DNA of 64,000 bases from Streptomyces sp. L2 (GTDB taxonomy: Bacteria; Actinomycetota; Actinomycetes; Streptomycetales; Streptomycetaceae): the NCBI RefSeq assembly GCF_004124325.1, contig NZ_QBDT01000001.1, positions 6,448,001 through 6,512,000 on the forward strand. Reading direction: 5' to 3'. Of the stretch, positions 1 through 64,000 are shown piece after piece. A model generated the notes under the pieces. The model did not search any database. It saw only the letters and a list, made by a program, of their open reading frames with translations, and was not told where the DNA came from. Position 1 is the stretch's first letter, and each line of letters opens with the position of its first letter. Made by a program: the position numbers and the translations under genes.

Positions 1-723
1 AACATGTCCGAGACGACGATGCTGCTCAAGGTCGGCGCGACCGACCTGGTGCTGCGCATGATCGAGGCCGGCACGGTGATGCGCGACCTGACCCTGGAGA
101 ACCCGATCCGGGCGATCCGCGAGGTCAGCCACGACATCACCGGCCGGCGCAAGGTGCGCCTCGCGAGCGGCCGGGAGGCGTCCGCGCTGGAGGTCCAGCG
201 CGAGTACTTCGACAAGGCCGTGGACTTCTGCGACCGCCGGGGCATCCGCACGGGCACGGTGGCACAGGTCCTGGAGCTGTGGGGCCGCACCCTCGACGCG
301 ATCGAGACGGAGGAACTGGACCGGATCGGCACCGAGATCGACTGGGTGATGAAATACAAGCTCATCGAGCGGTACCGGGCCAAGCACAACATGACGATGT
401 CGCATCCGCGGGTCGCGCAGATAGACCTCGCCTACCACGACATCCACCGCCGTCGTGGCCTGTACTACCTGCTGGAGAAGAAGGGCCAGGCGACCCGGAT
501 CTGCAACGACCTGAAGATCTTCGAGGGCAAGTCGGTTCCCCCGCAGACCACTCGGGCGCGGTTGCGCGGTGACTTCATCCGGCGGGCGCAGGAGCAGCGC
601 CGGGACTTCACCGTGGACTGGGTGCATCTGAAGCTCAACGACCAGGCCCAGCGGACGGTGTTGTGCAAGGACCCGTTCCGTGCGGTGGACGACCGGGTGG
701 AGAAGCTGATCGCCGGAATGTAG
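1..723 (+). CDS. pafA: Pup--protein ligase PafA, C-terminal part (5' end outside window)
   Basis: PafA attaches the small protein Pup to lysines of target proteins in actinobacteria, using ATP to form an isopeptide bond through the Pup C-terminal Glu. About 240 residues of the usual roughly 450 are present; the reading frame is open through the first base, so the gene starts upstream of the window. The visible part matches the conserved C-terminal half of the carboxylate-amine ligase family, including [19 protein letters not shown] and the C-terminal ERVEKLI-like end. It lies upstream of the WYL regulators pafB and pafC, the usual arrangement in actinobacteria, although here two FKBP genes sit between them. 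Confidence 0.93.
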
Positions 724-868
724 GCGAAGAGATGTGAGTCGAGCGCTCCGGGCGGGAATTGCCGGGAAAGCGCCACACGGGCGCCGTACGTTTTCGGTAC
801 GGCGCCCTGCTCACGTCGTAGAGTTGCGCGCACGCCCGTCCGCAAGATCGACCGATTACGAGGCTTCC

Positions 869-1864
869 GTGCGCCGACGTTCCCTTCTCCTCGCCGCCGT
901 TCCCGCTGGACTCGTCACGCTCGCCGGATGCGGCGACGACTCGTCCGGGGGCGGCAAGTCCGGCGCGTCGCCGTCGGCCTCGTCGGCGCCTCCGCCGAAG
1001 ATCGTGGACGGGCCGTTGCCGGCGGTCACCGCGGGCAAGGAGTTCGGGGAGAAGCCGACGGTCGCCAAGGGCACGGGCGACCCGTCGAAGAACCTGGCCG
1101 TGCGGACGCTGATCGCGGGCACCGGCCGCACGCTCGTGGAGAACGACTTCGTCCGGGCCGACTACCTGGGCCAGATCTGGGACACGGGGAAGGTCTTCGA
1201 CAACTCCTACGACCGCAAGCGGCCGCTGGTGATCCAGCTGGCGCAGGGCAGTGTCATCGACGGCTGGCGGTACGCGCTGACCGGCAAGAAGGTGGGCAGC
1301 CGCGTCGAGATCGCTGTGCCGCCGAAGTGGGGCTACGGCACCTCGGGCAACGCGCAGGCCGGGATCAAGGGCACGGACACGCTGGTGTTCGTGATCGACG
1401 TGCTGGAGTCGTTCAACTCCAAGAGCTCCGTGCACGGCAAGCCGGTCGCCCAGGACCCGGCGCTGCCGAAGGTCGGCACCAACACCGACGGCGAGGTGCC
1501 GAAGGTGACCGTGCCGAAGACGGATCCGCCGAAGAAGCTGGTGTCGGCGTACGTGCTGGAGGGCGACGGCCCGAAGGTGACCGCCGACCAGACGATCCTG
1601 TGCCAGTTCCAGGGTCTCGTCTGGGACGGCGGGAAGACGTTCCAGCGGACGTACGGCTCGGGCCGGCTCAGCCAGTTCGGCGTGCAGCAGATGGAGCAGG
1701 TCGTCAAGGGCCTGGCGCAGGGGCTGACCGGCAAGAAGGTGGGCAGCCGGGTGCTCATCGTGGTGCCGCCGGACCTGGGCTACGGCGACAACCCGCCGAG
1801 CGGCGGCGCCGTCAAGAAGGGCTCGACGCTGGTGTTCACGGTGGACATCCTCGCCGCGATGTGA
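869..1864 (+). CDS. Lipoprotein with two FKBP-type peptidyl-prolyl isomerase domains
   Basis: The product (331 aa) is predicted to be an exported prolyl cis-trans isomerase acting outside the membrane. The GTG start at 869 gives a short basic N-terminus, a hydrophobic stretch and a lipobox LAGC at residues 17-20, so lipidation at that Cys is expected; upstream starts would destroy this signal. A Gly/Ser/Ala-rich linker follows, then two FKBP folds at roughly residues 85-190 and 215-331. Both keep the G.RVEI/VLIVVPP..GYG type core, but the second begins with a divergent first strand. Two domains in one lipoprotein is larger than the single-domain neighbour at 1961. It may help fold secreted proteins. 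Confidence 0.9.
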   Translation: MRRRSLLLAAVPAGLVTLAGCGDDSSGGGKSGASPSASSAPPPKIVDGPLPAVTAGKEFGEKPTVAKGTGDPSKNLAVRTLIAGTGRTLVENDFVRADYLGQIWDTGKVFDNSYDRKRPLVIQLAQGSVIDGWRYALTGKKVGSRVEIAVPPKWGYGTSGNAQAGIKGTDTLVFVIDVLESFNSKSSVHGKPVAQDPALPKVGTNTDGEVPKVTVPKTDPPKKLVSAYVLEGDGPKVTADQTILCQFQGLVWDGGKTFQRTYGSGRLSQFGVQQMEQVVKGLAQGLTGKKVGSRVLIVVPPDLGYGDNPPSGGAVKKGSTLVFTVDILAAM

Positions 1865-1960
1865 CGGCGCCGACGGCGTGCGCCCGGGTGGCGGGCGGAG
1901 GGCGGGCGAAGATGAAAGACTGTTCGCGTTTCGTGTCGTACACAAGCAGGAGCCAGTGAC

Positions 1961-2341
1961 GTGAGCATCGACAAGCCGGAGATCGACTTCCCGGACGGGC
2001 CGGCGCCGGCAGACCTTGAGATCAAGGACCTCTGGGAGGGCGACGGCGAGGTGGCCGGCCCCGGCGACTTCGTGCGGGTCCACTACGTGGGCGTCGCGTT
2101 CTCGACCGGCGAGGAGTTCGACGCCTCCTGGAACCGGGGCACCCCGCTGGAGTTCCAGCTGGGCGTCGGCCAGGTCATCCAGGGCTGGGACAAGGGCGTG
2201 CAGGGCATGAAGGTCGGTGGCCGGCGCAAGCTGGTCATCCCCGCGCACCTCGCCTACGGCGACCGCGGCGCCGGCGGTGCCATCGCCCCGGGTGAGACGC
2301 TGATCTTCGTCTGCGACCTGATGGGCGTGGCCAAGCGCTGA
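1961..2341 (+). CDS. FKBP-type peptidyl-prolyl cis-trans isomerase, cytoplasmic
   Basis: A compact single-domain FKBP of 126 aa with no signal peptide, expected to catalyse prolyl isomerisation in the cytoplasm. The canonical active-site framework is intact: VRVHYVG, FDASW, GVGQVIQGWDKGVQGMKVGG, RKLVIPAHLAYG and the closing TLIFVCDL strand. The start is a GTG about 96 bp after the stop of the FKBP lipoprotein gene. A strong hairpin terminator follows at once, so these two isomerase genes probably form the end of the pafA-side transcription unit. The tandem of an exported and a cytoplasmic FKBP suggests local duplication followed by divergence. Confidence 0.93.
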   Translation: MSIDKPEIDFPDGPAPADLEIKDLWEGDGEVAGPGDFVRVHYVGVAFSTGEEFDASWNRGTPLEFQLGVGQVIQGWDKGVQGMKVGGRRKLVIPAHLAYGDRGAGGAIAPGETLIFVCDLMGVAKR

Positions 2342-2354
2342 CCGTTCCTGGTCG

Positions 2355-2389
2355 AAGGAGGGCCCGTGCTGTCCGCATGGGCCCTCTTT
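2355..2389 (+). terminator. Rho-independent-type terminator after FKBP gene
   Basis: A 12-bp stem (GAGGGCCCGTGC paired with GCATGGGCCCTC, one G-T wobble) lies at 2358-2369 and 2375-2386. It has a 5-nt loop, is extended by A-T pairs, and ends in CTCTTTG. It sits 14 bp after the FKBP stop and about 80 bp before pafB. Confidence 0.75.
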
Positions 2390-2470
2390 GTCTGCTCCGG
2401 CTTTTGCCGCCACACCGCGGAGCGGTACGGTCATCGGTCGGAAGCAACAGAGGGAAGGCGAAGGGCGTCG

Positions 2471-3448
2471 ATGGCCATTGCCAAGGCCGAGCGGCTGATG
2501 AACCTCGCGCTGTGCCTGCTGGGGACGCGGCGGCCGCTGAGCAAGCGTGAGCTGCGCGAGTCCATTGAGGCCTACGTCGAGGCGTTCAGGCCGGAGCAGG
2601 GGGCGGCCGGGAGCGACGACTCCTTCAACCGGATGTTCGAGCGGGACAAGGACGACCTGCGCGAGCTGGGGCTGGTCATCGAGACCGTCGAGAACATCGA
2701 CGGCGAGGTCGGCTATCTCGCCCGCAGGGACAGCAACCGGCTGCCGCCGATCATCCTCGACGCGGAGGAGGCCGCCGCCCTCGGGCTGGCCGCCAAGGTG
2801 TGGCAGCAGGCCCGGCTCGCCGGCGCGGCCAGCGGCGCCCTGCAGAAGCTGCGGGCCGCCGGCCTGCCCGAGGGCGTCGACCCGTACGAGGCCCATGGCG
2901 CGCTGGAACCGCGGATCCCCGTCCACGAGACGGCGTTCGAGCCGCTGATGCTGGCCTGCCGGGACCGCCGCCCGGTCGTCTTCGAGTACCGCAAGGCCTC
3001 CGCCGCGCATCCCGAACCCCGGCACGTGGAGCCGTGGGCGCTGGAGTGCTGGCGCGGCCACTGGTACCTGGCGGGGTACGACCGGGACCGGGGCGCGGAG
3101 CGGGTGTTCCGGCTGTCCCGGATCACCGGCCGCGTGCGCTCGCGGGGCAGCGGCTTCACCGCGCCCGTCCCGGACGTGGTGACGGTCCGGGAGACGGTGG
3201 CGGGCTGGGCGGGGGAGATCGCCGACCGCACGGCGCTGATCCGGCTGCGCTCCGGCGCCGGGTACCCCCTTCGGGCGAAGGCCGCCAAGGTGCGGGAACT
3301 CGGCGACGGCTGGGACGAGTTGGAGATTCCGTACGGGCACGGGCTGGACGCCTGGCTGGTGGAGTTCGGGCCGGACGTCGTGGTGCTGGAGCCGGCCGAG
3401 CTGCGGGCCGACGTGGTGGACCGGCTGCGTGCCGTGGCCAAGGGCTGA
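2471..3448 (+). CDS. pafB: WYL-domain transcriptional regulator PafB
   Basis: In mycobacteria PafB forms a complex with PafC that activates RecA/LexA-independent DNA damage genes; its WYL domain is thought to sense a nucleic-acid-type ligand. This 325-aa product begins at ATG 2471 (MAIAKAERLMNLALCLL), where the helix-turn-helix of the family starts; the open frame extends farther upstream without support. The N-terminal ~90 residues form the winged helix region, and the WYL motif itself is visible as HWYLAGYDR near residue 197, with a C-terminal extension. pafC follows after 18 bp, so the two are co-transcribed. The preceding terminator at 2355 separates them from the pafA-FKBP unit. Confidence 0.9.
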   Translation: MAIAKAERLMNLALCLLGTRRPLSKRELRESIEAYVEAFRPEQGAAGSDDSFNRMFERDKDDLRELGLVIETVENIDGEVGYLARRDSNRLPPIILDAEEAAALGLAAKVWQQARLAGAASGALQKLRAAGLPEGVDPYEAHGALEPRIPVHETAFEPLMLACRDRRPVVFEYRKASAAHPEPRHVEPWALECWRGHWYLAGYDRDRGAERVFRLSRITGRVRSRGSGFTAPVPDVVTVRETVAGWAGEIADRTALIRLRSGAGYPLRAKAAKVRELGDGWDELEIPYGHGLDAWLVEFGPDVVVLEPAELRADVVDRLRAVAKG

Positions 3449-3466
3449 GGGGGAGCGAGCAACACT

Positions 3467-4495
3467 GTGGCAGGCAAACCGGTCAGGCCCGTGAACGCCA
3501 TCGACCAGACCCGGCGGATGCTGTCCCTGGTGACGTACCTCAGGGAGCGGCCCGGCGCCCGGATCGCGGACGTGGCGCGCGCCTTCGGCATCACCGAGGA
3601 CGAGCTGGTCTCGGACCTCGATCTGCTGCCCATGTGCGGCACCAGCTTCCGCGGCGGCGACCTGCTGGACATCGACACCGACGGCGAGCGGATCTGGTGG
3701 CACAACCCGGCGGCGCTCGGCGAGGAGGCGGCCGAGCCGCTGCGCCTCGCCGCCGACGAGGCGACCGCCCTGCTGGTGGCGGCCCGCGCCGTGGCCACGC
3801 TGCCCGGCCTCAGGGAGGGCGACCGGCAGGCCCTGCTGCGGGCCACCGCGAAGGTGGAGACGGCGGCCGGCGAGGCGGCCGGCGCCAGCTCGCGGCTGTC
3901 GGTGACCTTCGAATCGGAGGGCGGCGTCTTCGCCGACGTCGACCGCGCGATCTCCGAGCGGCGCCGCCTGTGGATCCGCTACTACTCGCCGGCCCGGGAC
4001 GAGGTCACCGAGCGCGAGATCGACCCGATCCGCCTGGTCAGCGTCGGACACACCTATGTGGAGGCCTGGTGCCGCCGCTCGGAGGCCCGGCGCACGTTCC
4101 GCCTGGACCGGGTCGCGGAGATCAGGATCCTGGACGAGCCGTCCGCGCCGCCCGAGATGGAGCTGCGGGACCTGTCCGAGGCGCTGGTGCAGCCGGCCGC
4201 CGAGGACCCGGAGGTCGTCGTCGAGGTCGGCCCCGGCGGCCGGTGGGTCGCCGAGTACTACCCGCACGACAGCGCGGATGAGCTTCCCGACGGCGGGCTG
4301 CGTATCACTCTGCGCACCCCCGACCCGGCCTCGCTGCGCCGGCTCGCGCTGCGCCTGGGCCACGACGGACGGATCGTCTCGCCGGCCGAGCTGGCCGGCA
4401 GCGCCCGGCAGGCGGCCCGCGAGGCCCTGGCGGCGTACGACACGTCACCGCCGGCGGTGCACGGTGTTCACGACAGGCAGGAGCCAGGGTGTTGA
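3467..4495 (+). CDS. pafC: WYL-domain transcriptional regulator PafC
   Basis: Second subunit of the PafBC DNA damage regulator, 342 aa. It has the same plan as PafB: an N-terminal helix-turn-helix (QTRRMLSLVTYLRERPGARI), a middle linker, a WYL-type domain in which the motif reads HTYVEAWCRRSEARRTFRLD, and a C-terminal domain ending in an ALAAYD helix. The GTG start at 3467 lies 18 bp after pafB, but an in-frame GTG at 3491 is also possible. Its last codons overlap the start of the small zinc-ribbon gene by 7 bp, implying translational coupling of all three. Confidence 0.9.
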   Translation: MAGKPVRPVNAIDQTRRMLSLVTYLRERPGARIADVARAFGITEDELVSDLDLLPMCGTSFRGGDLLDIDTDGERIWWHNPAALGEEAAEPLRLAADEATALLVAARAVATLPGLREGDRQALLRATAKVETAAGEAAGASSRLSVTFESEGGVFADVDRAISERRRLWIRYYSPARDEVTEREIDPIRLVSVGHTYVEAWCRRSEARRTFRLDRVAEIRILDEPSAPPEMELRDLSEALVQPAAEDPEVVVEVGPGGRWVAEYYPHDSADELPDGGLRITLRTPDPASLRRLALRLGHDGRIVSPAELAGSARQAAREALAAYDTSPPAVHGVHDRQEPGC

Positions 4496-4797
4496 GCGAG
4501 TCTCCGGTGTCCGGTGCGGTGTCCGGTGCGCGGGAAATGACGGTGGCGGCCGCCTTCGCCGGGATGCGGAGAGTCGTGCCCGTGGTGTTCCGGGCGGGCT
4601 GCCCGGACTGCCGGGGCCGCTTCGAGCTCACCGCGAGCGCCCTGCGCCTGGCCATCGGCGCCAGCAGCCGGACCACGTTCTACTCCTTCACCTGCCCGGA
4701 CTGCGGCGCGGCCGTCCGCAAGCCGGCGGGGGAGCGGATCGTGGAACTGCTGACCGGCGGCGGCGTCAGGACCCTGCGACTGCACTCGACGGTCTAG
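4489..4797 (+). CDS. Small protein with two CPDC zinc knuckles, unknown function
   Basis: A 102-aa product whose GTG start overlaps the pafC stop; an alternative ATG start lies at 4537 (MTVAAAFAGM). Two CPDC motifs about 35 residues apart could form a four-cysteine zinc ribbon, similar in outline to nucleic-acid or ribosome-associated zinc fingers, but I do not recognise a named family. Its translational coupling to pafC suggests co-regulation with the PafBC DNA damage system; a functional connection is inference only. Strong GC bias supports it as a true gene. Confidence 0.7.
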   Translation: MLSESPVSGAVSGAREMTVAAAFAGMRRVVPVVFRAGCPDCRGRFELTASALRLAIGASSRTTFYSFTCPDCGAAVRKPAGERIVELLTGGGVRTLRLHSTV

Positions 4798-4869
4798 GGT
4801 CCGTCCGGGCCGATCAGGCCTGGGGCGGCCGGGCGCGCTCGCGCCGGTGTGACCGTCTAGGCTCGGCTC

Positions 4870-5064
4870 ATGTTCTGGCCGATGTTCGCCGTTGCCGTGG
4901 GTTTTCTGGGTCTCGCCGTGCTGGGTGCGCTCGCCGTCCGGGTCTTCCTGGAGGCGCGGCGCCTCGGGCAGCAGGTGACGGACTCCGCGCGCCGTATCAG
5001 CAGGGCGGCCGAGGACCTGGAGAAGTCGGCGGTGAGCGCGGCCCGGGCCGTGGATTCCCTGTGA
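4870..5064 (+). CDS. Small single-pass membrane protein, unknown function
   Basis: A 64-aa protein starting at ATG 4870. Residues 1-26 form one hydrophobic segment (MFWPMFAVAVGFLGLAVLGA). They are followed by an amphipathic, Arg/Ala-rich helix with heptad-like spacing (RRISRAAEDLEKSAVSAARA) that is probably cytoplasmic and could form a coiled coil. The topology resembles bitopic scaffold-like proteins upstream of tat genes in streptomycetes, and the tatA gene lies about 260 bp downstream. The intervening 5065-5323 holds no convincing gene; it probably carries the tatA promoter. Function is not known to me. Confidence 0.65.
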   Translation: MFWPMFAVAVGFLGLAVLGALAVRVFLEARRLGQQVTDSARRISRAAEDLEKSAVSAARAVDSL

Positions 5065-5323
5065 CGGACCTGGTCAGAGGCCGGTGAGTCCGGGCGTGTG
5101 AGCGGTGTGCGTCACTTCGCCCTGTTACGCCGCCCACCGGGCCAGGTACGCTTCAGGTCGCGGCCCGGCGACGAGGCACGGTCCGCAGAGCAGAGTCACG
5201 CCCCGGGATTGCCCCGTGTTCACTCCCAGGCGATACGATCGCTGCGAAGCACCAGGTTCGGACACGTGTCCGACCGGTCGGACATGGCCCCGCCGCCCCG
5301 CCTCGGTGAGAAGGTGAAGATTT

Positions 5324-5611
5324 ATGTTCCGCAACGGACTTGAGCCGTGGCACATCCTGCTCCTGGTTCTGGTGATCGTCCTCGTGTTCGGCTCGAAGAA
5401 GCTCCCGGACATGGCGCGTTCGCTCGGCAAGTCCGCGCGCATCCTCAAGAGCGAGGCGAAGGCGATGAAGGACGACGGCGGCAAGTCCACCGCCTCCTCC
5501 GCCCAGCCCGCCGAGGAGCCCTCTGCGGCTCAGCGCACGATCCAGGCCGCGCCCGGCGACGTGACCAGCTCCCGCCCGGTCAACGAGCCGACGGACACGA
5601 CCCAGCGCTGA
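5324..5611 (+). CDS. tatA: Sec-independent translocase subunit TatA
   Basis: TatA multimerises to form the pore-like element of the twin-arginine translocase, which exports folded proteins. The 95-aa product has the family design: a short periplasmic N-terminus with WHILLL, a transmembrane helix at residues about 8-22, the FGSKKLPD hinge, a basic amphipathic helix up to about residue 50, then an acidic, disordered tail ([13 protein letters not shown]). ATG start at 5324. tatC follows after 48 bp, so tatAC form one operon. Streptomycetes also have a separate tatB, not seen here. At least one neighbouring product (46848) has a Tat-type signal. Confidence 0.95.
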
Positions 5612-5659
5612 CGCGAGGACCGGGGCGATCCGGTCCCCAGCACGAGATGAGGATGTGGG

Positions 5660-6601
5660 TTGCCCAAGTCTGCCCGCAAGAAGGAGAGAGATCCCGAGGG
5701 GCGGATGCCGCTCGCGGATCACTTGCGTGAGCTGCGCAACCGGCTCGCGAAGGGTGTCCTGGCGATCCTCGTCGTCACCATCGTGGCGGCGTTCTTCTAC
5801 AAGGACATCATCGACTTCGTCACCCGGCCCATTCTGGACGAGATCGGCTGTGACCAGTCCTTCGGCGAGCTGGCCAAGTCGAAGAACGTCCACTGCGCGC
5901 ACATCACGGTCAGCGGCCTGCTGGCTCCGTTCACCCTGGCCCTGAAGGTCGCGCTGACGGCCGGTGTGGTGCTCGCCTCCCCGGTCTGGCTCTACCAGCT
6001 CTGGGCGTTCGTCGCGCCGGGCCTGCACCGCAAGGAGAAGAAGTACGCCTACGCCTTCGTCGGCTTCGGCGCCCCTCTCTTCGTCGGCGGCGGATACCTC
6101 GCGTTCAACGTGCTGCCCACCACGGCGCGGGTGATGATCGACCTCACGCCGACCGGTGCCGAGAACCTGCTGCCCCTGGACGACCTGCTGGACCTGGTCA
6201 CCCGCATGATCGTCGTCTTCGGCCTCGCCTTCGAGATGCCGTTGCTGCTGGTCATGCTGAACCTCACCGGCGTCCTGTCCGGCAAGCGGATGCTCGGCTG
6301 GTGGCGCGGGATGGTCGTCGGCATCACCGCGTTCGCGGCCATCGCCACGCCCAGCCCCGACCCGATGACCATGCTGGCGCTGGCGTCGCCGATCTGGGCG
6401 CTCTTCTTCATCGCCGTGGCCTTCTCGCTGCTCAACGACCGGCGCCGGGCCCGCCGCGACGCCGGGGGACCCGGGGACGACGAGGCGTCCGAGCTGGACC
6501 TCACGCCCGACGCCATCGGCGAGGTGGAGTCGGTGACCGCGAGCACGGCCCCCGAACTGCCGGGCAGTGAACGCGTCAACGGCTACGACGACATCACGTG
6601 A
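5660..6601 (+). CDS. tatC: Sec-independent translocase subunit TatC
   Basis: TatC binds twin-arginine signal peptides and is the core of the Tat receptor complex. The product (313 aa) starts at TTG 5660 and shows the conserved cytoplasmic N-terminus MPLADHLRELRNRL before six predicted membrane helices. Periplasmic loops include the conserved FVAPGLHRKEKKYA and the region FGLAFEMPLLLVML. The soluble C-terminal tail is acidic (about residues 260-313), longer than in E. coli but usual for actinobacteria. A perfect 15-bp terminator hairpin follows 45 bp after the stop, so tatAC is a closed two-gene unit. Confidence 0.95.
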   Translation: MPKSARKKERDPEGRMPLADHLRELRNRLAKGVLAILVVTIVAAFFYKDIIDFVTRPILDEIGCDQSFGELAKSKNVHCAHITVSGLLAPFTLALKVALTAGVVLASPVWLYQLWAFVAPGLHRKEKKYAYAFVGFGAPLFVGGGYLAFNVLPTTARVMIDLTPTGAENLLPLDDLLDLVTRMIVVFGLAFEMPLLLVMLNLTGVLSGKRMLGWWRGMVVGITAFAAIATPSPDPMTMLALASPIWALFFIAVAFSLLNDRRRARRDAGGPGDDEASELDLTPDAIGEVESVTASTAPELPGSERVNGYDDIT

Positions 6602-6645
6602 TGTGACGAACGAGGGCTCTCCGTAACCGGAGCGAGCCAGACGCC

Positions 6646-6685
6646 GGATGCCCCGGCCCGCGAAATCTCCCGGGCCGGGGCATCC
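6646..6685 (+). terminator. Perfect-stem terminator between tatC and helicase gene
   Basis: Perfect 15-bp inverted repeat: GGATGCCCCGGCCCG at 6646-6660 and its reverse complement at 6671-6685, with a 10-nt loop. There is no U tract, as is common for terminators in this GC-rich group. Confidence 0.75.
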
Positions 6686-6751
6686 GCGTTCCCGCGGCCG
6701 CGGATAATGATCGTCCTGTTGTCAGTGCGGCCCGGTACGCTCGAAAGCACG

Positions 6752-9559
6752 ATGACTCAGGACCTCTCACCGGCCGAGCGGTACGCGGCGGCCCGCAGGC
6801 GGGCTGCCGAGCAGGCCACCGCGCTCGCGTCCTTCCGCGAGATGTACGACTTCGGTCTCGACCCCTTCCAGATCGAGGCCTGCCAGGCCCTCGAAGCCGG
6901 ACAGGGTGTGCTCGTGGCCGCGCCCACCGGCTCCGGCAAGACGATCGTGGGCGAGTTCGCCGTCCACCTCGCCCTGGGGCAGGGCAAGAAGTGCTTCTAC
7001 ACGACGCCGATCAAGGCGCTGTCCAACCAGAAGTACGCCGACCTGTGCCGCCGCTACGGCGCGGACAAGGTCGGCCTGCTCACCGGCGACAACAGCGTGA
7101 ACTCCGGCGCCCCCGTGGTCGTGATGACCACCGAGGTGCTGCGGAACATGCTGTACGCGGGCTCCCAGACCCTCCTCGGCCTCGGCTACGTGGTCATGGA
7201 CGAGGTGCACTACCTCTCCGACCGGTTCCGCGGCGCCGTCTGGGAAGAGGTGATCATCCACCTGCCCGAGTCGGTCACCCTCGTCTCCCTGTCGGCGACC
7301 GTCTCCAACGCCGAGGAGTTCGGCGACTGGCTGGACACCGTCCGCGGCGACACCGCGGTGATCGTCTCCGAGCACCGGCCCGTGCCCCTCTTCCAGCACG
7401 TGCTCGCCGGGCGCCGGATGTACGACCTGTTCGAGGAGGGCGAGGGCCACAAGAAGGCCGTCAACCCCGACCTCGCCCGCCTCGCCCGCATGGAGGCGAG
7501 CAGGCCGTCGTACCAGGACCGCCGGCGCGGGCGCGCCATGCGCGAGGCCGACCGGGAACGGGAGCGCAGGCAGCGCTCCCGGATCTGGACGCCCGGCCGG
7601 CCCGAGGTCATCGAGCGGCTCGACGCCGAGGGCCTGCTGCCCGCCATCACCTTCATCTTCAGCCGCGCCGCCTGCGAGTCCGCCGTCCAGCAGTGCCTGT
7701 ACGCCGGGCTCCGGCTCAACGACGAGGAGGCCCGGGAACAGGTCCGCACCCTCGTCGAGGAGCGCACCGCCGCCATCCCCACCGAGGACCTGCACGTCCT
7801 CGGCTACTACGAGTGGCTGGAGGGCCTGGAGCGGGGCATCGCCGCCCACCACGCGGGCATGCTGCCGACCTTCAAGGAGGTCGTCGAGGAACTGTTCGTA
7901 CGCGGCCTGGTGAAGGCCGTGTTCGCCACCGAGACCCTCGCCCTCGGCATCAACATGCCCGCCCGCTCGGTAGTGCTGGAGAAGCTCGTCAAGTGGAACG
8001 GCGAGCAGCACGCCGACATCACCCCCGGCGAGTACACCCAGCTCACCGGCCGGGCCGGCCGGCGCGGCATCGACGTCGAGGGCCACGCCGTCGTGCTGTG
8101 GCAGCGCGGCATGAGCCCCGAGCACCTCGCCGGACTCGCGGGCACCCGCACCTATCCGCTGCGCTCCAGCTTCAAGCCGTCGTACAACATGGCGGTCAAC
8201 CTGGTCGAGCAGTTCGGCCGGCACCGCTCGCGCGAACTGCTGGAGACCTCATTCGCCCAGTTCCAGGCCGACAAGTCGGTCGTCGGGATCTCCCGGCAGG
8301 TGCAGCGCAACGAGGAGGGACTGGAGGGCTACAAGGCCTCCATGACCTGCCACCTCGGCGACTTCGAGGAGTACGCGCGGCTGCGCCGCGAACTGAAGGA
8401 CCGCGAGACCGAACTGGCCCGCCAGGGCGCCAGCCAGCGGCGCGCCGAGGCCGCCGTCGCCCTGGAGAAGCTCAAGCCCGGGGACATCATCCACGTGCCC
8501 ACCGGCAAGTACGCGGGCCTGGCGCTGGTCCTGGACCCGGGGCTGCCCGCCGGGCGCTCCAATGGCCACCGCGGCTTCGACCACCACGACGGCCCGCGCC
8601 CCCTGGTGCTGACCGCCGAACGGCAGGTCAAGCGGCTGGCGTCGATGGACTTCCCGGTGCCGGTCGAACCGCTGGACCGGATGCGCATCCCGAAGTCGTT
8701 CAACCCGCGCTCCCCGCAGTCCCGCCGCGACCTCGCCTCGGCGCTGCGCAGCAAGGCCGGCCACATCCCGCCCGAGCGAGCCCGCAAGAAGCGCTCGCAG
8801 GCCGCCGACGACCGCGAGATCGCCCGGCTGCGCACGGCGATCCGCGCCCACCCCTGCCACGGCTGCGACGACCGCGAGGACCACGCCCGTTGGGCCGAGC
8901 GCTACCACCGGCTGCTGCGGGACACCTCGCAGCTGGAGCGCCGCATCGAGGGCCGCACGAACACCATCGCGCGGACCTTCGACCGGATCGTGGCCCTGCT
9001 GACCGAACTGGACTACCTGCGCGCCGACGAGGTCACCGAGCACGGCAGGCGGCTGGCCCGGCTCTACGGCGAACTCGACCTGCTGGCCAGCGAGTGCCTG
9101 CGCGAAGGCGTCTGGGAAGGACTCGGCCCCGCGGAACTCGCCGCCTGCGTCTCGGCGCTGGTGTACGAGGCGCGGGTCAGCGACGACGCGATGGCGCCGA
9201 AGCTGCCGTCGGGCAAGGCGAAGGCCGCGCTGGGCGAGATGGTGCGGATCTGGGGCCGGCTGGACGCGCTGGAGGAGGACTTCCGGATCAACCAGACGGA
9301 GGGGGTCGGGCAGCGCGAGCCGGACCTCGGCTTCGCCTGGGCCGCGTACATGTGGGCCTCGGGGAAGGGGCTCGACGAGGTGCTGCGCGAGGTGGAGATG
9401 CCCGCGGGGGACTTTGTGCGGTGGTGCAAGCAGGTCATTGACGTCTTGGGCCAAGTCTCTGCGGCTTCTCCTGTGGAGGGCTCTACCGTTGCTCGTGCGG
9501 CGCGTAAGGCTGTTGATCAGTTGCTGCGGGGTGTGGTCGCCTACTCGTCGGTGGGGTGA
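6752..9559 (+). CDS. helY: Ski2/Mtr4-like DEAD-box ATP-dependent helicase (HelY family)
   Basis: A 935-aa superfamily 2 helicase, presumably an RNA or DNA unwinding enzyme; actinobacterial HelY resembles eukaryotic Ski2/Mtr4 exosome helicases. The ATG at 6752 is chosen because it opens with MTQDLSPAERYAAAR and precedes the Q-motif-like FGLDPFQ. Motif I APTGSGKT is at residues 57-64, the DEVH box at 150-153, motif III SLSATVSN follows, and motif VI appears as QLTGRAGRRGID. The C-terminal DSHCT-type domain extends to the end. A Cys pair (CHGCDDREDH) in the inserted region could bind metal. The gene stands alone between the tatC terminator and a dispersed repeat. Exact substrate is not shown by sequence. 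Confidence 0.92.
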   Translation: MTQDLSPAERYAAARRRAAEQATALASFREMYDFGLDPFQIEACQALEAGQGVLVAAPTGSGKTIVGEFAVHLALGQGKKCFYTTPIKALSNQKYADLCRRYGADKVGLLTGDNSVNSGAPVVVMTTEVLRNMLYAGSQTLLGLGYVVMDEVHYLSDRFRGAVWEEVIIHLPESVTLVSLSATVSNAEEFGDWLDTVRGDTAVIVSEHRPVPLFQHVLAGRRMYDLFEEGEGHKKAVNPDLARLARMEASRPSYQDRRRGRAMREADRERERRQRSRIWTPGRPEVIERLDAEGLLPAITFIFSRAACESAVQQCLYAGLRLNDEEAREQVRTLVEERTAAIPTEDLHVLGYYEWLEGLERGIAAHHAGMLPTFKEVVEELFVRGLVKAVFATETLALGINMPARSVVLEKLVKWNGEQHADITPGEYTQLTGRAGRRGIDVEGHAVVLWQRGMSPEHLAGLAGTRTYPLRSSFKPSYNMAVNLVEQFGRHRSRELLETSFAQFQADKSVVGISRQVQRNEEGLEGYKASMTCHLGDFEEYARLRRELKDRETELARQGASQRRAEAAVALEKLKPGDIIHVPTGKYAGLALVLDPGLPAGRSNGHRGFDHHDGPRPLVLTAERQVKRLASMDFPVPVEPLDRMRIPKSFNPRSPQSRRDLASALRSKAGHIPPERARKKRSQAADDREIARLRTAIRAHPCHGCDDREDHARWAERYHRLLRDTSQLERRIEGRTNTIARTFDRIVALLTELDYLRADEVTEHGRRLARLYGELDLLASECLREGVWEGLGPAELAACVSALVYEARVSDDAMAPKLPSGKAKAALGEMVRIWGRLDALEEDFRINQTEGVGQREPDLGFAWAAYMWASGKGLDEVLREVEMPAGDFVRWCKQVIDVLGQVSAASPVEGSTVARAARKAVDQLLRGVVAYSSVG

Positions 9560-9585
9560 GCCCCGCCTCGCGGGTGCGGGTGGAC

Positions 9586-9630
9586 TGTGGCTTGTCGCGC
9601 AGTTCCCCGCGCCCCTTCGGGGCGCGGTGC
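9586..9630. repeat. Dispersed intergenic repeat, family A copy 1
   Basis: One copy of the repeat with core GCGCAGTTCCCCGCGCCCCT found about nine times in this window. Here it carries a tight hairpin: CGCGCCCC at 9608-9615, a TTC loop and GGGGCGCG at 9619-9626, so it may also end helicase transcription. The remainder of the 373-bp gap 9560-9932 is comparatively AT-rich and presumably holds the conservon promoter; I see no gene in it. Confidence 0.75.
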
Positions 9631-9932
9631 TGCACCCCTGTTCACTCGTCACGGTGAGTTGCATTCGTGCGCCTATCGGCGGCTACTCCGCGTGTTCGAA
9701 TAAGTGCCCTGCGTGTAAATGGAGTTGAGCGTACTCCTGGTGTGTGGGGGATTTCAGGTGCTTGCCGAATATGACACGGCGATGATCCGGTCGGACTAAG
9801 CTCGCCCGCGGCGCACCGAGTTGAGGTGGTTCGTGCGCCTGTTCCCATACACGCAGTTGATCCCGACAGTTCCATGAACCTTCCCCTCGAAAGCTCCCCC
9901 GACACCCAGCCGATTCGTCTCAGAAGGCATCC

Positions 9933-11591
9933 ATGGTGAGTGTTCAGAAGCCGCCCGGTCGCCGTGAACGTCCCTATGCACGTGTGCTGTTGCCGCCGGC
10001 CATAGTGATGGCCGGCGCGAGCGGCGGCGCCGCCGCCCTGGTGGCGCCCGCGGCCCGGGTCGCCGTCGGCGTGTGCGGGGCCGTCGCCACGGTGCTGGTG
10101 CTGCTCACGGCGTACGAGGTCGTCCGACGCGGACGCAGACTCCGGGAGGCACAGGCCGAGCACGCCCGTCACACCGCGTATCTGGAGCGCCGCCTCGCCG
10201 CCCACGACGAGGAGATCGTCCGCCTCGGCACCGAGATCCTGCCCACCGCCGTCGGCTGGCTGCGCGGCGGCGAATCGGTGCGCGGCGCCATGCACCGCGT
10301 CTTCGAACTCGACCCCGAACTGCGCCACGTCCCCGAGTCGCAGCGCGAACTCGTCCGCCGTGCCGTACGCGAGGTCGACCAGGAGATCTCCATGCGCGAC
10401 GCCACGGAGCGGTCCTTCGTGAGCGTCGCCCGGCGCGTCCAGGCCATCGTCCACCAGCAGGCCCACGAACTCCGGGAAATGGAGGAGGACCACGGCCGCA
10501 ACCCCGAGGTCTTCGACGACCTCCTGCGCATCGACCACGGCACCGCCCTGATCGGCCGCCTCGCCGACACCATCACCGTCCTCGGCGGCGGCCGCCCCGG
10601 CCGGCAGTGGCCCCTGCCCGTCTCGCTCTACAGCGTGCTGCGCGGCGCCATGTCCCGGATCCTGGAGTACAAGCGCATCGAGCTGAACTCCATCGTCCAC
10701 ATGAACATCAAGGGCACCTGCGTCGAGCCGATCCTGCACGCCCTGGCCGAACTGCTCGACAACGCCACCCGCTACTCGCCGCCGCAGACCAAGGTCCACG
10801 TCACCGCGACCGAGGTGCAGACCGGTGTCGCCATCGAGATCGAGGACGCCGGCGTCAGCCTGAACGAGGAGTCACGCGCCAGGATCGAGGGCGCCCTGGA
10901 GGCGGCCAAGGCAGGCAACGACACCCAGAACCTGGGGGAGAACCCCCGCCTCGGCCTCGCCGTCGTCGGCCGCCTCTGCTCCGCCTACGACATGGAGGTC
11001 GCCCTGCGCGCCTCCGCCTACGGCGGCGTCCGCGCCATCCTCGTCGTACCCCGCGTGATGACGACCACCGAACCCGGTGTCGGCGTCGCCCACGGCATCG
11101 GCGCCACCGGCGTGCCCCAGCCCGAACTCGGCGCCGTCGAGGGCCCGAAGCGCCCGCCCAAGAAGCGCCGCCCCACCAGCCCCCGCATCCCCGCCGGGAT
11201 CTCCATGGAGGACGACGTTCCCGAGGTCACCGAGTGGACGGCGGGCGGGCTGCCGCAGCGCCGCAGCCGGGTCAAGACCTCCTACACCCAGCGGGTCGCC
11301 GAACAGGCCGCCATCGACCGCGCCGAGCGGGAGGGCAGGCCCACCATCTGGTCGCAGACCACACGCGAGCCGGAACCCGACCCGGAGATGGACCCCGAGC
11401 TGAAGAAGCTGAGGGAACGGCCGCCCGGCATGTGGATGGAGGACTTCTGGAACGGCCTGAGGAAGGGCATGCCCGAGGACGCCACGGCCTCCGAACTGAC
11501 CGACTTCACGCTGAACCCGACCAAGTACCTGCACCTGATCGACGACGCGGCCGACCCCACCATGGCCGACGACGAGGGGGACCTCAAGTGA
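9933..11591 (+). CDS. cvnA: Conservon sensor ATPase CvnA (histidine-kinase-like)
   Basis: First gene of a conservon, an actinobacterial operon whose products form a membrane complex likened to eukaryotic G-protein signalling. The 552-aa product has a hydrophobic region at about residues 24-65, which is likely two membrane segments. A helical domain with IVHQQAHELREMEEDH follows, then an HATPase domain whose N-box ELLDNATRYSPP begins near residue 272; the following G-box is relaxed (EDAGVS). The last ~180 residues are charged and disordered. The gene order with a P450 at the end matches S. coelicolor cvn9 (rarA-rarE), which represses aerial mycelium formation; the assignment is from memory. 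It overlaps cvnB by 4 bp. Confidence 0.9.
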   Translation: MVSVQKPPGRRERPYARVLLPPAIVMAGASGGAAALVAPAARVAVGVCGAVATVLVLLTAYEVVRRGRRLREAQAEHARHTAYLERRLAAHDEEIVRLGTEILPTAVGWLRGGESVRGAMHRVFELDPELRHVPESQRELVRRAVREVDQEISMRDATERSFVSVARRVQAIVHQQAHELREMEEDHGRNPEVFDDLLRIDHGTALIGRLADTITVLGGGRPGRQWPLPVSLYSVLRGAMSRILEYKRIELNSIVHMNIKGTCVEPILHALAELLDNATRYSPPQTKVHVTATEVQTGVAIEIEDAGVSLNEESRARIEGALEAAKAGNDTQNLGENPRLGLAVVGRLCSAYDMEVALRASAYGGVRAILVVPRVMTTTEPGVGVAHGIGATGVPQPELGAVEGPKRPPKKRRPTSPRIPAGISMEDDVPEVTEWTAGGLPQRRSRVKTSYTQRVAEQAAIDRAEREGRPTIWSQTTREPEPDPEMDPELKKLRERPPGMWMEDFWNGLRKGMPEDATASELTDFTLNPTKYLHLIDDAADPTMADDEGDLK

Positions 11592-11992
11592 TCCAGCAGC
11601 GAGGCAACTTCGACTGGCTGCTCAAGCAGCTCAACGACGGAGTCCCGGGCATCGAGATGATCGTGGTCCTCTCCGCCGACGGACTGCGCATCGCCCGCTA
11701 CGGCGGCGACCCCGACGCCGCCGACCGGGTGGCCGCCGCCTGCGCCGGCGTACAGAGCCTGGCCGGCGCCATCATCCAGGAGATCCCCGGCGCCGGCGAC
11801 ATGAAGGTCGTCGTCATCGAGATCGAGGGCGGCTACTTCTACCTCATGAACGCCGGCGCCAACGCCTACCTCGCCGTGCTCGCCGACGTGACCTGCGAAC
11901 CGGGCCGGATGAGCAGCATGATGCGCGACCTCGTCGTCCGGATCGGCGCCCATCTCACCAGTCCGCCCCGGAGGAACGGGCAGACCGTATGA
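11588..11992 (+). CDS. cvnB: Conservon Roadblock/LC7 protein CvnB
   Basis: A 134-aa Roadblock/LC7-fold protein, the second conservon component; related proteins act as regulators of small GTPases such as MglA. It starts at GTG 11588 inside the cvnA stop (GTGA). The fold is recognisable from the strands GIEMIVVLSADGLRIARYGG, MKVVVIEIEGGYFYLMNAG and AYLAVLADV. Stop and next start overlap again as ATGA, so cvnABC must be translated as a block. In conservons CvnB is thought to bridge the sensor CvnA and GTPase CvnD. Confidence 0.92.
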   Translation: MIQQRGNFDWLLKQLNDGVPGIEMIVVLSADGLRIARYGGDPDAADRVAAACAGVQSLAGAIIQEIPGAGDMKVVVIEIEGGYFYLMNAGANAYLAVLADVTCEPGRMSSMMRDLVVRIGAHLTSPPRRNGQTV

Positions 11993-12417
11993 CCGCTCCA
12001 CGACGCAAACGGCGCCAACCCACACCGTTGCCGCCGCCCCCGCCGGCGCCGCCCCCCGAACCGGCGGACGGCGAGGGGGACGGCGAGGGCGGCAAGGATC
12101 TCGAACGGCTGTACATCATCGCCGGATCCGGCGACGGCGGACGGGCCGAACTGGACCTGGTGACCCTGATCGTCGCGCGGTCCGCGCCCCCGCCGTCCGC
12201 CGGCCCCGAGCAGACCGCGCTGCTCCGGCTCTGTACCGCCCCCCTGTCCGTCGCCGAGCTCTCGGCCTATCTGAAGCTGCCGTTCAGCGCGATGACCGTA
12301 CTGATCACCGAGCTGATCACGGCCGAACTGGTGCAGGCGCGCGCCCCGATCATCCGGCGGGCGGTCGCCGACCGATCCCTTCTCGAAGCGGTGATGCATG
12401 GACTTCAACGGCTCTGA
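11989..12417 (+). CDS. cvnC: Conservon DUF742 protein CvnC
   Basis: Third conservon member, 142 aa, DUF742. The N-terminal ~45 residues are basic then proline-rich and disordered (RRKRRQPTPLPPPPPAPPPE), followed by the compact domain with LYIIAGSGDGG, a helix-turn-helix-like region (PLSVAELSAYLKLPFSAMTV) and ITELITAELVQAR. The domain is believed to be a winged-helix-like adaptor. ATG start at 11989 within the cvnB stop; its 3' end overlaps cvnD by 20 bp. Confidence 0.92.
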   Translation: MTAPRRKRRQPTPLPPPPPAPPPEPADGEGDGEGGKDLERLYIIAGSGDGGRAELDLVTLIVARSAPPPSAGPEQTALLRLCTAPLSVAELSAYLKLPFSAMTVLITELITAELVQARAPIIRRAVADRSLLEAVMHGLQRL

Positions 12418-13018
12418 CACCCTCCCCGGCCCACGCACCGAGGACCATCTGCCGCAGACGGCGCAGACCGCGGTGAAACTCGTGATCGTGGGCGGCTTCG
12501 GCGTCGGCAAGACCACCATGGTCGGGTCGGTCAGCGAGATCAGGCCGCTGACCACCGAGGAGACCATGACCCAGGCCGGTATCGGCATCGACGACAACTA
12601 CGGCTCCGACACGAAGACGGCCACCACCGTGGCCATGGACTTCGGGCGCATCAGCATCACCGAGAAGCTGGTGCTCTACCTCTTCGGCACCCCCGGCCAG
12701 GAGCGCTTCTGGTTCCTGTGGAACGGGCTGTTCGAGGGCGCGCTCGGCGCGGTCGTCCTCGTCGACACCCGGCGCCTGGAAGTCAGCTTCGACGTCATGG
12801 GCCGGCTGGAGGAACGCGGCGTGCCCTTCGTCGTCGCCGTCAACTCCTTCCCCGACGGGCCCCGTTACCCGCTGGACGAGCTGCGCACCGCGCTCGACCT
12901 GGCCGCCGACATCCCGATCGTCGAGTGCGACGTACGGCGCCGGGCCTCCAGCAAGGACGTGCTGATGACCCTGATGCGCTTCCTGCACTCCCTCGCCATG
13001 AGCGGCGCCCTCACCTGA
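12398..13018 (+). CDS. cvnD: Conservon small GTPase CvnD
   Basis: A 206-aa Ras-like GTP-binding protein, the switch of the conservon. The P-loop is GGFGVGKTTMVG near residue 32, switch I contains MTQAGIGIDD, the switch II region reads FGTPGQERFWFLW, and NSFPDG stands in place of the usual NKxD base-recognition motif, as typical for CvnD. ATG at 12398 inside the end of cvnC. It is followed, 40 bp later, by a cytochrome P450, showing that this conservon has a fifth, enzymatic member. Confidence 0.92.
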   Translation: MDFNGSDTLPGPRTEDHLPQTAQTAVKLVIVGGFGVGKTTMVGSVSEIRPLTTEETMTQAGIGIDDNYGSDTKTATTVAMDFGRISITEKLVLYLFGTPGQERFWFLWNGLFEGALGAVVLVDTRRLEVSFDVMGRLEERGVPFVVAVNSFPDGPRYPLDELRTALDLAADIPIVECDVRRRASSKDVLMTLMRFLHSLAMSGALT

Positions 13019-13058
13019 CCCGCATCCTCCCCCACCCATCGCTTCCGGAGCGACCACT

Positions 13059-14558
13059 GTGACGCCAGAACACCGCCCCCTCACCGGCACCCACGACACC
13101 GCCCCGATCCCGGCCCCGGCACCGCCGCCCGGCTGCCCGGCACACGGCCAGGGCCCCGGGGGACTGCACCGGCTCTACGGCGCCGACGCCGACGATCTCG
13201 GCGATCTCTACGAGCGGCTGCGGGAGGAGCACGGCACCGTGGCGCCCGTGCTGCTGCACGACGACGTACCGATGTGGGTGGTCCTCGGGCACGCCGAGAA
13301 CCTGGACCTGGTGCGCAGCCCCTCGGTGTTCACGCGGGACAGCCGCATCTGGACGCCGCTGCTGGACGGCATGGTCAAGCCCGACCACCCGCTCATGCCG
13401 CACATCGCCTGGCAGCCCATCTGCTCGCACGCCGAGGGCGACGAGCACCAGCGGCTGCGGGCGGCCGTCACCGGCGCCATGTCGACCATCGACCACCGGG
13501 GCATGCGGCGCAGCATCGGCCGGTCCACCCAGGCCCTCGTCAACAGCTTCTGCGAGCGGGGCCGCGCCGAGCTGGTCTCCCAGTTCGCCGAGCACCTGCC
13601 GATGGCCGTGATGTGCGAGATCCTCGGCATGCCCGAGGAGTACAACGACCGGATGGTGCAGGCCGCCCGTGACGCGCTCAAGGGCAGCGAGACCGCGCTG
13701 CAGAGCCACGCCTACGTCATGGACGCGCTGAGCCGGCTCACCACCCGGCGCCGGACCCGGCCCGAGGACGACTTCACCAGCTACCTGGTCACGCACCCGG
13801 CGGGGCTGAGCGACGACGAGGTGCGGGAGCACCTGCGGGTCGTGCTGTTCGCGGCCTACGAGGCGACCACCAACCTCCTCGCCAACGCGCTGCGGATGGT
13901 CCTCACCGAGCCGGGCTTCCGCGCCCAGCTCAACGGCGGGCAGATGACCGTGCCGGAGGCCATCGAGCAGTCCCTGTGGGACGAGCCGCCGTTCAGCACG
14001 GTCTTCGGGTACTTCGCCAAGCAGGACACCGAGCTGGGCGGGCAGCGCATCCGCAAGGGGGACGGGCTGCTGTTCGCGCCGGCCCCCGGCAACGTCGACC
14101 CCCGGGTACGGCCCGACCTGTCGGCCGGGATGCAGGGCAACCGCTCCCACCTGTCCTTCGGCGGCGGCCCGCACGAGTGCCCCGGCCAGGACATCGGCCG
14201 CGCCATCGCCGACGTCGGCGTGGACGCGCTGCTGATGCGGCTCCCGGACGTCCATCTGGACTGCCTGGAGGAGGACTTGGAGTGGCGGTCCTCCATCGCC
14301 TCCCGGCACCTGGTGGCGCTGCCGGTCCGCTTCGAGCCGAAGCCGCAGCAGGACGTCTCCCGCCCCCCGAGCGCCTCCCCCCTCCAGCCCCCCCGCCCCA
14401 CCTGGCACATCGGCACCCTCCCCGCAGACCAGCCACCCACCCCCGTCGCCCCGCCGCCCCACCTCCCCCCCACCCCCGAACCCGTCACACAACCGTCCCC
14501 GCCCACCCCCCGCCAGGGCATGTGGCGCCGCCTGCTGCGGTGGTGGCGGGGCGAGTAA
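13059..14558 (+). CDS. cvnE: Conservon-linked cytochrome P450, CYP157-like, without ExxR
   Basis: A 499-aa P450. The haem-binding loop is intact: FGGGPHECPGQD with ligand Cys374. The I-helix region is FAAYEATTNLL around residues 265-275. The K-helix position where nearly all P450s have ExxR instead reads EQSLW (303-307). Loss of ExxR has been reported for the CYP157 family in S. coelicolor, so this is a family trait rather than a mutation. The last ~70 residues are an unusual proline-rich tail ending in an amphipathic MWRRLLRWWRGE that may anchor the protein to the membrane near CvnA. The substrate is unknown; RarE of cvn9 is the likely ortholog. Confidence 0.88.
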   Translation: MTPEHRPLTGTHDTAPIPAPAPPPGCPAHGQGPGGLHRLYGADADDLGDLYERLREEHGTVAPVLLHDDVPMWVVLGHAENLDLVRSPSVFTRDSRIWTPLLDGMVKPDHPLMPHIAWQPICSHAEGDEHQRLRAAVTGAMSTIDHRGMRRSIGRSTQALVNSFCERGRAELVSQFAEHLPMAVMCEILGMPEEYNDRMVQAARDALKGSETALQSHAYVMDALSRLTTRRRTRPEDDFTSYLVTHPAGLSDDEVREHLRVVLFAAYEATTNLLANALRMVLTEPGFRAQLNGGQMTVPEAIEQSLWDEPPFSTVFGYFAKQDTELGGQRIRKGDGLLFAPAPGNVDPRVRPDLSAGMQGNRSHLSFGGGPHECPGQDIGRAIADVGVDALLMRLPDVHLDCLEEDLEWRSSIASRHLVALPVRFEPKPQQDVSRPPSASPLQPPRPTWHIGTLPADQPPTPVAPPPHLPPTPEPVTQPSPPTPRQGMWRRLLRWWRGE

Positions 14559-15001
14559 CGGACACCGGCTCGGGACGCCGGGGGCAAGGGGCGCACACCC
14601 GGGCCAGCCCGCGTTGCCGGCGTCCGTGCCGAGGAGGGGCTTGCCAGCCTGGGCAGGCCCTACGGGTTGCCGGGCCTTCGGGCCTGGCGGACCGCCGCCC
14701 GTCGTCTTGAACGGGCTCGGGGGACGGCGGGCCGACCGTCGGCCTGAGCGGGCCTGCGGCTACCGGGCCCCCGGTCTGGGCACACCCAGCTGGGCAGCTG
14801 GGATGCGGGCTGGGGCGTTCGCCCGTTTGAGTGGGGCCACGGGCTATCGGACTTCGGGTCGGCGGGCTGTCCGCCAGTCTGAGCAAGCCGGCGGCCCACC
14901 GCGCTGTCCGCTGGCCGGGCAGACGCTGCGGGCTGTCGGGCTTCAGGGCGTGACCCGTTCGCCGGGCTGAGCAGGCCGCGGGCTACCCGGTCGGCCTCGG
15001 C
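14559..15001. repeat. 443-bp gene-free gap with degenerate GC-rich repeats
   Basis: No credible gene. The stretch holds several loosely similar units of the form CTGAGCAGGCCGCGGGCTACC, starting near 14707, 14744, 14826, 14879 and 14967. They are separated by irregular GC-rich filler containing small palindromes such as GGGCCTTCGGGCC. The neighbouring genes converge here (P450 on plus, RluA on minus), so the units may act as terminators, or be decaying copies of a small element. Confidence 0.5.
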
Positions 15002-15946
15002 TCACCCCCTCCACTCCTCCGGTGAGGCCCAGGCCTGGAGTGTGCGGGTGCTGGTGAAGTGGTGGGGGCGGCCGGTGATCGGGTCGGTGAACTGCAGGGT
15101 GCGGGCGAGGAGTTGGAGGGGGCGGCGGAAGTCGTCGGGCGGGACGGGTGGGGCGACCTCGGGGTAGAGGGGGTCGCCGAGGATGGGGATGCCGAGCGAG
15201 TTGAGATGGACCCGGAGCTGATGGGTCTGGCCGGTCTCCGGGACCAGGCGGTAGCGGCCCAGCCCGTCGCGGTGCCCGGCCGGTGTCACGTGCGTCAGCG
15301 CGTTCGGCTCACCCGGCACCTCCCGCGCGGCCAGCACCCCCCGCTCCTTCACGATCCGGCTGCGCACGGTCCGGGGCAGGCCGAGCGAGGGGTCGTACGG
15401 CGCGACGGCCTCGTACTCCTTGCGCACCGCCCGGTCCCGGAACAGCGTCTGGTACGCGCCGCGTTCCTCGGGCCGCACGGTGAACAGCACCAGCCCGGCG
15501 GTGAGCCGGTCCAGTCGGTGTGCCGCGCCCAGTGCCGGAAGGCCCAGTTCGTGCCGCAGCCGGGCCAGCGCGGTCTGGGTGACATGGGAGCCGCGCGGGG
15601 TCGTGGCGAGGAAGTGCGGCTTGTCGGCCACCACGATGTGCTCGTCCTGGTAGACCACGCGGACCGGGAACGGCACCGGTACCTCCGCGGGCAGCTCCCG
15701 GTGGAACCACACGAACGCGCCCGGCTCGTACGGCGCGTCCGGTGCCACCGGCCGCCCGTCGGCCGCCACGATACGCCCCGCCGCGAACAGGGCCTCCACC
15801 GCGCCAGGCCCGGCCCCGGTCAGCCGTTCCACCAGATGCTCCCGCACGGTGGCCCAGGCCCCGTCGGCCGGCAGCCGTACCCGCACGGCGTCGACCCCGT
15901 GCCGCTGGGGGAGCGGCGAGGGCGGTGGCGGCGTACGGCGTCTCAT
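15002..15946 (-). CDS. RluA-family pseudouridine synthase
   Basis: The 314-aa product should isomerise specific uridines in rRNA or tRNA to pseudouridine. ATG at 15946 is chosen; the open frame continues upstream without homology. An N-terminal S4-like region (about residues 25-75, VREHLVERLTG...AGRIVAADG) precedes the catalytic domain with HRLDRLTAGLVLF, in which the Asp is the universally conserved catalytic residue. GQTHQLRVHLNSLGIPILGDPLY is preserved as the C-terminal motif region. It converges with the P450 across a repeat-rich gap. Which RNA it modifies cannot be told from sequence. Confidence 0.9.
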   Translation of the reverse strand: MRRRTPPPPSPLPQRHGVDAVRVRLPADGAWATVREHLVERLTGAGPGAVEALFAAGRIVAADGRPVAPDAPYEPGAFVWFHRELPAEVPVPFPVRVVYQDEHIVVADKPHFLATTPRGSHVTQTALARLRHELGLPALGAAHRLDRLTAGLVLFTVRPEERGAYQTLFRDRAVRKEYEAVAPYDPSLGLPRTVRSRIVKERGVLAAREVPGEPNALTHVTPAGHRDGLGRYRLVPETGQTHQLRVHLNSLGIPILGDPLYPEVAPPVPPDDFRRPLQLLARTLQFTDPITGRPHHFTSTRTLQAWASPEEWRG

Positions 15947-15996
15947 CGCGGTCCAGCGTACGGCCCGGAAACCGGCCTGCCCCTGCGCGGACGACC

Positions 15997-16842
15997 TCAC
16001 GCGGCCGCCGTCGCGCCCTCCTGCTCCTGCTCGATGCGGGCGTTCCACTCCCGCTTGGACGCCTGCCAGCCGTCCTCGTTGTGGCCGAGGCGCCAGTAGC
16101 CGGAGATGGAGAGGTCCTCGCGCGGGATCCCGCGCTCGACGCGGAGCAGGCGGCGCAGTTCCTTGACGAAGCCGGCCTCGCCGTGGACGAACGCCTGCGG
16201 GCGGCCCTGCGGGAAGTGCAGGGACCGTACGGCCGCGAGCAGGGCCTCGCCTACCGGGCGCTCGCCGCGGTGCAGCCAGACGACGTCCACGTCGGAGTCG
16301 ATCTTCTGCTCCTCCTCGGGGCCGGACACCTCCACGAAGGCGTGCGCGCGGGCGCCGGGCGGCAGGGTCTCCAGGGCGCGGGCGATGGCGGGCAGCGCGC
16401 TCTCGTCACCGGCGAGCAGATGCCAGTCGGCGGCGGGATCGGGGGCGTAGGCGCCGCCGGGACCCATGAAGCGGACCGTTTCTCCGGGCTGCACGCGGCC
16501 CGCCCAGGGGCCGGCCAGCCCCTCGTCGCCGTGCACCACGAAGTCCAGGGTGAGCTCACGCTGTTCGGGGTCCCACGCACGCACCGTGTACGTCCGCGTG
16601 ACGGGCCACTGCTCGCGCGGGAACTCGGCGCGGATCCCCTCCAGGTCGAAGGGTTCCGGGTAGGTGACGCCCGCCGGGCCGAACAGCAGCTTCACATAGT
16701 GGTCGGTGCAGGTGTCCGCCGCGAAACCGGCCAGCCCCTCACCGCCGAGCACCACGCGCCGCATGTGCGGGGTCAGCCGCTCGGTGCGCACCACTCGGGC
16801 AGTATGGGTCTTGCGCGGCTTTCGTCCCGGACGCTCTGCCAT
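15997..16842 (-). CDS. Siderophore-interacting protein (ferric-siderophore reductase type)
   Basis: Member of the FAD-binding SIP/ViuB family, cytoplasmic NAD(P)H-dependent enzymes that release iron from imported ferric siderophores. The 281-aa product starts at ATG 16842, six bases after a strong AGGAGG. The N-terminal FAD-binding barrel carries the family pattern RTYTVRAWDPEQRELTLDFV and DEGLAGPWA; the C-terminal SIP domain has HLLAGDESALPAIARALETL and ends with YWRLGHNEDGW. An iron-box-like sequence lies 18 bp upstream of the start, so derepression under iron limitation by DmdR/IdeR is expected. No siderophore transporter is adjacent. Confidence 0.92.
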   Translation of the reverse strand: MAERPGRKPRKTHTARVVRTERLTPHMRRVVLGGEGLAGFAADTCTDHYVKLLFGPAGVTYPEPFDLEGIRAEFPREQWPVTRTYTVRAWDPEQRELTLDFVVHGDEGLAGPWAGRVQPGETVRFMGPGGAYAPDPAADWHLLAGDESALPAIARALETLPPGARAHAFVEVSGPEEEQKIDSDVDVVWLHRGERPVGEALLAAVRSLHFPQGRPQAFVHGEAGFVKELRRLLRVERGIPREDLSISGYWRLGHNEDGWQASKREWNARIEQEQEGATAAA

Positions 16843-16859
16843 CACGACCTCCTGCAAGA

Positions 16860-16878
16860 ATTGGTTAGGTTTACCTAA
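16860..16878 (-). promoter_or_regulatory. Iron box (DmdR/IdeR-type operator)
   Basis: The 19 bp ATTGGTTAGGTTTACCTAA match 15 positions of the actinobacterial iron-box consensus TWAGGTTAGSCTSACCTWA, with an inner perfect TTAGGT-N2-ACCTAA palindrome (16865-16878). It sits directly upstream of the siderophore-interacting protein gene, where iron-loaded repressor would block transcription. Confidence 0.75.
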
Positions 16879-16968
16879 GTTACCATCCGCTTCCAGAGGA
16901 CACCTCGTGCTCGGCGGGCCCGGGGCGCCGCTTACCGGAATATTCCAGTAATGATCATCCAGGGGAGA

Positions 16969-17889
16969 TCACGCTCCGAGCGTCGTCAGCAGCCGTTGCA
17001 GCGAACCGCCCAGGCCCCAGCGCGCAGCCAGCGCCTCCAGCCCCGCCGGGTCGCGCGGCCCGCGCGGCAGCACGGTGTCGACGTCCGGCAGCGGCACGTC
17101 GCCCGCCACCCGCACCACCGTGGGGGCCACCGCCACGTACGGGCGTGACTCGGTGAGCCGCTTGCGCTGCGACGGCGTGAGCTTGGCCCGCGGGTCGTCG
17201 ACCGCCGCCATGATCCCGGCCAGGTCGCCGAACTCGGCGAGCAGCTTGGCGGCCGTCTTCTCGCCGATCCCGGGCACGCCCGGCAGTCCGTCGCTCGGGT
17301 CGCCGCGCAGCAGCGCCAGATCCGCGTACCCCCTGCCGTCGACCCCATACTTCTCGCGCAGCACGGCCTCGTCGGTGAGCTGCAGCGTGCCCACGCCCTT
17401 GAGCGGGTACAGCACACGGATCCCGCGCTCGTCGTCCACCAGCTGGTACAGGTCGCGGTCGCCGGTGACGATGTCGACGGGGCCGTCCGCGCGAGCGGTG
17501 AACGTGCCGATCACGTCGTCCGCCTCGTACCCCGCGACGCCCACGCGGGCGATGCCGAGCGCGTCCAGCACCGCCTCGATGACGGGCACCTGCGGGGAGA
17601 GCGTGTCGGGCACCTCCTCCTCGTCCGGTACGCCCTCGTGCTCCTCGGCCACCCGGTGCGCCTTGTAGGTCGGGATGAGGTCGACCCGCCACTGCGGCCG
17701 CCAGTCCGCGTCCATGCAGGCGACCAGCCGCTCCGGCCGGTGGTCCTTGACCAGCCGGTCGATGAAGTCGAGCAGCCCGCGCACGGCGTTCACCGGCGTG
17801 CCGTCCGGGGCCTTCACGGAATCGGGGACGCCGAAGTAGGCGCGGAAGTACAGCGAGGCGGTGTCGAGGAGCATGAGATGTCCGGTCAC
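16969..17889 (-). CDS. 5'-3' exonuclease (FEN/Pol I N-terminal domain type)
   Basis: A stand-alone relative of the 5' nuclease domain of DNA polymerase I, 306 aa, probably removing flaps or RNA primers. GTG at 17889 gives MTGHLMLLDTASLYFRAYFG, matching the start of the metal-binding fold. Acidic clusters are kept: CMDADWRP, AGYEADDVIGT and DIVTGDRDLYQL, followed by the helix-hairpin-helix GDPSDGLPGVPGIGEKTAAKLL. The substrate arch region is present. Streptomycetes have this gene in addition to polA. The gap to the siderophore gene (16843-16968) holds the iron box and nothing else obvious. Confidence 0.92.
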   Translation of the reverse strand: MTGHLMLLDTASLYFRAYFGVPDSVKAPDGTPVNAVRGLLDFIDRLVKDHRPERLVACMDADWRPQWRVDLIPTYKAHRVAEEHEGVPDEEEVPDTLSPQVPVIEAVLDALGIARVGVAGYEADDVIGTFTARADGPVDIVTGDRDLYQLVDDERGIRVLYPLKGVGTLQLTDEAVLREKYGVDGRGYADLALLRGDPSDGLPGVPGIGEKTAAKLLAEFGDLAGIMAAVDDPRAKLTPSQRKRLTESRPYVAVAPTVVRVAGDVPLPDVDTVLPRGPRDPAGLEALAARWGLGGSLQRLLTTLGA

Positions 17890-18115
17890 GCTCGCATCAT
17901 GCCGTACGGCACCGACACCGACGGCCGCACCGAAACGCGCCGCCGCCCGCGCTGCCCCGCGCCCGCGCTGTGAACCCGGTGTGAAGTCAGTCACTCGTGC
18001 GTTTGGCCTGGGGTCGTCTGGGCAGGCGCCGCCTCGGAGCGGTCTCGGTTGCACTTTCAACTGTTTTTGCGGCCCGATCGCTCCGTTTCTGTTGCCGTGG
18101 GGACGAGAGGTACGC

Positions 18116-19204
18116 GTGTCAGCGAGGCTTGCGGCCGAGCACCTGTACAAGGTGTTCGGCAGACGACCGGACGAGGCGGTGGACCGCCTGAGACAGGGCG
18201 CCGACCGGGAGGAACTGCGCGCCGACGGCACGACCGCCGCCGTCATCGACGCCTCCTTCGACGTGGCGGCCGGAGAGATCTTCGTGGTCATGGGCCTGTC
18301 GGGATCCGGCAAGTCCACGCTGCTGCGGATGCTCAACGGCCTGCTGGAGCCGACCGCCGGCCAGGTCCGCTACGACGGCGAGGACCTGACCGCGCTCAGC
18401 GACCGCGACCTGCGGGCGCTGCGCTCCAAGAAGATCAGCATGGTCTTCCAGCACTTCGCGCTCTTCCCGCACCGCAGCGTCCGTGACAACGCTGCCTACG
18501 GCCTGGAAGTGCAGGGCGTGCCCCGCGCCGAGCGCGTACGCCGCGCCGACGAGGCGCTCGCCCTGTGCGGCCTGGCCGGCTGGGAGAAGTCCTGGCCCGA
18601 CGAGCTGTCCGGCGGCATGCAGCAGCGCGTGGGCCTGGCCCGCGCGCTGGCCACCGACGCCGACGTGCTGCTGATGGACGAGTCCTTCAGCGCCCTGGAC
18701 CCGCTGATCCGGCGCGACATGCAGGACCAGCTCCTGGAACTGCAGAAGACGCTGAGGAAGACCATCGTCTTCATCACCCACGACCTCAACGAGGCCATGC
18801 GCCTGGGCGACCGCATCGCCGTCATGCGCGACGGACGCATCGTCCAGACCGGCACCGCCGAGGACATCCTGCTGCGCCCCGAGGGCGACTACGTGGCGTC
18901 CTTCATCCAGGACGTCGACCGCTCCCGCGTGCTGACGGCCGGTGCCGTCATGGACACCGACGTGCGCGGCGACGAGGCGGACTGCGGCTGCGAGACCGCC
19001 ACCCCGGAGACCCCCTTCGCGGAGCTGTGCGCGATCAGCGCCCGCCTGACGCACCCCGTGGCCGTCCTCGACGAGGGCCGCACGCTCGTCGGCGTCGTGC
19101 CGCGCCGGCGCCTGGTCGGCTTCCTCGGCGACGAACAGGGCGAGCCCGCCGCCTGCGACAACCCCGGGGGCGACCAGGTGAAGAAGGTGATCTCCCGTGC
19201 CTAG
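18116..19204 (+). CDS. Glycine betaine/proline ABC transporter ATP-binding protein
   Basis: ATPase of an OpuA/ProU-type importer of compatible solutes, 362 aa. The start is the GTG at 18116 (MSARLAAEHLYKVFG). Walker A is GLSGSGKSTLL, signature LSGGMQQRVGLARAL, and Walker B LLMDESFSALDPLIR, the DESFSALD form being typical of ProV/OpuAA rather than other ABC ATPases. The C-terminal ~80 residues replace a full CBS pair with a shortened regulatory tail rich in Cys and acidic residues (DEADCGCETATPE), a possible sensor region. The 8-bp overlap with the next gene indicates an operon. The ~225 bp upstream of the start have no convincing gene and should contain an osmotic promoter. Confidence 0.92.
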   Translation: MSARLAAEHLYKVFGRRPDEAVDRLRQGADREELRADGTTAAVIDASFDVAAGEIFVVMGLSGSGKSTLLRMLNGLLEPTAGQVRYDGEDLTALSDRDLRALRSKKISMVFQHFALFPHRSVRDNAAYGLEVQGVPRAERVRRADEALALCGLAGWEKSWPDELSGGMQQRVGLARALATDADVLLMDESFSALDPLIRRDMQDQLLELQKTLRKTIVFITHDLNEAMRLGDRIAVMRDGRIVQTGTAEDILLRPEGDYVASFIQDVDRSRVLTAGAVMDTDVRGDEADCGCETATPETPFAELCAISARLTHPVAVLDEGRTLVGVVPRRRLVGFLGDEQGEPAACDNPGGDQVKKVISRA

Positions 19205-21011
19205 GCTGCACCTCGGCGACTGGGTCGACTCCGGTGTCAACTGGCTGGTCGACCACCTGTCCTGGCTCTTCGACGCCATCAAGGCCGTCATGGAGGGCAT
19301 GTACAACGGCATCGACACGGTCCTCGCCGCGCCCGCCCCGCTGCTGCTCGCCGGCATCCTGGCGGTGCTCGCCTGGTGGCTGCGCGGGCTCGTCGCCGGC
19401 GTCCTGGCCTTCGCCGGGTTCGCGCTGATCGACTCGCTGGACCTGTGGGACAAGGCCATGTCGACGCTGGCGCTCGTCCTCGTCGCCACCGTCATCGCCC
19501 TGGTCTTCTCCATACCGCTGGGCATCTGGGCGGCCCGCTCGAAGACCGTCAGCGCCGTCGTACGGCCCGTCCTGGACCTGCTCCAGACGATGCCGTCGAT
19601 GGTCCTGCTGATCCCGGCCATGCTGTTCTTCGGCCTCGGTACCGCCCCCGGCGTCGTGGCCACCCTGATCTTCGCGTTCGCCCCCGGCGTCCGCATGACC
19701 GAGCTGGGCATCCGCCAGGTCGACCCCGAACTGGTCGAGGCCGCCGAGGCGTTCGGCACCACCCCGCGCAACATCCTGTGGCGCGTCCAGCTGCCCCTCG
19801 CCCTGCCGACCATCATGGCCGGCGTCAACCAGGTGATCATGCTGGGCCTGTCCATGGTGGTCATCGCCGGCATGGTCGGCACCGGCGGCCTGGGCGGCGC
19901 CGTCAACGAGGCCATCGGCCAGGTCGACATCGGCTACGGCTTCGAGGCGGGCGTGGCCATCGTCGTCCTCGCCATCTACCTGGACCGGGTGACCGGCGCG
20001 CTGGGCACCCGGCTCTCCCCGCTGGGCCGCCGGGCCACCGCGAAGGTCCGCCCGACCGTCTGGTCGTACCGGCCGCGCCCGGCGGTCGCCGTCGTCGGCG
20101 TCGTCGTCCTCGCGCTCGTCGCGGGCGGCATGGGCGTCTTCGGCTCCTCCTCCGGCACCTCCGAGGCCTCCGGCACGAACGTCGGCAAGGGCAAGGAGAT
20201 CAAGATCGGCTACATCCCCTGGGACGAGGGCATCGCCTCCACCTTCCTGTGGAAGGAACTCCTGGAGGAGCGCGGCTTCAAGGTCACCACGACCCAGTAC
20301 GCGGCCGGTCCCCTCTACACCGGCCTCGCCACCGGCCAGCTCGACTTCCAGACGGACTCCTGGCTGCCCACCACGCACGCCGAATACTGGAAGAAGTACG
20401 GCAAGCGGCTCGACGACCTCGGCAAGTGGTACGGCCCGACCTCCCTGGAGCTGACCGTCCCCTCCTACGTGAAGGACGTGAACTCCCTCGCGGACCTCAA
20501 GACCCACGCCTCCGAGTTCGACGGCAAGATCATCGGCATCGAGCCCAGCGCCGGCATGATGGGCCTGCTCAAGACCAAGGTTCTCAAGGAGTACGGCCTC
20601 CAGGGCGACCTCCAGGTCATCGACGGCTCGACCCCGGCGATGCTGACCGAGCTGAAGCGCGCCTACGACAAGAAGAAGCCGGTCGTCGTCACCCTCTGGT
20701 CGCCGCACTGGGCGTACAGCGACTACGACCTGAAGAAGCTCAAGGACCCCAAGGGCGCCTGGGGCGAGGGCGACGGCGTGCACACCATCGCCCGCAAGGG
20801 CTTCGCCGCCGACAACCCCGAGGTCGGCACCTGGCTGAAGAACTTCTCGATGACCGAGAAGCAGCTCACCGGTCTGGAGGCGCAGATCCAGAAGTCCGGC
20901 AAGGGCAAGGAGCAGGACGCCGTACGGACCTGGCTGAAGCAGCACCCGGGCCTCGCCGACAAGTGGGCCCCCGTCGCCAAGGACGGCAGCACGAGCCAGG
21001 CGGCCGGGTGA
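19197..21011 (+). CDS. Glycine betaine/proline transporter, permease fused to binding protein
   Basis: A 604-aa fusion of two OpuA components. Residues about 1-290 are the permease: five to eight membrane helices with the inner-membrane loop EAAEAFGTTPRNILWRVQLP that couples to the ATPase. Residues about 330-600 are the substrate-binding domain, beginning KEIKIGYIPWDEGIAST and containing ATGQLDFQTDSWLP and VVTLWSPHWAY; the tryptophans would form the quaternary-amine binding box. Fusion keeps the receptor tethered outside the membrane. GTG start at 19197 inside the ATPase gene. A strong terminator follows 23 bp after the stop. Confidence 0.93.
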   Translation: MPRLHLGDWVDSGVNWLVDHLSWLFDAIKAVMEGMYNGIDTVLAAPAPLLLAGILAVLAWWLRGLVAGVLAFAGFALIDSLDLWDKAMSTLALVLVATVIALVFSIPLGIWAARSKTVSAVVRPVLDLLQTMPSMVLLIPAMLFFGLGTAPGVVATLIFAFAPGVRMTELGIRQVDPELVEAAEAFGTTPRNILWRVQLPLALPTIMAGVNQVIMLGLSMVVIAGMVGTGGLGGAVNEAIGQVDIGYGFEAGVAIVVLAIYLDRVTGALGTRLSPLGRRATAKVRPTVWSYRPRPAVAVVGVVVLALVAGGMGVFGSSSGTSEASGTNVGKGKEIKIGYIPWDEGIASTFLWKELLEERGFKVTTTQYAAGPLYTGLATGQLDFQTDSWLPTTHAEYWKKYGKRLDDLGKWYGPTSLELTVPSYVKDVNSLADLKTHASEFDGKIIGIEPSAGMMGLLKTKVLKEYGLQGDLQVIDGSTPAMLTELKRAYDKKKPVVVTLWSPHWAYSDYDLKKLKDPKGAWGEGDGVHTIARKGFAADNPEVGTWLKNFSMTEKQLTGLEAQIQKSGKGKEQDAVRTWLKQHPGLADKWAPVAKDGSTSQAAG

Positions 21012-21034
21012 CCTGACCGTCCCGGACCGCCACC

Positions 21035-21088
21035 CGAGGGGTGGGCACCGCCGTACGTCCGTCAGGACGCGGCAGTGCCCACCCCTCG
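21035..21088 (+). terminator. Terminator of the compatible-solute transporter operon
   Basis: Perfect 14-bp arms CGAGGGGTGGGCAC (21035-21048) and GTGCCCACCCCTCG (21075-21088) with an inner GTCC/GGAC pairing. The rest of the 382-bp gap up to 21393 has no evident gene and should carry the promoter of the cupin regulator. Confidence 0.8.
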
Positions 21089-21393
21089 CGGCATCCCCGG
21101 ATGCCGCGCCTACCGTAAGGATCCGGCCAACCACGGAGCGCCATCGCCCCCGGCCCGGTGGGAACACGCGTGCCCGTGCGCGCGCTGAAGCAGGGGGCAT
21201 ACGGTGTAGGCGTCGGCCGTACGGCACTGGCGCGAACCGTGGGGGTCCGGCCGCCGGACGTGTCAGGGATGTGGCAGGCACCTGAAACGGTTTGCCGAAC
21301 ATGCGTAGGGTGCAGACAACTCATCAGAAGGGGTGCCACCGGACCGGGGCACCCGGGGCGCGGCACGACGGGTGAAGGAGGGAACCGAGAGCG

Positions 21394-21963
21394 ATGGGCG
21401 ACCACAAGGAGCAGCAGTCGGTGCGGGTGGGCGCGGCCGTCCGGCGGCGCCGGCGCGCGCTGGAGCTGACCCTCGCCGTGGTGGCCGAGCGCAGCGGTCT
21501 CTCCGTGCCCTTCCTCAGCCAGGTCGAGAACGACAAGGCCCGCCCGAGCCGCGGCTCCCTGGAGAAGCTCGCCGACGCCCTGCGCACCACGGCCGTGGAA
21601 CTCCTCGCCGCCGCCGACCCCGCGGCCAGCGTGGACGTCGTCCGCGCCGAGTCCGCCGAGGGCGACTTCTCCCCCCGGTTCCGCTCCCTGGTGCGGGGCC
21701 ACCACCAGTTGCACGCCTCCGAGTTCACCGGCGACCACGACGCGGGCCGCGAGTTCCAGCACCGCAACGACGAGCTGATGTACGTCGCCGACGGAGCGGT
21801 GGAGATCGAGGCCGAGGGCCGCGCGTACCGCCTCGGTCGCGGCGACACCCTGTACCTGACCGGTGGGGTGCGCCACCGCTGGCGGGCCACCGTCCCCGAC
21901 ACGCGGGTGATCGTGGTGGCGGTCGCCGAGCACATCGAGGCGGTCAAGGACCGGACGCGGTAG
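21394..21963 (+). CDS. XRE-family transcriptional regulator with C-terminal cupin domain
   Basis: A 189-aa regulator of the HTH-cupin (SutR/PuuR-like) group. An N-terminal helix-turn-helix (VAERSGLSVPFLSQVENDKARPS, about residues 28-50, split here as two motifs VAERSGLSVPF and LSQVENDKARPS) is followed by a small-molecule-sensing cupin with EFQHRNDELMYVADGAVE and GDTLYLTGGVRHRW. Its ligand is unknown. ATG at 21394 with GGAGG upstream. The next gene starts at the base after its stop, so it is co-transcribed with a BtuF-like protein, hinting at control of metal-complex or cofactor handling. Confidence 0.88.
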   Translation: MGDHKEQQSVRVGAAVRRRRRALELTLAVVAERSGLSVPFLSQVENDKARPSRGSLEKLADALRTTAVELLAAADPAASVDVVRAESAEGDFSPRFRSLVRGHHQLHASEFTGDHDAGREFQHRNDELMYVADGAVEIEAEGRAYRLGRGDTLYLTGGVRHRWRATVPDTRVIVVAVAEHIEAVKDRTR

Positions 21964-22683
21964 ATGCGGGTCGTCTCCCTGGTGCCCTCCCTGACGGAGG
22001 CCGTCGCGGTGTCTTTGCCGGGCGTCCTCGTCGGCGCCACCGACTGGTGCGGCCATCCGGCCGGCCTGGACGTCGTCCGCGTCGGCGGCACCAAGAACCC
22101 GGACGTGGAGCGGATCGCCGCCCTCGCCCCCGACCTGGTGCTGGCGAACGAGGAGGAGAACCGCGCCCCCGACCTCGACGCCCTGCGCGCGGCGGGCCGG
22201 GAGGTCCTCGTCACCGAGGTGCGGACCGTGCCGCAGGCGTTCACCGAACTCGACCGGGTGCTGACGGCGTGCGGTGCGCCGGTACGGCCGCGGTGGCTGG
22301 ACCGGGCCGAGGCCGCCTGGACCGCGCTGCCCGCACCGACGGAGCGCAGGACAGCGGTCGTACCGATCTGGCGCCGCCCCTGGATGGTCCTCGGCCGGGA
22401 CACCTTCGCGGGTGACGTGCTGGCCCGCCTCGGCGTGGACCACCTGCACGCGTCCCACGCCGAGCGCTACCCCCGCGTGCCCCTGCCCGAACTGGTCGCG
22501 GCGGCCCCGGACCTCGTCGTCCTGCCCGACGAGCCCTACGCCTTCACCGCGGACGACGGCCCGGAAGCCTTCCCCGGTCTGAGCTGTGCTCTTGTCAGCG
22601 GGCGGCACCTGACCTGGTACGGCCCCTCGCTCACCGAGGCGCCCCGCGTCCTGTCCGAGGCCCTGCGGGCGGCCGGCCGCTGA
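21964..22683 (+). CDS. BtuF-like helical-backbone metal receptor domain protein, cytoplasmic
   Basis: A 239-aa protein with the fold of periplasmic cobalamin/iron-complex binding proteins: VVSLVPSLTEAV at the N-terminus, GATDWCGHPAG, NPDVERIAALAPDLVLANEEENR and VLGRDTFAGDVLARLGVDHL. It lacks a signal peptide or lipobox, so it is predicted to stay in the cytoplasm, unlike true BtuF. Single-domain cytoplasmic members of this group exist widely and lack a clear function. It directly follows the cupin regulator gene (TAG-ATG junction), suggesting one transcript. No transporter partners are adjacent. Confidence 0.85.
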   Translation: MRVVSLVPSLTEAVAVSLPGVLVGATDWCGHPAGLDVVRVGGTKNPDVERIAALAPDLVLANEEENRAPDLDALRAAGREVLVTEVRTVPQAFTELDRVLTACGAPVRPRWLDRAEAAWTALPAPTERRTAVVPIWRRPWMVLGRDTFAGDVLARLGVDHLHASHAERYPRVPLPELVAAAPDLVVLPDEPYAFTADDGPEAFPGLSCALVSGRHLTWYGPSLTEAPRVLSEALRAAGR

Positions 22684-22692
22684 ACGGCGCGA

Positions 22693-22709
22693 CATAAGCT
22701 GGTCTTATG
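22693..22709 (+). promoter_or_regulatory. Palindrome over the start codon of the LysR gene
   Basis: CATAAG-CTGGT-CTTATG is a perfect 6+6 bp palindrome whose right arm contains the ATG start (22707-22709). No Shine-Dalgarno is visible, and TAAGCT (22695-22700) is a plausible -10 for a leaderless mRNA. A LysR-type T-N11-A autoregulatory site is likely. Confidence 0.5.
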
Positions 22710-23630
22710 AGCGACGACGACTACAGGGTCGCGGGCGCGGGCTCGCTGGCGCACCGGGTGCCGGACCTCGGTGCGCTGGAGCTGCTGCTGGCCGTGGCCC
22801 GGCTGGGCAGCCTCGGGGCGGCGGCCCGGGAGGTCGGCATCACCCAGCCGGCCGCCAGCAGCCGTATCCGCTCCATGGAACGGCAGTTGGGCGTCGCCCT
22901 CGTCGACCGCTCACCGCGCGGCTCCCGGCTCACGGACGCGGGCGCCCTGGTCACCGACTGGGCGCGGCGGATCGTGGAGGCGGCGGCCGTCTTCGATGCG
23001 GGCGCGCAGGCGCTGCGGGACCGGCGGGACTCCCGGCTGCGGGTCGCGGCGAGCATGACGATCGCGGAGTACCTGCTGCCCGGGTGGCTCCTGGCGCTCC
23101 ACGCCGAACGCCCCGACACGGCGGTGTCGCTGCTCGCGGGGAACTCGGCGAAGGTCGCGGAACTGCTGCTCGCCGACGAGGCCGACCTCGGCTTCGTCGA
23201 GGGGCTCTCGGTCCCGGCCGGGCTCGACGCCACGGTGATCGCCCACGACCGGCTGATCGTCGTCACGTCCCCCGGCCATCCGTGGACGCGGCGCCGGCGC
23301 CCCGTGACCCCCGAGGAACTCGCGGCCACTCCGCTGATTCTCCGCGAACGCGGGTCCGGAACCCGGCAGGTCCTGGACGCGGCGCTCGGCGGGCTGGCCC
23401 GCCCGCTGATCGAACTCTCCTCCACGACGGCGGTGAAGGCGTCGGCGGTCAGCGGGGCGGGCCCCTCCGTCCTCAGCGAGCTCGCCGTCGGCGAGGAACT
23501 GGCGACGCGGCGCCTGGTCCGCATCCCCGTAGAAGGCATCCTCCTACGCCGCGACCTCAGAGCAGTCTGGCCCACAGGCCACCGCCCCACGGGCCCAGCA
23601 AGGGAACTGCTCTCGCTGACCCAGGGATGA
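22707..23630 (+). CDS. LysR-family transcriptional regulator
   Basis: A 307-aa LTTR. The helix-turn-helix occupies about residues 22-80 (AVARLGSLGAAAREVGITQP then AASSRIRSMERQLG), and the periplasmic-binding-like effector domain begins about residue 105 (RLRVAASMTIAEYLLPGWL) and ends RDLRAVWP. The N-terminus is about 20 residues longer than average if the ATG in the palindrome is used; a GTG at 22758 would give a shorter form. The effector is unknown and it does not face a divergent target gene; the cupin/BtuF genes lie upstream in the same direction. Its last codons are duplicated downstream (23734 on). Confidence 0.9.
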   Translation: MSDDDYRVAGAGSLAHRVPDLGALELLLAVARLGSLGAAAREVGITQPAASSRIRSMERQLGVALVDRSPRGSRLTDAGALVTDWARRIVEAAAVFDAGAQALRDRRDSRLRVAASMTIAEYLLPGWLLALHAERPDTAVSLLAGNSAKVAELLLADEADLGFVEGLSVPAGLDATVIAHDRLIVVTSPGHPWTRRRRPVTPEELAATPLILRERGSGTRQVLDAALGGLARPLIELSSTTAVKASAVSGAGPSVLSELAVGEELATRRLVRIPVEGILLRRDLRAVWPTGHRPTGPARELLSLTQG

Positions 23631-23830
23631 GGGTGCGGGTCGTATGCCGGGTGCGGCTCCGTCGTGGCTGATCGCGCAGTTCCCCGCGCCCCTGGGGGGT
23701 GGCAGTGCTGCCGGCTGTCACCGGCGGGGGCATTGCTCTCGCTGACCCAGGGGTGAGGTGCGGGTGCGCTGTGGCTTGTCGCGCAGTTCCCCGCGCCCCT
23801 GGGGGGTGGCAGTGCTGCCGGCTGTCACAG
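23608..23830. repeat. Tandem duplication of LysR 3' end plus family A repeat
   Basis: The segment from 23608 (TGCTCTCGCTGACCCAGG, the final LysR codons) through a family A repeat (about 23661-23700) and GGCAGTGCTGCCGGCTGTCAC recurs from 23734 with the same order (repeat at 23771-23810). The two units are about 120 and 97 bp with several differences, so the duplication is not very recent. No gene. Confidence 0.75.
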
Positions 23831-23837
23831 GCGAGGG

Positions 23838-24024
23838 CGCCTTCGCAACCGGCGGCGCCGCAACCCCCCTCAGGGGCGCGGGGAACTGCGCGATCGGCCA
23901 CGACGCTCCCGCGTCGGCGTCACCACCGCCCCCCAACGGAGCGGACCCTAGGGCGCTTTCACGGCCGACGGCACGGCAACCTCCTCAGGGGCGCGGGGAA
24001 CTGCGCGACAAGCCACGGCGCACC
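23838..24024. repeat. Two inverted family A repeat copies with shared flanks
   Basis: Two reverse-oriented copies (cores at 23871-23900 and 23986-24016) share about 35 bp of upstream flank (a Thr/Gly/Ala-like GGCGGCGCCGCAACC versus GACGGCACGGCAACC), so they too look like a tandem duplication. They face the forward copies at 23661-23810, giving a large inverted arrangement in this convergent gap (23631-24048) that otherwise holds no gene. Confidence 0.7.
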
Positions 24025-24048
24025 GCACCCCCGACGGCGTCGGCCCGT

Positions 24049-24735
24049 TCAGCCCGTGGCGGCGACCAGCGCACTCATGACCCGCCCGTCATCCCCCATC
24101 TCCGGATGCCACTGCACCCCCAGCACCCACCCCCGAGCCGACGGCAGTTCGATCGCCTCGATCGTGCCGTCCGCCGCGTGCGCCGCCGGTACCAGGCCCC
24201 TGCCGAGCCGCTCCACCGCCTGGTGGTGGTACGTCGGTACCACCGTCTCCTCCGGCACCGCACCCGCGTACAGCGTCCCCGGCACCGGCTTCACCGCGTG
24301 CCCGCCGAACACGCCGACGACCTCCGCGTGCCCCTCCAGGTGCTGGACCAGCGTGCCCCCGCACGCCACGTTCAGCAGCTGCATGCCCCGGCAGACCCCC
24401 AGCAGCGGCACCCCGGTCTCCAACGCGGCCCGGATGAGGGCGAGTTCCCACGCGTCCCGCTCCCGCGCCGGCGGCCCCGTGCGCGGCGAGCGCTCCGCGC
24501 CGTAGCACGCCGGGTCCACGTCCGGGCCGCCGGCGATCACCAGCCCGTCCAGCCGGGCCACCGTCGCCGCCGCGTGCCCGGGGTCGTCGGGCGGCAGCAT
24601 CACGGCCAGCCCGCCGGCCCGCTGCACCAGCCGCGGGTACCCGGCCGGCAGCAGCGCCGCCTCCAGCTCCCACACGCCCCAGCGCGCCGCGGTCTCCAGA
24701 TAGGTGCTGACACCGATCAGCGGTCGTGCGCCCAC
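24049..24735 (-). CDS. Class I glutamine amidotransferase-like gamma-glutamyl hydrolase (PuuD type)
   Basis: A 228-aa peptidase C26 relative that should split gamma-glutamyl amides, freeing glutamate. The nucleophile elbow is GVCRGMQLLNVACGG with its Cys, and the His-Glu pair is in GVQWHPEMG; the N-terminus (RPLIGVSTYLE) and GGPDVDPACYG are standard for PuuD-like enzymes. GTG at 24735 follows GGGAGG. Beside a GlnA4-like ligase it probably performs the final hydrolysis, for instance of gamma-glutamyl-glycine, in ethanolamine or another amine's breakdown. An inverted repeat proposed as the regulator's operator lies just upstream. Confidence 0.88.
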   Translation of the reverse strand: MGARPLIGVSTYLETAARWGVWELEAALLPAGYPRLVQRAGGLAVMLPPDDPGHAAATVARLDGLVIAGGPDVDPACYGAERSPRTGPPARERDAWELALIRAALETGVPLLGVCRGMQLLNVACGGTLVQHLEGHAEVVGVFGGHAVKPVPGTLYAGAVPEETVVPTYHHQAVERLGRGLVPAAHAADGTIEAIELPSARGWVLGVQWHPEMGDDGRVMSALVAATG

Positions 24736-24744
24736 CCTGCCTCC

Positions 24745-24768
24745 CAAAGGTACACACCTACACCTTTG
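24745..24768 (-). promoter_or_regulatory. Putative operator A of the FadR-type regulator
   Basis: CAAAGGT-N10-ACCTTTG, a perfect 7-bp inverted repeat in the 43-bp space between the amidohydrolase start and the end of the regulator gene. A near-identical element with the same N10 spacing lies upstream of the glutamine-synthetase-like gene (25534-25557). Confidence 0.6.
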
Positions 24769-24778
24769 CAGAGTGCGC

Positions 24779-25513
24779 TCAGGCGAGGAAGCCCCGCAGC
24801 AGCGCCGCCGTGCCCGCGCAGTGTTCCCGCATCGTCTCCCGCGCACCGTCCGCGTCCCCGTCCAGCACCGCCTCGACCAGCGCGGCGTGCTGGCGCTGCG
24901 AGTGCTCCAGGTTGCGTACCAGCAGCGGGATGCAGTCGAGCAGGTCGTTCACCGTGGCCCGGACCGCCGCGTACCGCGCGGTCAGCGACGGCGACCCGCA
25001 CAGCTCGGCCAGGGTGAGGTGCAAAAGGGTGTCCAGGCGCCGGTACTCGCCGAGCGGAGCGTCCCGCGTGCGGTCCAGCGCGGCCCGCAGCCGCGACGCC
25101 TGCCCCTCGTCCAGCCCGTGCGAAGCACACAGCCCGGCCGCGCCCACCTCCAGCACCTCGCGGAACCGCAGCACATCCTCGATGTCGACCGAGGCGATCC
25201 GCCGCCGTAGCTCGTCCTGACCGCCCCCGTCCGCGCGCCGCAGGACAAACGTTCCGCCGTACCGCCCACGCCGGGCCTCGACCAGCCCCTGCTCCTGGAG
25301 GACCTTCAGCACCTCGCGCAGCGTCACCCGGCTGACCCCCAGCCGCTCGGCCAGCTCCCGCTCGGCCGGCAGCCGCTCGCCGCCGGGCACCAGACCCAGC
25401 CGTACGACCTGGAGGATCTGCTCCAGCGCCTCCTCGAAGCCGTTGCCCGCGCGCACCGGCCGCAGCACGGCGGCGAGCCGATCGGCCGGCCTCGAAGTCC
25501 CGTCCCGCGACAT
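24779..25513 (-). CDS. FadR/GntR-family transcriptional regulator (FCD domain)
   Basis: A 244-aa regulator with the GntR winged helix at about residues 28-90 (ERLPAERELAERLGVSRVTL, REVLKVLQEQGLVEARRG) and an all-helical FCD effector domain with the metal-binding/ligand motif around RRLDTLLHLTLAELCG and SQRQHAALVEAVLDGDADGA. ATG at 25513 faces glnA4-like gene across an 84-bp gap that holds operator B. It most likely represses both the divergent synthetase operon and the downstream amidohydrolase, with a pathway intermediate as inducer. The ligand cannot be told. Confidence 0.9.
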   Translation of the reverse strand: MSRDGTSRPADRLAAVLRPVRAGNGFEEALEQILQVVRLGLVPGGERLPAERELAERLGVSRVTLREVLKVLQEQGLVEARRGRYGGTFVLRRADGGGQDELRRRIASVDIEDVLRFREVLEVGAAGLCASHGLDEGQASRLRAALDRTRDAPLGEYRRLDTLLHLTLAELCGSPSLTARYAAVRATVNDLLDCIPLLVRNLEHSQRQHAALVEAVLDGDADGARETMREHCAGTAALLRGFLA

Positions 25514-25533
25514 GGGCCGTGCCCCCTTCCCGG

Positions 25534-25557
25534 CAATGGTCCGAGGCAATACCTTAT
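25534..25557. promoter_or_regulatory. Putative operator B in the divergent regulator/glnA4 promoter
   Basis: CAATGGT-N10-ACCTTAT: same half-sites and same spacer as operator A at 24745 (12 of 14 arm bases shared). It sits 20 bp from the regulator's start and 41 bp before the GTG of the synthetase gene, where it would govern both. Confidence 0.6.
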
Positions 25558-25597
25558 GCGCAGCGAAGACGCCGAAGAAGCCCAAGGAGGCTCTCCC

Positions 25598-26965
25598 GTG
25601 GCAGACCGCACACCCCCGCTGAGCGTTGAGGAGCTGCACACCCTCGTCGCCGGCGGTGAGATCGACACCGTCGTCCTGGCCTTCCCGGACATGCAGGGCC
25701 GGCTCCAGGGCAAGCGGTTCGCCGCCCGCTTCTTCCTCGACGAGGTCCTGCACCACGGCACCGAGGGCTGCAACTACCTCCTCGCCGTCGACACCGACAT
25801 GAACACCGTCGACGGCTACGCCATGTCCTCCTGGGACCGCGGCTACGGCGACTTCGCCCTGCACCCCGACCCCGCCACCCTGCGCCGCGTCCCCTGGCAC
25901 CCCGGCACCGCCCTGCTGCTGGCCGACCTGGCCTGGGAGGACGGCTCACCGGTCACCGAGGCCCCACGCCAGATCCTGCGCCGCCAACTGGAGCGCCTCG
26001 CCGCACTCGGCTACACCGCACAAGCCGGCACCGAGCTGGAGTTCATCGTCTTCAGGGACAGCTACGAGCAGGCCTGGGACGCGAACTACCGCGGCCTGAC
26101 CCCGGCCAACCAGTACAACATCGACTACTCGATCCTCGGCACCGGCCGCATCGAGCCGCTGCTGCGCCGGATCCGCAACGACATGGCCGGCGCCGGCCTC
26201 ACCGTCGAGTCCGCCAAGGGCGAGTGCAACCCCGGCCAGCACGAGATCGTGTTCCGCTACGACGAGGCCCTCGTCACCTGCGACCAGCACGCCCTGTACA
26301 AGACCGGCGCCAAGGAGATCGCCGCCCAGGAAGGCGTCTCCCTCACCTTCATGGCCAAGTACAACGAGCGCGAGGGCAACTCCTGCCACATCCACCTCTC
26401 CCTGGCCGACGCCGACGGGACCAGCGCGATGCCCGGCCCGGACGGCCCGCACGGCATGTCCGAGGTCATGCGGCACTTCCTCGCCGGACAGCTCGCCGCC
26501 CTGCGCGACTTCGCCCTGCTCTACGCCCCCACCATCAACTCCTACAAGCGGTTCCAGTCCGGCTCGTTCGCCCCCACCGCCGTCGCCTGGGGCCACGACA
26601 ACCGGACCTGCGCCCTGCGCGTCGTCGGCCACGGCCGCTCCCTGCGCTTCGAGAACCGGCTGCCCGGCGGTGACGTCAACCCGTACCTCGCCGTCGCCGG
26701 CATGGTCGCGGCCGGCCTCCACGGCATCGAGCACAAACTCCAGCTGCCCGAGCCCTGCACCGGCAACGCCTACACCGCGGACTTCGCCCACGTGCCCGCC
26801 ACCCTGCGCGAGGCCGCCGAGCTGTGGGAGAGCAGCGAGACCGCCCGGGCGGCCTTCGGCGACGAGGTCGTCGACCACTACCGGAACATGGCCCGCGTCG
26901 AACTCGCCGCCTTCGACTCCGCCATCACCGACTGGGAGCTGCGCCGCTCCTTCGAACGCCTGTGA
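25598..26965 (+). CDS. glnA4: Glutamine synthetase-like gamma-glutamyl-amine ligase (GlnA4 type)
   Basis: A 455-aa glutamine synthetase homologue. In S. coelicolor a protein in this position (SCO1613, GlnA4) has been described as gamma-glutamylethanolamide synthetase; I assign by gene context and memory. GTG 25598 follows AAGGAGG by 7 bp. Catalytic signatures are present: AGTELEFIVF metal site, SAKGECNPGQHEIVFRYDEA, NSCHIHLSL and RFENRLPGGDVNPYL. The N-terminal domain is shorter than in true GlnA. It is the first gene of a synthetase-dehydrogenase-reductase operon. Ethanolamine is the best guess; a polyamine is possible. Confidence 0.85.
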   Translation: MADRTPPLSVEELHTLVAGGEIDTVVLAFPDMQGRLQGKRFAARFFLDEVLHHGTEGCNYLLAVDTDMNTVDGYAMSSWDRGYGDFALHPDPATLRRVPWHPGTALLLADLAWEDGSPVTEAPRQILRRQLERLAALGYTAQAGTELEFIVFRDSYEQAWDANYRGLTPANQYNIDYSILGTGRIEPLLRRIRNDMAGAGLTVESAKGECNPGQHEIVFRYDEALVTCDQHALYKTGAKEIAAQEGVSLTFMAKYNEREGNSCHIHLSLADADGTSAMPGPDGPHGMSEVMRHFLAGQLAALRDFALLYAPTINSYKRFQSGSFAPTAVAWGHDNRTCALRVVGHGRSLRFENRLPGGDVNPYLAVAGMVAAGLHGIEHKLQLPEPCTGNAYTADFAHVPATLREAAELWESSETARAAFGDEVVDHYRNMARVELAAFDSAITDWELRRSFERL

Positions 26966-26976
26966 GGGGCCGATCC

Positions 26977-28350
26977 GTGTCCGCAGCCGACGAGTTGAAG
27001 GTCCTCAACCCCGCCACGGAGGAGGTCGTCGCCATCGTCCCCGCCGCTGCTCCCGAGGACGTGGACGCCGCCGTCGTACGGGCCGCCCGCGCCCAGACGG
27101 CCTGGGCGGCCCTCGCCCCCGCCGACCGGGCCCGGCTGCTGCGCCGCTTCGCCGACGCCGTCGACGTCCACGTCGAGGAACTGGCCCAGCTGGAGGTCCG
27201 CGAGGCCGGGCACACCGTCGCGGGCGCCCGCTGGGAGGCCGGCAACGCCCGCGACCTGCTGCTCTACGCGGCCGGCGGCGCCGAACGCCTCCTCGGCAAG
27301 CAGATCCCGGTCCCCGGCGGCTGGGACGTCACCTTCCTCGAACCCCTCGGTGTCGTCGGCGTGATCGCGCCCTGGAACTTCCCGATGCCGATCGCCGCCT
27401 GGGGTACCTTCCCGGCGCTCGCGGCCGGCAACGCGGTCGTCCTCAAACCCGCCGAGACGACCCCGCTGACCGCCCTGCGCCTGGCCGGACTCGCCCTCGA
27501 AGCGGGCCTGCCCGAGCACCTCTTCCAGGTCCTGCCCGGACACGGCCACATCGCCGGGCGCGCCCTCGTCGACCACCCTGCCGTCGCCAAGATCGTGTTC
27601 ACCGGCTCCACCCGCACCGGCCGCGAGGCCATGGAACGCTGCGCCCGGCAGGTCAAACCGGTCACCCTCGAACTCGGCGGCAAGAGCCCCAACGTGGTGT
27701 TCGCCGACGCCGACCTCGACGCCGCCCTCGACCCGTTCTCCTTCCTGGACAACTCCGGCCAGGACTGCTGCGCCCGCACCCGCATCCTCGTCCAGGAGTC
27801 CGTCTACGACGAGGCCCGCGCCGTCCTCGCCGACGCGCTGGCCGCCGTCGTGGTCGGCGACCCGGCCGACGAGAAGACCCAGATGGGCCCGCTGATCTCC
27901 CGCAGGCAGCTCGACCGCGTCCGGTCCTACGTCCCCGACGACGCCCCCGCCCTGCGCGGCAGCGCCCCCGACGGACCCGGCTTCTGGTTCCCGCCGACCG
28001 TGCTCACCGGCGAACGGCCGGACAGCGCGGCCGCTTGCGAGGAGATCTTCGGGCCCGTCGCCGTCCTGCTCCCCTTCACCGACGAGGACGACGCGATCCG
28101 CCTCGCCAACGACACCCCCTACGGGCTGGCCGGCTCCCTGTGGACCCGCGACCTGGGCCGCGCCCTGCGCGTCTCCCGGGCCGTCCGGGCGGGCAACCTG
28201 TCCGTCAACTCCCATTCCAGCGTGCGCTACTCCACCCCGTTCGGCGGCTTCAAGCAGTCCGGCCTCGGCCGCGAACTCGGCCCCGACGCCCTGACCGCCT
28301 TCACCGAGACCAAGAACGTCTTCATCAGCACGGAGGGCCCCGCACTGTGA
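26977..28350 (+). CDS. NAD(P)-dependent aldehyde dehydrogenase
   Basis: A 457-aa ALDH superfamily member; GTG 26977 lies 11 bp after the synthetase stop. Signatures are LEPLGVVGVIAPWNFP, LKPAETTPLTALRL, FTGSTRTGREAM, LELGGKSPNVVF with the general base Glu, and DNSGQDCCARTRIL with the catalytic Cys. It is a little shorter than typical (about 480-500) because the N-terminal arm is brief. In the proposed pathway it oxidises a gamma-glutamylated aldehyde to an acid that the PuuD-like hydrolase then cleaves. Its stop overlaps the SDR start (GTGA). Confidence 0.92.
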   Translation: MSAADELKVLNPATEEVVAIVPAAAPEDVDAAVVRAARAQTAWAALAPADRARLLRRFADAVDVHVEELAQLEVREAGHTVAGARWEAGNARDLLLYAAGGAERLLGKQIPVPGGWDVTFLEPLGVVGVIAPWNFPMPIAAWGTFPALAAGNAVVLKPAETTPLTALRLAGLALEAGLPEHLFQVLPGHGHIAGRALVDHPAVAKIVFTGSTRTGREAMERCARQVKPVTLELGGKSPNVVFADADLDAALDPFSFLDNSGQDCCARTRILVQESVYDEARAVLADALAAVVVGDPADEKTQMGPLISRRQLDRVRSYVPDDAPALRGSAPDGPGFWFPPTVLTGERPDSAAACEEIFGPVAVLLPFTDEDDAIRLANDTPYGLAGSLWTRDLGRALRVSRAVRAGNLSVNSHSSVRYSTPFGGFKQSGLGRELGPDALTAFTETKNVFISTEGPAL

Positions 28351-29138
28351 CCTCTTCCGACACCGACATCATCTGCCGCCGCCTGGCCGGCCGTACCGCC
28401 GTCGTCACCGGAGCCGGCAGCGGCATCGGCCTCGCCGCCGCACGCCGGCTCGCCTCCGAGGGCGCGCACGTCGTCTGCGCCGACGTCGACGAGCCCCGCG
28501 GCAAGGCCGCCGCCGAGGAGACCGGCGGGCTCTTCGTGAAGACCGACGTCACCGACCCCGAGCAGGTCGAGGCGCTGTTCCAGGCGGCGTACGACACCTA
28601 CGGCAGCGTCGACGTCGCCTTCAACAACGCCGGCATCTCCCCGCCCGACGACGACTCCATCCTGGACACCGGTCTGGAGGCGTGGAAGCGCGTCCAGGAG
28701 GTCAACCTGACCTCCGTCTACCTGTGCTGCAAGGCCGCCATCCCCTACATGCGCCGCCAGGGCAAGGGCTCCATCATCAACACGGCGTCCTTCGTGGCCC
28801 GGATGGGCGCGGCCACCTCCCAGATCTCGTACACCGCGTCCAAAGGCGGAGTCCTCGCCATGTCCCGCGAACTGGGCGTGCAGTTCGCGCGGGAGGGCAT
28901 CCGCGTGAACGCGCTGTGCCCCGGGCCGGTCAACACCCCACTGCTGCGGGAGCTGTTCGCGAAGGACCCCGAGCGGGCCGCGCGCCGGCTCGTGCACATC
29001 CCGGTCGGCCGGTTCGCCGAGGCCGAGGAGATCGCCGCCGCCGTCGCCTTCCTCGCCAGCGACGACTCCTCGTTCGTCAACGCGACCGACTTCCTGGTGG
29101 ACGGGGGGATCTCGGGCGCGTACGTGACCCCGCTGTAG
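28347..29138 (+). CDS. Short-chain dehydrogenase/reductase
   Basis: A classical SDR, 263 aa, starting at GTG 28347 inside the stop of the aldehyde dehydrogenase gene. Cofactor motif TGAGSGIG is near residue 20, FNNAGIS follows, the catalytic Tyr-Lys pair is in YTASKGG, and the Ser position falls in IINTASFVAR. Asp-Val-Asp after strand 2 (CADVDEP) suggests NAD rather than NADP. If the operon's synthetase uses ethanolamine, this enzyme could oxidise the alcohol of gamma-glutamylethanolamide to the aldehyde. The C-terminus ends DGGISGAYVTPL. The downstream gene converges 18 bp away. Confidence 0.9.
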   Translation: MTSSDTDIICRRLAGRTAVVTGAGSGIGLAAARRLASEGAHVVCADVDEPRGKAAAEETGGLFVKTDVTDPEQVEALFQAAYDTYGSVDVAFNNAGISPPDDDSILDTGLEAWKRVQEVNLTSVYLCCKAAIPYMRRQGKGSIINTASFVARMGAATSQISYTASKGGVLAMSRELGVQFAREGIRVNALCPGPVNTPLLRELFAKDPERAARRLVHIPVGRFAEAEEIAAAVAFLASDDSSFVNATDFLVDGGISGAYVTPL

Positions 29139-29156
29139 GGCGCTTGCGTCCGCCGG

Positions 29157-30359
29157 TCAGAGGAAGGTGTGCCCCTCACCGCGGTACGTCGGCACGGCCG
29201 CCGTCACCGCGTCGCCCCCGACCAGGTGCAGCGTCTCGAACCGCTCGCACAGCTCGCCCGCCTTCGCGTGCCGGAACCACACCTTGTCGCCGATCAGCAG
29301 ATCGTCGGCGGGGGAGCCGAGCAGCGGGGTCTGCACCTCACCGGGGCCCTCCTGCGGGTCGTACCTCAGCCCCTCGGGCAGGTACGGCACCGGCAGCCGG
29401 TCGGGGCCGGCGGCACCGGAGGCCGGGTAGCCGCCGCCGAGCACCGTGACGATCCCGACCCCCGGCCGCCGGACGACGGGCTGCGCGAAGAGGGCGGCCG
29501 GACGGCCGGTGAACGACGTGTAGTTGTCGAACAGGCGCGGCACGTACAGCCCCGACCCGGCGGCGATCTCCGTGACGGCGTCCTCGGCCGCCGTGTGCTG
29601 CACACTGCCCGTGCCGCCGCCGTTGACGAACTCCAGGTCCGGCGCCACGGCACGGACGGCCCGCACCACCGCGGCCCGCCGCTCGGCGAGTTCCCGCCGG
29701 GCGGCGGCCTGCATCAGCCGGATCGCCCGCGAGCGCAGCGGCCGTCCGGCGACCGCGTCCCCGACGCCGGCGACATGCCCCTCGTACGCCATGATCCCCA
29801 CCAGCCGGAAGCCCGGCCGCCGGACCACGGCCCGGGCCAGCTCGGCAAGCTGCGCGGGGGAGTGCAGCGGCGACCGCCGAGCCCCCACCCGGACCCGGCC
29901 GCCGAACAGCTTCAGCGCCGTGTCCAGTTCCAGACAGACCCGGACGTCCTCACGCCCGCCGTCGCGTGCCGCGTCGATGAGGTCCAGGTGCGCGACGTCG
30001 TCGACCATCACGGTCACGGCGGAGGCGAGCTTGGGATCGGCGGCCAGCTCGGCGAAGCCGGAACGGTCGGCGGAGGGGTAGGCCAGCAGGATGTCGTCGA
30101 ACCCGGAGCGGGCGAGCCACAGGGACTCGGCCAGCGTGAACGACATGACGCCCCGGAAGCCGTCCCTGGCCAGGGCGCGTTCCAGCAGGGCCCGGCAGCG
30201 CACGGACTTGCTGGCGACCCGGACGGGCTTGCCGCCCGCGCGGCGGACCAGGTCGTCCGCGTTGGCGTCGAAGGCGTCGAGGTCCACGATCGCGAGAGGG
30301 GCGTCGAGATGGGCGGTGGCCCGGTCGTAACGGGCCCGGTCGGCGGCGCGCGCAGTCAT
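29157..30359 (-). CDS. Amino acid deaminase/aldolase, alanine-racemase-N fold (DSD1-like)
   Basis: A PLP enzyme of fold type III, 400 aa, similar to D-threonine aldolase and D-serine dehydratase families. The N-terminal barrel gives LAIVDLDAFDANADDL and the PLP lysine in VRVASKSVRC; strands with CLELDTALKLFGG, LVGIMAYEGHVAG and FVNGGGTGSVQ bind the phosphate. The C-terminal domain has the metal-associated HxxC-type region replaced by LLIGDKVWFRHAKAGELCER, where H and C could bind zinc. ATG at 30359. Its substrate is uncertain: a beta-hydroxy-D-amino acid is the family expectation. It converges on the SDR gene. Confidence 0.82.
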   Translation of the reverse strand: MTARAADRARYDRATAHLDAPLAIVDLDAFDANADDLVRRAGGKPVRVASKSVRCRALLERALARDGFRGVMSFTLAESLWLARSGFDDILLAYPSADRSGFAELAADPKLASAVTVMVDDVAHLDLIDAARDGGREDVRVCLELDTALKLFGGRVRVGARRSPLHSPAQLAELARAVVRRPGFRLVGIMAYEGHVAGVGDAVAGRPLRSRAIRLMQAAARRELAERRAAVVRAVRAVAPDLEFVNGGGTGSVQHTAAEDAVTEIAAGSGLYVPRLFDNYTSFTGRPAALFAQPVVRRPGVGIVTVLGGGYPASGAAGPDRLPVPYLPEGLRYDPQEGPGEVQTPLLGSPADDLLIGDKVWFRHAKAGELCERFETLHLVGGDAVTAAVPTYRGEGHTFL

Positions 30360-30637
30360 GACGGAAGCCTGCCAGAGAGTATTACCGCAGGGTAGGGGGA
30401 CGTTCCGGGCAGATGCCCCGGGCCTGCCGACTGGTTCTCTCTCCGTCCCGGACAACCCGTAGAGTGACGCGCACGCGTACGGCCGAACGCTTGCGGCCGC
30501 GTCACCTGAACCGGGATGCCGGTCCGGCCGTACGGGTATGCGTGCCCGGGAGCGGAAACGACCGCACCGGGCCGGCCGGCGACCAGCACGGCCCGCGTAC
30601 GCGAAGTTCGGCCCGGGCACGAGGAAACGGGGGGTGC

Positions 30638-32563
30638 ATGAGCACGGAAGCGCGCCGCGCCCCGGTCCCCCCACGCCCACCCCACCCCCCCGTTCCCGGC
30701 CTGCCCCCCGAGCCCGGCCCGGATCCGGACCACCCCCTCGATCGCCCGCCGCACCCGGCCCCCGACCCCACGGCACGCACGACCGGCCGCGCCGACGTGA
30801 ACGTTTCACCGACCGGCCCGCCCGCCCGTCCGGGTGGCCCGGCCGACGGTCACGCCCCGCCGCCCGGCCCCACTGCGCGCATGGCCGGCCGGCCCGACGT
30901 GAACGTTTCGCCGACCGGCCCGACCGGAGGTACGACGGGTCCTGCTGACGGGGACTACCCGGCGAGCGGCACCGCTGGGCGGGTCGAGCGGCCGCGTGCG
31001 GAGAACGGGCGCTCGACCTCCGAGCCCGCCCGCGTCGAGGCCGGCTCCGACGAGGAGTTCTCGGTCTTCACTCCGCGCTCGTCCCGCCCTGGGCAGAGCC
31101 TGCCCGGGCTGACGCCCCCGGCGGAGCCTTCCGCCCCCGCCGGGACCCGGTTCCCCCGGCTACGGCCCACACCCGCCCCGGACAGCCGCCGGACCCCGCC
31201 TCCGCCCCCGGCCTCGGCCCGCTTCCCCGACGCACCGCCGGGCACGGGCGACGTCGACGCGCCACGCACGCAGGCACGCCGGGAGGGCGGCGCCGGGACG
31301 GCCGTACCGCCGCGCCCGCAGCGCCGCCCCGGTACGCGCGCGGACGACAGCACCCCAGGCGTGCCGCCCCGTCCGGGCCACCGGCCGGGGGAGTCCCGCC
31401 AAGGCGGTGCCGGCGGGCAGGCCCGGCGCGACGGCCTCGACGGGCCCGCGCGCGCGGGAACCCGGCCCGGACCGGAACTCAGGCGGCCGACGGGAGTTGG
31501 CACACCCACCGCACCTCGGGTCCCGGGCAGGCCGGAGGCGCAGAGTCGGTCGGCCGCGCCGGCGGAGTCTCCCGTGGAGACGACCGCCCGGCTGCGGCCG
31601 ATTCCCGCCGCACCTGACACCGCTTCCGCCGCCCGTGTTGCCACGTCCGCTTCCCGCGGAGCTGCCGAGCCGGCGCCCCCGCGCGGTGGCGGCTGGAGTG
31701 CGGGCGCGTCCGCTCGCCCCGTCACCTCGGCGCCGGCGCCCGATCCGGCGCACTCCTGGGGTGCTGCCGTGCGGCCTGTCGTGACCTTTGCCGAACCTGA
31801 GGGGGTGCGGCGGCGGGTGCGTCCACGGGCCGCCGCCGCGGCCGCCTGTGCCGTCCTCGGGCTGGGGCTCATCGGCGGTGCCGTCACCGGGAGCTGGCTC
31901 GCCGGCGACGGCGGAGGGGCGGCGCGTGACCGGTTCACCGCCGCCGACAGCCTGTGGCACAGCGAGCCGGTCGACCAGCTGTTCCCGCCCACCGTCGACG
32001 GCACCGGCGCCGGCCCCGGCGGAGCCGACCGCACCTGGACCCGGATCGCCGTGGCCCCGGACTCCGGCTGCGCCCACGCCTTCGACCCGCTGCTGCGCAA
32101 GGCCCTCGCCCCCGTGGGCTGCCGCCGGCTGCTGCGCGCCACCTACACCGACGCCACCGAGAGCTACGTGACCACCGTCGGCCTGCTGTTCACCAAGGCC
32201 GACCCGGCCGCCATGTCCGGGCTCGCCAAGCGCTTCCGGGACGAGCACCTGAGCAGCCGTACCGACCTGCTGCCCCGGCCGTACGCCGCCAAGGGCACCG
32301 TGGCGGCCGGTTTCGGCGACGCGCAGCGGGCCTCCTGGACCATCTCCGTCCTCACCGACGTCCCCGTCGTCGCCTTCTCCGTGTCCGGCTGGGCCGACGG
32401 CCGCACCGTCAATACGCCCCAGCCCGCCGCCGACGCCACCCGCGCCGGCGCCACCTCGGCCCCCGCCCAGGCCGGCCTCGGCAACGAGGCGCAGGGCCTG
32501 GCCGACCGCGTCGCACGCCGGCTGCGGCAGACCGCGGGCGCCGCCACGGAGAAGCCCTCATGA
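30638..32563 (+). CDS. Proline-rich single-pass membrane protein, unknown function
   Basis: A 641-aa bitopic protein. The first ~425 residues are a low-complexity, Pro/Arg/Ala/Gly-rich cytoplasmic region; within it ADVNVSPTGP occurs twice (about residues 54 and 88) as part of a ~100-bp internal duplication. A transmembrane helix (ACAVLGLGLIGGAVTGSWLA) follows near residue 420, then a ~200-residue outer domain with one Cys pair (DSGCAHAFDPLL, VGCRRLL) and MSGLAKRFRDEHLSSRTDLL. ATG at 30638 is the first plausible start. It overlaps a mycosin-like protease by 4 bp, so the two are co-translated. It may be the protease's partner or substrate. Confidence 0.75.
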   Translation: MSTEARRAPVPPRPPHPPVPGLPPEPGPDPDHPLDRPPHPAPDPTARTTGRADVNVSPTGPPARPGGPADGHAPPPGPTARMAGRPDVNVSPTGPTGGTTGPADGDYPASGTAGRVERPRAENGRSTSEPARVEAGSDEEFSVFTPRSSRPGQSLPGLTPPAEPSAPAGTRFPRLRPTPAPDSRRTPPPPPASARFPDAPPGTGDVDAPRTQARREGGAGTAVPPRPQRRPGTRADDSTPGVPPRPGHRPGESRQGGAGGQARRDGLDGPARAGTRPGPELRRPTGVGTPTAPRVPGRPEAQSRSAAPAESPVETTARLRPIPAAPDTASAARVATSASRGAAEPAPPRGGGWSAGASARPVTSAPAPDPAHSWGAAVRPVVTFAEPEGVRRRVRPRAAAAAACAVLGLGLIGGAVTGSWLAGDGGGAARDRFTAADSLWHSEPVDQLFPPTVDGTGAGPGGADRTWTRIAVAPDSGCAHAFDPLLRKALAPVGCRRLLRATYTDATESYVTTVGLLFTKADPAAMSGLAKRFRDEHLSSRTDLLPRPYAAKGTVAAGFGDAQRASWTISVLTDVPVVAFSVSGWADGRTVNTPQPAADATRAGATSAPAQAGLGNEAQGLADRVARRLRQTAGAATEKPS

Positions 32564-33807
32564 CGCGAACGTTCCCGCGACCGGCCCCGCGACCGTTTGC
32601 GCGACCGGTCCGCCGCCGGCGCCGGACGGTCACCACCGGCTCGGCGCTCACGAGCCTTCTCCTGGCCGGCTCCCTCGTCCTGCTGCCCGCCGCCACCGCC
32701 CACGCCGACGGCATCCGCGCCCAGCAGTGGGGCCTGTCCGCGCTGCACACCGCGCAGGCCTGGCGCGTCACGCGGGGCAAGGGCGTCACCGTCGCCGTCC
32801 TGGACACCGGCGTCGAGGCCGATCACCCCGACCTGGCCGGCAACGTCCTGCCGGGCAAGGACATGATCGGCTTCGGCGCCGAGCCCGGCGACCGGAGCTG
32901 GGCCCGGCACGGCACCGCGATGGCCGGGATCATCGCCGGGCACGGCCACGGACCCGGCCGTACCGCCGGCGTCATCGGCATCGCCCCCGAGGCGAAGATC
33001 CTGCCCGTGCGGGTCATCCTGGAGGACGGCGACCCCGCCCGCGGCAAGGCCCGCACCAGCCGGGGCAACGCCCTCGCCGACGGCATCCGCTGGGCCGCCG
33101 ACCACGGCGCCGACGTCATCAACCTCTCCCTCGGCGACGACTCCAGCTCCGCCCACCCCGAGGCCGGCGAGGACGAGGCCGTCCAGTACGCCCTCAAGAA
33201 GGGAGTGGTCGTCGTCGCCTCCGCCGGCAACGGCGGCGACAAGGGCGACCACGTCTCCTACCCGGCCGCCTACCCGGGCGTCATCGCCGCCACCGCCGTC
33301 GACCGCTACGGCACCCGCGCCTCGTTCTCCACCCGCCGCTGGTACGCCACGGTCAGCGCGCCCGGCGTGGACGTCGTCATCGCCGACCCCGACCACAAGT
33401 ACTACGAGGGCTGGGGCACCTCCGCCGCCTCCGCCTTCGTCTCCGGCACGGTCGCCCTCATCAAGGCCGTCCACCCGGACCTGACACCGGCCCAGATCAA
33501 GAAGCTCCTGGAGGACACGGCCCGCAACTCTCCCGTCGGCGGCCGGGACGACTCCCGCGGCTTCGGCCTCGTCGACCCGGCCGCCGCGCTGAAGGCCGCC
33601 GCCCGGCTCAAACCGGAGGGCCTGGAGGTGACCTCGTACGGCGAGAAGTACTTCGGCCCCGGCCCCGACACCCCCAAGGACACCGCCGGCACCTCCGCGT
33701 GGGCGGCCCCTCTCGCGGGAGGCGCCGGCGGGGTCCTGCTGATCGCCGGCGTCGTGCTGTGGCGGAGCCGCGAACGCCGGCCGGAGGAGTACGGCGAGTT
33801 CCGCTGA
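32560..33807 (+). CDS. Membrane-anchored S8 serine protease, mycosin-like
   Basis: A 415-aa subtilisin-family enzyme of the mycosin (type VII secretion-associated) kind. N-terminal basic-hydrophobic signal sequence ends near ATAHA; the triad is Asp82 (VAVLDTGVE), His117 (RHGTAMAGI) and Ser288 (GTSAASAFVSG), with Asn in SAGNGGDKGD. A C-terminal transmembrane segment (LLIAGVVLWRSRERR) tethers the catalytic domain outside the cell. ATG lies in the stop of the proline-rich gene. No ESX ATPase or WXG100 gene is nearby, so the pair may act outside type VII secretion. Confidence 0.9.
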   Translation: MTRTFPRPAPRPFARPVRRRRRTVTTGSALTSLLLAGSLVLLPAATAHADGIRAQQWGLSALHTAQAWRVTRGKGVTVAVLDTGVEADHPDLAGNVLPGKDMIGFGAEPGDRSWARHGTAMAGIIAGHGHGPGRTAGVIGIAPEAKILPVRVILEDGDPARGKARTSRGNALADGIRWAADHGADVINLSLGDDSSSAHPEAGEDEAVQYALKKGVVVVASAGNGGDKGDHVSYPAAYPGVIAATAVDRYGTRASFSTRRWYATVSAPGVDVVIADPDHKYYEGWGTSAASAFVSGTVALIKAVHPDLTPAQIKKLLEDTARNSPVGGRDDSRGFGLVDPAAALKAAARLKPEGLEVTSYGEKYFGPGPDTPKDTAGTSAWAAPLAGGAGGVLLIAGVVLWRSRERRPEEYGEFR

Positions 33808-33865
33808 GCCGTCGGTCAGGGCCCGGACCGGCCCCCGGCCGCCGCCCCCGATAGGGTCGGTGACC

Positions 33866-34645
33866 GTGGCGAACAAGAACATTCCCGACTCCGGCTTCTC
33901 CGACGACGACGGCACCGCCGACCCCCGGCTGAGCGCCGCGCTCGCCGCCTGGGCCGGGGATCGCACCGCCGTCGCGCCGGTCCTGGAGGCCCTCAAGGGC
34001 GCGCGACTGCTGGTCCCGGTCGTAGCGGTCCTGGGGGAGGTCGAGGAGGACAGTCAAGAGGGGCGCGAAGCTCTTTCGAAGGGTGGCGGTGGGCGACGGG
34101 AGGGCGGGCTGCGCCGCGAGAAGAGCAGCGACATGGCCGTTCCGACGCTGAAGGCCGGCGGGCGCACCGCGCTGCCCGCCTTCACCTCGACCGACTCCCT
34201 CGCCCGCTGGGATCCGGCGGCCCGGCCCGTCGCCGTACCGCTGCACCAGGCGCTGCAGGCGGCCGCGCACGAGAAGGCGGACACGGTGGTGCTGGACCTC
34301 GCGGGTCCGGTGCCGTTCGAACTGACCGGCCCGGCGCTGCTCGCCCTCGCCGAGGGCCGTACGACCACGGACCCGCTCGCCGACCCGGCCGTCGTGGCCG
34401 CCGTCCGCGCCGCCGTGGCCGCCGAGCCGGCCGTGCTGCGCGCCCACCTCGGCCCCGGTCAGGCAGACGGCACGCTCGCGCTGGTCCTGGACCCGGCCGC
34501 CCCGCCCGCCGGGGCCGCCCGCGCGGTCGCCGAACGGCTGGCCGCCGACGAGACACTGCGGGCCCGCCTGGTGCGCGGCCTCGACCTGGCACTGCTGCCG
34601 GCCGGGACCACGCCTCCGGGCGAGCCCTTGTACGTGCGGAAATAG
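33866..34645 (+). CDS. SseB-family protein
   Basis: A 259-aa SseB-domain protein (named for an E. coli serine-sensitivity enhancer); biochemical function is unknown. GTG 33866 is chosen over 33860 for ribosome binding spacing. Domain features include RLLVPVVAVLGEV, SSDMAVPTLKAGGRTALPAF and AVPLHQALQAAAHEKADTVVLDLAGP. Residues about 60-80 (EDSQEGREALSKGGGGRREG) interrupt a stretch that is normally short in this family as I remember it, possibly a small in-frame insertion. It converges with the DUF1844 gene. Confidence 0.8.
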   Translation: MANKNIPDSGFSDDDGTADPRLSAALAAWAGDRTAVAPVLEALKGARLLVPVVAVLGEVEEDSQEGREALSKGGGGRREGGLRREKSSDMAVPTLKAGGRTALPAFTSTDSLARWDPAARPVAVPLHQALQAAAHEKADTVVLDLAGPVPFELTGPALLALAEGRTTTDPLADPAVVAAVRAAVAAEPAVLRAHLGPGQADGTLALVLDPAAPPAGAARAVAERLAADETLRARLVRGLDLALLPAGTTPPGEPLYVRK

Positions 34646-34662
34646 AAGAGACGGGCGGCGGC

Positions 34663-35019
34663 TCAGCCGTAGACCGGGCCGGTGTACTTCTCGCCCGGAC
34701 CCTGGCCCGGCTCGTCCGGGACCAGGGAGGCCTCGCGGAACGCCAGCTGCAGCGACTTCAGGCCGTCGCGCAGCGGAGCCGCGTGGAAGGAGCTGATCTC
34801 GGTCGCGCTCGCGTCCAGCAGGCCGGCGAGACCGGTGATCAGCTTGCGGGCCTCGTCCAGGTCCTTGTACTTCTCGCCCTCCTCGCTCAGCCCGAGCTTC
34901 ACGGCGGCGGCGCTCATCAGGTTGACGGCGACCGTCACGATCACCTCGACGGCGGGGACCTCGGCGATGTCCCGGGTCATCGCGTCGAAGTCGGGGGTCT
35001 CAGGAGGGGTGTCACTCAT
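34663..35019 (-). CDS. DUF1844 domain protein
   Basis: A 118-aa small helical protein of a family conserved near infC in actinobacteria; its role is unknown. ATG 35019 (MSDTPPETPDFDAMTRDIAE) is preferred to the one 9 bp upstream. Conserved region: VPAVEVIVTVAVNLMSAAAVKLGL and DLDEARKLITGLAGLLDA, then a C-terminal EKYTGPVYG. Placed back to back with the infC leader, so it shares the 35020-35451 intergenic region, where its own promoter should lie. Confidence 0.85.
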   Translation of the reverse strand: MSDTPPETPDFDAMTRDIAEVPAVEVIVTVAVNLMSAAAVKLGLSEEGEKYKDLDEARKLITGLAGLLDASATEISSFHAAPLRDGLKSLQLAFREASLVPDEPGQGPGEKYTGPVYG

Positions 35020-35069
35020 GCCCCACACGATAGGCGGTCCGTCCGCCCCGGCCTCGTCGAGCCCTGGCC

Positions 35070-35132
35070 GCGCCCCGATCAGCGCTTCCCGCGCCCCGAT
35101 CAGCGCTTCCCACGTCTCGATTAGCCCTTGTC
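35070..35132. repeat. Three tandem 21-bp repeats upstream of infC
   Basis: GCGCCCCGATCAGCGCTTCCC occurs at 35070-35090 and exactly again at 35091-35111, with a diverged third copy at 35112-35132. A 21-bp period is two helical turns. The third copy runs into TTGTCA (35128-35133), a possible -35 element for infC. Confidence 0.7.
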
Positions 35133-35144
35133 AAACGATCCTGC

Positions 35145-35451
35145 TAGCCTGGTACACGACCGGCTGGACACGTCCGCGTGCTCGGCCCACAAGTGGAGGC
35201 TCCGATCTCCCACCCGACCACCCTCCGGGGCGGCGGGTCACCCGGTCAGACGGCCACCATCGTTCCGTACGGACGATGGAGTCGTCCGAAAGCGCGCCCC
35301 GCGATTCATCGCGGCGGTGCTCCGGTAGTGCTTGGAGCCCCGCCTGTGATCGTCCGGGGCATTTTTTCTGCTCCGGCGCGGTTAGGTCACCGAGAAGAGA
35401 CGTAAGCGGCTGTCCGCCAGACCGCCGTGTGGTGCTAACCGAGGAGGATCC
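35145..35451 (+). promoter_or_regulatory. Structured leader of infC-rpmI-rplT
   Basis: About 300 bp without a convincing gene. A hairpin with arms CCATCGT (35257-35263) and ACGATGG (35273-35279) lies midway. A GCTCC/GGAGC pairing (about 35319-35338) overlaps the left arm of the terminator at 35337, so the two could be alternative structures. TGC-TAGCCT at 35142-35150 is a weak extended -10 candidate. The 420-bp space is typical of a translation-factor operon under attenuation. Confidence 0.5.
35337..35367 (+). terminator. Intrinsic terminator/attenuator in the infC leader
   Basis: GCCCCG (35337-35342) pairs with CGGGGC (35355-35360) and is followed at once by A-TTTTTT (35362-35367), one of few true U tracts in this window. 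It lies 85 bp before the infC start, on the transcript, so most transcription would stop here unless antitermination occurs. Confidence 0.75.
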
Positions 35452-36096
35452 ATCAGCGCCGAGCCCCGCATCAACGACCGGATTCGCGTTCCCGAGGTGC
35501 GACTTGTCGGTCCCAGCGGCGAGCAGGTCGGGATTGTTCCGCTTGCCAAGGCCCTGGAGCTTGCGCAGGAGTACGACCTGGACCTGGTCGAGGTCGCGGC
35601 GAACGCCCGTCCGCCCGTGTGCAAGCTCATGGACTACGGGAAGTTCAAGTACGAGTCGGCCATGAAGGCCCGTGAGGCGCGCAAGAACCAGGCGCACACG
35701 GTCATCAAGGAGATGAAGCTCCGGCCGAAGATCGACCCGCACGACTACGACACCAAGAAGGGTCACGTCGTCCGGTTCCTCAAGCAGGGCGACAAGGTCA
35801 AGATCACGATCATGTTCCGTGGTCGCGAGCAGTCCCGCCCCGAGCTGGGCTACCGACTGCTGCAGCGTCTCGCGGAGGACGTCCAGGACCTCGGTTTCGT
35901 CGAGTCGAACCCGAAGCAGGACGGCCGGAACATGATCATGGTTCTCGGTCCGCACAAGAAGAAGACCGAGGCGATGGCCGAGGCTCGCCAGGCGCAGGAA
36001 GCCCGCAAGGCGGATGCGAAGGCCAACCCCGGTCGCTCGCAGAACCCCGCGGAGGCCGAGGCCGAGGCGCCTGCCGAGGAGCCCGCCGAGGCGTGA
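35452..36096 (+). CDS. infC: Translation initiation factor IF-3, probable AUC start
   Basis: IF-3 binds the 30S subunit and rejects non-canonical start codons. The conserved N-terminus [19 protein letters not shown] requires a start upstream of the first GTG at 35497; the only in-frame candidate with a ribosome binding site is ATC at 35452, 4 bp after GAGGAGG. This gives 214 aa. Domains: N-terminal (about 1-75, [20 protein letters not shown] linker) and C-terminal (about 90-170, [31 protein letters not shown]), with an acidic-basic tail. A rare start codon allows IF-3 to repress its own synthesis, as with AUU in E. coli. Followed by rpmI and rplT. Confidence 0.93.
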
Positions 36097-36207
36097 TCCA
36101 CCGGGACGCGAGTCCCAGGATCGACCCACAGTAGAGAACGACGCTCCACCGTGCCCGGTTTTCGCGACCGGGCACCGGAGCGCCACCGACGAGGAGAGTA
36201 CGGCGCT

Positions 36208-36402
36208 ATGCCGAAGAACAAGTCGCACAGCGGTGCCAGCAAGCGCTTCAAGGTCACCGGCTCCGGCAAGGTGCTCCGTGAGCGCGCCGGCAAGCGCCAC
36301 CTGCTTGAGCACAAGTCGTCCCGTGTGACGCGTCGCCTCACCGGCAACGCCGAGATGGCCCCGGGCGACGCCGCGAAGATCAAGAAGCTTCTCGGCAAGT
36401 GA
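36208..36402 (+). CDS. rpmI: 50S ribosomal protein L35
   Basis: L35, 64 aa, of the large ribosomal subunit. ATG at 36208 with GAGGAG upstream. [20 protein letters not shown] and the basic C-terminus ([21 protein letters not shown]) are the standard sequence. It is 112 bp after infC and 101 bp before rplT in the conserved infC-rpmI-rplT order. Confidence 0.97.
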
Positions 36403-36503
36403 CGTACCGGCGCTTCTTCACGAGCGCCGCGCGTCTGGACCGGGACCCAATCGTTTCCGGGCCGCGTGAGTTCCACCGCGGCCCCGCTACAAGGAGTTAA
36501 CAA

Positions 36504-36887
36504 GTGGCACGCGTCAAGCGGGCAGTCAACGCCCACAAGAAGCGCCGGGCGATCCTGGAGCAGGCCTCCGGCTACCGCGGTCAGCGTTCGCGCCTGTACC
36601 GCAAGGCCAAGGAGCAGGTCACCCACTCGCTGGTCTACAACTACAACGACCGCAAGAAGCGCAAGGGCGACTTCCGTCAGCTGTGGATCCAGCGCATCAA
36701 CGCCGCTGCCCGCGCCAACGGCATCACGTACAACCGCTTCATCCAGGGTCTGAAGGCCGCGAACATCGAGGTCGACCGCAAGATTCTGGCGGAGCTGGCC
36801 GTCAACGACGCGAACGCGTTCGCCGCGCTCGTCGAGGTCGCGCAGAAGGCGCTGCCGTCGGACGTCAACGCGCCCAAGGCGGCGTGA
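36504..36887 (+). CDS. rplT: 50S ribosomal protein L20
   Basis: L20, 127 aa, an early assembly protein of the 50S subunit that contacts 23S rRNA; in some bacteria it represses its own operon. GTG start at 36504, eight bases after AAGGAG. The conserved basic N-terminal helix ([20 protein letters not shown]) and the C-terminal globular domain ([20 protein letters not shown]) are intact. The operon ends with the terminator at 36917. Confidence 0.97.
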
Positions 36888-36916
36888 CGCTGCGTCGGCC
36901 TCAGCCGTCGTAGTAC

Positions 36917-36950
36917 CGGGACCCGCAGGCTGTTCAGCTTGCGGGTCCCG
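36917..36950 (+). terminator. Terminator of infC-rpmI-rplT
   Basis: Perfect 11-bp stem, CGGGACCCGCA (36917-36927) and TGCGGGTCCCG (36940-36950), extended inward by GGC/GCT pairs, 30 bp after the L20 stop. Confidence 0.8.
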
Positions 36951-37020
36951 CCGTTACCGGCCCCGCTGTCGCCGTCCGGCCGGGGCGCGTCGTGGCTGCC
37001 GTTTCCGCCTGCGGGCGCGT

Positions 37021-37138
37021 TGTGGCTTCTCGCGCAGTTCCCCGCGCCCCTTCAGGGCGCTGCCCCGGCCGCCCGGATTCGCCTGCGGGCGCGCGTCGTG
37101 GCTGGTCGCGCAGTTCCCCGCGCCCCTTACGGGGCACG
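37021..37138. repeat. Two direct copies of family A repeat
   Basis: Cores at about 37031-37052 and 37106-37127, each preceded by CGTGGCT or TTGTGGCTT and followed by a short hairpin (CCCCTTACGGGG in the second). With 37208-37249 they fill most of the 517-bp gap 36888-37404, which has no other gene. Confidence 0.75.
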
Positions 37139-37207
37139 TCTCAGCCCTGTCGGCTACGCAGCCGCCGGAGCAGCGCGCACCCAGCCGTCTCGTCCCAGCT
37201 GCGGGCA

Positions 37208-37249
37208 TGCGTGCCTCCCCCAGTGCCTTAAGGCCTGGGGGGACCCCCA
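37208..37249. repeat. Palindromic dispersed repeat, family B (intergenic copy)
   Basis: TGCGTGCCTCCCCCAG, a 12-nt spacer and TGGGGGGACCCCCA: a stem-loop-like element. The reverse complement of its flanks and arms matches the segment at 41175-41212 inside pheT. Confidence 0.7.
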
Positions 37250-37404
37250 GGGCGGCACGGGTGAACGCAGCGGTGCCCCGCCAGCGCGGACAAGTGAAAT
37301 CGCCCCCCGGGTGACTGCGGCGGGCGGCGGGCCGGCGGCGGCGCCGGTGAGTGAGACCCCGTCCGAGCCGCAGAGCCCCCCGTACGAGGAAAGTGACCCA
37401 GAGG

Positions 37405-38262
<858 letters not shown>

Positions 38263-38309
38263 GGTGACCAGTTCGGGGCCCTGCGCCGGCTGAGAGGTGG
38301 GGTACGGGG

Positions 38310-39458
38310 ATGAGTGTGGTCCGCACGAGCACCGCGGCGGCCGGGCGGGACGCGCGCACGCCCGCGCCCCGGCACGGCGACCTCGCGGACCGGAGAGCGG
38401 ACCACGGCATCGACCCCGACGAGCTGCCCGACGGCCTCGTCGTCGCCGACCAGGACGGCCGCGTCGTCTGCTTCAACGCCGCCGCCGCCCGCATCACCGG
38501 CCTGCGCGCCCCCGACGCCCTCGGCGAGAGCCTGGAGAAGGCCCTGCCCCTGGAGGATCTGGAGGGCCGCCGCTGGTGGCAGCTGACGGACCCCTACGGC
38601 GGACTGGCCATCCGGGTACGGCAACCGGAGCGGAACCTGCTGCTGCCGGGCGGACACGAGGTTCTCGTCTCCGCCCGCTACGTGCGCGCCGAGCCCCTCG
38701 GCCCCGTCCACCGCGTCGTCGTCACCCTCCGCGACACCGAGGCCCGGCGCCGTACCGAGCGCAGCCACGCCGAGCTGATCGCCACCGTCGCCCACGAGCT
38801 GCGCTCCCCGCTGACCTCCGTCAAGGGCTTCACCGCCACGCTGCTGGCCAAGTGGGAGCGGTTCACCGACGACCAGAAGCGGCTGATGCTGGAGACCGTC
38901 GACGCCGACGCCGACCGTGTCACCCGGCTCATCGCCGAACTGCTCGACATCTCCCGCATCGACAGCGGGCGCCTGGAGGTGCGCCGGCAGCCCGTCGACA
39001 TCGGCGCCGCCGTCGGCCGGCACATCCAGGCGTACGTCGCCGCCGGGCAGCGCGCCGACCGGTTCCTGCTCCGCGTCGAGCAGCCGCTGCCCGACCTGTG
39101 GGCCGACCCCGACAAGGTCGACCAGGTGCTGAGCAACCTGCTGGAAAATGCGGTGCGCCACGGTGAGGGAACCGTCACCATTGACGTCACGGCCACGGCG
39201 TCCCCCCGCGAGGGCGAGGACACCGGCACGTCGGTCACGGTGAGCGACGAGGGGCCCGGCATCCCGGAGGAGTCCATGAACCGCGTCTTCACCCGCTTCT
39301 GGCGGGGCAGCAAGCGCGGCGGCACCGGCCTCGGGCTGTACATCGTCAAGGGCATCGTCGAGGCCCACGGCGGCACGATCACGGTCGGCCGCGCCCCCGC
39401 CGGCGGCGCCGAGTTCCGATTTACGCTGCCCGTGGCGGCTCCGGCGTTTGAATTCTAG
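38310..39458 (+). CDS. PAS-domain sensor histidine kinase, orphan
   Basis: A soluble 382-aa kinase with a PAS domain (about residues 33-140, DGLVVADQDGRVVCFNAAAA, RITGL), a HisKA dimerisation domain with phosphoacceptor His162 in VAHELRSPLTSVKG, and an HATPase domain with NLLENAVRHGEG, DEGPGIPEESM, GGTGLGLYIVKG. No membrane helices, so the sensed signal is cytoplasmic. No response regulator is adjacent; it is orphan in this window. It sits 47 bp after the methyltransferase gene and upstream of pheS. Confidence 0.93.
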   Translation: MSVVRTSTAAAGRDARTPAPRHGDLADRRADHGIDPDELPDGLVVADQDGRVVCFNAAAARITGLRAPDALGESLEKALPLEDLEGRRWWQLTDPYGGLAIRVRQPERNLLLPGGHEVLVSARYVRAEPLGPVHRVVVTLRDTEARRRTERSHAELIATVAHELRSPLTSVKGFTATLLAKWERFTDDQKRLMLETVDADADRVTRLIAELLDISRIDSGRLEVRRQPVDIGAAVGRHIQAYVAAGQRADRFLLRVEQPLPDLWADPDKVDQVLSNLLENAVRHGEGTVTIDVTATASPREGEDTGTSVTVSDEGPGIPEESMNRVFTRFWRGSKRGGTGLGLYIVKGIVEAHGGTITVGRAPAGGAEFRFTLPVAAPAFEF

Positions 39459-39543
39459 GGGTGCGTAGCGTCGAATAGGGCGGGGGCGGGTGACGGGTGG
39501 GCCTGACGGCCACGGGCGCAATCGCCTGTCCGCACCCCGTTAG

Positions 39544-40763
<1,220 letters not shown>

Positions 40764-40764
<1 letters not shown>

Positions 40765-43295
40765 TGCGGGTCCCGCTTTCTTGGCTGCGGGAGTACGTCG
40801 ACCTGCCGGCGACTCAGACCGGGCGCGACGTCCAGGAGAAGCTCGTCTCGGTCGGCCTCGAGGTCGAGACCGTCGAGCAGCTCGGCGCCGACCTCAAGGG
40901 GCCGCTCGTCGTCGGCCAGGTGCTCACCATCGAGGAGCTGGAGGGCTTCAAGAAGCCGATCCGCTTCTGCACCGTCGACGTCGGCCGGGCCAACGGCACC
41001 GGGGAGCCGCAGGAGATCGTCTGCGGCGCCCGGAACTTCGCCGTCGGCGACAAGGTCGTCGTGGTCCTCCCGGGCGCCGTGCTGCCCGGCGGCTTCGCGA
41101 TCGCCGCCCGCAAGACGTACGGCAAGACCTCCCACGGCATGATCTGCTCCACCGACGAGCTGGGCATGGGCGACTGGGGGTCCCCCCGGACGGAGTCTGG
41201 GGGAGGCACGCACGGCATCATCGTGCTGCCGCCGGAGCACGAGGTGGGCACCGACGCGATCGAGCTGCTCCAGCTCGTGGACGAGGTCCTCGACATCGCC
41301 GTCACGCCCGACCGGGGCTACTGCCTGTCGCTGCGCGGTGTCGCCCGTGAGACCGCCATCGCCTACGGCCTGCCGCTGCGCGACCCGGCCCTCCTCGACG
41401 TCCCGGCGCCGAACGCCTACGGCTACCCCGTCCAGGTCTCCGACCCGCACGGCTGCGACCGCTTCACCGCCCGCACCGTCTCCGGTCTCGACCCGGAGGC
41501 CCGCTCCCCGATCTGGCTCCAGCGCCGCCTGCAGAAGGCCGGCATGCGCCCGATCTCCCTCGCGGTCGACGTCACCAACTACGTGATGCTGGAGCTGGGC
41601 CAGCCCCTGCACGCGTACGACCGCTCGCGCGTCCAGGGCACCATCGGCGTGCGCCGCGCCGAGGCCGGCGAGAAGCTCACCACGCTCGACGGCGTGACCC
41701 GCACCCTCGACGCCGAGGACCTCGTCATCACCGACGACCGCGGCGCCATCGGCCTCGCCGGCGTCATGGGCGGCGCCAACACCGAGATCGACGACACCGA
41801 GGGCACCACCACCGAGGTCGTCGTGGAGGCCGCGCACTTCGACGCGATCTCCATCGCCCGCACCGCCCGCCGGCACAAGCTGGCCTCCGAGGCCTCCCGC
41901 CGCTTCGAGCGCGGCGTCGACCCGCAGGCTGCCGCCGCGGCCGCCCAGCGGACCGTCGACCTGCTCGTGCTCCTCGCCGGCGGCACCGCCGACGCGGGCG
42001 TCACCGAGGTCGTCGCGCCCGCCGCGCCGCGCACCATCACCATCCCGGCCGACCACCCGGACCGGGTCGCCGGTGTGACGTACGGTCGCGAGACCGTCGT
42101 ACGCCGCCTGCAGGAGGTCGGTTGCGACGTCCTCGGGCAGGACGAGCTGACGGTCACCGTGCCGAGCTGGCGGCCCGACCTCACCGACCCGAACGACCTC
42201 GCCGAGGAGGTCATCCGGCTGGAGGGCTACGAGAACCTGCCCTCCACACTGCCCAAGCCCCCGGCGGGCCTGGGCCTGACCGACCGGCAGCGGCTGCACC
42301 GCCGGGTCGGCCGCGCGCTGGCCGGCGCCGGGTACGTCGAGGCGCTGAACTACCCGTTCCTCGGCGAGCAGGCCTTCGACCAGCTCACCCTCGCGGCCGA
42401 CGACCCGGCGCGCCGCGTCGTCAAGCTCGTCAACCCGCTCTCCGACGAGGAGCCCGCCCTCCGTACGACGCTGCTGCCGGGCCTGCTCGGCGCGCTGCGC
42501 CGCAACGACGGACGCGGCTCGCACGACCTGGCCCTGTTCGAGACGGGCCTCGTCTTCCACCCCCGCGAGGAGCTGACGGCGGCCGTCCGCCTCCCCGTGG
42601 ACCGGCGCCCCACCGACGAGGAGATCGCCTCCCTCACCCAGGCGCTGCCCGTCCAGCCCCGGCACGCCGCCGTCGTCCTCGCGGGCGCCCGCGAGCAGGC
42701 CGGCTGGTGGGGCAAGGGCCGTCCGGCCGACTGGGCCGACGCGGTCGAGGCGGCGCGGATCGTCGCGCGGGAGGCCGGCACCGAACTGGTCGTCCGCAAG
42801 GGCCAGTACGGGCCGTGGCACCCGGGCCGCTGCGCCGAGCTGGTCGTCGTCGTGGACGGCACCGAGCGGGTCGTCGGCCACGCCGGTGAGCTGCACCCCG
42901 GTGTGCTGAAGACGCTGGGTCTGCCCGCGCGTACCAGTGCGATGGAGCTGGACCTGGACGTCGTGGAGCGGGCGAGCGCCGGTCTGGTGAAGGGGCCGCA
43001 CATCTCGACGTTCCCCGTCGCCACGCAGGATGTCGCGCTGGTCGTCGACCAGTTCGTCCCGCACGCGGACGTCGAGGCGGCGCTCCGCGAGGGGGCGGGC
43101 GCGCTGCTGGAGTCCATCCGGCTGTTCGACGTCTACGAGAACGCGGAGCAGTTGGGGGAGGGGCGGAAGTCGCTCGCCTACGCGTTGCGCTTCCGCGCGG
43201 GGGACCGGACGCTGACGGTCGACGAGGCGTCGGCTGCGCGTGACGCGGCGGTCGCCCTCGCCGGTGAGCGGACCGGCGCCGTCCTCCGAGGCTAA
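40764..43295 (+). CDS. pheT: Phenylalanine--tRNA ligase beta subunit
   Basis: The 843-aa beta subunit with tRNA-binding OB fold (about residues 40-155, [17 protein letters not shown]), B3/B4 editing domain (about 210-390), B5 and catalytic-like region, and the C-terminal FDX-ACB anticodon-binding domain ([20 protein letters not shown]). ATG overlaps the pheS stop by one base. Residues 138-150 ([12 protein letters not shown]) are encoded by a repeat-like segment described separately and look like an insertion in the loop before [13 protein letters not shown]; the frame is kept. Otherwise complete. Confidence 0.96.
41175..41212. repeat. Family B repeat inside the pheT coding sequence
   Basis: TGGGGGTCCCCCC, a short spacer and CTGGGGGAGGCACGCA. 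It is the reverse complement of the intergenic element at 37208-37249 outside the variable loop. It is translated in frame as part of [12 protein letters not shown]. Confidence 0.7.
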
Positions 43296-43335
43296 CCGCC
43301 GCAGGAGTTCTGCGCGATGCCGGCTGCGGGTACGC

Positions 43336-43570
43336 CGTGGCCGGTCGCGCAGTTCCCCGCGCCCCTTGGGGGTGGTTCTGCGCGATGCCGGCTGCGGGTG
43401 CGTCGTGGCCGGTCGCGCCCGCGCGGCGGAGCCGCAAATCGATACAGCCCCGCGCCCCTGGGGGGCGGTCAGGCCCGCAGTGCCTCAAGGAGTTGCGGTT
43501 CAGCTTTGCGACTTGGCCGGGGCCGACTTCCTTAGGGGCGCGGGGAACTGCGCGACAAGCCACAGCGCAC
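43336..43570. repeat. Cluster of family A repeats, one interrupted by a second element
   Basis: A forward copy at 43336-43374, a composite at 43401-43468 in which about 30 nt (CGCGCGGCGGAGCCGCAAAT...) replace the middle of the repeat, and an inverted copy at 43531-43570. They occupy most of the 489-bp gap 43296-43784; no gene is seen in it. The end of the gap (43675-43784) should hold the promoter of the next gene. Confidence 0.75.
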
Positions 43571-43784
43571 CCGCACTCGACAGCGCACCGGTACTCGGCA
43601 CCGCACCCCCGGCCAAGCCGCCGTTCATGAGGGGGAGCCGGTGGCTTGGCCGGGGCAATCCAGTGAAGCGAGTCCGCACGCTCAGCGACAGCGCGCGTAC
43701 GCTGCGGATAGGCGCACTCCGTTCACACCCCGTGTGAAAGCGCGGCCACTACGCTGACGCGCACCACGCACTCGGGGGGCCTGA

Positions 43785-45125
43785 ATGCAGCCCAACACTC
43801 TGCTCGACGCGATCCTGGACGAGGCCGGCATCTCGCACGCCGGCCTCGCCGCCCACGTCAACCAGGCCGGACGCGCCCGCGGACTCGCGCTGAGGTACGA
43901 ACACACCGCGGTGGCCCGGTGGTTGAAGGGCCAGCGCCCCCGCGGCCAGGTGCCCGACCTGATCTGCGAGGTGCTCGCGGCCCGCCTGCACCGCCCCGTC
44001 ACCCTCGACGACATCGGCCTGGGCGTCCCCGGCGAACCCAGCGGCCCGCACGCCGGCTCCCTCTCCGGGTTCGTCGAGCGGGCCACCGCCCTGTGGCGCT
44101 CCGACGAGCAGCAGCGTCCCCATGTCCTCGGCGCCCCCGCGGTCACCGGCACACCCGCCGTGATGCCGGTGTGGGAGTGGGAGAACCCGCCGGAGGACGT
44201 GGACGTCTCCCGGGGCGGCCGGCACCGCGTCACCCCGGCCGACCTGGAGATGCTGCGCGCCGCCCGCACCCACTACGAGCAGATGTACCGGAAGGCCGGC
44301 GGCATCGCGACCCGCGCCCGGATCGTCGGCTTCCTCAACGCCGAGGCGGCCCCCCTGCTGCGCGGCAGCTACACCGACGCCACCGGCCGCCAACTGCACC
44401 GCGCCACGGGCGGGTTGGTGGCGATCGCCGGGATCTGCGCGTACGACTCCGACGCGCACGGCCTCGCCCAGCGCTACTTCCACCAGGCCCTGCGGCTGGC
44501 GAAGGCCAGCGGCGACCGGGGACTCGGCGCGTACGTGATCGCGCTGCTGGTCAACCAGGCCCTGTTCATGCGGGAGTACCGGCAGGCCGTCGCCTTCGCG
44601 GAGGCCGCGCTGCGCGCCGCCGGAAAGCACATCACGCCGGCGCTCGCCTCCGACCTGTACGCGATGCAGGCCAAGGCGTACGCCCACATCGGCGACGGCA
44701 GCGGCGCCCTGTCCTGCATCCGCCGCGCGGAGACCGCCGCCGAGCGCATCCGGCGCGGCTACGAGCCGGACGAGACCGGCTACGTCCAGCCGGGCCTGGT
44801 CAACGTCCAGGTGGCGGAGGCGCTGCTGAGCCTCGGTGAACTCGCCGCCGCGGGAGAGCACGCGGCGGCCGCCGTGGACAACCCGGCGCACGACCGCGGC
44901 CGGGTGCACCGGCTCGCCATGCTCAGCACGATCGAACTGCGCCAGGGGAACGCCGACCGGGCGGTGGCCACCGCCGTGCGGATGGCCGAGCAGGCGCGCG
45001 GTATGGAGTCCCAGCGCCTGCGCGACCGGCTGCGCGCGGTACGCGAACACTTGGTGCGCAACGGCTCCGCCGGGACCGCCGAGGCCGCCGAACTCATCGA
45101 CGGGGCGCTGCGGGTGCCCCTGTAG
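43785..45125 (+). CDS. NsdA/NsdB-like regulatory protein with TPR-type repeats
   Basis: A 446-aa cytoplasmic protein typical of streptomycetes. The N-terminal ~75 residues resemble a cryptic helix-turn-helix (LLDAILDEAGISHAGLAAHV, HTAVARWLKGQRPRGQVPDL). The rest is alpha-helical with weak tetratricopeptide repeats around ALRLAKASGDRGLGAYVIAL, RQAVAFAEAALRAAG and LLSLGELAAAGEHAAAAV. NsdA and NsdB of S. coelicolor, of similar layout, restrain antibiotic production and sporulation; by analogy this may be a developmental regulator. Upstream is a gene-free repeat cluster. Confidence 0.8.
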   Translation: MQPNTLLDAILDEAGISHAGLAAHVNQAGRARGLALRYEHTAVARWLKGQRPRGQVPDLICEVLAARLHRPVTLDDIGLGVPGEPSGPHAGSLSGFVERATALWRSDEQQRPHVLGAPAVTGTPAVMPVWEWENPPEDVDVSRGGRHRVTPADLEMLRAARTHYEQMYRKAGGIATRARIVGFLNAEAAPLLRGSYTDATGRQLHRATGGLVAIAGICAYDSDAHGLAQRYFHQALRLAKASGDRGLGAYVIALLVNQALFMREYRQAVAFAEAALRAAGKHITPALASDLYAMQAKAYAHIGDGSGALSCIRRAETAAERIRRGYEPDETGYVQPGLVNVQVAEALLSLGELAAAGEHAAAAVDNPAHDRGRVHRLAMLSTIELRQGNADRAVATAVRMAEQARGMESQRLRDRLRAVREHLVRNGSAGTAEAAELIDGALRVPL

Positions 45126-45190
45126 ACGCCCTGTAGGTGCGCCGCCGCTGCTGCGATATTGCCCCTTACTCAGCGGAAGGTGGCAGAACC

Positions 45191-45730
45191 GTGCAGTGGA
45201 CGAAACAGAGCGAACGAACTGTGTATGAAAACCGCTGGTTCAGCGTCAACCTGGCGGATGTCGAGCTGCCGAACGGCAGACACCTCGACCACTTCCTGAT
45301 CCGGCTGCGGCCCGTCGCCGTGGCGACCGTCGTCAACGAGGCCAACGAGGTGCTGCTCCTGTGGCGGCACCGCTTCATCACCGACAGCTGGGGCTGGGAG
45401 CTGGCCGCGGGGGTCGTGGAGGACGGCGAGGACGTCGCGGGCGCGGCCGCCAGGGAACTGGAGGAGGAGACCGGCTGGCGGCCGGGGCCCCTGCACCACC
45501 TCATGACCGTGGAGCCGTCCAACGGCCTCACCGACGCCCGGCACCACGTCTTCTGGTCCGAGGAGGGCGAGTACCGGGGCCACCCGGTGGACGACTTCGA
45601 GTCGGACCGCCGGGAATGGGTCCCGCTCAAGGTCGTACCCGATCTGATAGCCCGGGGGGAGGTCCCCGCCGCCAACATGGCGGCCGCCTTACTCCTGCTC
45701 CACCACCTGCGGCTCACCGACGGCCGCTGA
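45191..45730 (+). CDS. NUDIX hydrolase with a TTA codon
   Basis: A 179-aa pyrophosphohydrolase, likely acting on a nucleoside diphosphate derivative such as ADP-ribose. GTG 45191 follows GGAAGG. The NUDIX box (residues 74-96: GVVEDGEDVAGAAAR, ELEEETGW) is complete. Codon 167 is TTA (45689-45691), read only by the bldA tRNA; I found no other in-frame TTA in the genes here. Full-length product should therefore be made mainly in late growth. It ends 60 bp before a strong hairpin shared with the convergent dehydrogenase. Confidence 0.92.
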   Translation: MQWTKQSERTVYENRWFSVNLADVELPNGRHLDHFLIRLRPVAVATVVNEANEVLLLWRHRFITDSWGWELAAGVVEDGEDVAGAAARELEEETGWRPGPLHHLMTVEPSNGLTDARHHVFWSEEGEYRGHPVDDFESDRREWVPLKVVPDLIARGEVPAANMAAALLLLHHLRLTDGR

Positions 45731-45753
45731 CCGGAGCGGGTTCGCAAAACGGG

Positions 45754-45791
45754 GGACGGGCCCGGCACCGCACGCGGCGCCGGGCCCGTCC
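45754..45791. terminator. Bidirectional terminator between NUDIX and dehydrogenase genes
   Basis: Perfect 13-bp arms GGACGGGCCCGGC (45754-45766) and GCCGGGCCCGTCC (45779-45791) with a 12-nt loop in a convergent gap of 71 bp. Confidence 0.85.
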
Positions 45792-45801
45792 GGCCGTGGG
45801 A

Positions 45802-46677
45802 TCAGCGGTAGGTGTAGAAGCCGGAGCCCGTCTTGCGGCCCAGCCGGCCCGCCTCGACCATGCGCTGGAGCAGCGGGGGAGCGGCGTACAGCGGCTCCTT
45901 GTACTCGGCGTACATCGAGTTGGCGATGGAGACGATGGTGTCCAGGCCGATCAGGTCCGACAGCCGCAGCGGGCCCATCGGGTGGGCGCAGCCCAGCTCC
46001 ATGCCGTTGTCGATGTCCTCCCGGCCGGCGATGCCCGACTCGAACATGCGGATCGCGGACAGCAGGTAGGGCACGAGCAGCGCGTTCACGATGAACCCGG
46101 AGCGGTCCTGGGCCCGGATGGTGTGCTTGCCGAGGATCTTCTCGGCGAACAGCTGGGCCCGGCTCAGCGTGCCCTCGGAGGTGGTGAGCGCGGGGACCAG
46201 CTCGACGAGCTTCTGCACGGGGGCCGGGTTGAAGAAGTGGATGCCGACCACGTGGTCGGGCCGCGAGGTGGCCACGGCCAGCTTCACCAGCGGGATCGAG
46301 GAGGTGTTGGAGGCCAGGATCGCGTCGGCCCGGGTCACCACCTGGTCGAGCACCTGGAAGATCTCGGTCTTGACCTGCTCGTTCTCCACGACGGCCTCGA
46401 TCACCAGATCGCGGTCGGCGAACTCGCCGAGGTCGGTGGTGAAGCTCAGCCGGGCCTGGGTGGAGTCCCGCTCGGCCTCGCTGATCTTGCCGCGTTCGGC
46501 GGCCTTGGCCAGGGAGTTGAACAGCCGGGTGCGGCCGATCTCCAGGGCCTCGCCGGTGGTCTCGGCGACCTTCACGTCCAGGCCGGCGCGTGCGCACACC
46601 TCGGCGATGCCGGCGCCCATCTGGCCGCAGCCCACGACTCCGACGCGAGCGATGTCTCCCGCTGGGATGTCCGTCAC
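45802..46677 (-). CDS. 3-hydroxybutyryl-CoA dehydrogenase
   Basis: An NAD(P)-dependent L-3-hydroxyacyl-CoA dehydrogenase, 291 aa, used in beta-oxidation and polyhydroxyalkanoate-type metabolism. GTG start at 46677. The Rossmann motif is GVVGCGQMGAGIAE; catalytic His lies in VVGIHFFNPAPVQKLVELVP and Glu/Asn residues in the following helices are kept. The second domain ends GRKTGSGFYTYR. No thiolase or hydratase gene is adjacent, so the exact pathway is unclear. Confidence 0.93.
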   Translation of the reverse strand: MTDIPAGDIARVGVVGCGQMGAGIAEVCARAGLDVKVAETTGEALEIGRTRLFNSLAKAAERGKISEAERDSTQARLSFTTDLGEFADRDLVIEAVVENEQVKTEIFQVLDQVVTRADAILASNTSSIPLVKLAVATSRPDHVVGIHFFNPAPVQKLVELVPALTTSEGTLSRAQLFAEKILGKHTIRAQDRSGFIVNALLVPYLLSAIRMFESGIAGREDIDNGMELGCAHPMGPLRLSDLIGLDTIVSIANSMYAEYKEPLYAAPPLLQRMVEAGRLGRKTGSGFYTYR

Positions 46678-46847
46678 ATCGTCCCCTTCGCTGATCTGTC
46701 GGCTGTGTCAGGACGTCCGGGTCTCGGCGCCTGCTCCGACCGTGCACGTTACCGCGAAGTATCGATGATCGATCGGGCGGGTGGGGGCATGCTGATGCGC
46801 ACGACGATTCGTGACGGAGCGGATCCGGAGTGTATGGGGGTGTGCAG

Positions 46848-48089
46848 ATGGGGCGGATGTCACGGCGCGCGTTCACCTTGGCCGCGCTGTCCACGGTGGT
46901 GACGGCGTCCACGGTGGCGACGGCACCGAGCGCGGCGGCCGCACCCCGGTGGCCGCGGGCCCGGAGCGAGATGCGCGGTGTGTGGGTCGCCACGGTGTCC
47001 AACCGGGACTGGCCCTCCCGGCCGGGGCTGACGGCGGACGAGCAGCGGGCCGAGCTGATCGGCCACCTCGACCGGGCGGTCCGTGACCGGCTGAACACCG
47101 TGGTCTTCCAGGTGCGGCCCACCGCGGACGCGCTGTGGCCCTCGCCGTTCGAGCCGTGGTCGGAGTACCTGACCGGGACCCAGGGCGAGGACCCGGGCTG
47201 GGACCCGCTGGGCACGGCCGTGCGGGAGGCCCACGCGCGGGGGCTCGAACTGCACGCCTGGTTCAATCCGTACCGGATCGCCAACCACACCGACCTCACC
47301 CGGCTCGCCCCCTGGCACCCCGCGCGCCGGCACCCGGAGTGGGTGGTGCCGTACGGCGGGAAGCTCTACTACAACCCGGGGCTGCCCGAGGTCCGCGCGT
47401 TCGTGCGGGGCGCCATCCTGGACGCGGTCGTCACGTACCCGGTGGACGCCGTCCACTTCGACGACTACTTCTACCCGTACCCGGTCGCGGGCCAGACCTT
47501 CGACGACGACGACGCGTACGCCGCCTACGGCGGCGGCTTCCCCGACCGGGCCGCCTGGCGGCGCGACAACATCGACCGGCTGGTCCGCGAGATCGCGGCC
47601 GGCGTCAAGCTGATCCGGCCCCGCACCCGGTTCGGGATCAGCCCCTTCGGAGTGTGGCGCAACGCGAGCACCGACCCGCTCGGCTCCGACACCCGGGCGG
47701 GCGTGCAGACGTACGACGACCTGCACGCGGACACCCGCAGATGGGTGCGCGAGCGCTGGATCGACTACATCGCCCCGCAGGTGTACTGGAACATCGGCTT
47801 CGCCGCCGCCGACTACACCAAGCTCGTGGACTGGTGGGCGGACGTCGCCCGGGGCACGGGGACGCGGCTCTACATCGGCGAGGCGCTGTACAAGGCGGGC
47901 GCCGCCGGACAGCCCCCGGCCTGGCAGGACCCGGCCGAGCTGTCCCGGCACCTCACGTTCGCCGCCGCGTACCCCCAGGTGCGCGGGCACGTCTTCTTCG
48001 CCGCGACGGAGGTGGCGAAGGATCCCATCGGGGCGATGGCGCGGGTGGTCGCCGACCACTACGGGCAGCCGGCGGGACCACCGCGCTGA
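46848..48089 (+). CDS. Secreted GH10-like (YddW/DUF187) glycoside hydrolase family protein
   Basis: A 413-aa exported protein of the glycosyl-hydrolase-like 10 family, some members of which act on peptidoglycan or related glycans. MSRRAFTLAALS at residues 4-15 is a twin-arginine (Tat) signal, cleavage after SAAAA. Family signatures include MRGVWVATVSNRDWPS, VVFQVRPTADALWPS, HAWFNPYRI, DAVHFDDYFYPYP and YIAPQVYWNIGF with conserved acidic residues. ATG 46848 is chosen; ATG 46857 gives the same protein less three residues. It ends precisely against the convergent DUF1918 gene (TGATCA). Confidence 0.88.
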   Translation: MGRMSRRAFTLAALSTVVTASTVATAPSAAAAPRWPRARSEMRGVWVATVSNRDWPSRPGLTADEQRAELIGHLDRAVRDRLNTVVFQVRPTADALWPSPFEPWSEYLTGTQGEDPGWDPLGTAVREAHARGLELHAWFNPYRIANHTDLTRLAPWHPARRHPEWVVPYGGKLYYNPGLPEVRAFVRGAILDAVVTYPVDAVHFDDYFYPYPVAGQTFDDDDAYAAYGGGFPDRAAWRRDNIDRLVREIAAGVKLIRPRTRFGISPFGVWRNASTDPLGSDTRAGVQTYDDLHADTRRWVRERWIDYIAPQVYWNIGFAAADYTKLVDWWADVARGTGTRLYIGEALYKAGAAGQPPAWQDPAELSRHLTFAAAYPQVRGHVFFAATEVAKDPIGAMARVVADHYGQPAGPPR

Positions 48090-48290
48090 TCACATCCGCC
48101 GTTGTGTCTCCTGGTGCCGGACCTCGCAGTCGGCGCCGGGGGACATGATCGCCTCATGGCCGTCGGAGAAGCGGACGCGGTAGGGCGGGTTGCCCTCCGA
48201 GCCCATCACTTCGACGACCTCCGAGACCTGGTCGTGCTGTCCGACCACCCTGCCGTGCTGGACGAGATGGTCGCCCACGGTTGCGCGCAT
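48090..48290 (-). CDS. DUF1918 protein
   Basis: A 66-aa beta-barrel-like protein of the actinobacterial DUF1918 family; function unknown. Recognisable by ATVGDHLVQHGRVVGQ, GSEGNPPYRVRFSDGHEAIM and SPGADCEV. ATG at 48290. Its stop codon abuts that of the convergent gene. Confidence 0.85.
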   Translation of the reverse strand: MRATVGDHLVQHGRVVGQHDQVSEVVEVMGSEGNPPYRVRFSDGHEAIMSPGADCEVRHQETQRRM

Positions 48291-48306
48291 CAGACCCTCC
48301 TCACGT

Positions 48307-49218
48307 TCACGACCGCTGCGTGACGGCGATGCACACGAGCACGGCTACGGCGGTCAGCGGAGCGGCCGCCGTGAGGTGCTCGCCCAGCAGCAGCGCCGAC
48401 CACACCAGTGTGAGCAGCGGCTGGGCCAACTGCAACTGGCTCGCCCGCGGGATCCCGACGGCCGCCATGCCCCGGTACCAGACGACCAGGCCGAGGAACT
48501 GCGAGCCGACCGCGACCCACAGCAGGCCCGCGACCGCGTGCCCGGTCAGGTGCACGGGCTCGTGCGACAGGGCCAGCGCGGCCATCGGCCCGGTCAGCGG
48601 CAGGCAGAGCACCAGCGCCCAGCCGATGACCCGCCAGCCCGGTATCACCCGGGCCAGCCGGCCGCCCTCGGTGTAGCCGGCCGCGCACACCACCAGGGCC
48701 CCGAACAGGTAGGCGTCGGCCGCCGTGAGCGCGCCGCCGCTCTGCCCGACGGTGAACGCGAGCACGGCCGCCGCACCCGTCAGCGCCGCCAGCCAGAACC
48801 GCCGCGAGGGCCGGGTGCCCATGCGCAGTGCCGAGCACAGCGCGGTGGTCAGCGGCAGCAGACCCACCACGACGGCGGCGTGCGCGGTGGTGGAGGTCTC
48901 CAGCGCGAGCGTGCTCAGCAGGGGGAAGCCCAGCACCACGCCGGCCCCGACCACGGCGAGTCCCGGCAGATGACGCCGCTCGGGCAGCGGCACCCGCAGG
49001 GCCAGCAGACAGCCGCCCGCGACGAGGGCCGCGAGGACACTGCGCACCGCCACCAGTGACCAGGGGCCGAAGCCCTCAAGGCCCCAGGCGGTCGCGGGGA
49101 AGGTGAGGGAGAAGGCGACGACGCCGAGCGCGGCCTGCCCGACACCGAGGAGGCGGCGCTCCCCGGGGGCGGTGACCGCTATCGGACTTGCGGCAGTAGC
49201 GCTACTCTGTACTCTCAT
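48307..49218 (-). CDS. EamA/DMT-family transporter
   Basis: A 303-aa inner membrane protein with ten predicted helices in two EamA repeats, likely an exporter of amino acids, pyridoxal-type vitamers or metabolites. ATG at 49218. It is head to head with a MocR-type aminotransferase-regulator whose start lies one base away; such pairs often have the regulator controlling the transporter. Conserved features: VAFSLTFPATAWGLEGFGP, AQPLLTLVWSALLLGEHLTA. Confidence 0.9.
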   Translation of the reverse strand: MRVQSSATAASPIAVTAPGERRLLGVGQAALGVVAFSLTFPATAWGLEGFGPWSLVAVRSVLAALVAGGCLLALRVPLPERRHLPGLAVVGAGVVLGFPLLSTLALETSTTAHAAVVVGLLPLTTALCSALRMGTRPSRRFWLAALTGAAAVLAFTVGQSGGALTAADAYLFGALVVCAAGYTEGGRLARVIPGWRVIGWALVLCLPLTGPMAALALSHEPVHLTGHAVAGLLWVAVGSQFLGLVVWYRGMAAVGIPRASQLQLAQPLLTLVWSALLLGEHLTAAAPLTAVAVLVCIAVTQRS

Positions 49219-49231
49219 GCACGAGCGTAGC
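49196..49231. promoter_or_regulatory. Divergent, probably leaderless promoter pair
   Basis: The start codons of the transporter (49218, minus) and MocR gene (49217, plus) overlap. TACTCT (49203-49208) lies 8 bp before the plus start and TACGCT (complement of 49224-49229) lies 5 bp before the minus start; no Shine-Dalgarno fits. GTAGCGCTAC (49196-49205) and GTAGC (49227-49231) are candidate operator half sites. Confidence 0.55.
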
Positions 49232-50683
49232 AGTGTGGGTGAACTGGCAGAACAGTTGCGGAGAGACCTCGACCGCTACTCACCCGGCGGAAAGCTCCCG
49301 TCGAGCCGGGTCCTGGTCGAGCGGTTCCGGGTCAGCCCGGTGACCGTGTCCCGGGCGCTGGCCCAACTCGCCGCGGAGGGGCTCGTCGTCACTAGGCCCG
49401 GCGCCGGCGCCTTCAAGGCCGGCCCGCGCGAGACGGCCGTACCCGCCGGGGACACCTCCTGGCAGGAGGTCGCACTCAGCGCCGACGGCGCCGGCGACCT
49501 CGTACCGCGCACCGTGGACGCCACCGGCGTCACCGTGTCCCTCGCCGCACCCCCGCCCGGAGTGCTGGAGTTCAACGGCGGCTACCCGCACCCCTCCCTG
49601 CAGCCCGAGCGGGCCATGGCCGCCGCCCTGGCCCGGGCCGGGCGGCGCCCGGGTGCCTGGGGACGGCCGCCGCTGGAGGGACTGCCCGAGCTGCGGGAGT
49701 GGTTCGCGCGCGGCATCGGCGGGTCCGTCACCGCCGCCGAGGTGCTGATCGCCGCCGGCGGCCAGTCCGCGCTGGCCACCGCCCTGCGCGCCCTCGCCCC
49801 GCCCGGCGCCCCCGTCCTCGTCGAATCACCCACCTACCCCGGCATGCTCGCCCTCGCCCGCGCCGCCGGACTGCGCCCGGTCCCCGTACCCGTCGACCCC
49901 GACGGCGTGCGACCCGCCCTGCTCGCCGACGCCTTCCGGGCCAGCGGCGCCCGGGTGTTCGTCTGCCAGCCCCTCTTCCAGAACCCGACCGGCGCCGTCC
50001 TCGCCCCCGAGCGGCGGGCCGAGGTGCTGCGCATCGCCCGCGCCTCCGGCGCGTTCGTCGTCGAGGACGACTTCGTACGGCGCCTCGTGCACGCCGACGC
50101 CGGACCCCTGCCCCGCCCGCTGGCCGCCGACGACCCGGACGGTGTCGTCGTCCACGTCGGCTCGCTGACCAAGGCGACCTCGCCGAGCTTCCGGGTCAGC
50201 GCGCTCGCCGCACGCGGACCGGTCCTGGAACGGCTGCGCGCCATCCAGGTCGTGGACAGCTTCTTCGTGCCCCGGCCGCTGCAGGAGGCCACCCTGGAAC
50301 TCGTCGGCTCCCCGGCCTGGCCCCGGCATCTGCGCAACCTCTCCGCCGAGTTGAAGGCCCGCCGCGACGCCATGACGGGCGCGCTCGCCCTGAGGCTGCC
50401 CGAACTCGCCCTGCCGCACATCCCGTCCGGCGGCTACCACCTCTGGCTCCGCCTGCCCGACGGCACCGACGAGAGCGCCCTGACCGCCGCCGCCCTCCGC
50501 GCCGGCGTCGCCCTCACCCCCGGCCGCCCCTACTTCAGCGCCGAACCCCCGGCCGCCCACCTCCGCCTGAGCTTCGCCGCGGTCGCCGGCACCGGCGAGA
50601 TCACCGAAGGGGTACGGCGGCTGCGCGCGGCCTGCGACGAGGTGCTCCAGGGCCGCGCCCTGGGCCCGGACTCCTTCGCGTGA
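49217..50683 (+). CDS. MocR/PdxR-type GntR regulator with aminotransferase domain
   Basis: A 488-aa fusion of a GntR winged helix (about residues 1-75, GGKLPSSRVLVERFRVSPVT then VSRALAQLAAEGLVVTRPG) with a class I aminotransferase-like domain (about 120-485). The pyridoxal phosphate Lys should be that in VGSLTKATSPSFRVS, and FVCQPLFQNPTGAVL is the usual PLP pocket. MocR proteins use PLP-amino-acid adducts as inducers, often for transporters or vitamin B6 genes. The divergent EamA transporter is the likely target. Confidence 0.9.
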   Translation: MHERSSVGELAEQLRRDLDRYSPGGKLPSSRVLVERFRVSPVTVSRALAQLAAEGLVVTRPGAGAFKAGPRETAVPAGDTSWQEVALSADGAGDLVPRTVDATGVTVSLAAPPPGVLEFNGGYPHPSLQPERAMAAALARAGRRPGAWGRPPLEGLPELREWFARGIGGSVTAAEVLIAAGGQSALATALRALAPPGAPVLVESPTYPGMLALARAAGLRPVPVPVDPDGVRPALLADAFRASGARVFVCQPLFQNPTGAVLAPERRAEVLRIARASGAFVVEDDFVRRLVHADAGPLPRPLAADDPDGVVVHVGSLTKATSPSFRVSALAARGPVLERLRAIQVVDSFFVPRPLQEATLELVGSPAWPRHLRNLSAELKARRDAMTGALALRLPELALPHIPSGGYHLWLRLPDGTDESALTAAALRAGVALTPGRPYFSAEPPAAHLRLSFAAVAGTGEITEGVRRLRAACDEVLQGRALGPDSFA

Positions 50684-50756
50684 GCGTCCGCACACCCCGG
50701 GTAACTCAGCGGTAACGCCCCTTGACCCGCCCGCACGGGCGGCACACCATCACCGC

Positions 50757-51350
50757 ATGCAACTTCGGGTGACGTTCGTCGCCGCCGCGCGCAGCTCCCC
50801 GCTGCTCGCGGAGCGCTTCGAGGACGACCGGCCGCTGGACCAGGCCGGCTGGGACGAGGTGCAGCGGTTCGCCGGGGAGCTGCTGCCGCTCGCGGCGGCC
50901 GAGCTGCGCTACTGCTCGCCGACGCCGCGCAGCCGCGCCACCGGTGACGCGCTCGGCTACGCCCCGCTGGTGCAACTCGCCCTGCGGGACTGCGACATGG
51001 GCCGCTGGCGCGGGCTGACCCTGGGCGAGGCGATGGCCCGCGAGCCGGAGTCCGTGGACGCCTGGCTGGCCGATCCGCGCTCCACACCGCACGGCGGCGA
51101 GTCGCTGCTCGCGTTCATCTCCCGGGTGGGCGGCTGGCTGGACACCCGACCGGTGGAGGACGGCGGCCGGATCGTCGCCGTCGCCGAGCCGTCCGTGATC
51201 CGCGCCGCCCTCGTCTACGCCCTGAAGGCGCCGCCCGCCACGTACTGGAACATCGACGTCCGCCCGCTGTCGACGACCACGGTCAGCGGCTGCTCGGGCC
51301 GCTGGAACCTCCGGCTCGACGGGGTCGCCGCCCAGCGCTCACGCATATAG
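50757..51350 (+). CDS. Histidine-phosphatase-fold protein lacking both catalytic histidines
   Basis: A 197-aa member of the histidine phosphatase (phosphoglycerate mutase) superfamily. The fold is apparent from YCSPTPRSRATGDALG, LTLGEAM and GRIVAVAEPSVIRAAL, where active enzymes have H-G-G. The N-terminal RHG motif, which supplies the phosphorylated His, reads VAAARSS, and the second His is replaced by Glu. So it is predicted inactive as a phosphatase, a binding protein perhaps. ATG 50757. The last codons lie in a 26-bp triplication shared with the convergent gene. Confidence 0.8.
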   Translation: MQLRVTFVAAARSSPLLAERFEDDRPLDQAGWDEVQRFAGELLPLAAAELRYCSPTPRSRATGDALGYAPLVQLALRDCDMGRWRGLTLGEAMAREPESVDAWLADPRSTPHGGESLLAFISRVGGWLDTRPVEDGGRIVAVAEPSVIRAALVYALKAPPATYWNIDVRPLSTTTVSGCSGRWNLRLDGVAAQRSRI

Positions 51351-51414
51351 CCGGTGGTCAGCGCTCACGCATATAACCGGTGCTCAGCGGCTCACGCGTA
51401 TAGCCGGTGGTCAG
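51336..51414. repeat. Three tandem 26-27 bp repeats at two convergent gene ends
   Basis: Copies of CGCTCACGCATATAGCCGGT-GGTCAG at 51336-51361, 51362-51387 and (with an extra G) 51388-51414. The first holds the stop of the phosphatase-fold gene (plus) and of the DUF6314 gene (minus); the other two encode the DUF6314 C-terminal residues TTGYTREPLSTGYMRER. Confidence 0.85.
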
Positions 51415-51834
51415 CACGAGGTCCTTCGCCGGGCCGCCGACCCGCCACACCGACCGCCAGTGGTCGGCGTCGAGGACCGTGAACTCGCCGCGGTAGCGGT
51501 CGGCCGCGCACGGGTGCTCGGCGGTCCACCGCCCGGACGTCAGGTCCAGCGGGTGGAAGGGCCGCCCGTCCGCGAACCGCACCTCGGCCGTGCCCGGCGT
51601 GGCGCCCGGCAGGAACCGCAGCGTGCGCGTCGCGGGCCGGGACACGCCCCGCCAGGTGAACGTGCCCGACTCCTCGTGCAGCAGCCCGCCGCCGTCGAGC
51701 GGACCGAAGACGGTGACCCCGTGGAAGCGGCCCTCGTCCCCGCCCGCCAGATCCAGTACGCTCCGCTCCACCCGCCAGCTGCCGCGCAGGTGGGCGAGGA
51801 CGTCGGGCACCGGAAGCCACGCGGCCACCGTCAC
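51358..51834 (-). CDS. DUF6314 family protein
   Basis: A 158-aa cytoplasmic protein with a lipocalin-like beta-barrel look (GSWRVERSVLDLAGGDEGRF, HGVTVFGPL, ESGTFTWRGV). Role unknown. GTG 51834 overlaps the stop of the carboxymuconolactone decarboxylase-like gene by 4 bp, so they form one unit. The C-terminal TREPLSTGYMRER is a product of repeat expansion and would not be expected in homologues. Confidence 0.8.
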   Translation of the reverse strand: MTVAAWLPVPDVLAHLRGSWRVERSVLDLAGGDEGRFHGVTVFGPLDGGGLLHEESGTFTWRGVSRPATRTLRFLPGATPGTAEVRFADGRPFHPLDLTSGRWTAEHPCAADRYRGEFTVLDADHWRSVWRVGGPAKDLVLTTGYTREPLSTGYMRER

Positions 51835-52241
51835 TCCTGGCCGAGCGGCAGCAGCCCGCGCTCGGCGAAGACCTTCTTGGCCACGAACGTGGCGTTCAGG
51901 GCCTTCGGGAAGCCGCAGTAGACGGCCGCGTGCAGCATCGCCTCGACGATCTGCTCCGGGGTGAGACCCACGTTCAGGGAGGCGTTGACGTGCACCTCCA
52001 GCTGGGGCTCGCAGCCGCCCAGCGCGGTCAGCATGCCGATGGTCACCAGCTGGCGGTCGCGCGGGGCCAGCTCGGGCCGGGCGTAGATCTCGCCGAAGCC
52101 CCAGGACACGATCTGGCGGCCCAGCTCGGGGCTGATGTCCGCGAGGGAGTCGATGACCCGCTGTCCCGCCTCGCCGTCGACGCTGCGCAGTACCTCCAGG
52201 CCGTGGTCGAAGCGCTCTTCACGGGTGGTGCTCTCGCTCAT
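51831..52241 (-). CDS. Carboxymuconolactone decarboxylase family protein
   Basis: A 136-aa AhpD/CMD-fold protein. The conserved helices PELGRQIVSWGFGEIYARPE, LVTIGMLTALGGCEPQLEVHVNASL and EQIVEAMLHAAVYCGFPKAL are present. The CxxC of AhpD peroxiredoxin reductants is not seen, so gamma-carboxymuconolactone decarboxylation in the protocatechuate pathway or an unknown reaction is more likely. ATG at 52241. It is first in a two-gene unit with DUF6314; no other aromatic-degradation gene is here. Confidence 0.87.
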   Translation of the reverse strand: MSESTTREERFDHGLEVLRSVDGEAGQRVIDSLADISPELGRQIVSWGFGEIYARPELAPRDRQLVTIGMLTALGGCEPQLEVHVNASLNVGLTPEQIVEAMLHAAVYCGFPKALNATFVAKKVFAERGLLPLGQE

Positions 52242-52333
52242 GTCAGGTCGTCCGTCCCCGTCCGCCGCTCGCGCGGCGGCCGTCCGTAGTATGCGTCGGG
52301 TGCTGTCCAGCGTGACTGGAACGCTGGAACGCT

Positions 52334-52786
52334 ATGACTTCGAGTGTGCTCAAGGTCAAGTCGGCCATGCTGGCAGCCGACGCGGAACTGGCGAAAGACG
52401 TTTTCTCCTTGATATCGAGACAGATCCTCACCTTCGGGGTGGTGGGCGCGGTGAACACGGCCACGTACTACCTGCTCTACCTGCTGTTCCTCACCTGGCT
52501 GCCCTACCTGGCCGCCCACACCCTCGCCTTCGTGCTCAGCATGGTCGGGTCCTTCTTCCTGAACGCGCGCTTCACCTACCGCACGCGGCCGACCTGGCGG
52601 AAGTTCCTGCTGTTCCCCCTGACGAACGTCACCAACTTCGTGATCACCACGGCCACCGTCTACGTGATGGTCGACCTGCTGCGCACGTCCAGCCGCTTCG
52701 CCCCCCTGCTGGCGTCCGCGGCGGCGATCCCGGTGACCTTCCTCGTCTCCCGCCGGATCATGCTGCCTCGGAGATCACCCGGCACG

Positions 52787-52795
<9 letters not shown>
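52334..52795 (+). CDS. GtrA-family membrane protein
   Basis: A 153-aa protein with four predicted membrane helices, of the family that moves polyprenyl-linked sugars across the membrane in cell-envelope modification. Signature segments: ISRQILTFGVVGAVNTATYY, GSFFLNARFTYRTRPTWRKF and LVSRRIMLPRR. ATG 52334. The last nucleotides overlap the first ARG box of the arg operon, so it converges into arg control sequences only by proximity. Confidence 0.88.
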
Positions 52796-55013
<2,218 letters not shown>

Positions 55014-55017
<4 letters not shown>

Positions 55018-55927
55018 GCAATGTGACCCGCAAACACACGGCACTGCCCAAGGCCCAGATCCTCATCGAGGCGCTGCCCTGGCTGACCCGGCACCACGGC
55101 AGGATCGTCGTCATCAAGTTCGGCGGCAACGCCATGGTCGACGCGGAGCTGAAGGCCGCCTTCGCCCAGGACGTCGTCTTCCTGCGGCACGCCGGCCTCA
55201 AGCCGGTCGTCGTGCACGGTGGCGGCCCGCAGATCAGCGCCGCCCTCGACCGGCACGGCATCGTCAGCGAGTTCAAGGCCGGCCTGCGCGTCACCACCGA
55301 GGACGCCATGGACGTCGTACGGATGGTGCTGGCCGGCCAGGTGCAGCGGGAGCTGGTCGGGCTGCTCAACCAGCACGGCCCGCTCGCCGTCGGCCTCACC
55401 GGCGAGGACGCGCACACCATCACCGCCACCCGGCACCGGCCCGAGATCGACGGCGAACTGGTCGACATCGGACGGGTCGGCGAGATCACCGACATCGACA
55501 CCGGCGCCATCGAGGCGCTGCTCGCCGACGGCCGCATCCCGGTCGTGTCGTCCATCGCCCGCTCCCAGGACGACGGGCACGTCTACAACGTCAACGCCGA
55601 CACCGCGGCCGCCGCGCTCGCCGCCGCCCTCGGCGCCGAGACGCTGATGGTCCTCACCGACGTCGAGGGCCTCTACGAGAACTGGCCCGACTCCGACGAG
55701 GTGATCAGCCGCCTCACCGCCTCCCAGCTGGAGAAGCTGCTGCCGGAGCTGTCCTCCGGGATGGTGCCGAAGATGGAGGGCTGCCTGCACGCCGTGCGCG
55801 GCGGCGTGCACACCGCCCGCGTCATCGACGGGCGGGTCCAGCACTCGATCCTGCTGGAGATCTTCACCGACGAGGGCATCGGCACGATGGTCGTGCCCGA
55901 CGAGCCCGACGACCACGAGGGGGAGTC

Positions 55928-55931
<4 letters not shown>
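55014..55931 (+). CDS. argB: N-acetylglutamate kinase
   Basis: Phosphorylates N-acetylglutamate, the usual feedback-controlled step. 305 aa; ATG overlaps the argJ stop (ATGA). Motifs: [57 protein letters not shown]. The N-terminal helix ([19 protein letters not shown]) is typical of arginine-sensitive hexameric forms, suggesting arginine feedback inhibition. Confidence 0.96.
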
Positions 55932-57133
<1,202 letters not shown>

Positions 57134-57140
57134 GACGACG

Positions 57141-57692
57141 ATGAGCCAGGCGCAGGAACACGAGCACGCGGAACAGCCGGGCGCCGGGCCCGCCGTACCG
57201 CAGACCCGCACCGCACGCCACCGCCGGATCGTGGACATCCTCAACCGGCAGCCGGTGCGCTCGCAGAGCCAGCTGGCCAAGCTGCTCGCCGACGACGGGC
57301 TGAGCGTCACCCAGGCGACGCTCTCCCGCGACCTCGACGAGCTGAACGCGGTCAAGATCCGCAACACCGACGGCGACCTGATCTACGCGGTGCCCAGCGA
57401 GGGCGGCTTCCGCACCCCGCGCGCACCGCTCGGCGGGTCGGCCAAGGAGGAGCGCATGCGGCGCCTCTCCCAAGAGCTGCTGATCTCCGCGGAGGCCTCG
57501 GCCAACCTCGTGGTCCTGCGCACCCCGCCGGGTGCCGCCCAGTTCCTCGCCTCGGCGATCGACCAGGCCGAGCTGCACGACATCCTCGGCACCATCGCCG
57601 GCGACGACACCCTGCTGCTGATCAGCCGCGAGCCGGACGGCGGCCAGGCCCTCGCGGACCACCTGCTGCGGCTGGCGCAGAACGGGCACTGA
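57141..57692 (+). CDS. argR: Arginine repressor ArgR
   Basis: Hexameric arginine-responsive regulator, 183 aa, with an N-terminal winged helix (about 25-90, [32 protein letters not shown]) and the C-terminal arginine-binding domain with [20 protein letters not shown] and [12 protein letters not shown]. It is ~20 residues longer at the N-terminus than E. coli ArgR. Cotranscribed with argCJBD, so it represses its own gene through the ARG boxes at 52787. Confidence 0.95.
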
Positions 57693-57699
57693 CCCGGGT

Positions 57700-57716
57700 G
57701 CGGGCCCCGAGCCCGC
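57700..57716 (+). terminator. Weak hairpin after argR
   Basis: GCGGGC (57700-57705) and GCCCGC (57711-57716) with a 5-nt loop, 8 bp past the argR stop and 16 bp ahead of the sigma factor start. No U tract. Confidence 0.4.
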
Positions 57717-57732
57717 GGCGGACAATGGGTGG

Positions 57733-58386
57733 GTGATCTTCCGCAGCCGGCGGGCAATCCCCTGGCGGTGGTCGGCCGTATACACAGGTGTGTCGGGTTT
57801 CCGGTTCCCCGTCGGGCGCCTCCCGGACGAGGCTCTCCTCTCCGGGCTGTCCACGGGCGACCCGGAACTCGCGGTCACCTTCGTACGGAGGTTCCAGCAC
57901 CGCGTCTTCGGTGTCGCCATGGCCGTCACCGGGGACCGGCAGCTCGCCGAGGACATCGCCCAGCAGACCTTCGAACGGGCCTGGCGCCACGCGCAGATCT
58001 ACGACCCGCGCCGCGGCTCGGTCACGACCTGGCTGACGACCATCGCGCACAACCTCGCCATCGACGCCGTCCGCGCCCGCCGGACGCAGCCGGTGCCGCC
58101 CGAGGACCTGGACGCGCTCCTCGGCATCGTCACCGAGACCCCCGAGCGGTGGGCGCTGGCCGACGAGGCCTCCGCCCAGCTCCGGGCCGCCGTGGCGCGG
58201 CTGCCGCGGGAACAGGCTCGTGCCCTGGTGATGGCGGGCATCTACGGCCTGACGGCCCAGCAGGTCGCCGACTCCGAAGGCATCCCGCTGGGCACCGCCA
58301 AGACGCGGATACGGGCCGCGATGGGCAAGCTGAGGACCACGCTCGCGGCACCGGGGCCGCAGAGCCGAGGCGACCATGACCAGTGA
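57733..58386 (+). CDS. ECF RNA polymerase sigma factor (SigK-like)
   Basis: A 217-aa ECF sigma factor paired with an RskA-like anti-sigma, so a SigK-type stress response system. Region 2 is YDPRRGSVTTWLTTIAHNLA preceded by FVRRFQHRVFGVA; region 4 has ALVMAGIYGLTAQQVADSEG and IPLGTAKTRIRAAMGKLR. GTG 57733 gives about 20 extra residues; GTG 57790 (VSGFRFPV) is another possible start. The anti-sigma overlaps by 11 bp. Activating signal unknown; possibly envelope or redox stress. Confidence 0.92.
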   Translation: MIFRSRRAIPWRWSAVYTGVSGFRFPVGRLPDEALLSGLSTGDPELAVTFVRRFQHRVFGVAMAVTGDRQLAEDIAQQTFERAWRHAQIYDPRRGSVTTWLTTIAHNLAIDAVRARRTQPVPPEDLDALLGIVTETPERWALADEASAQLRAAVARLPREQARALVMAGIYGLTAQQVADSEGIPLGTAKTRIRAAMGKLRTTLAAPGPQSRGDHDQ

Positions 58387-59155
58387 CGTGACCTGCGAGA
58401 GGGTACGGGCGTACGGCGCCGAGCTGGCGCTGGGCGTGCTGCCCGGCCGGGAACGCGCCGAGACGGTCGCCCACCTGGACCGGTGCGCGGACTGCCGGGA
58501 GCACGTCGGGCAGCTCACCCTGATCGGCGACCGGCTGATCGGCCTGCTCCCGGACCGCGAACCACCGCTCGGGTTCGAGTCCCGGGCGGCGCTCCGCATG
58601 ACCCCGGCCGCGCCGACGCTCCAGGAACGCCCGCAGCCCCGCGGCCCCGGACGGCTGCGCCAGGGCCTGCGGGGACCCGCCCGGCGTGCCCGGCTGCGGA
58701 TCGCGTCGGCCGCGGTGGCCGCGGCGGTCGTCTGCGGCTTCGGCGGCTGGGCCGTCGGCACCGCCGTCGAACAGGTCGCGTCCTCCTCGACGGCCTCGTC
58801 CGCCGTGGAGTCCGAACCCCTGCTGGTCGGTGACCTCACCACGCCGGGCGGCCGCGGCCGGTCCGTCGGCGAGGTCTACGCCCACCCCGGCAGCCCCGGC
58901 TGGATCTTCGTGTCCCTCGACGCGGCCGCCTCGGGCACGCCGTACACCGGCCGGGTCGTCTGCCTGCTGGAGCACACCGACGGCAGCTCCGTCCGCGTCG
59001 GTGACTTCGCGGTACGCGACGGGCACGGCGAGTGGGGCGTGGCGGCCCACGTCGACCCCGCCGCGCTGTCCGGCGCCCGCCTGCTGTCCACGGGCGGCAC
59101 GCTCCTGGCCCGGGCCCAGTTGCAGACCGGGCACATCCAGACCCCGGCGGACTGA
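58376..59155 (+). CDS. Membrane anti-sigma factor, RskA-like with zinc-binding domain
   Basis: A 259-aa protein that should hold the ECF sigma factor at the membrane until a signal causes release. The N-terminal zinc domain has HLDRCADCREHVGQL (H-x3-C-x2-C, residues about 33-41), a helix region to ~residue 90, a transmembrane helix (SAAVAAAVVCGFGGWAVGTA, about 112) and an extracytoplasmic RskA/DUF domain (VFVSLDAAASGTPYTGRVVC). ATG in the sigma gene. It is the last gene of its unit; the next gene converges 19 bp away. Confidence 0.9.
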   Translation: MTSDVTCERVRAYGAELALGVLPGRERAETVAHLDRCADCREHVGQLTLIGDRLIGLLPDREPPLGFESRAALRMTPAAPTLQERPQPRGPGRLRQGLRGPARRARLRIASAAVAAAVVCGFGGWAVGTAVEQVASSSTASSAVESEPLLVGDLTTPGGRGRSVGEVYAHPGSPGWIFVSLDAAASGTPYTGRVVCLLEHTDGSSVRVGDFAVRDGHGEWGVAAHVDPAALSGARLLSTGGTLLARAQLQTGHIQTPAD

Positions 59156-59174
59156 ACCCGGCGGACGGAGCGGC

Positions 59175-60107
59175 TCAGACGCGGGGAGCGGGGCGCTGCC
59201 GGACGGGGAGGGTCGCGTCGAGGGCGGCGGCCAGCGCGGCGACGATGGGCCGGGACGCCGGGTCGGGCAGCAGACAGCGGTCGATGGCGGCGGCCAGCGC
59301 GGACGGCAGCCGGCGCCGGGACACGACCGGCGGGGCGCTCTCCTCCAGCTGGGGATACCAGTCGCCGGGACCGTCACCGAACGGGCCGCCGCCGCTCCCG
59401 CCGTCGGAGTCGTCCCCGCCGTCCGAGTCGTCCGGGTCGTCCACGGTCTCGCCGGGGTCGAACGGCACGTCACCGCAGGCGACCTCGAACAACGTGACGC
59501 CGATGCCCCACACGTCGGCGGCGGCCGTCAGCGGCCCGCCGCGGGCCTGCTCCGGCGAGAGGTAGCCGAACGTGCCCAGCCCGGCCGGCGCCGGACCGGG
59601 GGGCCGCGCCACGCTGAGATCGAGCACCTTCGCGTGCCCGCGGTCCACCACCACGTTGGACGGCTTCAGGTCCAGGTGCAGCAGGCCCCGGCCGTGCAGG
59701 TAGTGGACCGCCGAGCACAACTGCACGCCGAGCAGCGCCACGTCGGCGGCGGACGGCCGGCGCCGCAGCCGGTCCACCAGGTGGGACAGCGTCTCCCCGG
59801 TCAGGGTCTCCAGGACCACGAGCGGCTCGGGGCCGTCGAAGGCGTCGTAGCCGCGTACCAGGTGCGGATGGCTGAACTCGCGCAGCCAGCGGCCCTCCCG
59901 CAGCAGCCGTCCGGTCATCCGCGGCTCGTTCCGCCGGTCGGGCCGCACGACCTTGACCACGCACCGGCAGTCCCGCTCCGCGCTCCAGGCGTCGTACACG
60001 TCGAGCCAGCCGGTGCGGGTGAGGTGGGCGAGGATCTGGTAGCCGGGGGCCGGCCGGGCGCCCGGGGCCAGGAGTGGCGGGGCCCGCCGGACGCTGGAGA
60101 CGCTCAC
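59175..60107 (-). CDS. Serine/threonine protein kinase in a peptide-ABC-kinase operon
   Basis: A 310-aa cytoplasmic kinase with no membrane anchor. The nucleotide loop is relaxed (LTRTGWLDVYDA), the Lys that binds ATP is Lys52 (CVVKVVRP), the catalytic loop is LLHLDLKPSN (Asp146), but the DFG is VLDLSVA and the APE is LSPEQA. An acidic low-complexity insert (DDPDDSDGGDDSDGG) lies near the C-terminal lobe. GTG 60107 overlaps the ABC transporter stop by 4 bp, so synthesis is coupled. A role in modifying or regulating the small peptide or the exporter is proposed. Confidence 0.85.
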   Translation of the reverse strand: MSVSSVRRAPPLLAPGARPAPGYQILAHLTRTGWLDVYDAWSAERDCRCVVKVVRPDRRNEPRMTGRLLREGRWLREFSHPHLVRGYDAFDGPEPLVVLETLTGETLSHLVDRLRRRPSAADVALLGVQLCSAVHYLHGRGLLHLDLKPSNVVVDRGHAKVLDLSVARPPGPAPAGLGTFGYLSPEQARGGPLTAAADVWGIGVTLFEVACGDVPFDPGETVDDPDDSDGGDDSDGGSGGGPFGDGPGDWYPQLEESAPPVVSRRRLPSALAAAIDRCLLPDPASRPIVAALAAALDATLPVRQRPAPRV

Positions 60108-61951
60108 GACAGCACCTTCTTGCCGTCGGGGAGCCCGGTCATGGCGTTCAGCCGGTGCAGGCGGGCGTACGGTCCCTCGTGCCGGAGCAGGTCCTCGTGG
60201 GCGCCCTGTTCGACGACCCGCCCCTGGTCGAGGACGACGACGCGGTCGGCGTCCCGGACGGTGAGCAGGTTGTGGGAGATGACGACCGTGGTCCGCCCGG
60301 CCATCAGCCGGCGCAGCGGGTCCATGATCCGCCGCCCGGAGCGGACGTCGAGCCCGGTGGTCGGCTCGTCGAGCAGCAGCACGGGCGCGTCCCTGATCAT
60401 CGCGCGGGCGATCGCCAGGCGCTGGCACTGGCCGCCGGACAGGGTCCGGCCGCGCTGGCCGACCAGGGTGTCGTAGCCCGCCGGGAGGCGCTCGACGAAC
60501 GCGTGGGCGTCCGCCGCGCGGGCCGCGGCGACGATCTCCGCGTCGGTCGCTCCCGGCCGGCCGTAGGCGATGTTCTCGCGCACGGTGCCGTGGAAGACGA
60601 GGGTCTCCTGCAGCACCACCGCGACGCTCTCCCGCACGTCGGTGAGGCGCAGCTCGCGCAGGTCGGTCCCGTCGAGGAGGACGGCTCCCCGGTCGGGGTC
60701 GTAGAAGCGCAGTTGGAGCTTGGCGACGGTCGACTTGCCGGCGCCGCTGGCCCCGACCAGCGCCAGGGTCTCGCCCGGCGCGACGTGGAAGGAGACGTCC
60801 GTCAGGGCCCAGGCCGGTGAGCCCGGATAGCGGAAGCCGACACCGTCGAAGGCCACCTCGCCCCGTACCCGGCCGGTCCGCCGGGCGCCCGTGGCCTCGG
60901 CGACCTGGGGCCGCTGGTCCAGGAGTTCGATGATGCGTTCGGCCGAGGCGGAGGCCGCGTAGAAGGTGGTCCCGAGGTGGGACAGGGAGCGCACCGGGCT
61001 GTACAGCTTGGTGATGAGGGCCAGGAAGACCAGCAGCCCGCCCAGCGTGAGCTGGCCCTGGGCGAGCTTCCAGGTGCCCAGCCCCATGACCGCGAGACCG
61101 CCGGACACCTCGATGATCTCGACGACGGGACCGTAGACGGCACGGATCCGCGCCGACGCCATCGCCGCCCGGAACCGGCCCTCGTTCTCCGTGTCGAACC
61201 GGCGCTCCTCCCACTCCTGCCGGTTGTACGCCTGCACCAGCGCGACGTTGCCCAGCGACTCCTCGGCGATGGCGCTGATCGAGCCGCTGCGCCGTCTGCG
61301 TTCCCGCGAGGCGTCCTTGATCAGCCGGGAGAAGTGCCGGGCGGCGGCCCAGAACAGCGGCACGATGAACAGGGCGAGCAGGGTCAGGTCCCAGCGCAGG
61401 TAGACCAGCAGCCCGAGGAAGACGCCGAGCCGGACCACGTAGTAGAGGGCGTTCGCGACGCCCGAGAGCAGGAACGTCTCGACCGCGTCGACGTCGCCGG
61501 TGACCCGGGACAGCACGTCCCCGAGCCGGCGGCGCTCGAAGAAGCCGAGGGAGAGGCCCTGGACGTGCCGGAACACGTCGGAGCGCAGCCCGAGCAGGAA
61601 CCGTTCGCTGACCCAGGTGGAGGTGACGTCGTCCGCGTAGCCGAGGGCGCCCGAGCAGATGATGAGGCCCAGGTAGGCCGGTGCGATCCACAGGAAGGGA
61701 TGCAGGTCCCGGGGGACGAGCACCTCGTCCACGACGACCTTGAACAGCCAGATCTCCGCCGCGTCCACGCACGGGCCGATGAGGCTGAACAGGAGGATCG
61801 GCGCGAACCAGCGCCGGCCGCCCCGGGTGTAGGGCCAGAACCTCCGGAACACCTCGCGCAGCGGCACCGGGGGCGCCGCCGCGACCACGGCGTCGGAGGA
61901 CGACCGCGGAGCGGACCGGGTCCTCCGGACTCCGGTCCGCTCAGCCGGCAT
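60104..61951 (-). CDS. ABC exporter-type half transporter (membrane and ATPase fused)
   Basis: A 615-aa half transporter of the type exporting peptides, lipids or drugs; functions as a dimer. Six membrane helices (about residues 45-330) precede an ATPase with Walker A GASGAGKST, signature LSGGQCQRLAIARAM, Walker B VLLLDEPTTGLD and H-loop VVISHNLLT. There is no N-terminal peptidase domain. The ATG at 61951 is 6 bp after the 49-residue peptide stop, so it is transcribed with it; the kinase follows. Best guess is export of, or immunity to, the peptide product. Confidence 0.9.
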   Translation of the reverse strand: MPAERTGVRRTRSAPRSSSDAVVAAAPPVPLREVFRRFWPYTRGGRRWFAPILLFSLIGPCVDAAEIWLFKVVVDEVLVPRDLHPFLWIAPAYLGLIICSGALGYADDVTSTWVSERFLLGLRSDVFRHVQGLSLGFFERRRLGDVLSRVTGDVDAVETFLLSGVANALYYVVRLGVFLGLLVYLRWDLTLLALFIVPLFWAAARHFSRLIKDASRERRRRSGSISAIAEESLGNVALVQAYNRQEWEERRFDTENEGRFRAAMASARIRAVYGPVVEIIEVSGGLAVMGLGTWKLAQGQLTLGGLLVFLALITKLYSPVRSLSHLGTTFYAASASAERIIELLDQRPQVAEATGARRTGRVRGEVAFDGVGFRYPGSPAWALTDVSFHVAPGETLALVGASGAGKSTVAKLQLRFYDPDRGAVLLDGTDLRELRLTDVRESVAVVLQETLVFHGTVRENIAYGRPGATDAEIVAAARAADAHAFVERLPAGYDTLVGQRGRTLSGGQCQRLAIARAMIRDAPVLLLDEPTTGLDVRSGRRIMDPLRRLMAGRTTVVISHNLLTVRDADRVVVLDQGRVVEQGAHEDLLRHEGPYARLHRLNAMTGLPDGKKVLS

Positions 61952-61957
61952 GTGTGG

Positions 61958-62107
61958 TCACCACTTGTGACCCGAGTTGTTGTGGCGGTTCGTCCGGCGA
62001 CGCCGACGCTGCCTGCGCATCGACGTGTCGTCGACCTGAGAGGTCGTGTCCTTTCCGTTGCGATCGTGGCCGAACTTGGCCGGGAAGAGACTGCTGAAGA
62101 TCGCCAT
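61958..62107 (-). CDS. Arg-rich 49-residue peptide, unknown function
   Basis: A short gene with strong support: perfect GGGAGG ribosome binding site at 62114-62120, spacing of 6 bp to ATG, and tight linkage to the exporter gene. The product has a hydrophobic start (MAIFSSLFPAKF), a Ser/Thr/Asp middle (DTTSQVDDTS) that could accept phosphates, and a strongly basic C-terminus (RRQRRRRRTNRHNN, then SGHKW). Nine Arg, no Cys, so not a lanthipeptide precursor. It resembles arginine-rich nucleic-acid-binding or membrane-active peptides, but I know of no family. Its translation is predicted to be controlled by the upstream inverted repeat. Confidence 0.75.
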   Translation of the reverse strand: MAIFSSLFPAKFGHDRNGKDTTSQVDDTSMRRQRRRRRTNRHNNSGHKW

Positions 62108-62111
62108 GGTG

Positions 62112-62191
62112 TTCCTCCCGAAACATGCGACACCTGTGATACGAGGCAGGAGTGCGCCCGGATGGCCAATCAGGTGAAATTTCGGGAGGAA
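62112..62191 (-). promoter_or_regulatory. Leader with 12-bp inverted repeat burying the peptide gene's RBS
   Basis: On the minus-strand RNA the 5' arm is the complement of 62180-62191 (UUCCUCCCGAAA) and the 3' arm the complement of 62112-62123 (UUUCGGGAGGAA), perfect over 12 bp, 56 nt apart. The 3' arm contains the GGGAGG of the peptide gene and ends 4 nt before AUG. A second stem CACCUG/CAGGUG (62171-62176 and 62131-62136) lies within. This is a strong candidate for a translation-control switch. Confidence 0.7.
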
Positions 62192-62235
62192 AATCACAAG
62201 ACGCAGGTGAGGGCGGTGTTCGCCTCTCCGCCTGT

Positions 62236-63039
62236 TCAGCCCAGCCGGTCGGCCAGTCCCGCGGTGCAGCGGACCTCGTCGCCCGCCGTGATCAGCAGGG
62301 CCTCCACGTCCGGCAGGGACTCCAGCCAGGCGAGGCCGGCTCGCGACCCCATCGCGAAGGCGGCCGTGGCCCAGCAGTCCACGAAGGTCAGGCGGGGGCC
62401 CACCACGGTGACCGAGACCAGGTCCGTGACCGCCGAGCGGCCGGTGCGCGGGTCGACGATGTGGTCCCCGCGCTCCGCCGTGCCCGATGTCGCCACCGAC
62501 AACTCGGCCACCCCCGCGGCCGAGATCACCGCCGCCAGCCCGCCCGGCCGGAGCGGATCGGCCACCCCGATCCGCCACGGCCGCTGCGGCTCCGGCGCAC
62601 CCAGCATCTGCACATCCCCGCCGCCGTTGACGCTGACCCCGCACACCCCGTCGACCTCGGCCAGCTCCCGCGCGGCCCGCTCCGCGGACCAGCCCTTGAC
62701 GATGCCGGTCGGGTCGAGCGAGCCCCGGTACCGGGTGCTGAACCAGCCCTCGCTCAGCCGCTCCGCCTCGGCCGCCAGCTCCAGCACCTCGGTGACGTCG
62801 GGGGAGCAGTCGCCCAGAGCCAGTTCGCCCCGGGCGAGCCGGGACACCTCGCTGTCCGGCCGGTAGGTGCTGAACAGCGCGTCGGCCCGGTGCAGGCCCG
62901 CGACCGCCTCCTGGAGCGCGGCCCGTACGGCACCGGGTTCCCCGCCGCGGACGTCGAAGGAGAAGACGGTGCCCATGACCTCCTCCGCGTGCCGCACCGC
63001 GACGGGAGTGCCGTCCGGCCCCGCCGCCGGGTCAGACAC
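62236..63039 (-). CDS. apbE: FAD:protein FMN transferase ApbE
   Basis: A 267-aa flavin transferase that links FMN to a Thr of a target protein, here likely its operon partner. GTG 63039. Motifs: VMGTVFSFDVRG, LFSTYRPDSEVSRLARGE, LDPTGIVKGWSAER and VNGGGDVQMLG, with HIVDPRTGRSAVTDLVSVTV binding divalent metal. No lipobox or signal peptide, so it acts in the cytoplasm or as a fusion-free enzyme. Overlaps the FMN-bind gene by 8 bp, and downstream lies the peptide cassette. Confidence 0.93.
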   Translation of the reverse strand: MSDPAAGPDGTPVAVRHAEEVMGTVFSFDVRGGEPGAVRAALQEAVAGLHRADALFSTYRPDSEVSRLARGELALGDCSPDVTEVLELAAEAERLSEGWFSTRYRGSLDPTGIVKGWSAERAARELAEVDGVCGVSVNGGGDVQMLGAPEPQRPWRIGVADPLRPGGLAAVISAAGVAELSVATSGTAERGDHIVDPRTGRSAVTDLVSVTVVGPRLTFVDCWATAAFAMGSRAGLAWLESLPDVEALLITAGDEVRCTAGLADRLG

Positions 63040-63928
63040 CGGCCTGGTCCAGCGCCGACTGCAGCGACTCCTTGTACCCGTCGCTCGTGTAGGTGGCCCC
63101 GGACACGGCGTCGATGTGCGCGGACCCCGTCGTCACCGCCTCCACGTTGAGCTTCGGCACGGCGAGCGCGGTCTTCTGGTCGCTGATCCCGCCCTTGGGC
63201 GCCTGGAGTGCCTCCGCCCTGACGATCCTGCCCCCGCTGACCGTGATCCGGACCTGCACGGTCCCGTAGTCGGTCCGCACGGCCTTCCCGGTGACGGTAC
63301 GGCCCTGCGCGGAGCCGGAACCTGAACCGGAAGCTGAGCCGGAGCCGGAGCCGGAGCCGGAACCTGAACCGGAAGCTGCACCCGAGCCGGAAGCTGCACC
63401 TGAACCCGAACCGGACTTGGCACCCGACCCTGAAGGCGACCCCGCACCGGACCCGGACGAGGCCGGCTTCACCTTGTCCAGCGCCGACTGCAGCGACTCC
63501 TTGTACCCGTCGCTCGTGTACGTCGCCCCGGACACCGCGTCGATCCGCGCGCTCTGGGCCGTCACCGCCTCCTGGTTGAGCTTCGGCACGGCGAGCGCGG
63601 TCTTCTGGTCGCTGATCCCGCCCTTGGGCGCCTGCACCGCCTCCGCCTTGGTGATCTTCCCGTCGCTGACGGTGAGCCGCACCTGCACGGTCCCGTACTG
63701 GGTCTGCGTCGCGTCCCCCGTGACCGTCCCGGTGCCGCCGGGCCGTACCCCGCCCTGGGCTCCGCCCTGCGGTGACTCCTGCCCGGCCGCCGAGCGCTGC
63801 GGGGCCCCGCCGGCCGCCGTCGCCGGGGCCGCGTTGCCCGCGGGCTTCAGCGACAGCAGCAGCACGACCCCGGACACGGTGGCGGCGCCGGCCAGCACGA
63901 CACGCCGGAGGGGGTGGCTCTTCCTCAT
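63032..63928 (-). CDS. Double FMN-binding domain protein
   Basis: An exported or membrane-anchored 298-aa protein with two FMN_bind domains, each having the [13 protein letters not shown] motif whose Thr receives covalent FMN from ApbE. The N-terminus is one hydrophobic segment ([18 protein letters not shown], about residues 10-27). The domains are joined by a Ser/Gly/Ala linker ([12 protein letters not shown]) encoded by hexanucleotide repeats. The two domains are nearly identical, including [19 protein letters not shown] 63928 is preferred over the TTG nine bases upstream. Partner of an adjacent flavin reductase. Confidence 0.88.
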
Positions 63929-63956
63929 CTCTTCCAAGCTCCCGTTCGTCCGTCGC

Positions 63957-64000
63957 TCACATCTCGAACGACTCGTGATGGATGCGGCGGGCGGGAACCC
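63957..64000 (-). CDS. C-terminal end of a probable ferredoxin/ferric reductase-type protein
   Basis: Only the last 13 residues (ending [13 protein letters not shown]) are within the window; the gene begins outside. Such an ending is familiar from streptomycete flavin reductases whose genes precede FMN_bind and apbE genes, in keeping with an electron-transfer unit. The stop lies 28 bp before the FMN-binding protein's start. Assignment is a guess from context and a short match. Confidence 0.45.

Follow-up and report, generated by a model that had tools for sequence, protein, structure and literature searches.

At this locus of Streptomyces sp. L2, a gene for a short peptide is followed directly by genes for an ABC half transporter and a Ser/Thr kinase, which raises the question of whether the transporter and the kinase serve the peptide. 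Comparison of sequences makes it probable, in our view, that the product is a small exported phosphopeptide, phosphorylated by the stand-alone kinase, exported by the ABC protein, and switched on by a linked sigma factor. The three genes form an operon on the minus strand of the window, by which we mean the whole 64,000-nucleotide stretch of DNA analyzed. The peptide gene (62107-61958) encodes 49 amino acids, with a conserved hydrophobic start, MAIFSSLFPA, and a variable low-complexity tail that carries T21-T22-S23 and T28-S29 in an Asp-containing center and RRQRRRRR at residues 31-38. Its ribosome binding site, GGGAGGA at 62113..62119 (minus strand), is read in the sequence as TTTCGGGAGGAACACC ahead of the ATG, and similar GGAGG-type sites precede the peptide ORF in relatives. 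The gene for the proposed exporter (61951-60104, 615 amino acids) lies 6 bp after the peptide stop and encodes a membrane domain (PF00664, 1.1e-45) and an ATPase (PF00005, 6.4e-34); MsbA-type models are its best NCBIfam matches, every one under its cut-off, and no C39 family peptidase was listed for it in a Pfam domain search. The kinase gene (60107-59175, 310 amino acids, GTG start) shares 4 bp with the end of the ABC gene, an overlap of start and stop found in 68/68 readable kinase-bearing relatives (6 more were not read). This layout, with a Cys-free peptide of 49 residues and its ribosome binding site, is as originally predicted.

A short ORF with the usual start MAIFSxLxPA and a length of 39 to 83 codons is found ahead of the ABC gene in 80 orthologous loci, and it is intact in 79 of them, so that an ORF at this place is more than chance. 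The original prediction of a dedicated peptide-exporter-kinase unit was to be abandoned if relatives did not conserve the peptide or had its ORF interrupted; the intact ORFs, and the occurrence of the unit in one genome from another family (G295), support it instead. Further comparisons used 96 loci, 74 kinase-bearing and 22 kinase-less, from which 20 duplicates and 18 more had been dropped beforehand; duplicates were defined by exact ABC sequence, and close relatives are therefore still in the set. Left out were L072 (partial ABC gene with no peptide detected next to it), L238 (ABC gene absent), L079 (peptide frame-shifted with no standard start, kinase broken), L102 (truncated kinase), and L114 and L152 (contig ends). 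Pro9 is present in 92/96 peptides and Ala10 in 82/96. Past residue 10 the peptides are hypervariable and consist mainly of Gly, His, Arg, Asp, Ser, and Thr. This free variation within a narrow set of residue types suggests that the tail acts by composition rather than exact sequence, and the Arg tail in the window is one version among many. Its proposed role as a hallmark was rejected, since most relatives have His/Gly/Asp-rich tails instead.

A conserved start followed by a variable core in a short precursor is the pattern of a RiPP-like cassette. It is also conceivable that replication slippage produced the tail as neutral low-complexity sequence, the ORF mattering solely as a translated leader. 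The tails are indeed made of short, fast-changing repeats, but Ala, Val, Pro, Leu, and Ile together make up less than 1 percent of 4486 tail residues despite the GC-rich genome, the ORF is nearly always intact, and tail composition follows the presence of the kinase (see below), which leaves neutrality very unlikely. No peptide family was found in Pfam or NCBIfam, where 48 family members gave only single, weak matches, and the source names shown for homologs were all hypothetical or uncharacterized protein. A protein search with the window peptide alone returned only that peptide's own cluster, and no plasmid match was found. We found no description of such a system in the open-licence literature (subscription papers were outside the search), in which respect this is a conserved Streptomyces peptide system without a description found there.

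The window locus contains, besides the ABC and kinase genes, genes for a sigma factor, an anti-sigma factor, ApbE (63039-62236), and an FMN-binding protein (63937-63032), the latter two upstream of the operon, and the argR/argD region. ApbE had been put forward as a neighbor, which holds for part of the relatives (32/80 loci) and fails in the rest, where other genes occupy the place; ApbE and the FMN-binding protein were therefore rejected as members of the unit. The sigma/anti-sigma pair is a more constant neighbor (63/80 loci), while 17/80 loci have no linked sigma gene, part of these at contig ends. In five sigma-bearing genomes the sigma gene was seen and no ABC ortholog found. In G016 and G111 the unit is missing as a block, with the anti-sigma gene followed by apbE, and a comparison of 30 loci found no further gene cluster common to them.

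The pair itself (57733-59155, plus strand) did not figure in the original prediction. Its ECF sigma gene (57733..58386; PF04542, 3.5e-20) probably has its true start at an in-frame GTG at 57790, and the product is SigK-like by its best NCBIfam matches, although its score against the PRK09646 SigK model (3.1e-30, 105.3 bits) is below the cut-off of 226. The anti-sigma gene (58376..59155) encodes a zf-HC2 protein (PF13490, 1.2e-4; NF052375, 8.8e-15, under the cut-off). The motif CMATCC-N16-CGTA has 2 matches in the window, where 0.13 are expected by chance: a predicted promoter of the peptide operon (CCATCC-N16-CGTA, 62140..62165, minus strand) and one at the sigma gene start (CAATCC-N16-CGTA, 57755..57780, plus strand), the latter likely for autoregulation. 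GCCATCC-N14..18-CGTAT occurs twice in the 8.07-Mb genome of the strain, once at the peptide operon. Upstream of the peptide the motif is present in 87/95 regions, with a spacer of 16 in 86, against a mean of 0.36 and a maximum of 2 in mononucleotide shuffles of these regions (n = 200), and the identical motif stands at the sigma start in 9/9 further sigma loci examined. No sigma-70-type promoter was found at the operon start. Given the motif shared by the peptide and sigma genes, the linked ECF sigma factor is likely to switch the peptide promoter.

The kinase has no Pfam domain other than PF00069 (1.1e-30), and its closest solved relatives are StkP and PknB. The Hanks-type catalytic Lys, HxD Asp, Asn, and metal-binding Asp are present in 60/60 aligned relatives, which were chosen by a motif accepting D, E, or N as the catalytic residue. 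Catalytic residues and a continuous frame are also found in 12/14 further kinases; of the other two, L104 was not read, and L078, counted here as kinase-bearing, is frame-shifted past the core.

What ties this kinase to the peptide is their evolution. On the exporter tree the kinase has been lost repeatedly, with at least 12 state changes. All 74 kinase-bearing loci have at least 2 Ser/Thr after residue 10, while 16/22 kinase-less loci have 0 or 1, and 11 of these have none. Among 11 tree-independent pairs an average of 7.3 differ in the expected direction and 0 in the opposite one (median sign-test p 0.016, range 0.008-0.031); an earlier, smaller set of 7 independent pairs was not significant (median p 0.125). 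In tree-corrected regression the Ser/Thr fraction is higher with the kinase (p 0.027 with fitted lambda, 0.066 under Brownian motion) and Asp is lower (p 0.0027 and 0.032, respectively). The effect is carried by threonine (p 0.009), with none for serine alone (p 0.5). A forecast fixed in advance held in 7/7 new kinase-bearing Streptomyces loci, in G295, and in 2/3 new kinase-less loci. Six kinase-less loci are exceptions with at least 2 Ser/Thr (L085, L103, L219, L087, L117, and L131); kinase remnants are still discernible in L085, and L103 and L219 form a single clade nearest to a kinase-bearing sister. Since kinase-less loci retain the promoter motif (20/22) and the linked sigma gene (19/22), they are not decaying. 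That peptides tend to shed Ser/Thr when the kinase is lost suggests that the peptide is the kinase target, and of the two states originally offered, phosphorylated or unmodified, it is phosphorylation that this repeated joint loss supports.

In kinase-bearing loci Ser/Thr are most frequent at residues 19 and 20 (44/74 each), and a second, weaker peak follows at residues 25-28. By this measure T21-T22-S23 (62039..62047, minus strand) would be the main candidate phosphorylation cluster of the window peptide and T28-S29 (62021..62026, minus strand) the second.

The kinase might instead target the sigma/anti-sigma pair or the ABC protein, with the peptide as no substrate. Hanks-type kinases often regulate transcription factors, and a sigma gene neighbors the kinase in most loci. 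Under this explanation, however, it is hard to see why kinase-less loci should keep sigma gene, promoter, and exporter and why it should be the Ser/Thr of the peptide that shifts with the kinase, and we regard it as improbable.

A cationic antimicrobial peptide, silenced by phosphorylation inside the cell and freed outside much as streptomycin is made as a phosphate, could also account for the kinase, the Asp-rich versions then being kinase-independent. Such a role would fit the additional Ser/Thr on Arg-rich tails, an observation that also speaks for the phosphopeptide reading in general: within kinase-bearing loci, tails of higher net positive charge have more Ser/Thr (t 6.3, p 2e-8) and no more Asn, Tyr, or Phe, although the correlation is partly compositional because His and Gly also fall with net charge. 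His/Gly repeats such as GGHGGHGGHGGY moreover resemble the plant peptide shepherin I as presented in the available part of PMC10698721. Yet many tails are already net negative before phosphorylation, and no phosphatase or immunity gene is common to the loci at the resolution of the 30-locus comparison, so we hold this role to be rather unlikely.

The same repeats invite a reading as a secreted peptide that binds Zn, Cu, or Ni. Many tails have HGHG and GGH repeats, one has as many as 20 His (L056), and Zn(II) and Cu(II) are bound by shepherin I according to the same part of that source (PMC10698721). The window peptide, however, has only 3 His past residue 10, and His is absent from this part of the Gly/Tyr-rich L144 and L149, so that metal binding by His was rejected as the shared function; as a general explanation we give metal binding little credence.

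The phosphopeptide system that we favor would then work as follows. The anti-sigma factor would hold the ECF sigma factor, which, judging from the shared promoter motif, would activate both its own gene and the promoter of the peptide. The peptide would be made from its strong ribosome binding site, and the stand-alone kinase would phosphorylate tail Ser/Thr, chiefly at about residues 19-30. A homodimer of the ABC half transporter, whose gene adjoins that of the peptide in the loci, may recognize the MAIFxxLxP start and export the peptide; this cargo is a guess from linkage, because the ABC family also spans lipid and drug exporters. A hairpin past the peptide stop, GAGCGGACCGG...CCGGTCCGCTC (61909..61942, minus strand), may let the peptide be produced at a higher level than the products of the genes downstream. 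It extends into the first ABC codons, which makes the ABC start at 61951 uncertain. In most relatives the peptide-ABC spacer is longer than in the window, with a conserved hairpin inside. A perfect stem of at least 7 lies within 130 nt of the peptide stop in 88/96 loci, in several cases inside the ABC gene, where it is possibly unrelated; both sides have changed in 6/12 consensus pairs among 20 chosen sequences, and no Rfam match was found. In kinase-less lineages peptide, exporter, and promoter stay while most tail Ser/Thr are gone and Asp is up, as if fixed negative charge stood in for phosphate.

One possible, still tentative meaning is a family of low-complexity peptides that are secreted and that function through their composition, not their sequence. 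The charged, disordered chains would assemble extracellularly into droplets, fibers, or a gel linked by metal, their charge would be tuned by a dedicated kinase, and Asp would replace phosphorylatable residues after kinase loss. If so, they would be a bacterial counterpart of the phosphorylated adhesive and matrix proteins of animals, under a one-promoter sigma switch. If the phosphopeptide reading is right, Streptomyces has a peptide system invisible to standard RiPP models and a stand-alone Hanks-type kinase apparently dedicated to a secreted peptide. The natural kinase losses would then be a built-in experiment: sister versions of one peptide, with the kinase and without it, differ by Asp in place of Ser/Thr, so that what phosphorylation does for the peptide can be tested directly. 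With so few promoters matching it in the genome, the linked sigma factor would be a simple means of turning the system on and finding its product.

Among known systems, the sigma/anti-sigma pair recalls SigK/RskA-type pairs, with a SigK model among the best matches and an adjacent anti-sigma gene; it differs in a score below the model cut-off and in its target, a peptide export operon. The -35 of mycobacterial SigK is CCATCC, a consensus with which CMATCC-N16-CGTA at the peptide and sigma genes was compared; such a consensus was not found in the open-licence literature (subscription papers were outside the search). In the available part of PMC7509140, SigK binding sites are described as highly conserved in Actinobacteria, and two conserved Cys are given for most ECF18 SigK and about half of ECF19, whereas the window sigma ORF translation has no Cys.

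A small peptide with a kinase also recalls class III/IV lanthipeptides (LanKC, LanL), and the ABC exporters of SapB-type clusters likewise have no peptidase domain. Our kinase, in contrast, stands alone, with PF00069-type domains and without lyase or cyclase, and scores far below the cut-offs (82.5 of 650 bits for LanL, 30.2 of 575 for LanKC). No lyase or cyclase gene was found among the examined genes adjoining the kinase, which upholds the original exclusion of this class. In a looser version, the kinase would activate Ser/Thr and an unlinked lyase would eliminate; the LanL kinase domains do score weakly (82 bits), but the conserved gene set has no lyase or cyclase and Cys occurs past residue 10 in 6/96 peptides, with none in the window peptide, which makes thioether rings impossible in most and this version extremely improbable.

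Lasso peptide kinases are HPr-kinase-like, while that of the unit is a PF00069 Hanks-type kinase; candidate sites here are internal, and lasso genes, both B (protease) and C (cyclase), are absent from the window locus, so that lasso peptide membership was rejected. The likeness is that of a ribosomal peptide phosphorylated by a kinase from its own cluster: in the available part of PMC9266682, the lasso precursors of paeninodin (PadeK) and pseudomycoidin (PsmK) are phosphorylated on Ser by such kinases, with B and C proteins and a C-terminal Ser as the site. Shepherin I (GYGGHGGHGG...; PMC10698721) and armadillidin, glycine/histidine-rich antimicrobial peptides, are eukaryotic and come without kinase or exporter. 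With their GGH repeats and a Tyr they bear a striking likeness to the GGHGGHGGHGGY ends found on many tails, a resemblance in composition rather than descent.

The peptide gene (62107-61958), the ABC half transporter (61951-60104, combining membrane and ATPase domains) and the kinase (60107-59175, with a PF00069 domain) follow one another on the minus strand in the order originally described. Genes for an ECF sigma factor and its anti-sigma factor lie downstream of this unit on the plus strand, converging with it. Neither Pfam nor NCBIfam matched the window peptide or 47 aligned relatives, save for two weak single exceptions per library. When named genomes were scanned with an alignment of the membrane domain, 133 relatives were recovered; in all of the best 80 of these a short ORF precedes the ABC gene. 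It is intact in 79, contrary to the loss or interruption of the ORF in relatives that would have refuted the original proposal. The intact ORFs span 39 to 83 codons, every one starting with ATG, and the remaining one (locus L079) is frame-shifted with its start codon replaced by ATT.

The ABC protein matched 104 of 291 Streptomyces genomes at 1e-100, within which the orthologous group, read by eye from the table, comprises 30 genomes sharing roughly 66 percent identity or above (28 with a nearly full-length match, genome G077 split in two pieces, G191 partial). The kinase query gave 30 matches in 391 genomes of the order: 29 Streptomyces and G295, a member of another family in which the ABC gene is likewise present, together with an Arg/His/Tyr-rich peptide spotted by eye. 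From these searches, the unit is patchily spread in Streptomyces and extends past the genus.

Across 30 loci of 10-15 kb, upstream genes are highly varied and the sigma and anti-sigma genes are recurrent, even where gene order has changed. Of the 80 named loci, 63 carry the sigma gene, 63 the anti-sigma gene and 32 ApbE, so the apbE-like neighbour first proposed as a search frame holds for those 32 and not for the remainder. G016 and G111 contain sigma, anti-sigma and then apbE, with no ABC, kinase or peptide gene found in between, which argues that the unit is gained and lost as a block. The sigma factor retained with its anti-sigma factor at these loci (L239, L240) may have further targets, or may be a relic. 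L238 (G475) is a decayed copy, in which the ABC gene is deleted and the peptide start continues, out of frame, into the kinase reading frame. In the window, ApbE adjoins an FMN-binding protein (63032-63937, minus) with two FMN_bind stretches joined by a long Ser/Gly linker. The motif in each stretch is of the kind flavinylated by ApbE, and the two proteins are probably an electron-transfer unit of their own.

The pattern CMATCC-N16-CGTA occurs twice in the 64-kb window (0.13 expected), once ahead of the peptide gene and once where the sigma gene begins, and GCCATCC-N14..18-CGTAT has two matches in the whole 8.07 Mb genome, one being the peptide promoter. Across 15 genomes, CCATCC-N16-CGTAT has 18 sites (in 12 genomes) versus 2 for a reversed control, and 8 of the 18 are, judged by position, peptide promoters of the unit. 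The motif lies upstream of the peptide in 87 of 95 regions (spacer 16 in 86, 17 in one), against a mean of 0.36 matches in shuffled regions, and at the sigma start in 9 of 9 further sigma loci. The simplest reading of these shared promoters is that the sigma factor drives both the peptide gene and its own gene. The -35 element of mycobacterial SigK, CCATCC, agrees with the motif; a search of open-licence papers did not confirm this element. In the stretch 57733-57790 (plus), the sigma-gene motif falls within the beginning of the ORF as annotated, with an in-frame GTG 9 nt past its CGTA, which suggests a leaderless sigma message whose start is at 57790.

Peptide sequences were counted over 96 loci. 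Pro occupies position 9 in 92 peptides and Ala position 10 in 82, and 59 peptides start with MAIFxx[LV]xPA. Of the 4486 tail residues (those after residue 10), 88 percent are Gly, His, Arg, Asp, Ser or Thr, and under 1 percent are Ala, Val, Pro, Leu or Ile taken jointly. Motifs such as HGHGHGDRH, DHGDHGDHG, GGHGGHGGHGGY, GGYGGYGGY, RSGYGRSGY and RRRHRRRR are repeatedly rebuilt among loci, so the RRQRRRRR-type tail originally taken as a trait is one version among many, relatives having HGHG, DHG and GGY forms. The last residue is Tyr in 51 peptides and Trp in 12. The most divergent peptides, L144 and L149, are Gly/Tyr/Asp-rich (MAFLGQFISFGRDGGGG..., GGYGGY) with neither His nor Ser/Thr in the tail, and their loci lack a kinase, a linked sigma gene and a recognisable promoter motif. 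The L096 tail, RSRSDHRSRSDHRSGSDHRS, resembles the SR-repeat domains that eukaryotic kinases classically phosphorylate in splicing factors.

Kinase absence was judged by tblastn across the fetched stretches of each locus; remnants persist in L085, the gene is truncated in L102, and L078 has a frame shift. G519, G328, G444, G410, G364 and G275 gave no match in the genome-wide kinase search, provided that they belong to the 391-genome set, as their handle numbers suggest. Two early kinase-less loci (G003, G275) encode peptides without tail Ser/Thr. In a first set of 85 loci, all 66 with a kinase have at least two tail Ser/Thr and 14 of 19 without have none or one; independent pairs taken from the ABC tree gave no significant result in this set (7 pairs, 3.8 for, 0 against, median p 0.125). 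A prediction recorded before further genomes were retrieved held in 7 of 7 new kinase-bearing Streptomyces loci and in G295, and of five new kinase-less loci two were duplicates, two fitted (G444 with no tail Ser/Thr, G364 with one) and one did not (G328, with three, similar to L103, also an exception). Over the pooled 96 loci, all 74 with a kinase have at least two tail Ser/Thr and 16 of the 22 without have none or one, and 11 independent pairs give 7.3 for and 0 against (median p 0.016); the plain Fisher value of 1e-13 is blind to relatedness and not to be relied on. In tree-corrected regression, Ser/Thr is lower without the kinase (p 0.027; Brownian motion p 0.066), with threonine at p 0.009 and serine at p 0.5. 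Asp is higher (p 0.0027; Brownian motion p 0.032), an unpredicted effect whose p is uncorrected for the number of residues tried. Among kinase-bearing loci, greater net positive charge goes with more Ser/Thr and fewer His and Gly. The kinases of the unit share a variable Asp/Glu/Ser/Gly-rich insert before WYPQLE (residues about 220-250 in the window), an acidic stretch that could be a docking site for a basic peptide. The L020 (G146) kinase has Thr-rich repeats (GTNFVTHESSLGTGAVTGE) at its N-terminus.

In 88 of 96 loci a perfectly paired stem, 7 or longer, lies within 130 nt of the peptide stop, several of these stems falling inside the ABC gene and possibly unrelated; median stem length over all 96 is 10, versus 0 after one shuffle per region. 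In 20 hand-chosen main-clade sequences, 6 of 12 pairs have changes on both sides, with a small covariation term (-0.41 kcal/mol). The hairpin has no T run and may stabilise the peptide message.

We propose that the sigma factor, once released by the anti-sigma factor, would switch the peptide operon on, as the shared promoters suggest, and that the peptide would be made in large amount. The kinase would phosphorylate its tail, as the joint loss of kinase and Ser/Thr suggests, and an ABC dimer would export it, consistent with linkage and the conserved peptide start. Candidate roles outside the cell are matrix or droplet former, metal binder and antimicrobial; because tail sequence is free within a fixed composition, we favour a bulk physical role over that of a receptor ligand. 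To our knowledge, no stand-alone Hanks-type kinase is devoted to a secreted low-complexity peptide, and a search of open-licence papers found no such pairing. Lasso peptides already provide known cases in which a kinase modifies a peptide encoded in the cluster (PMC9266682).
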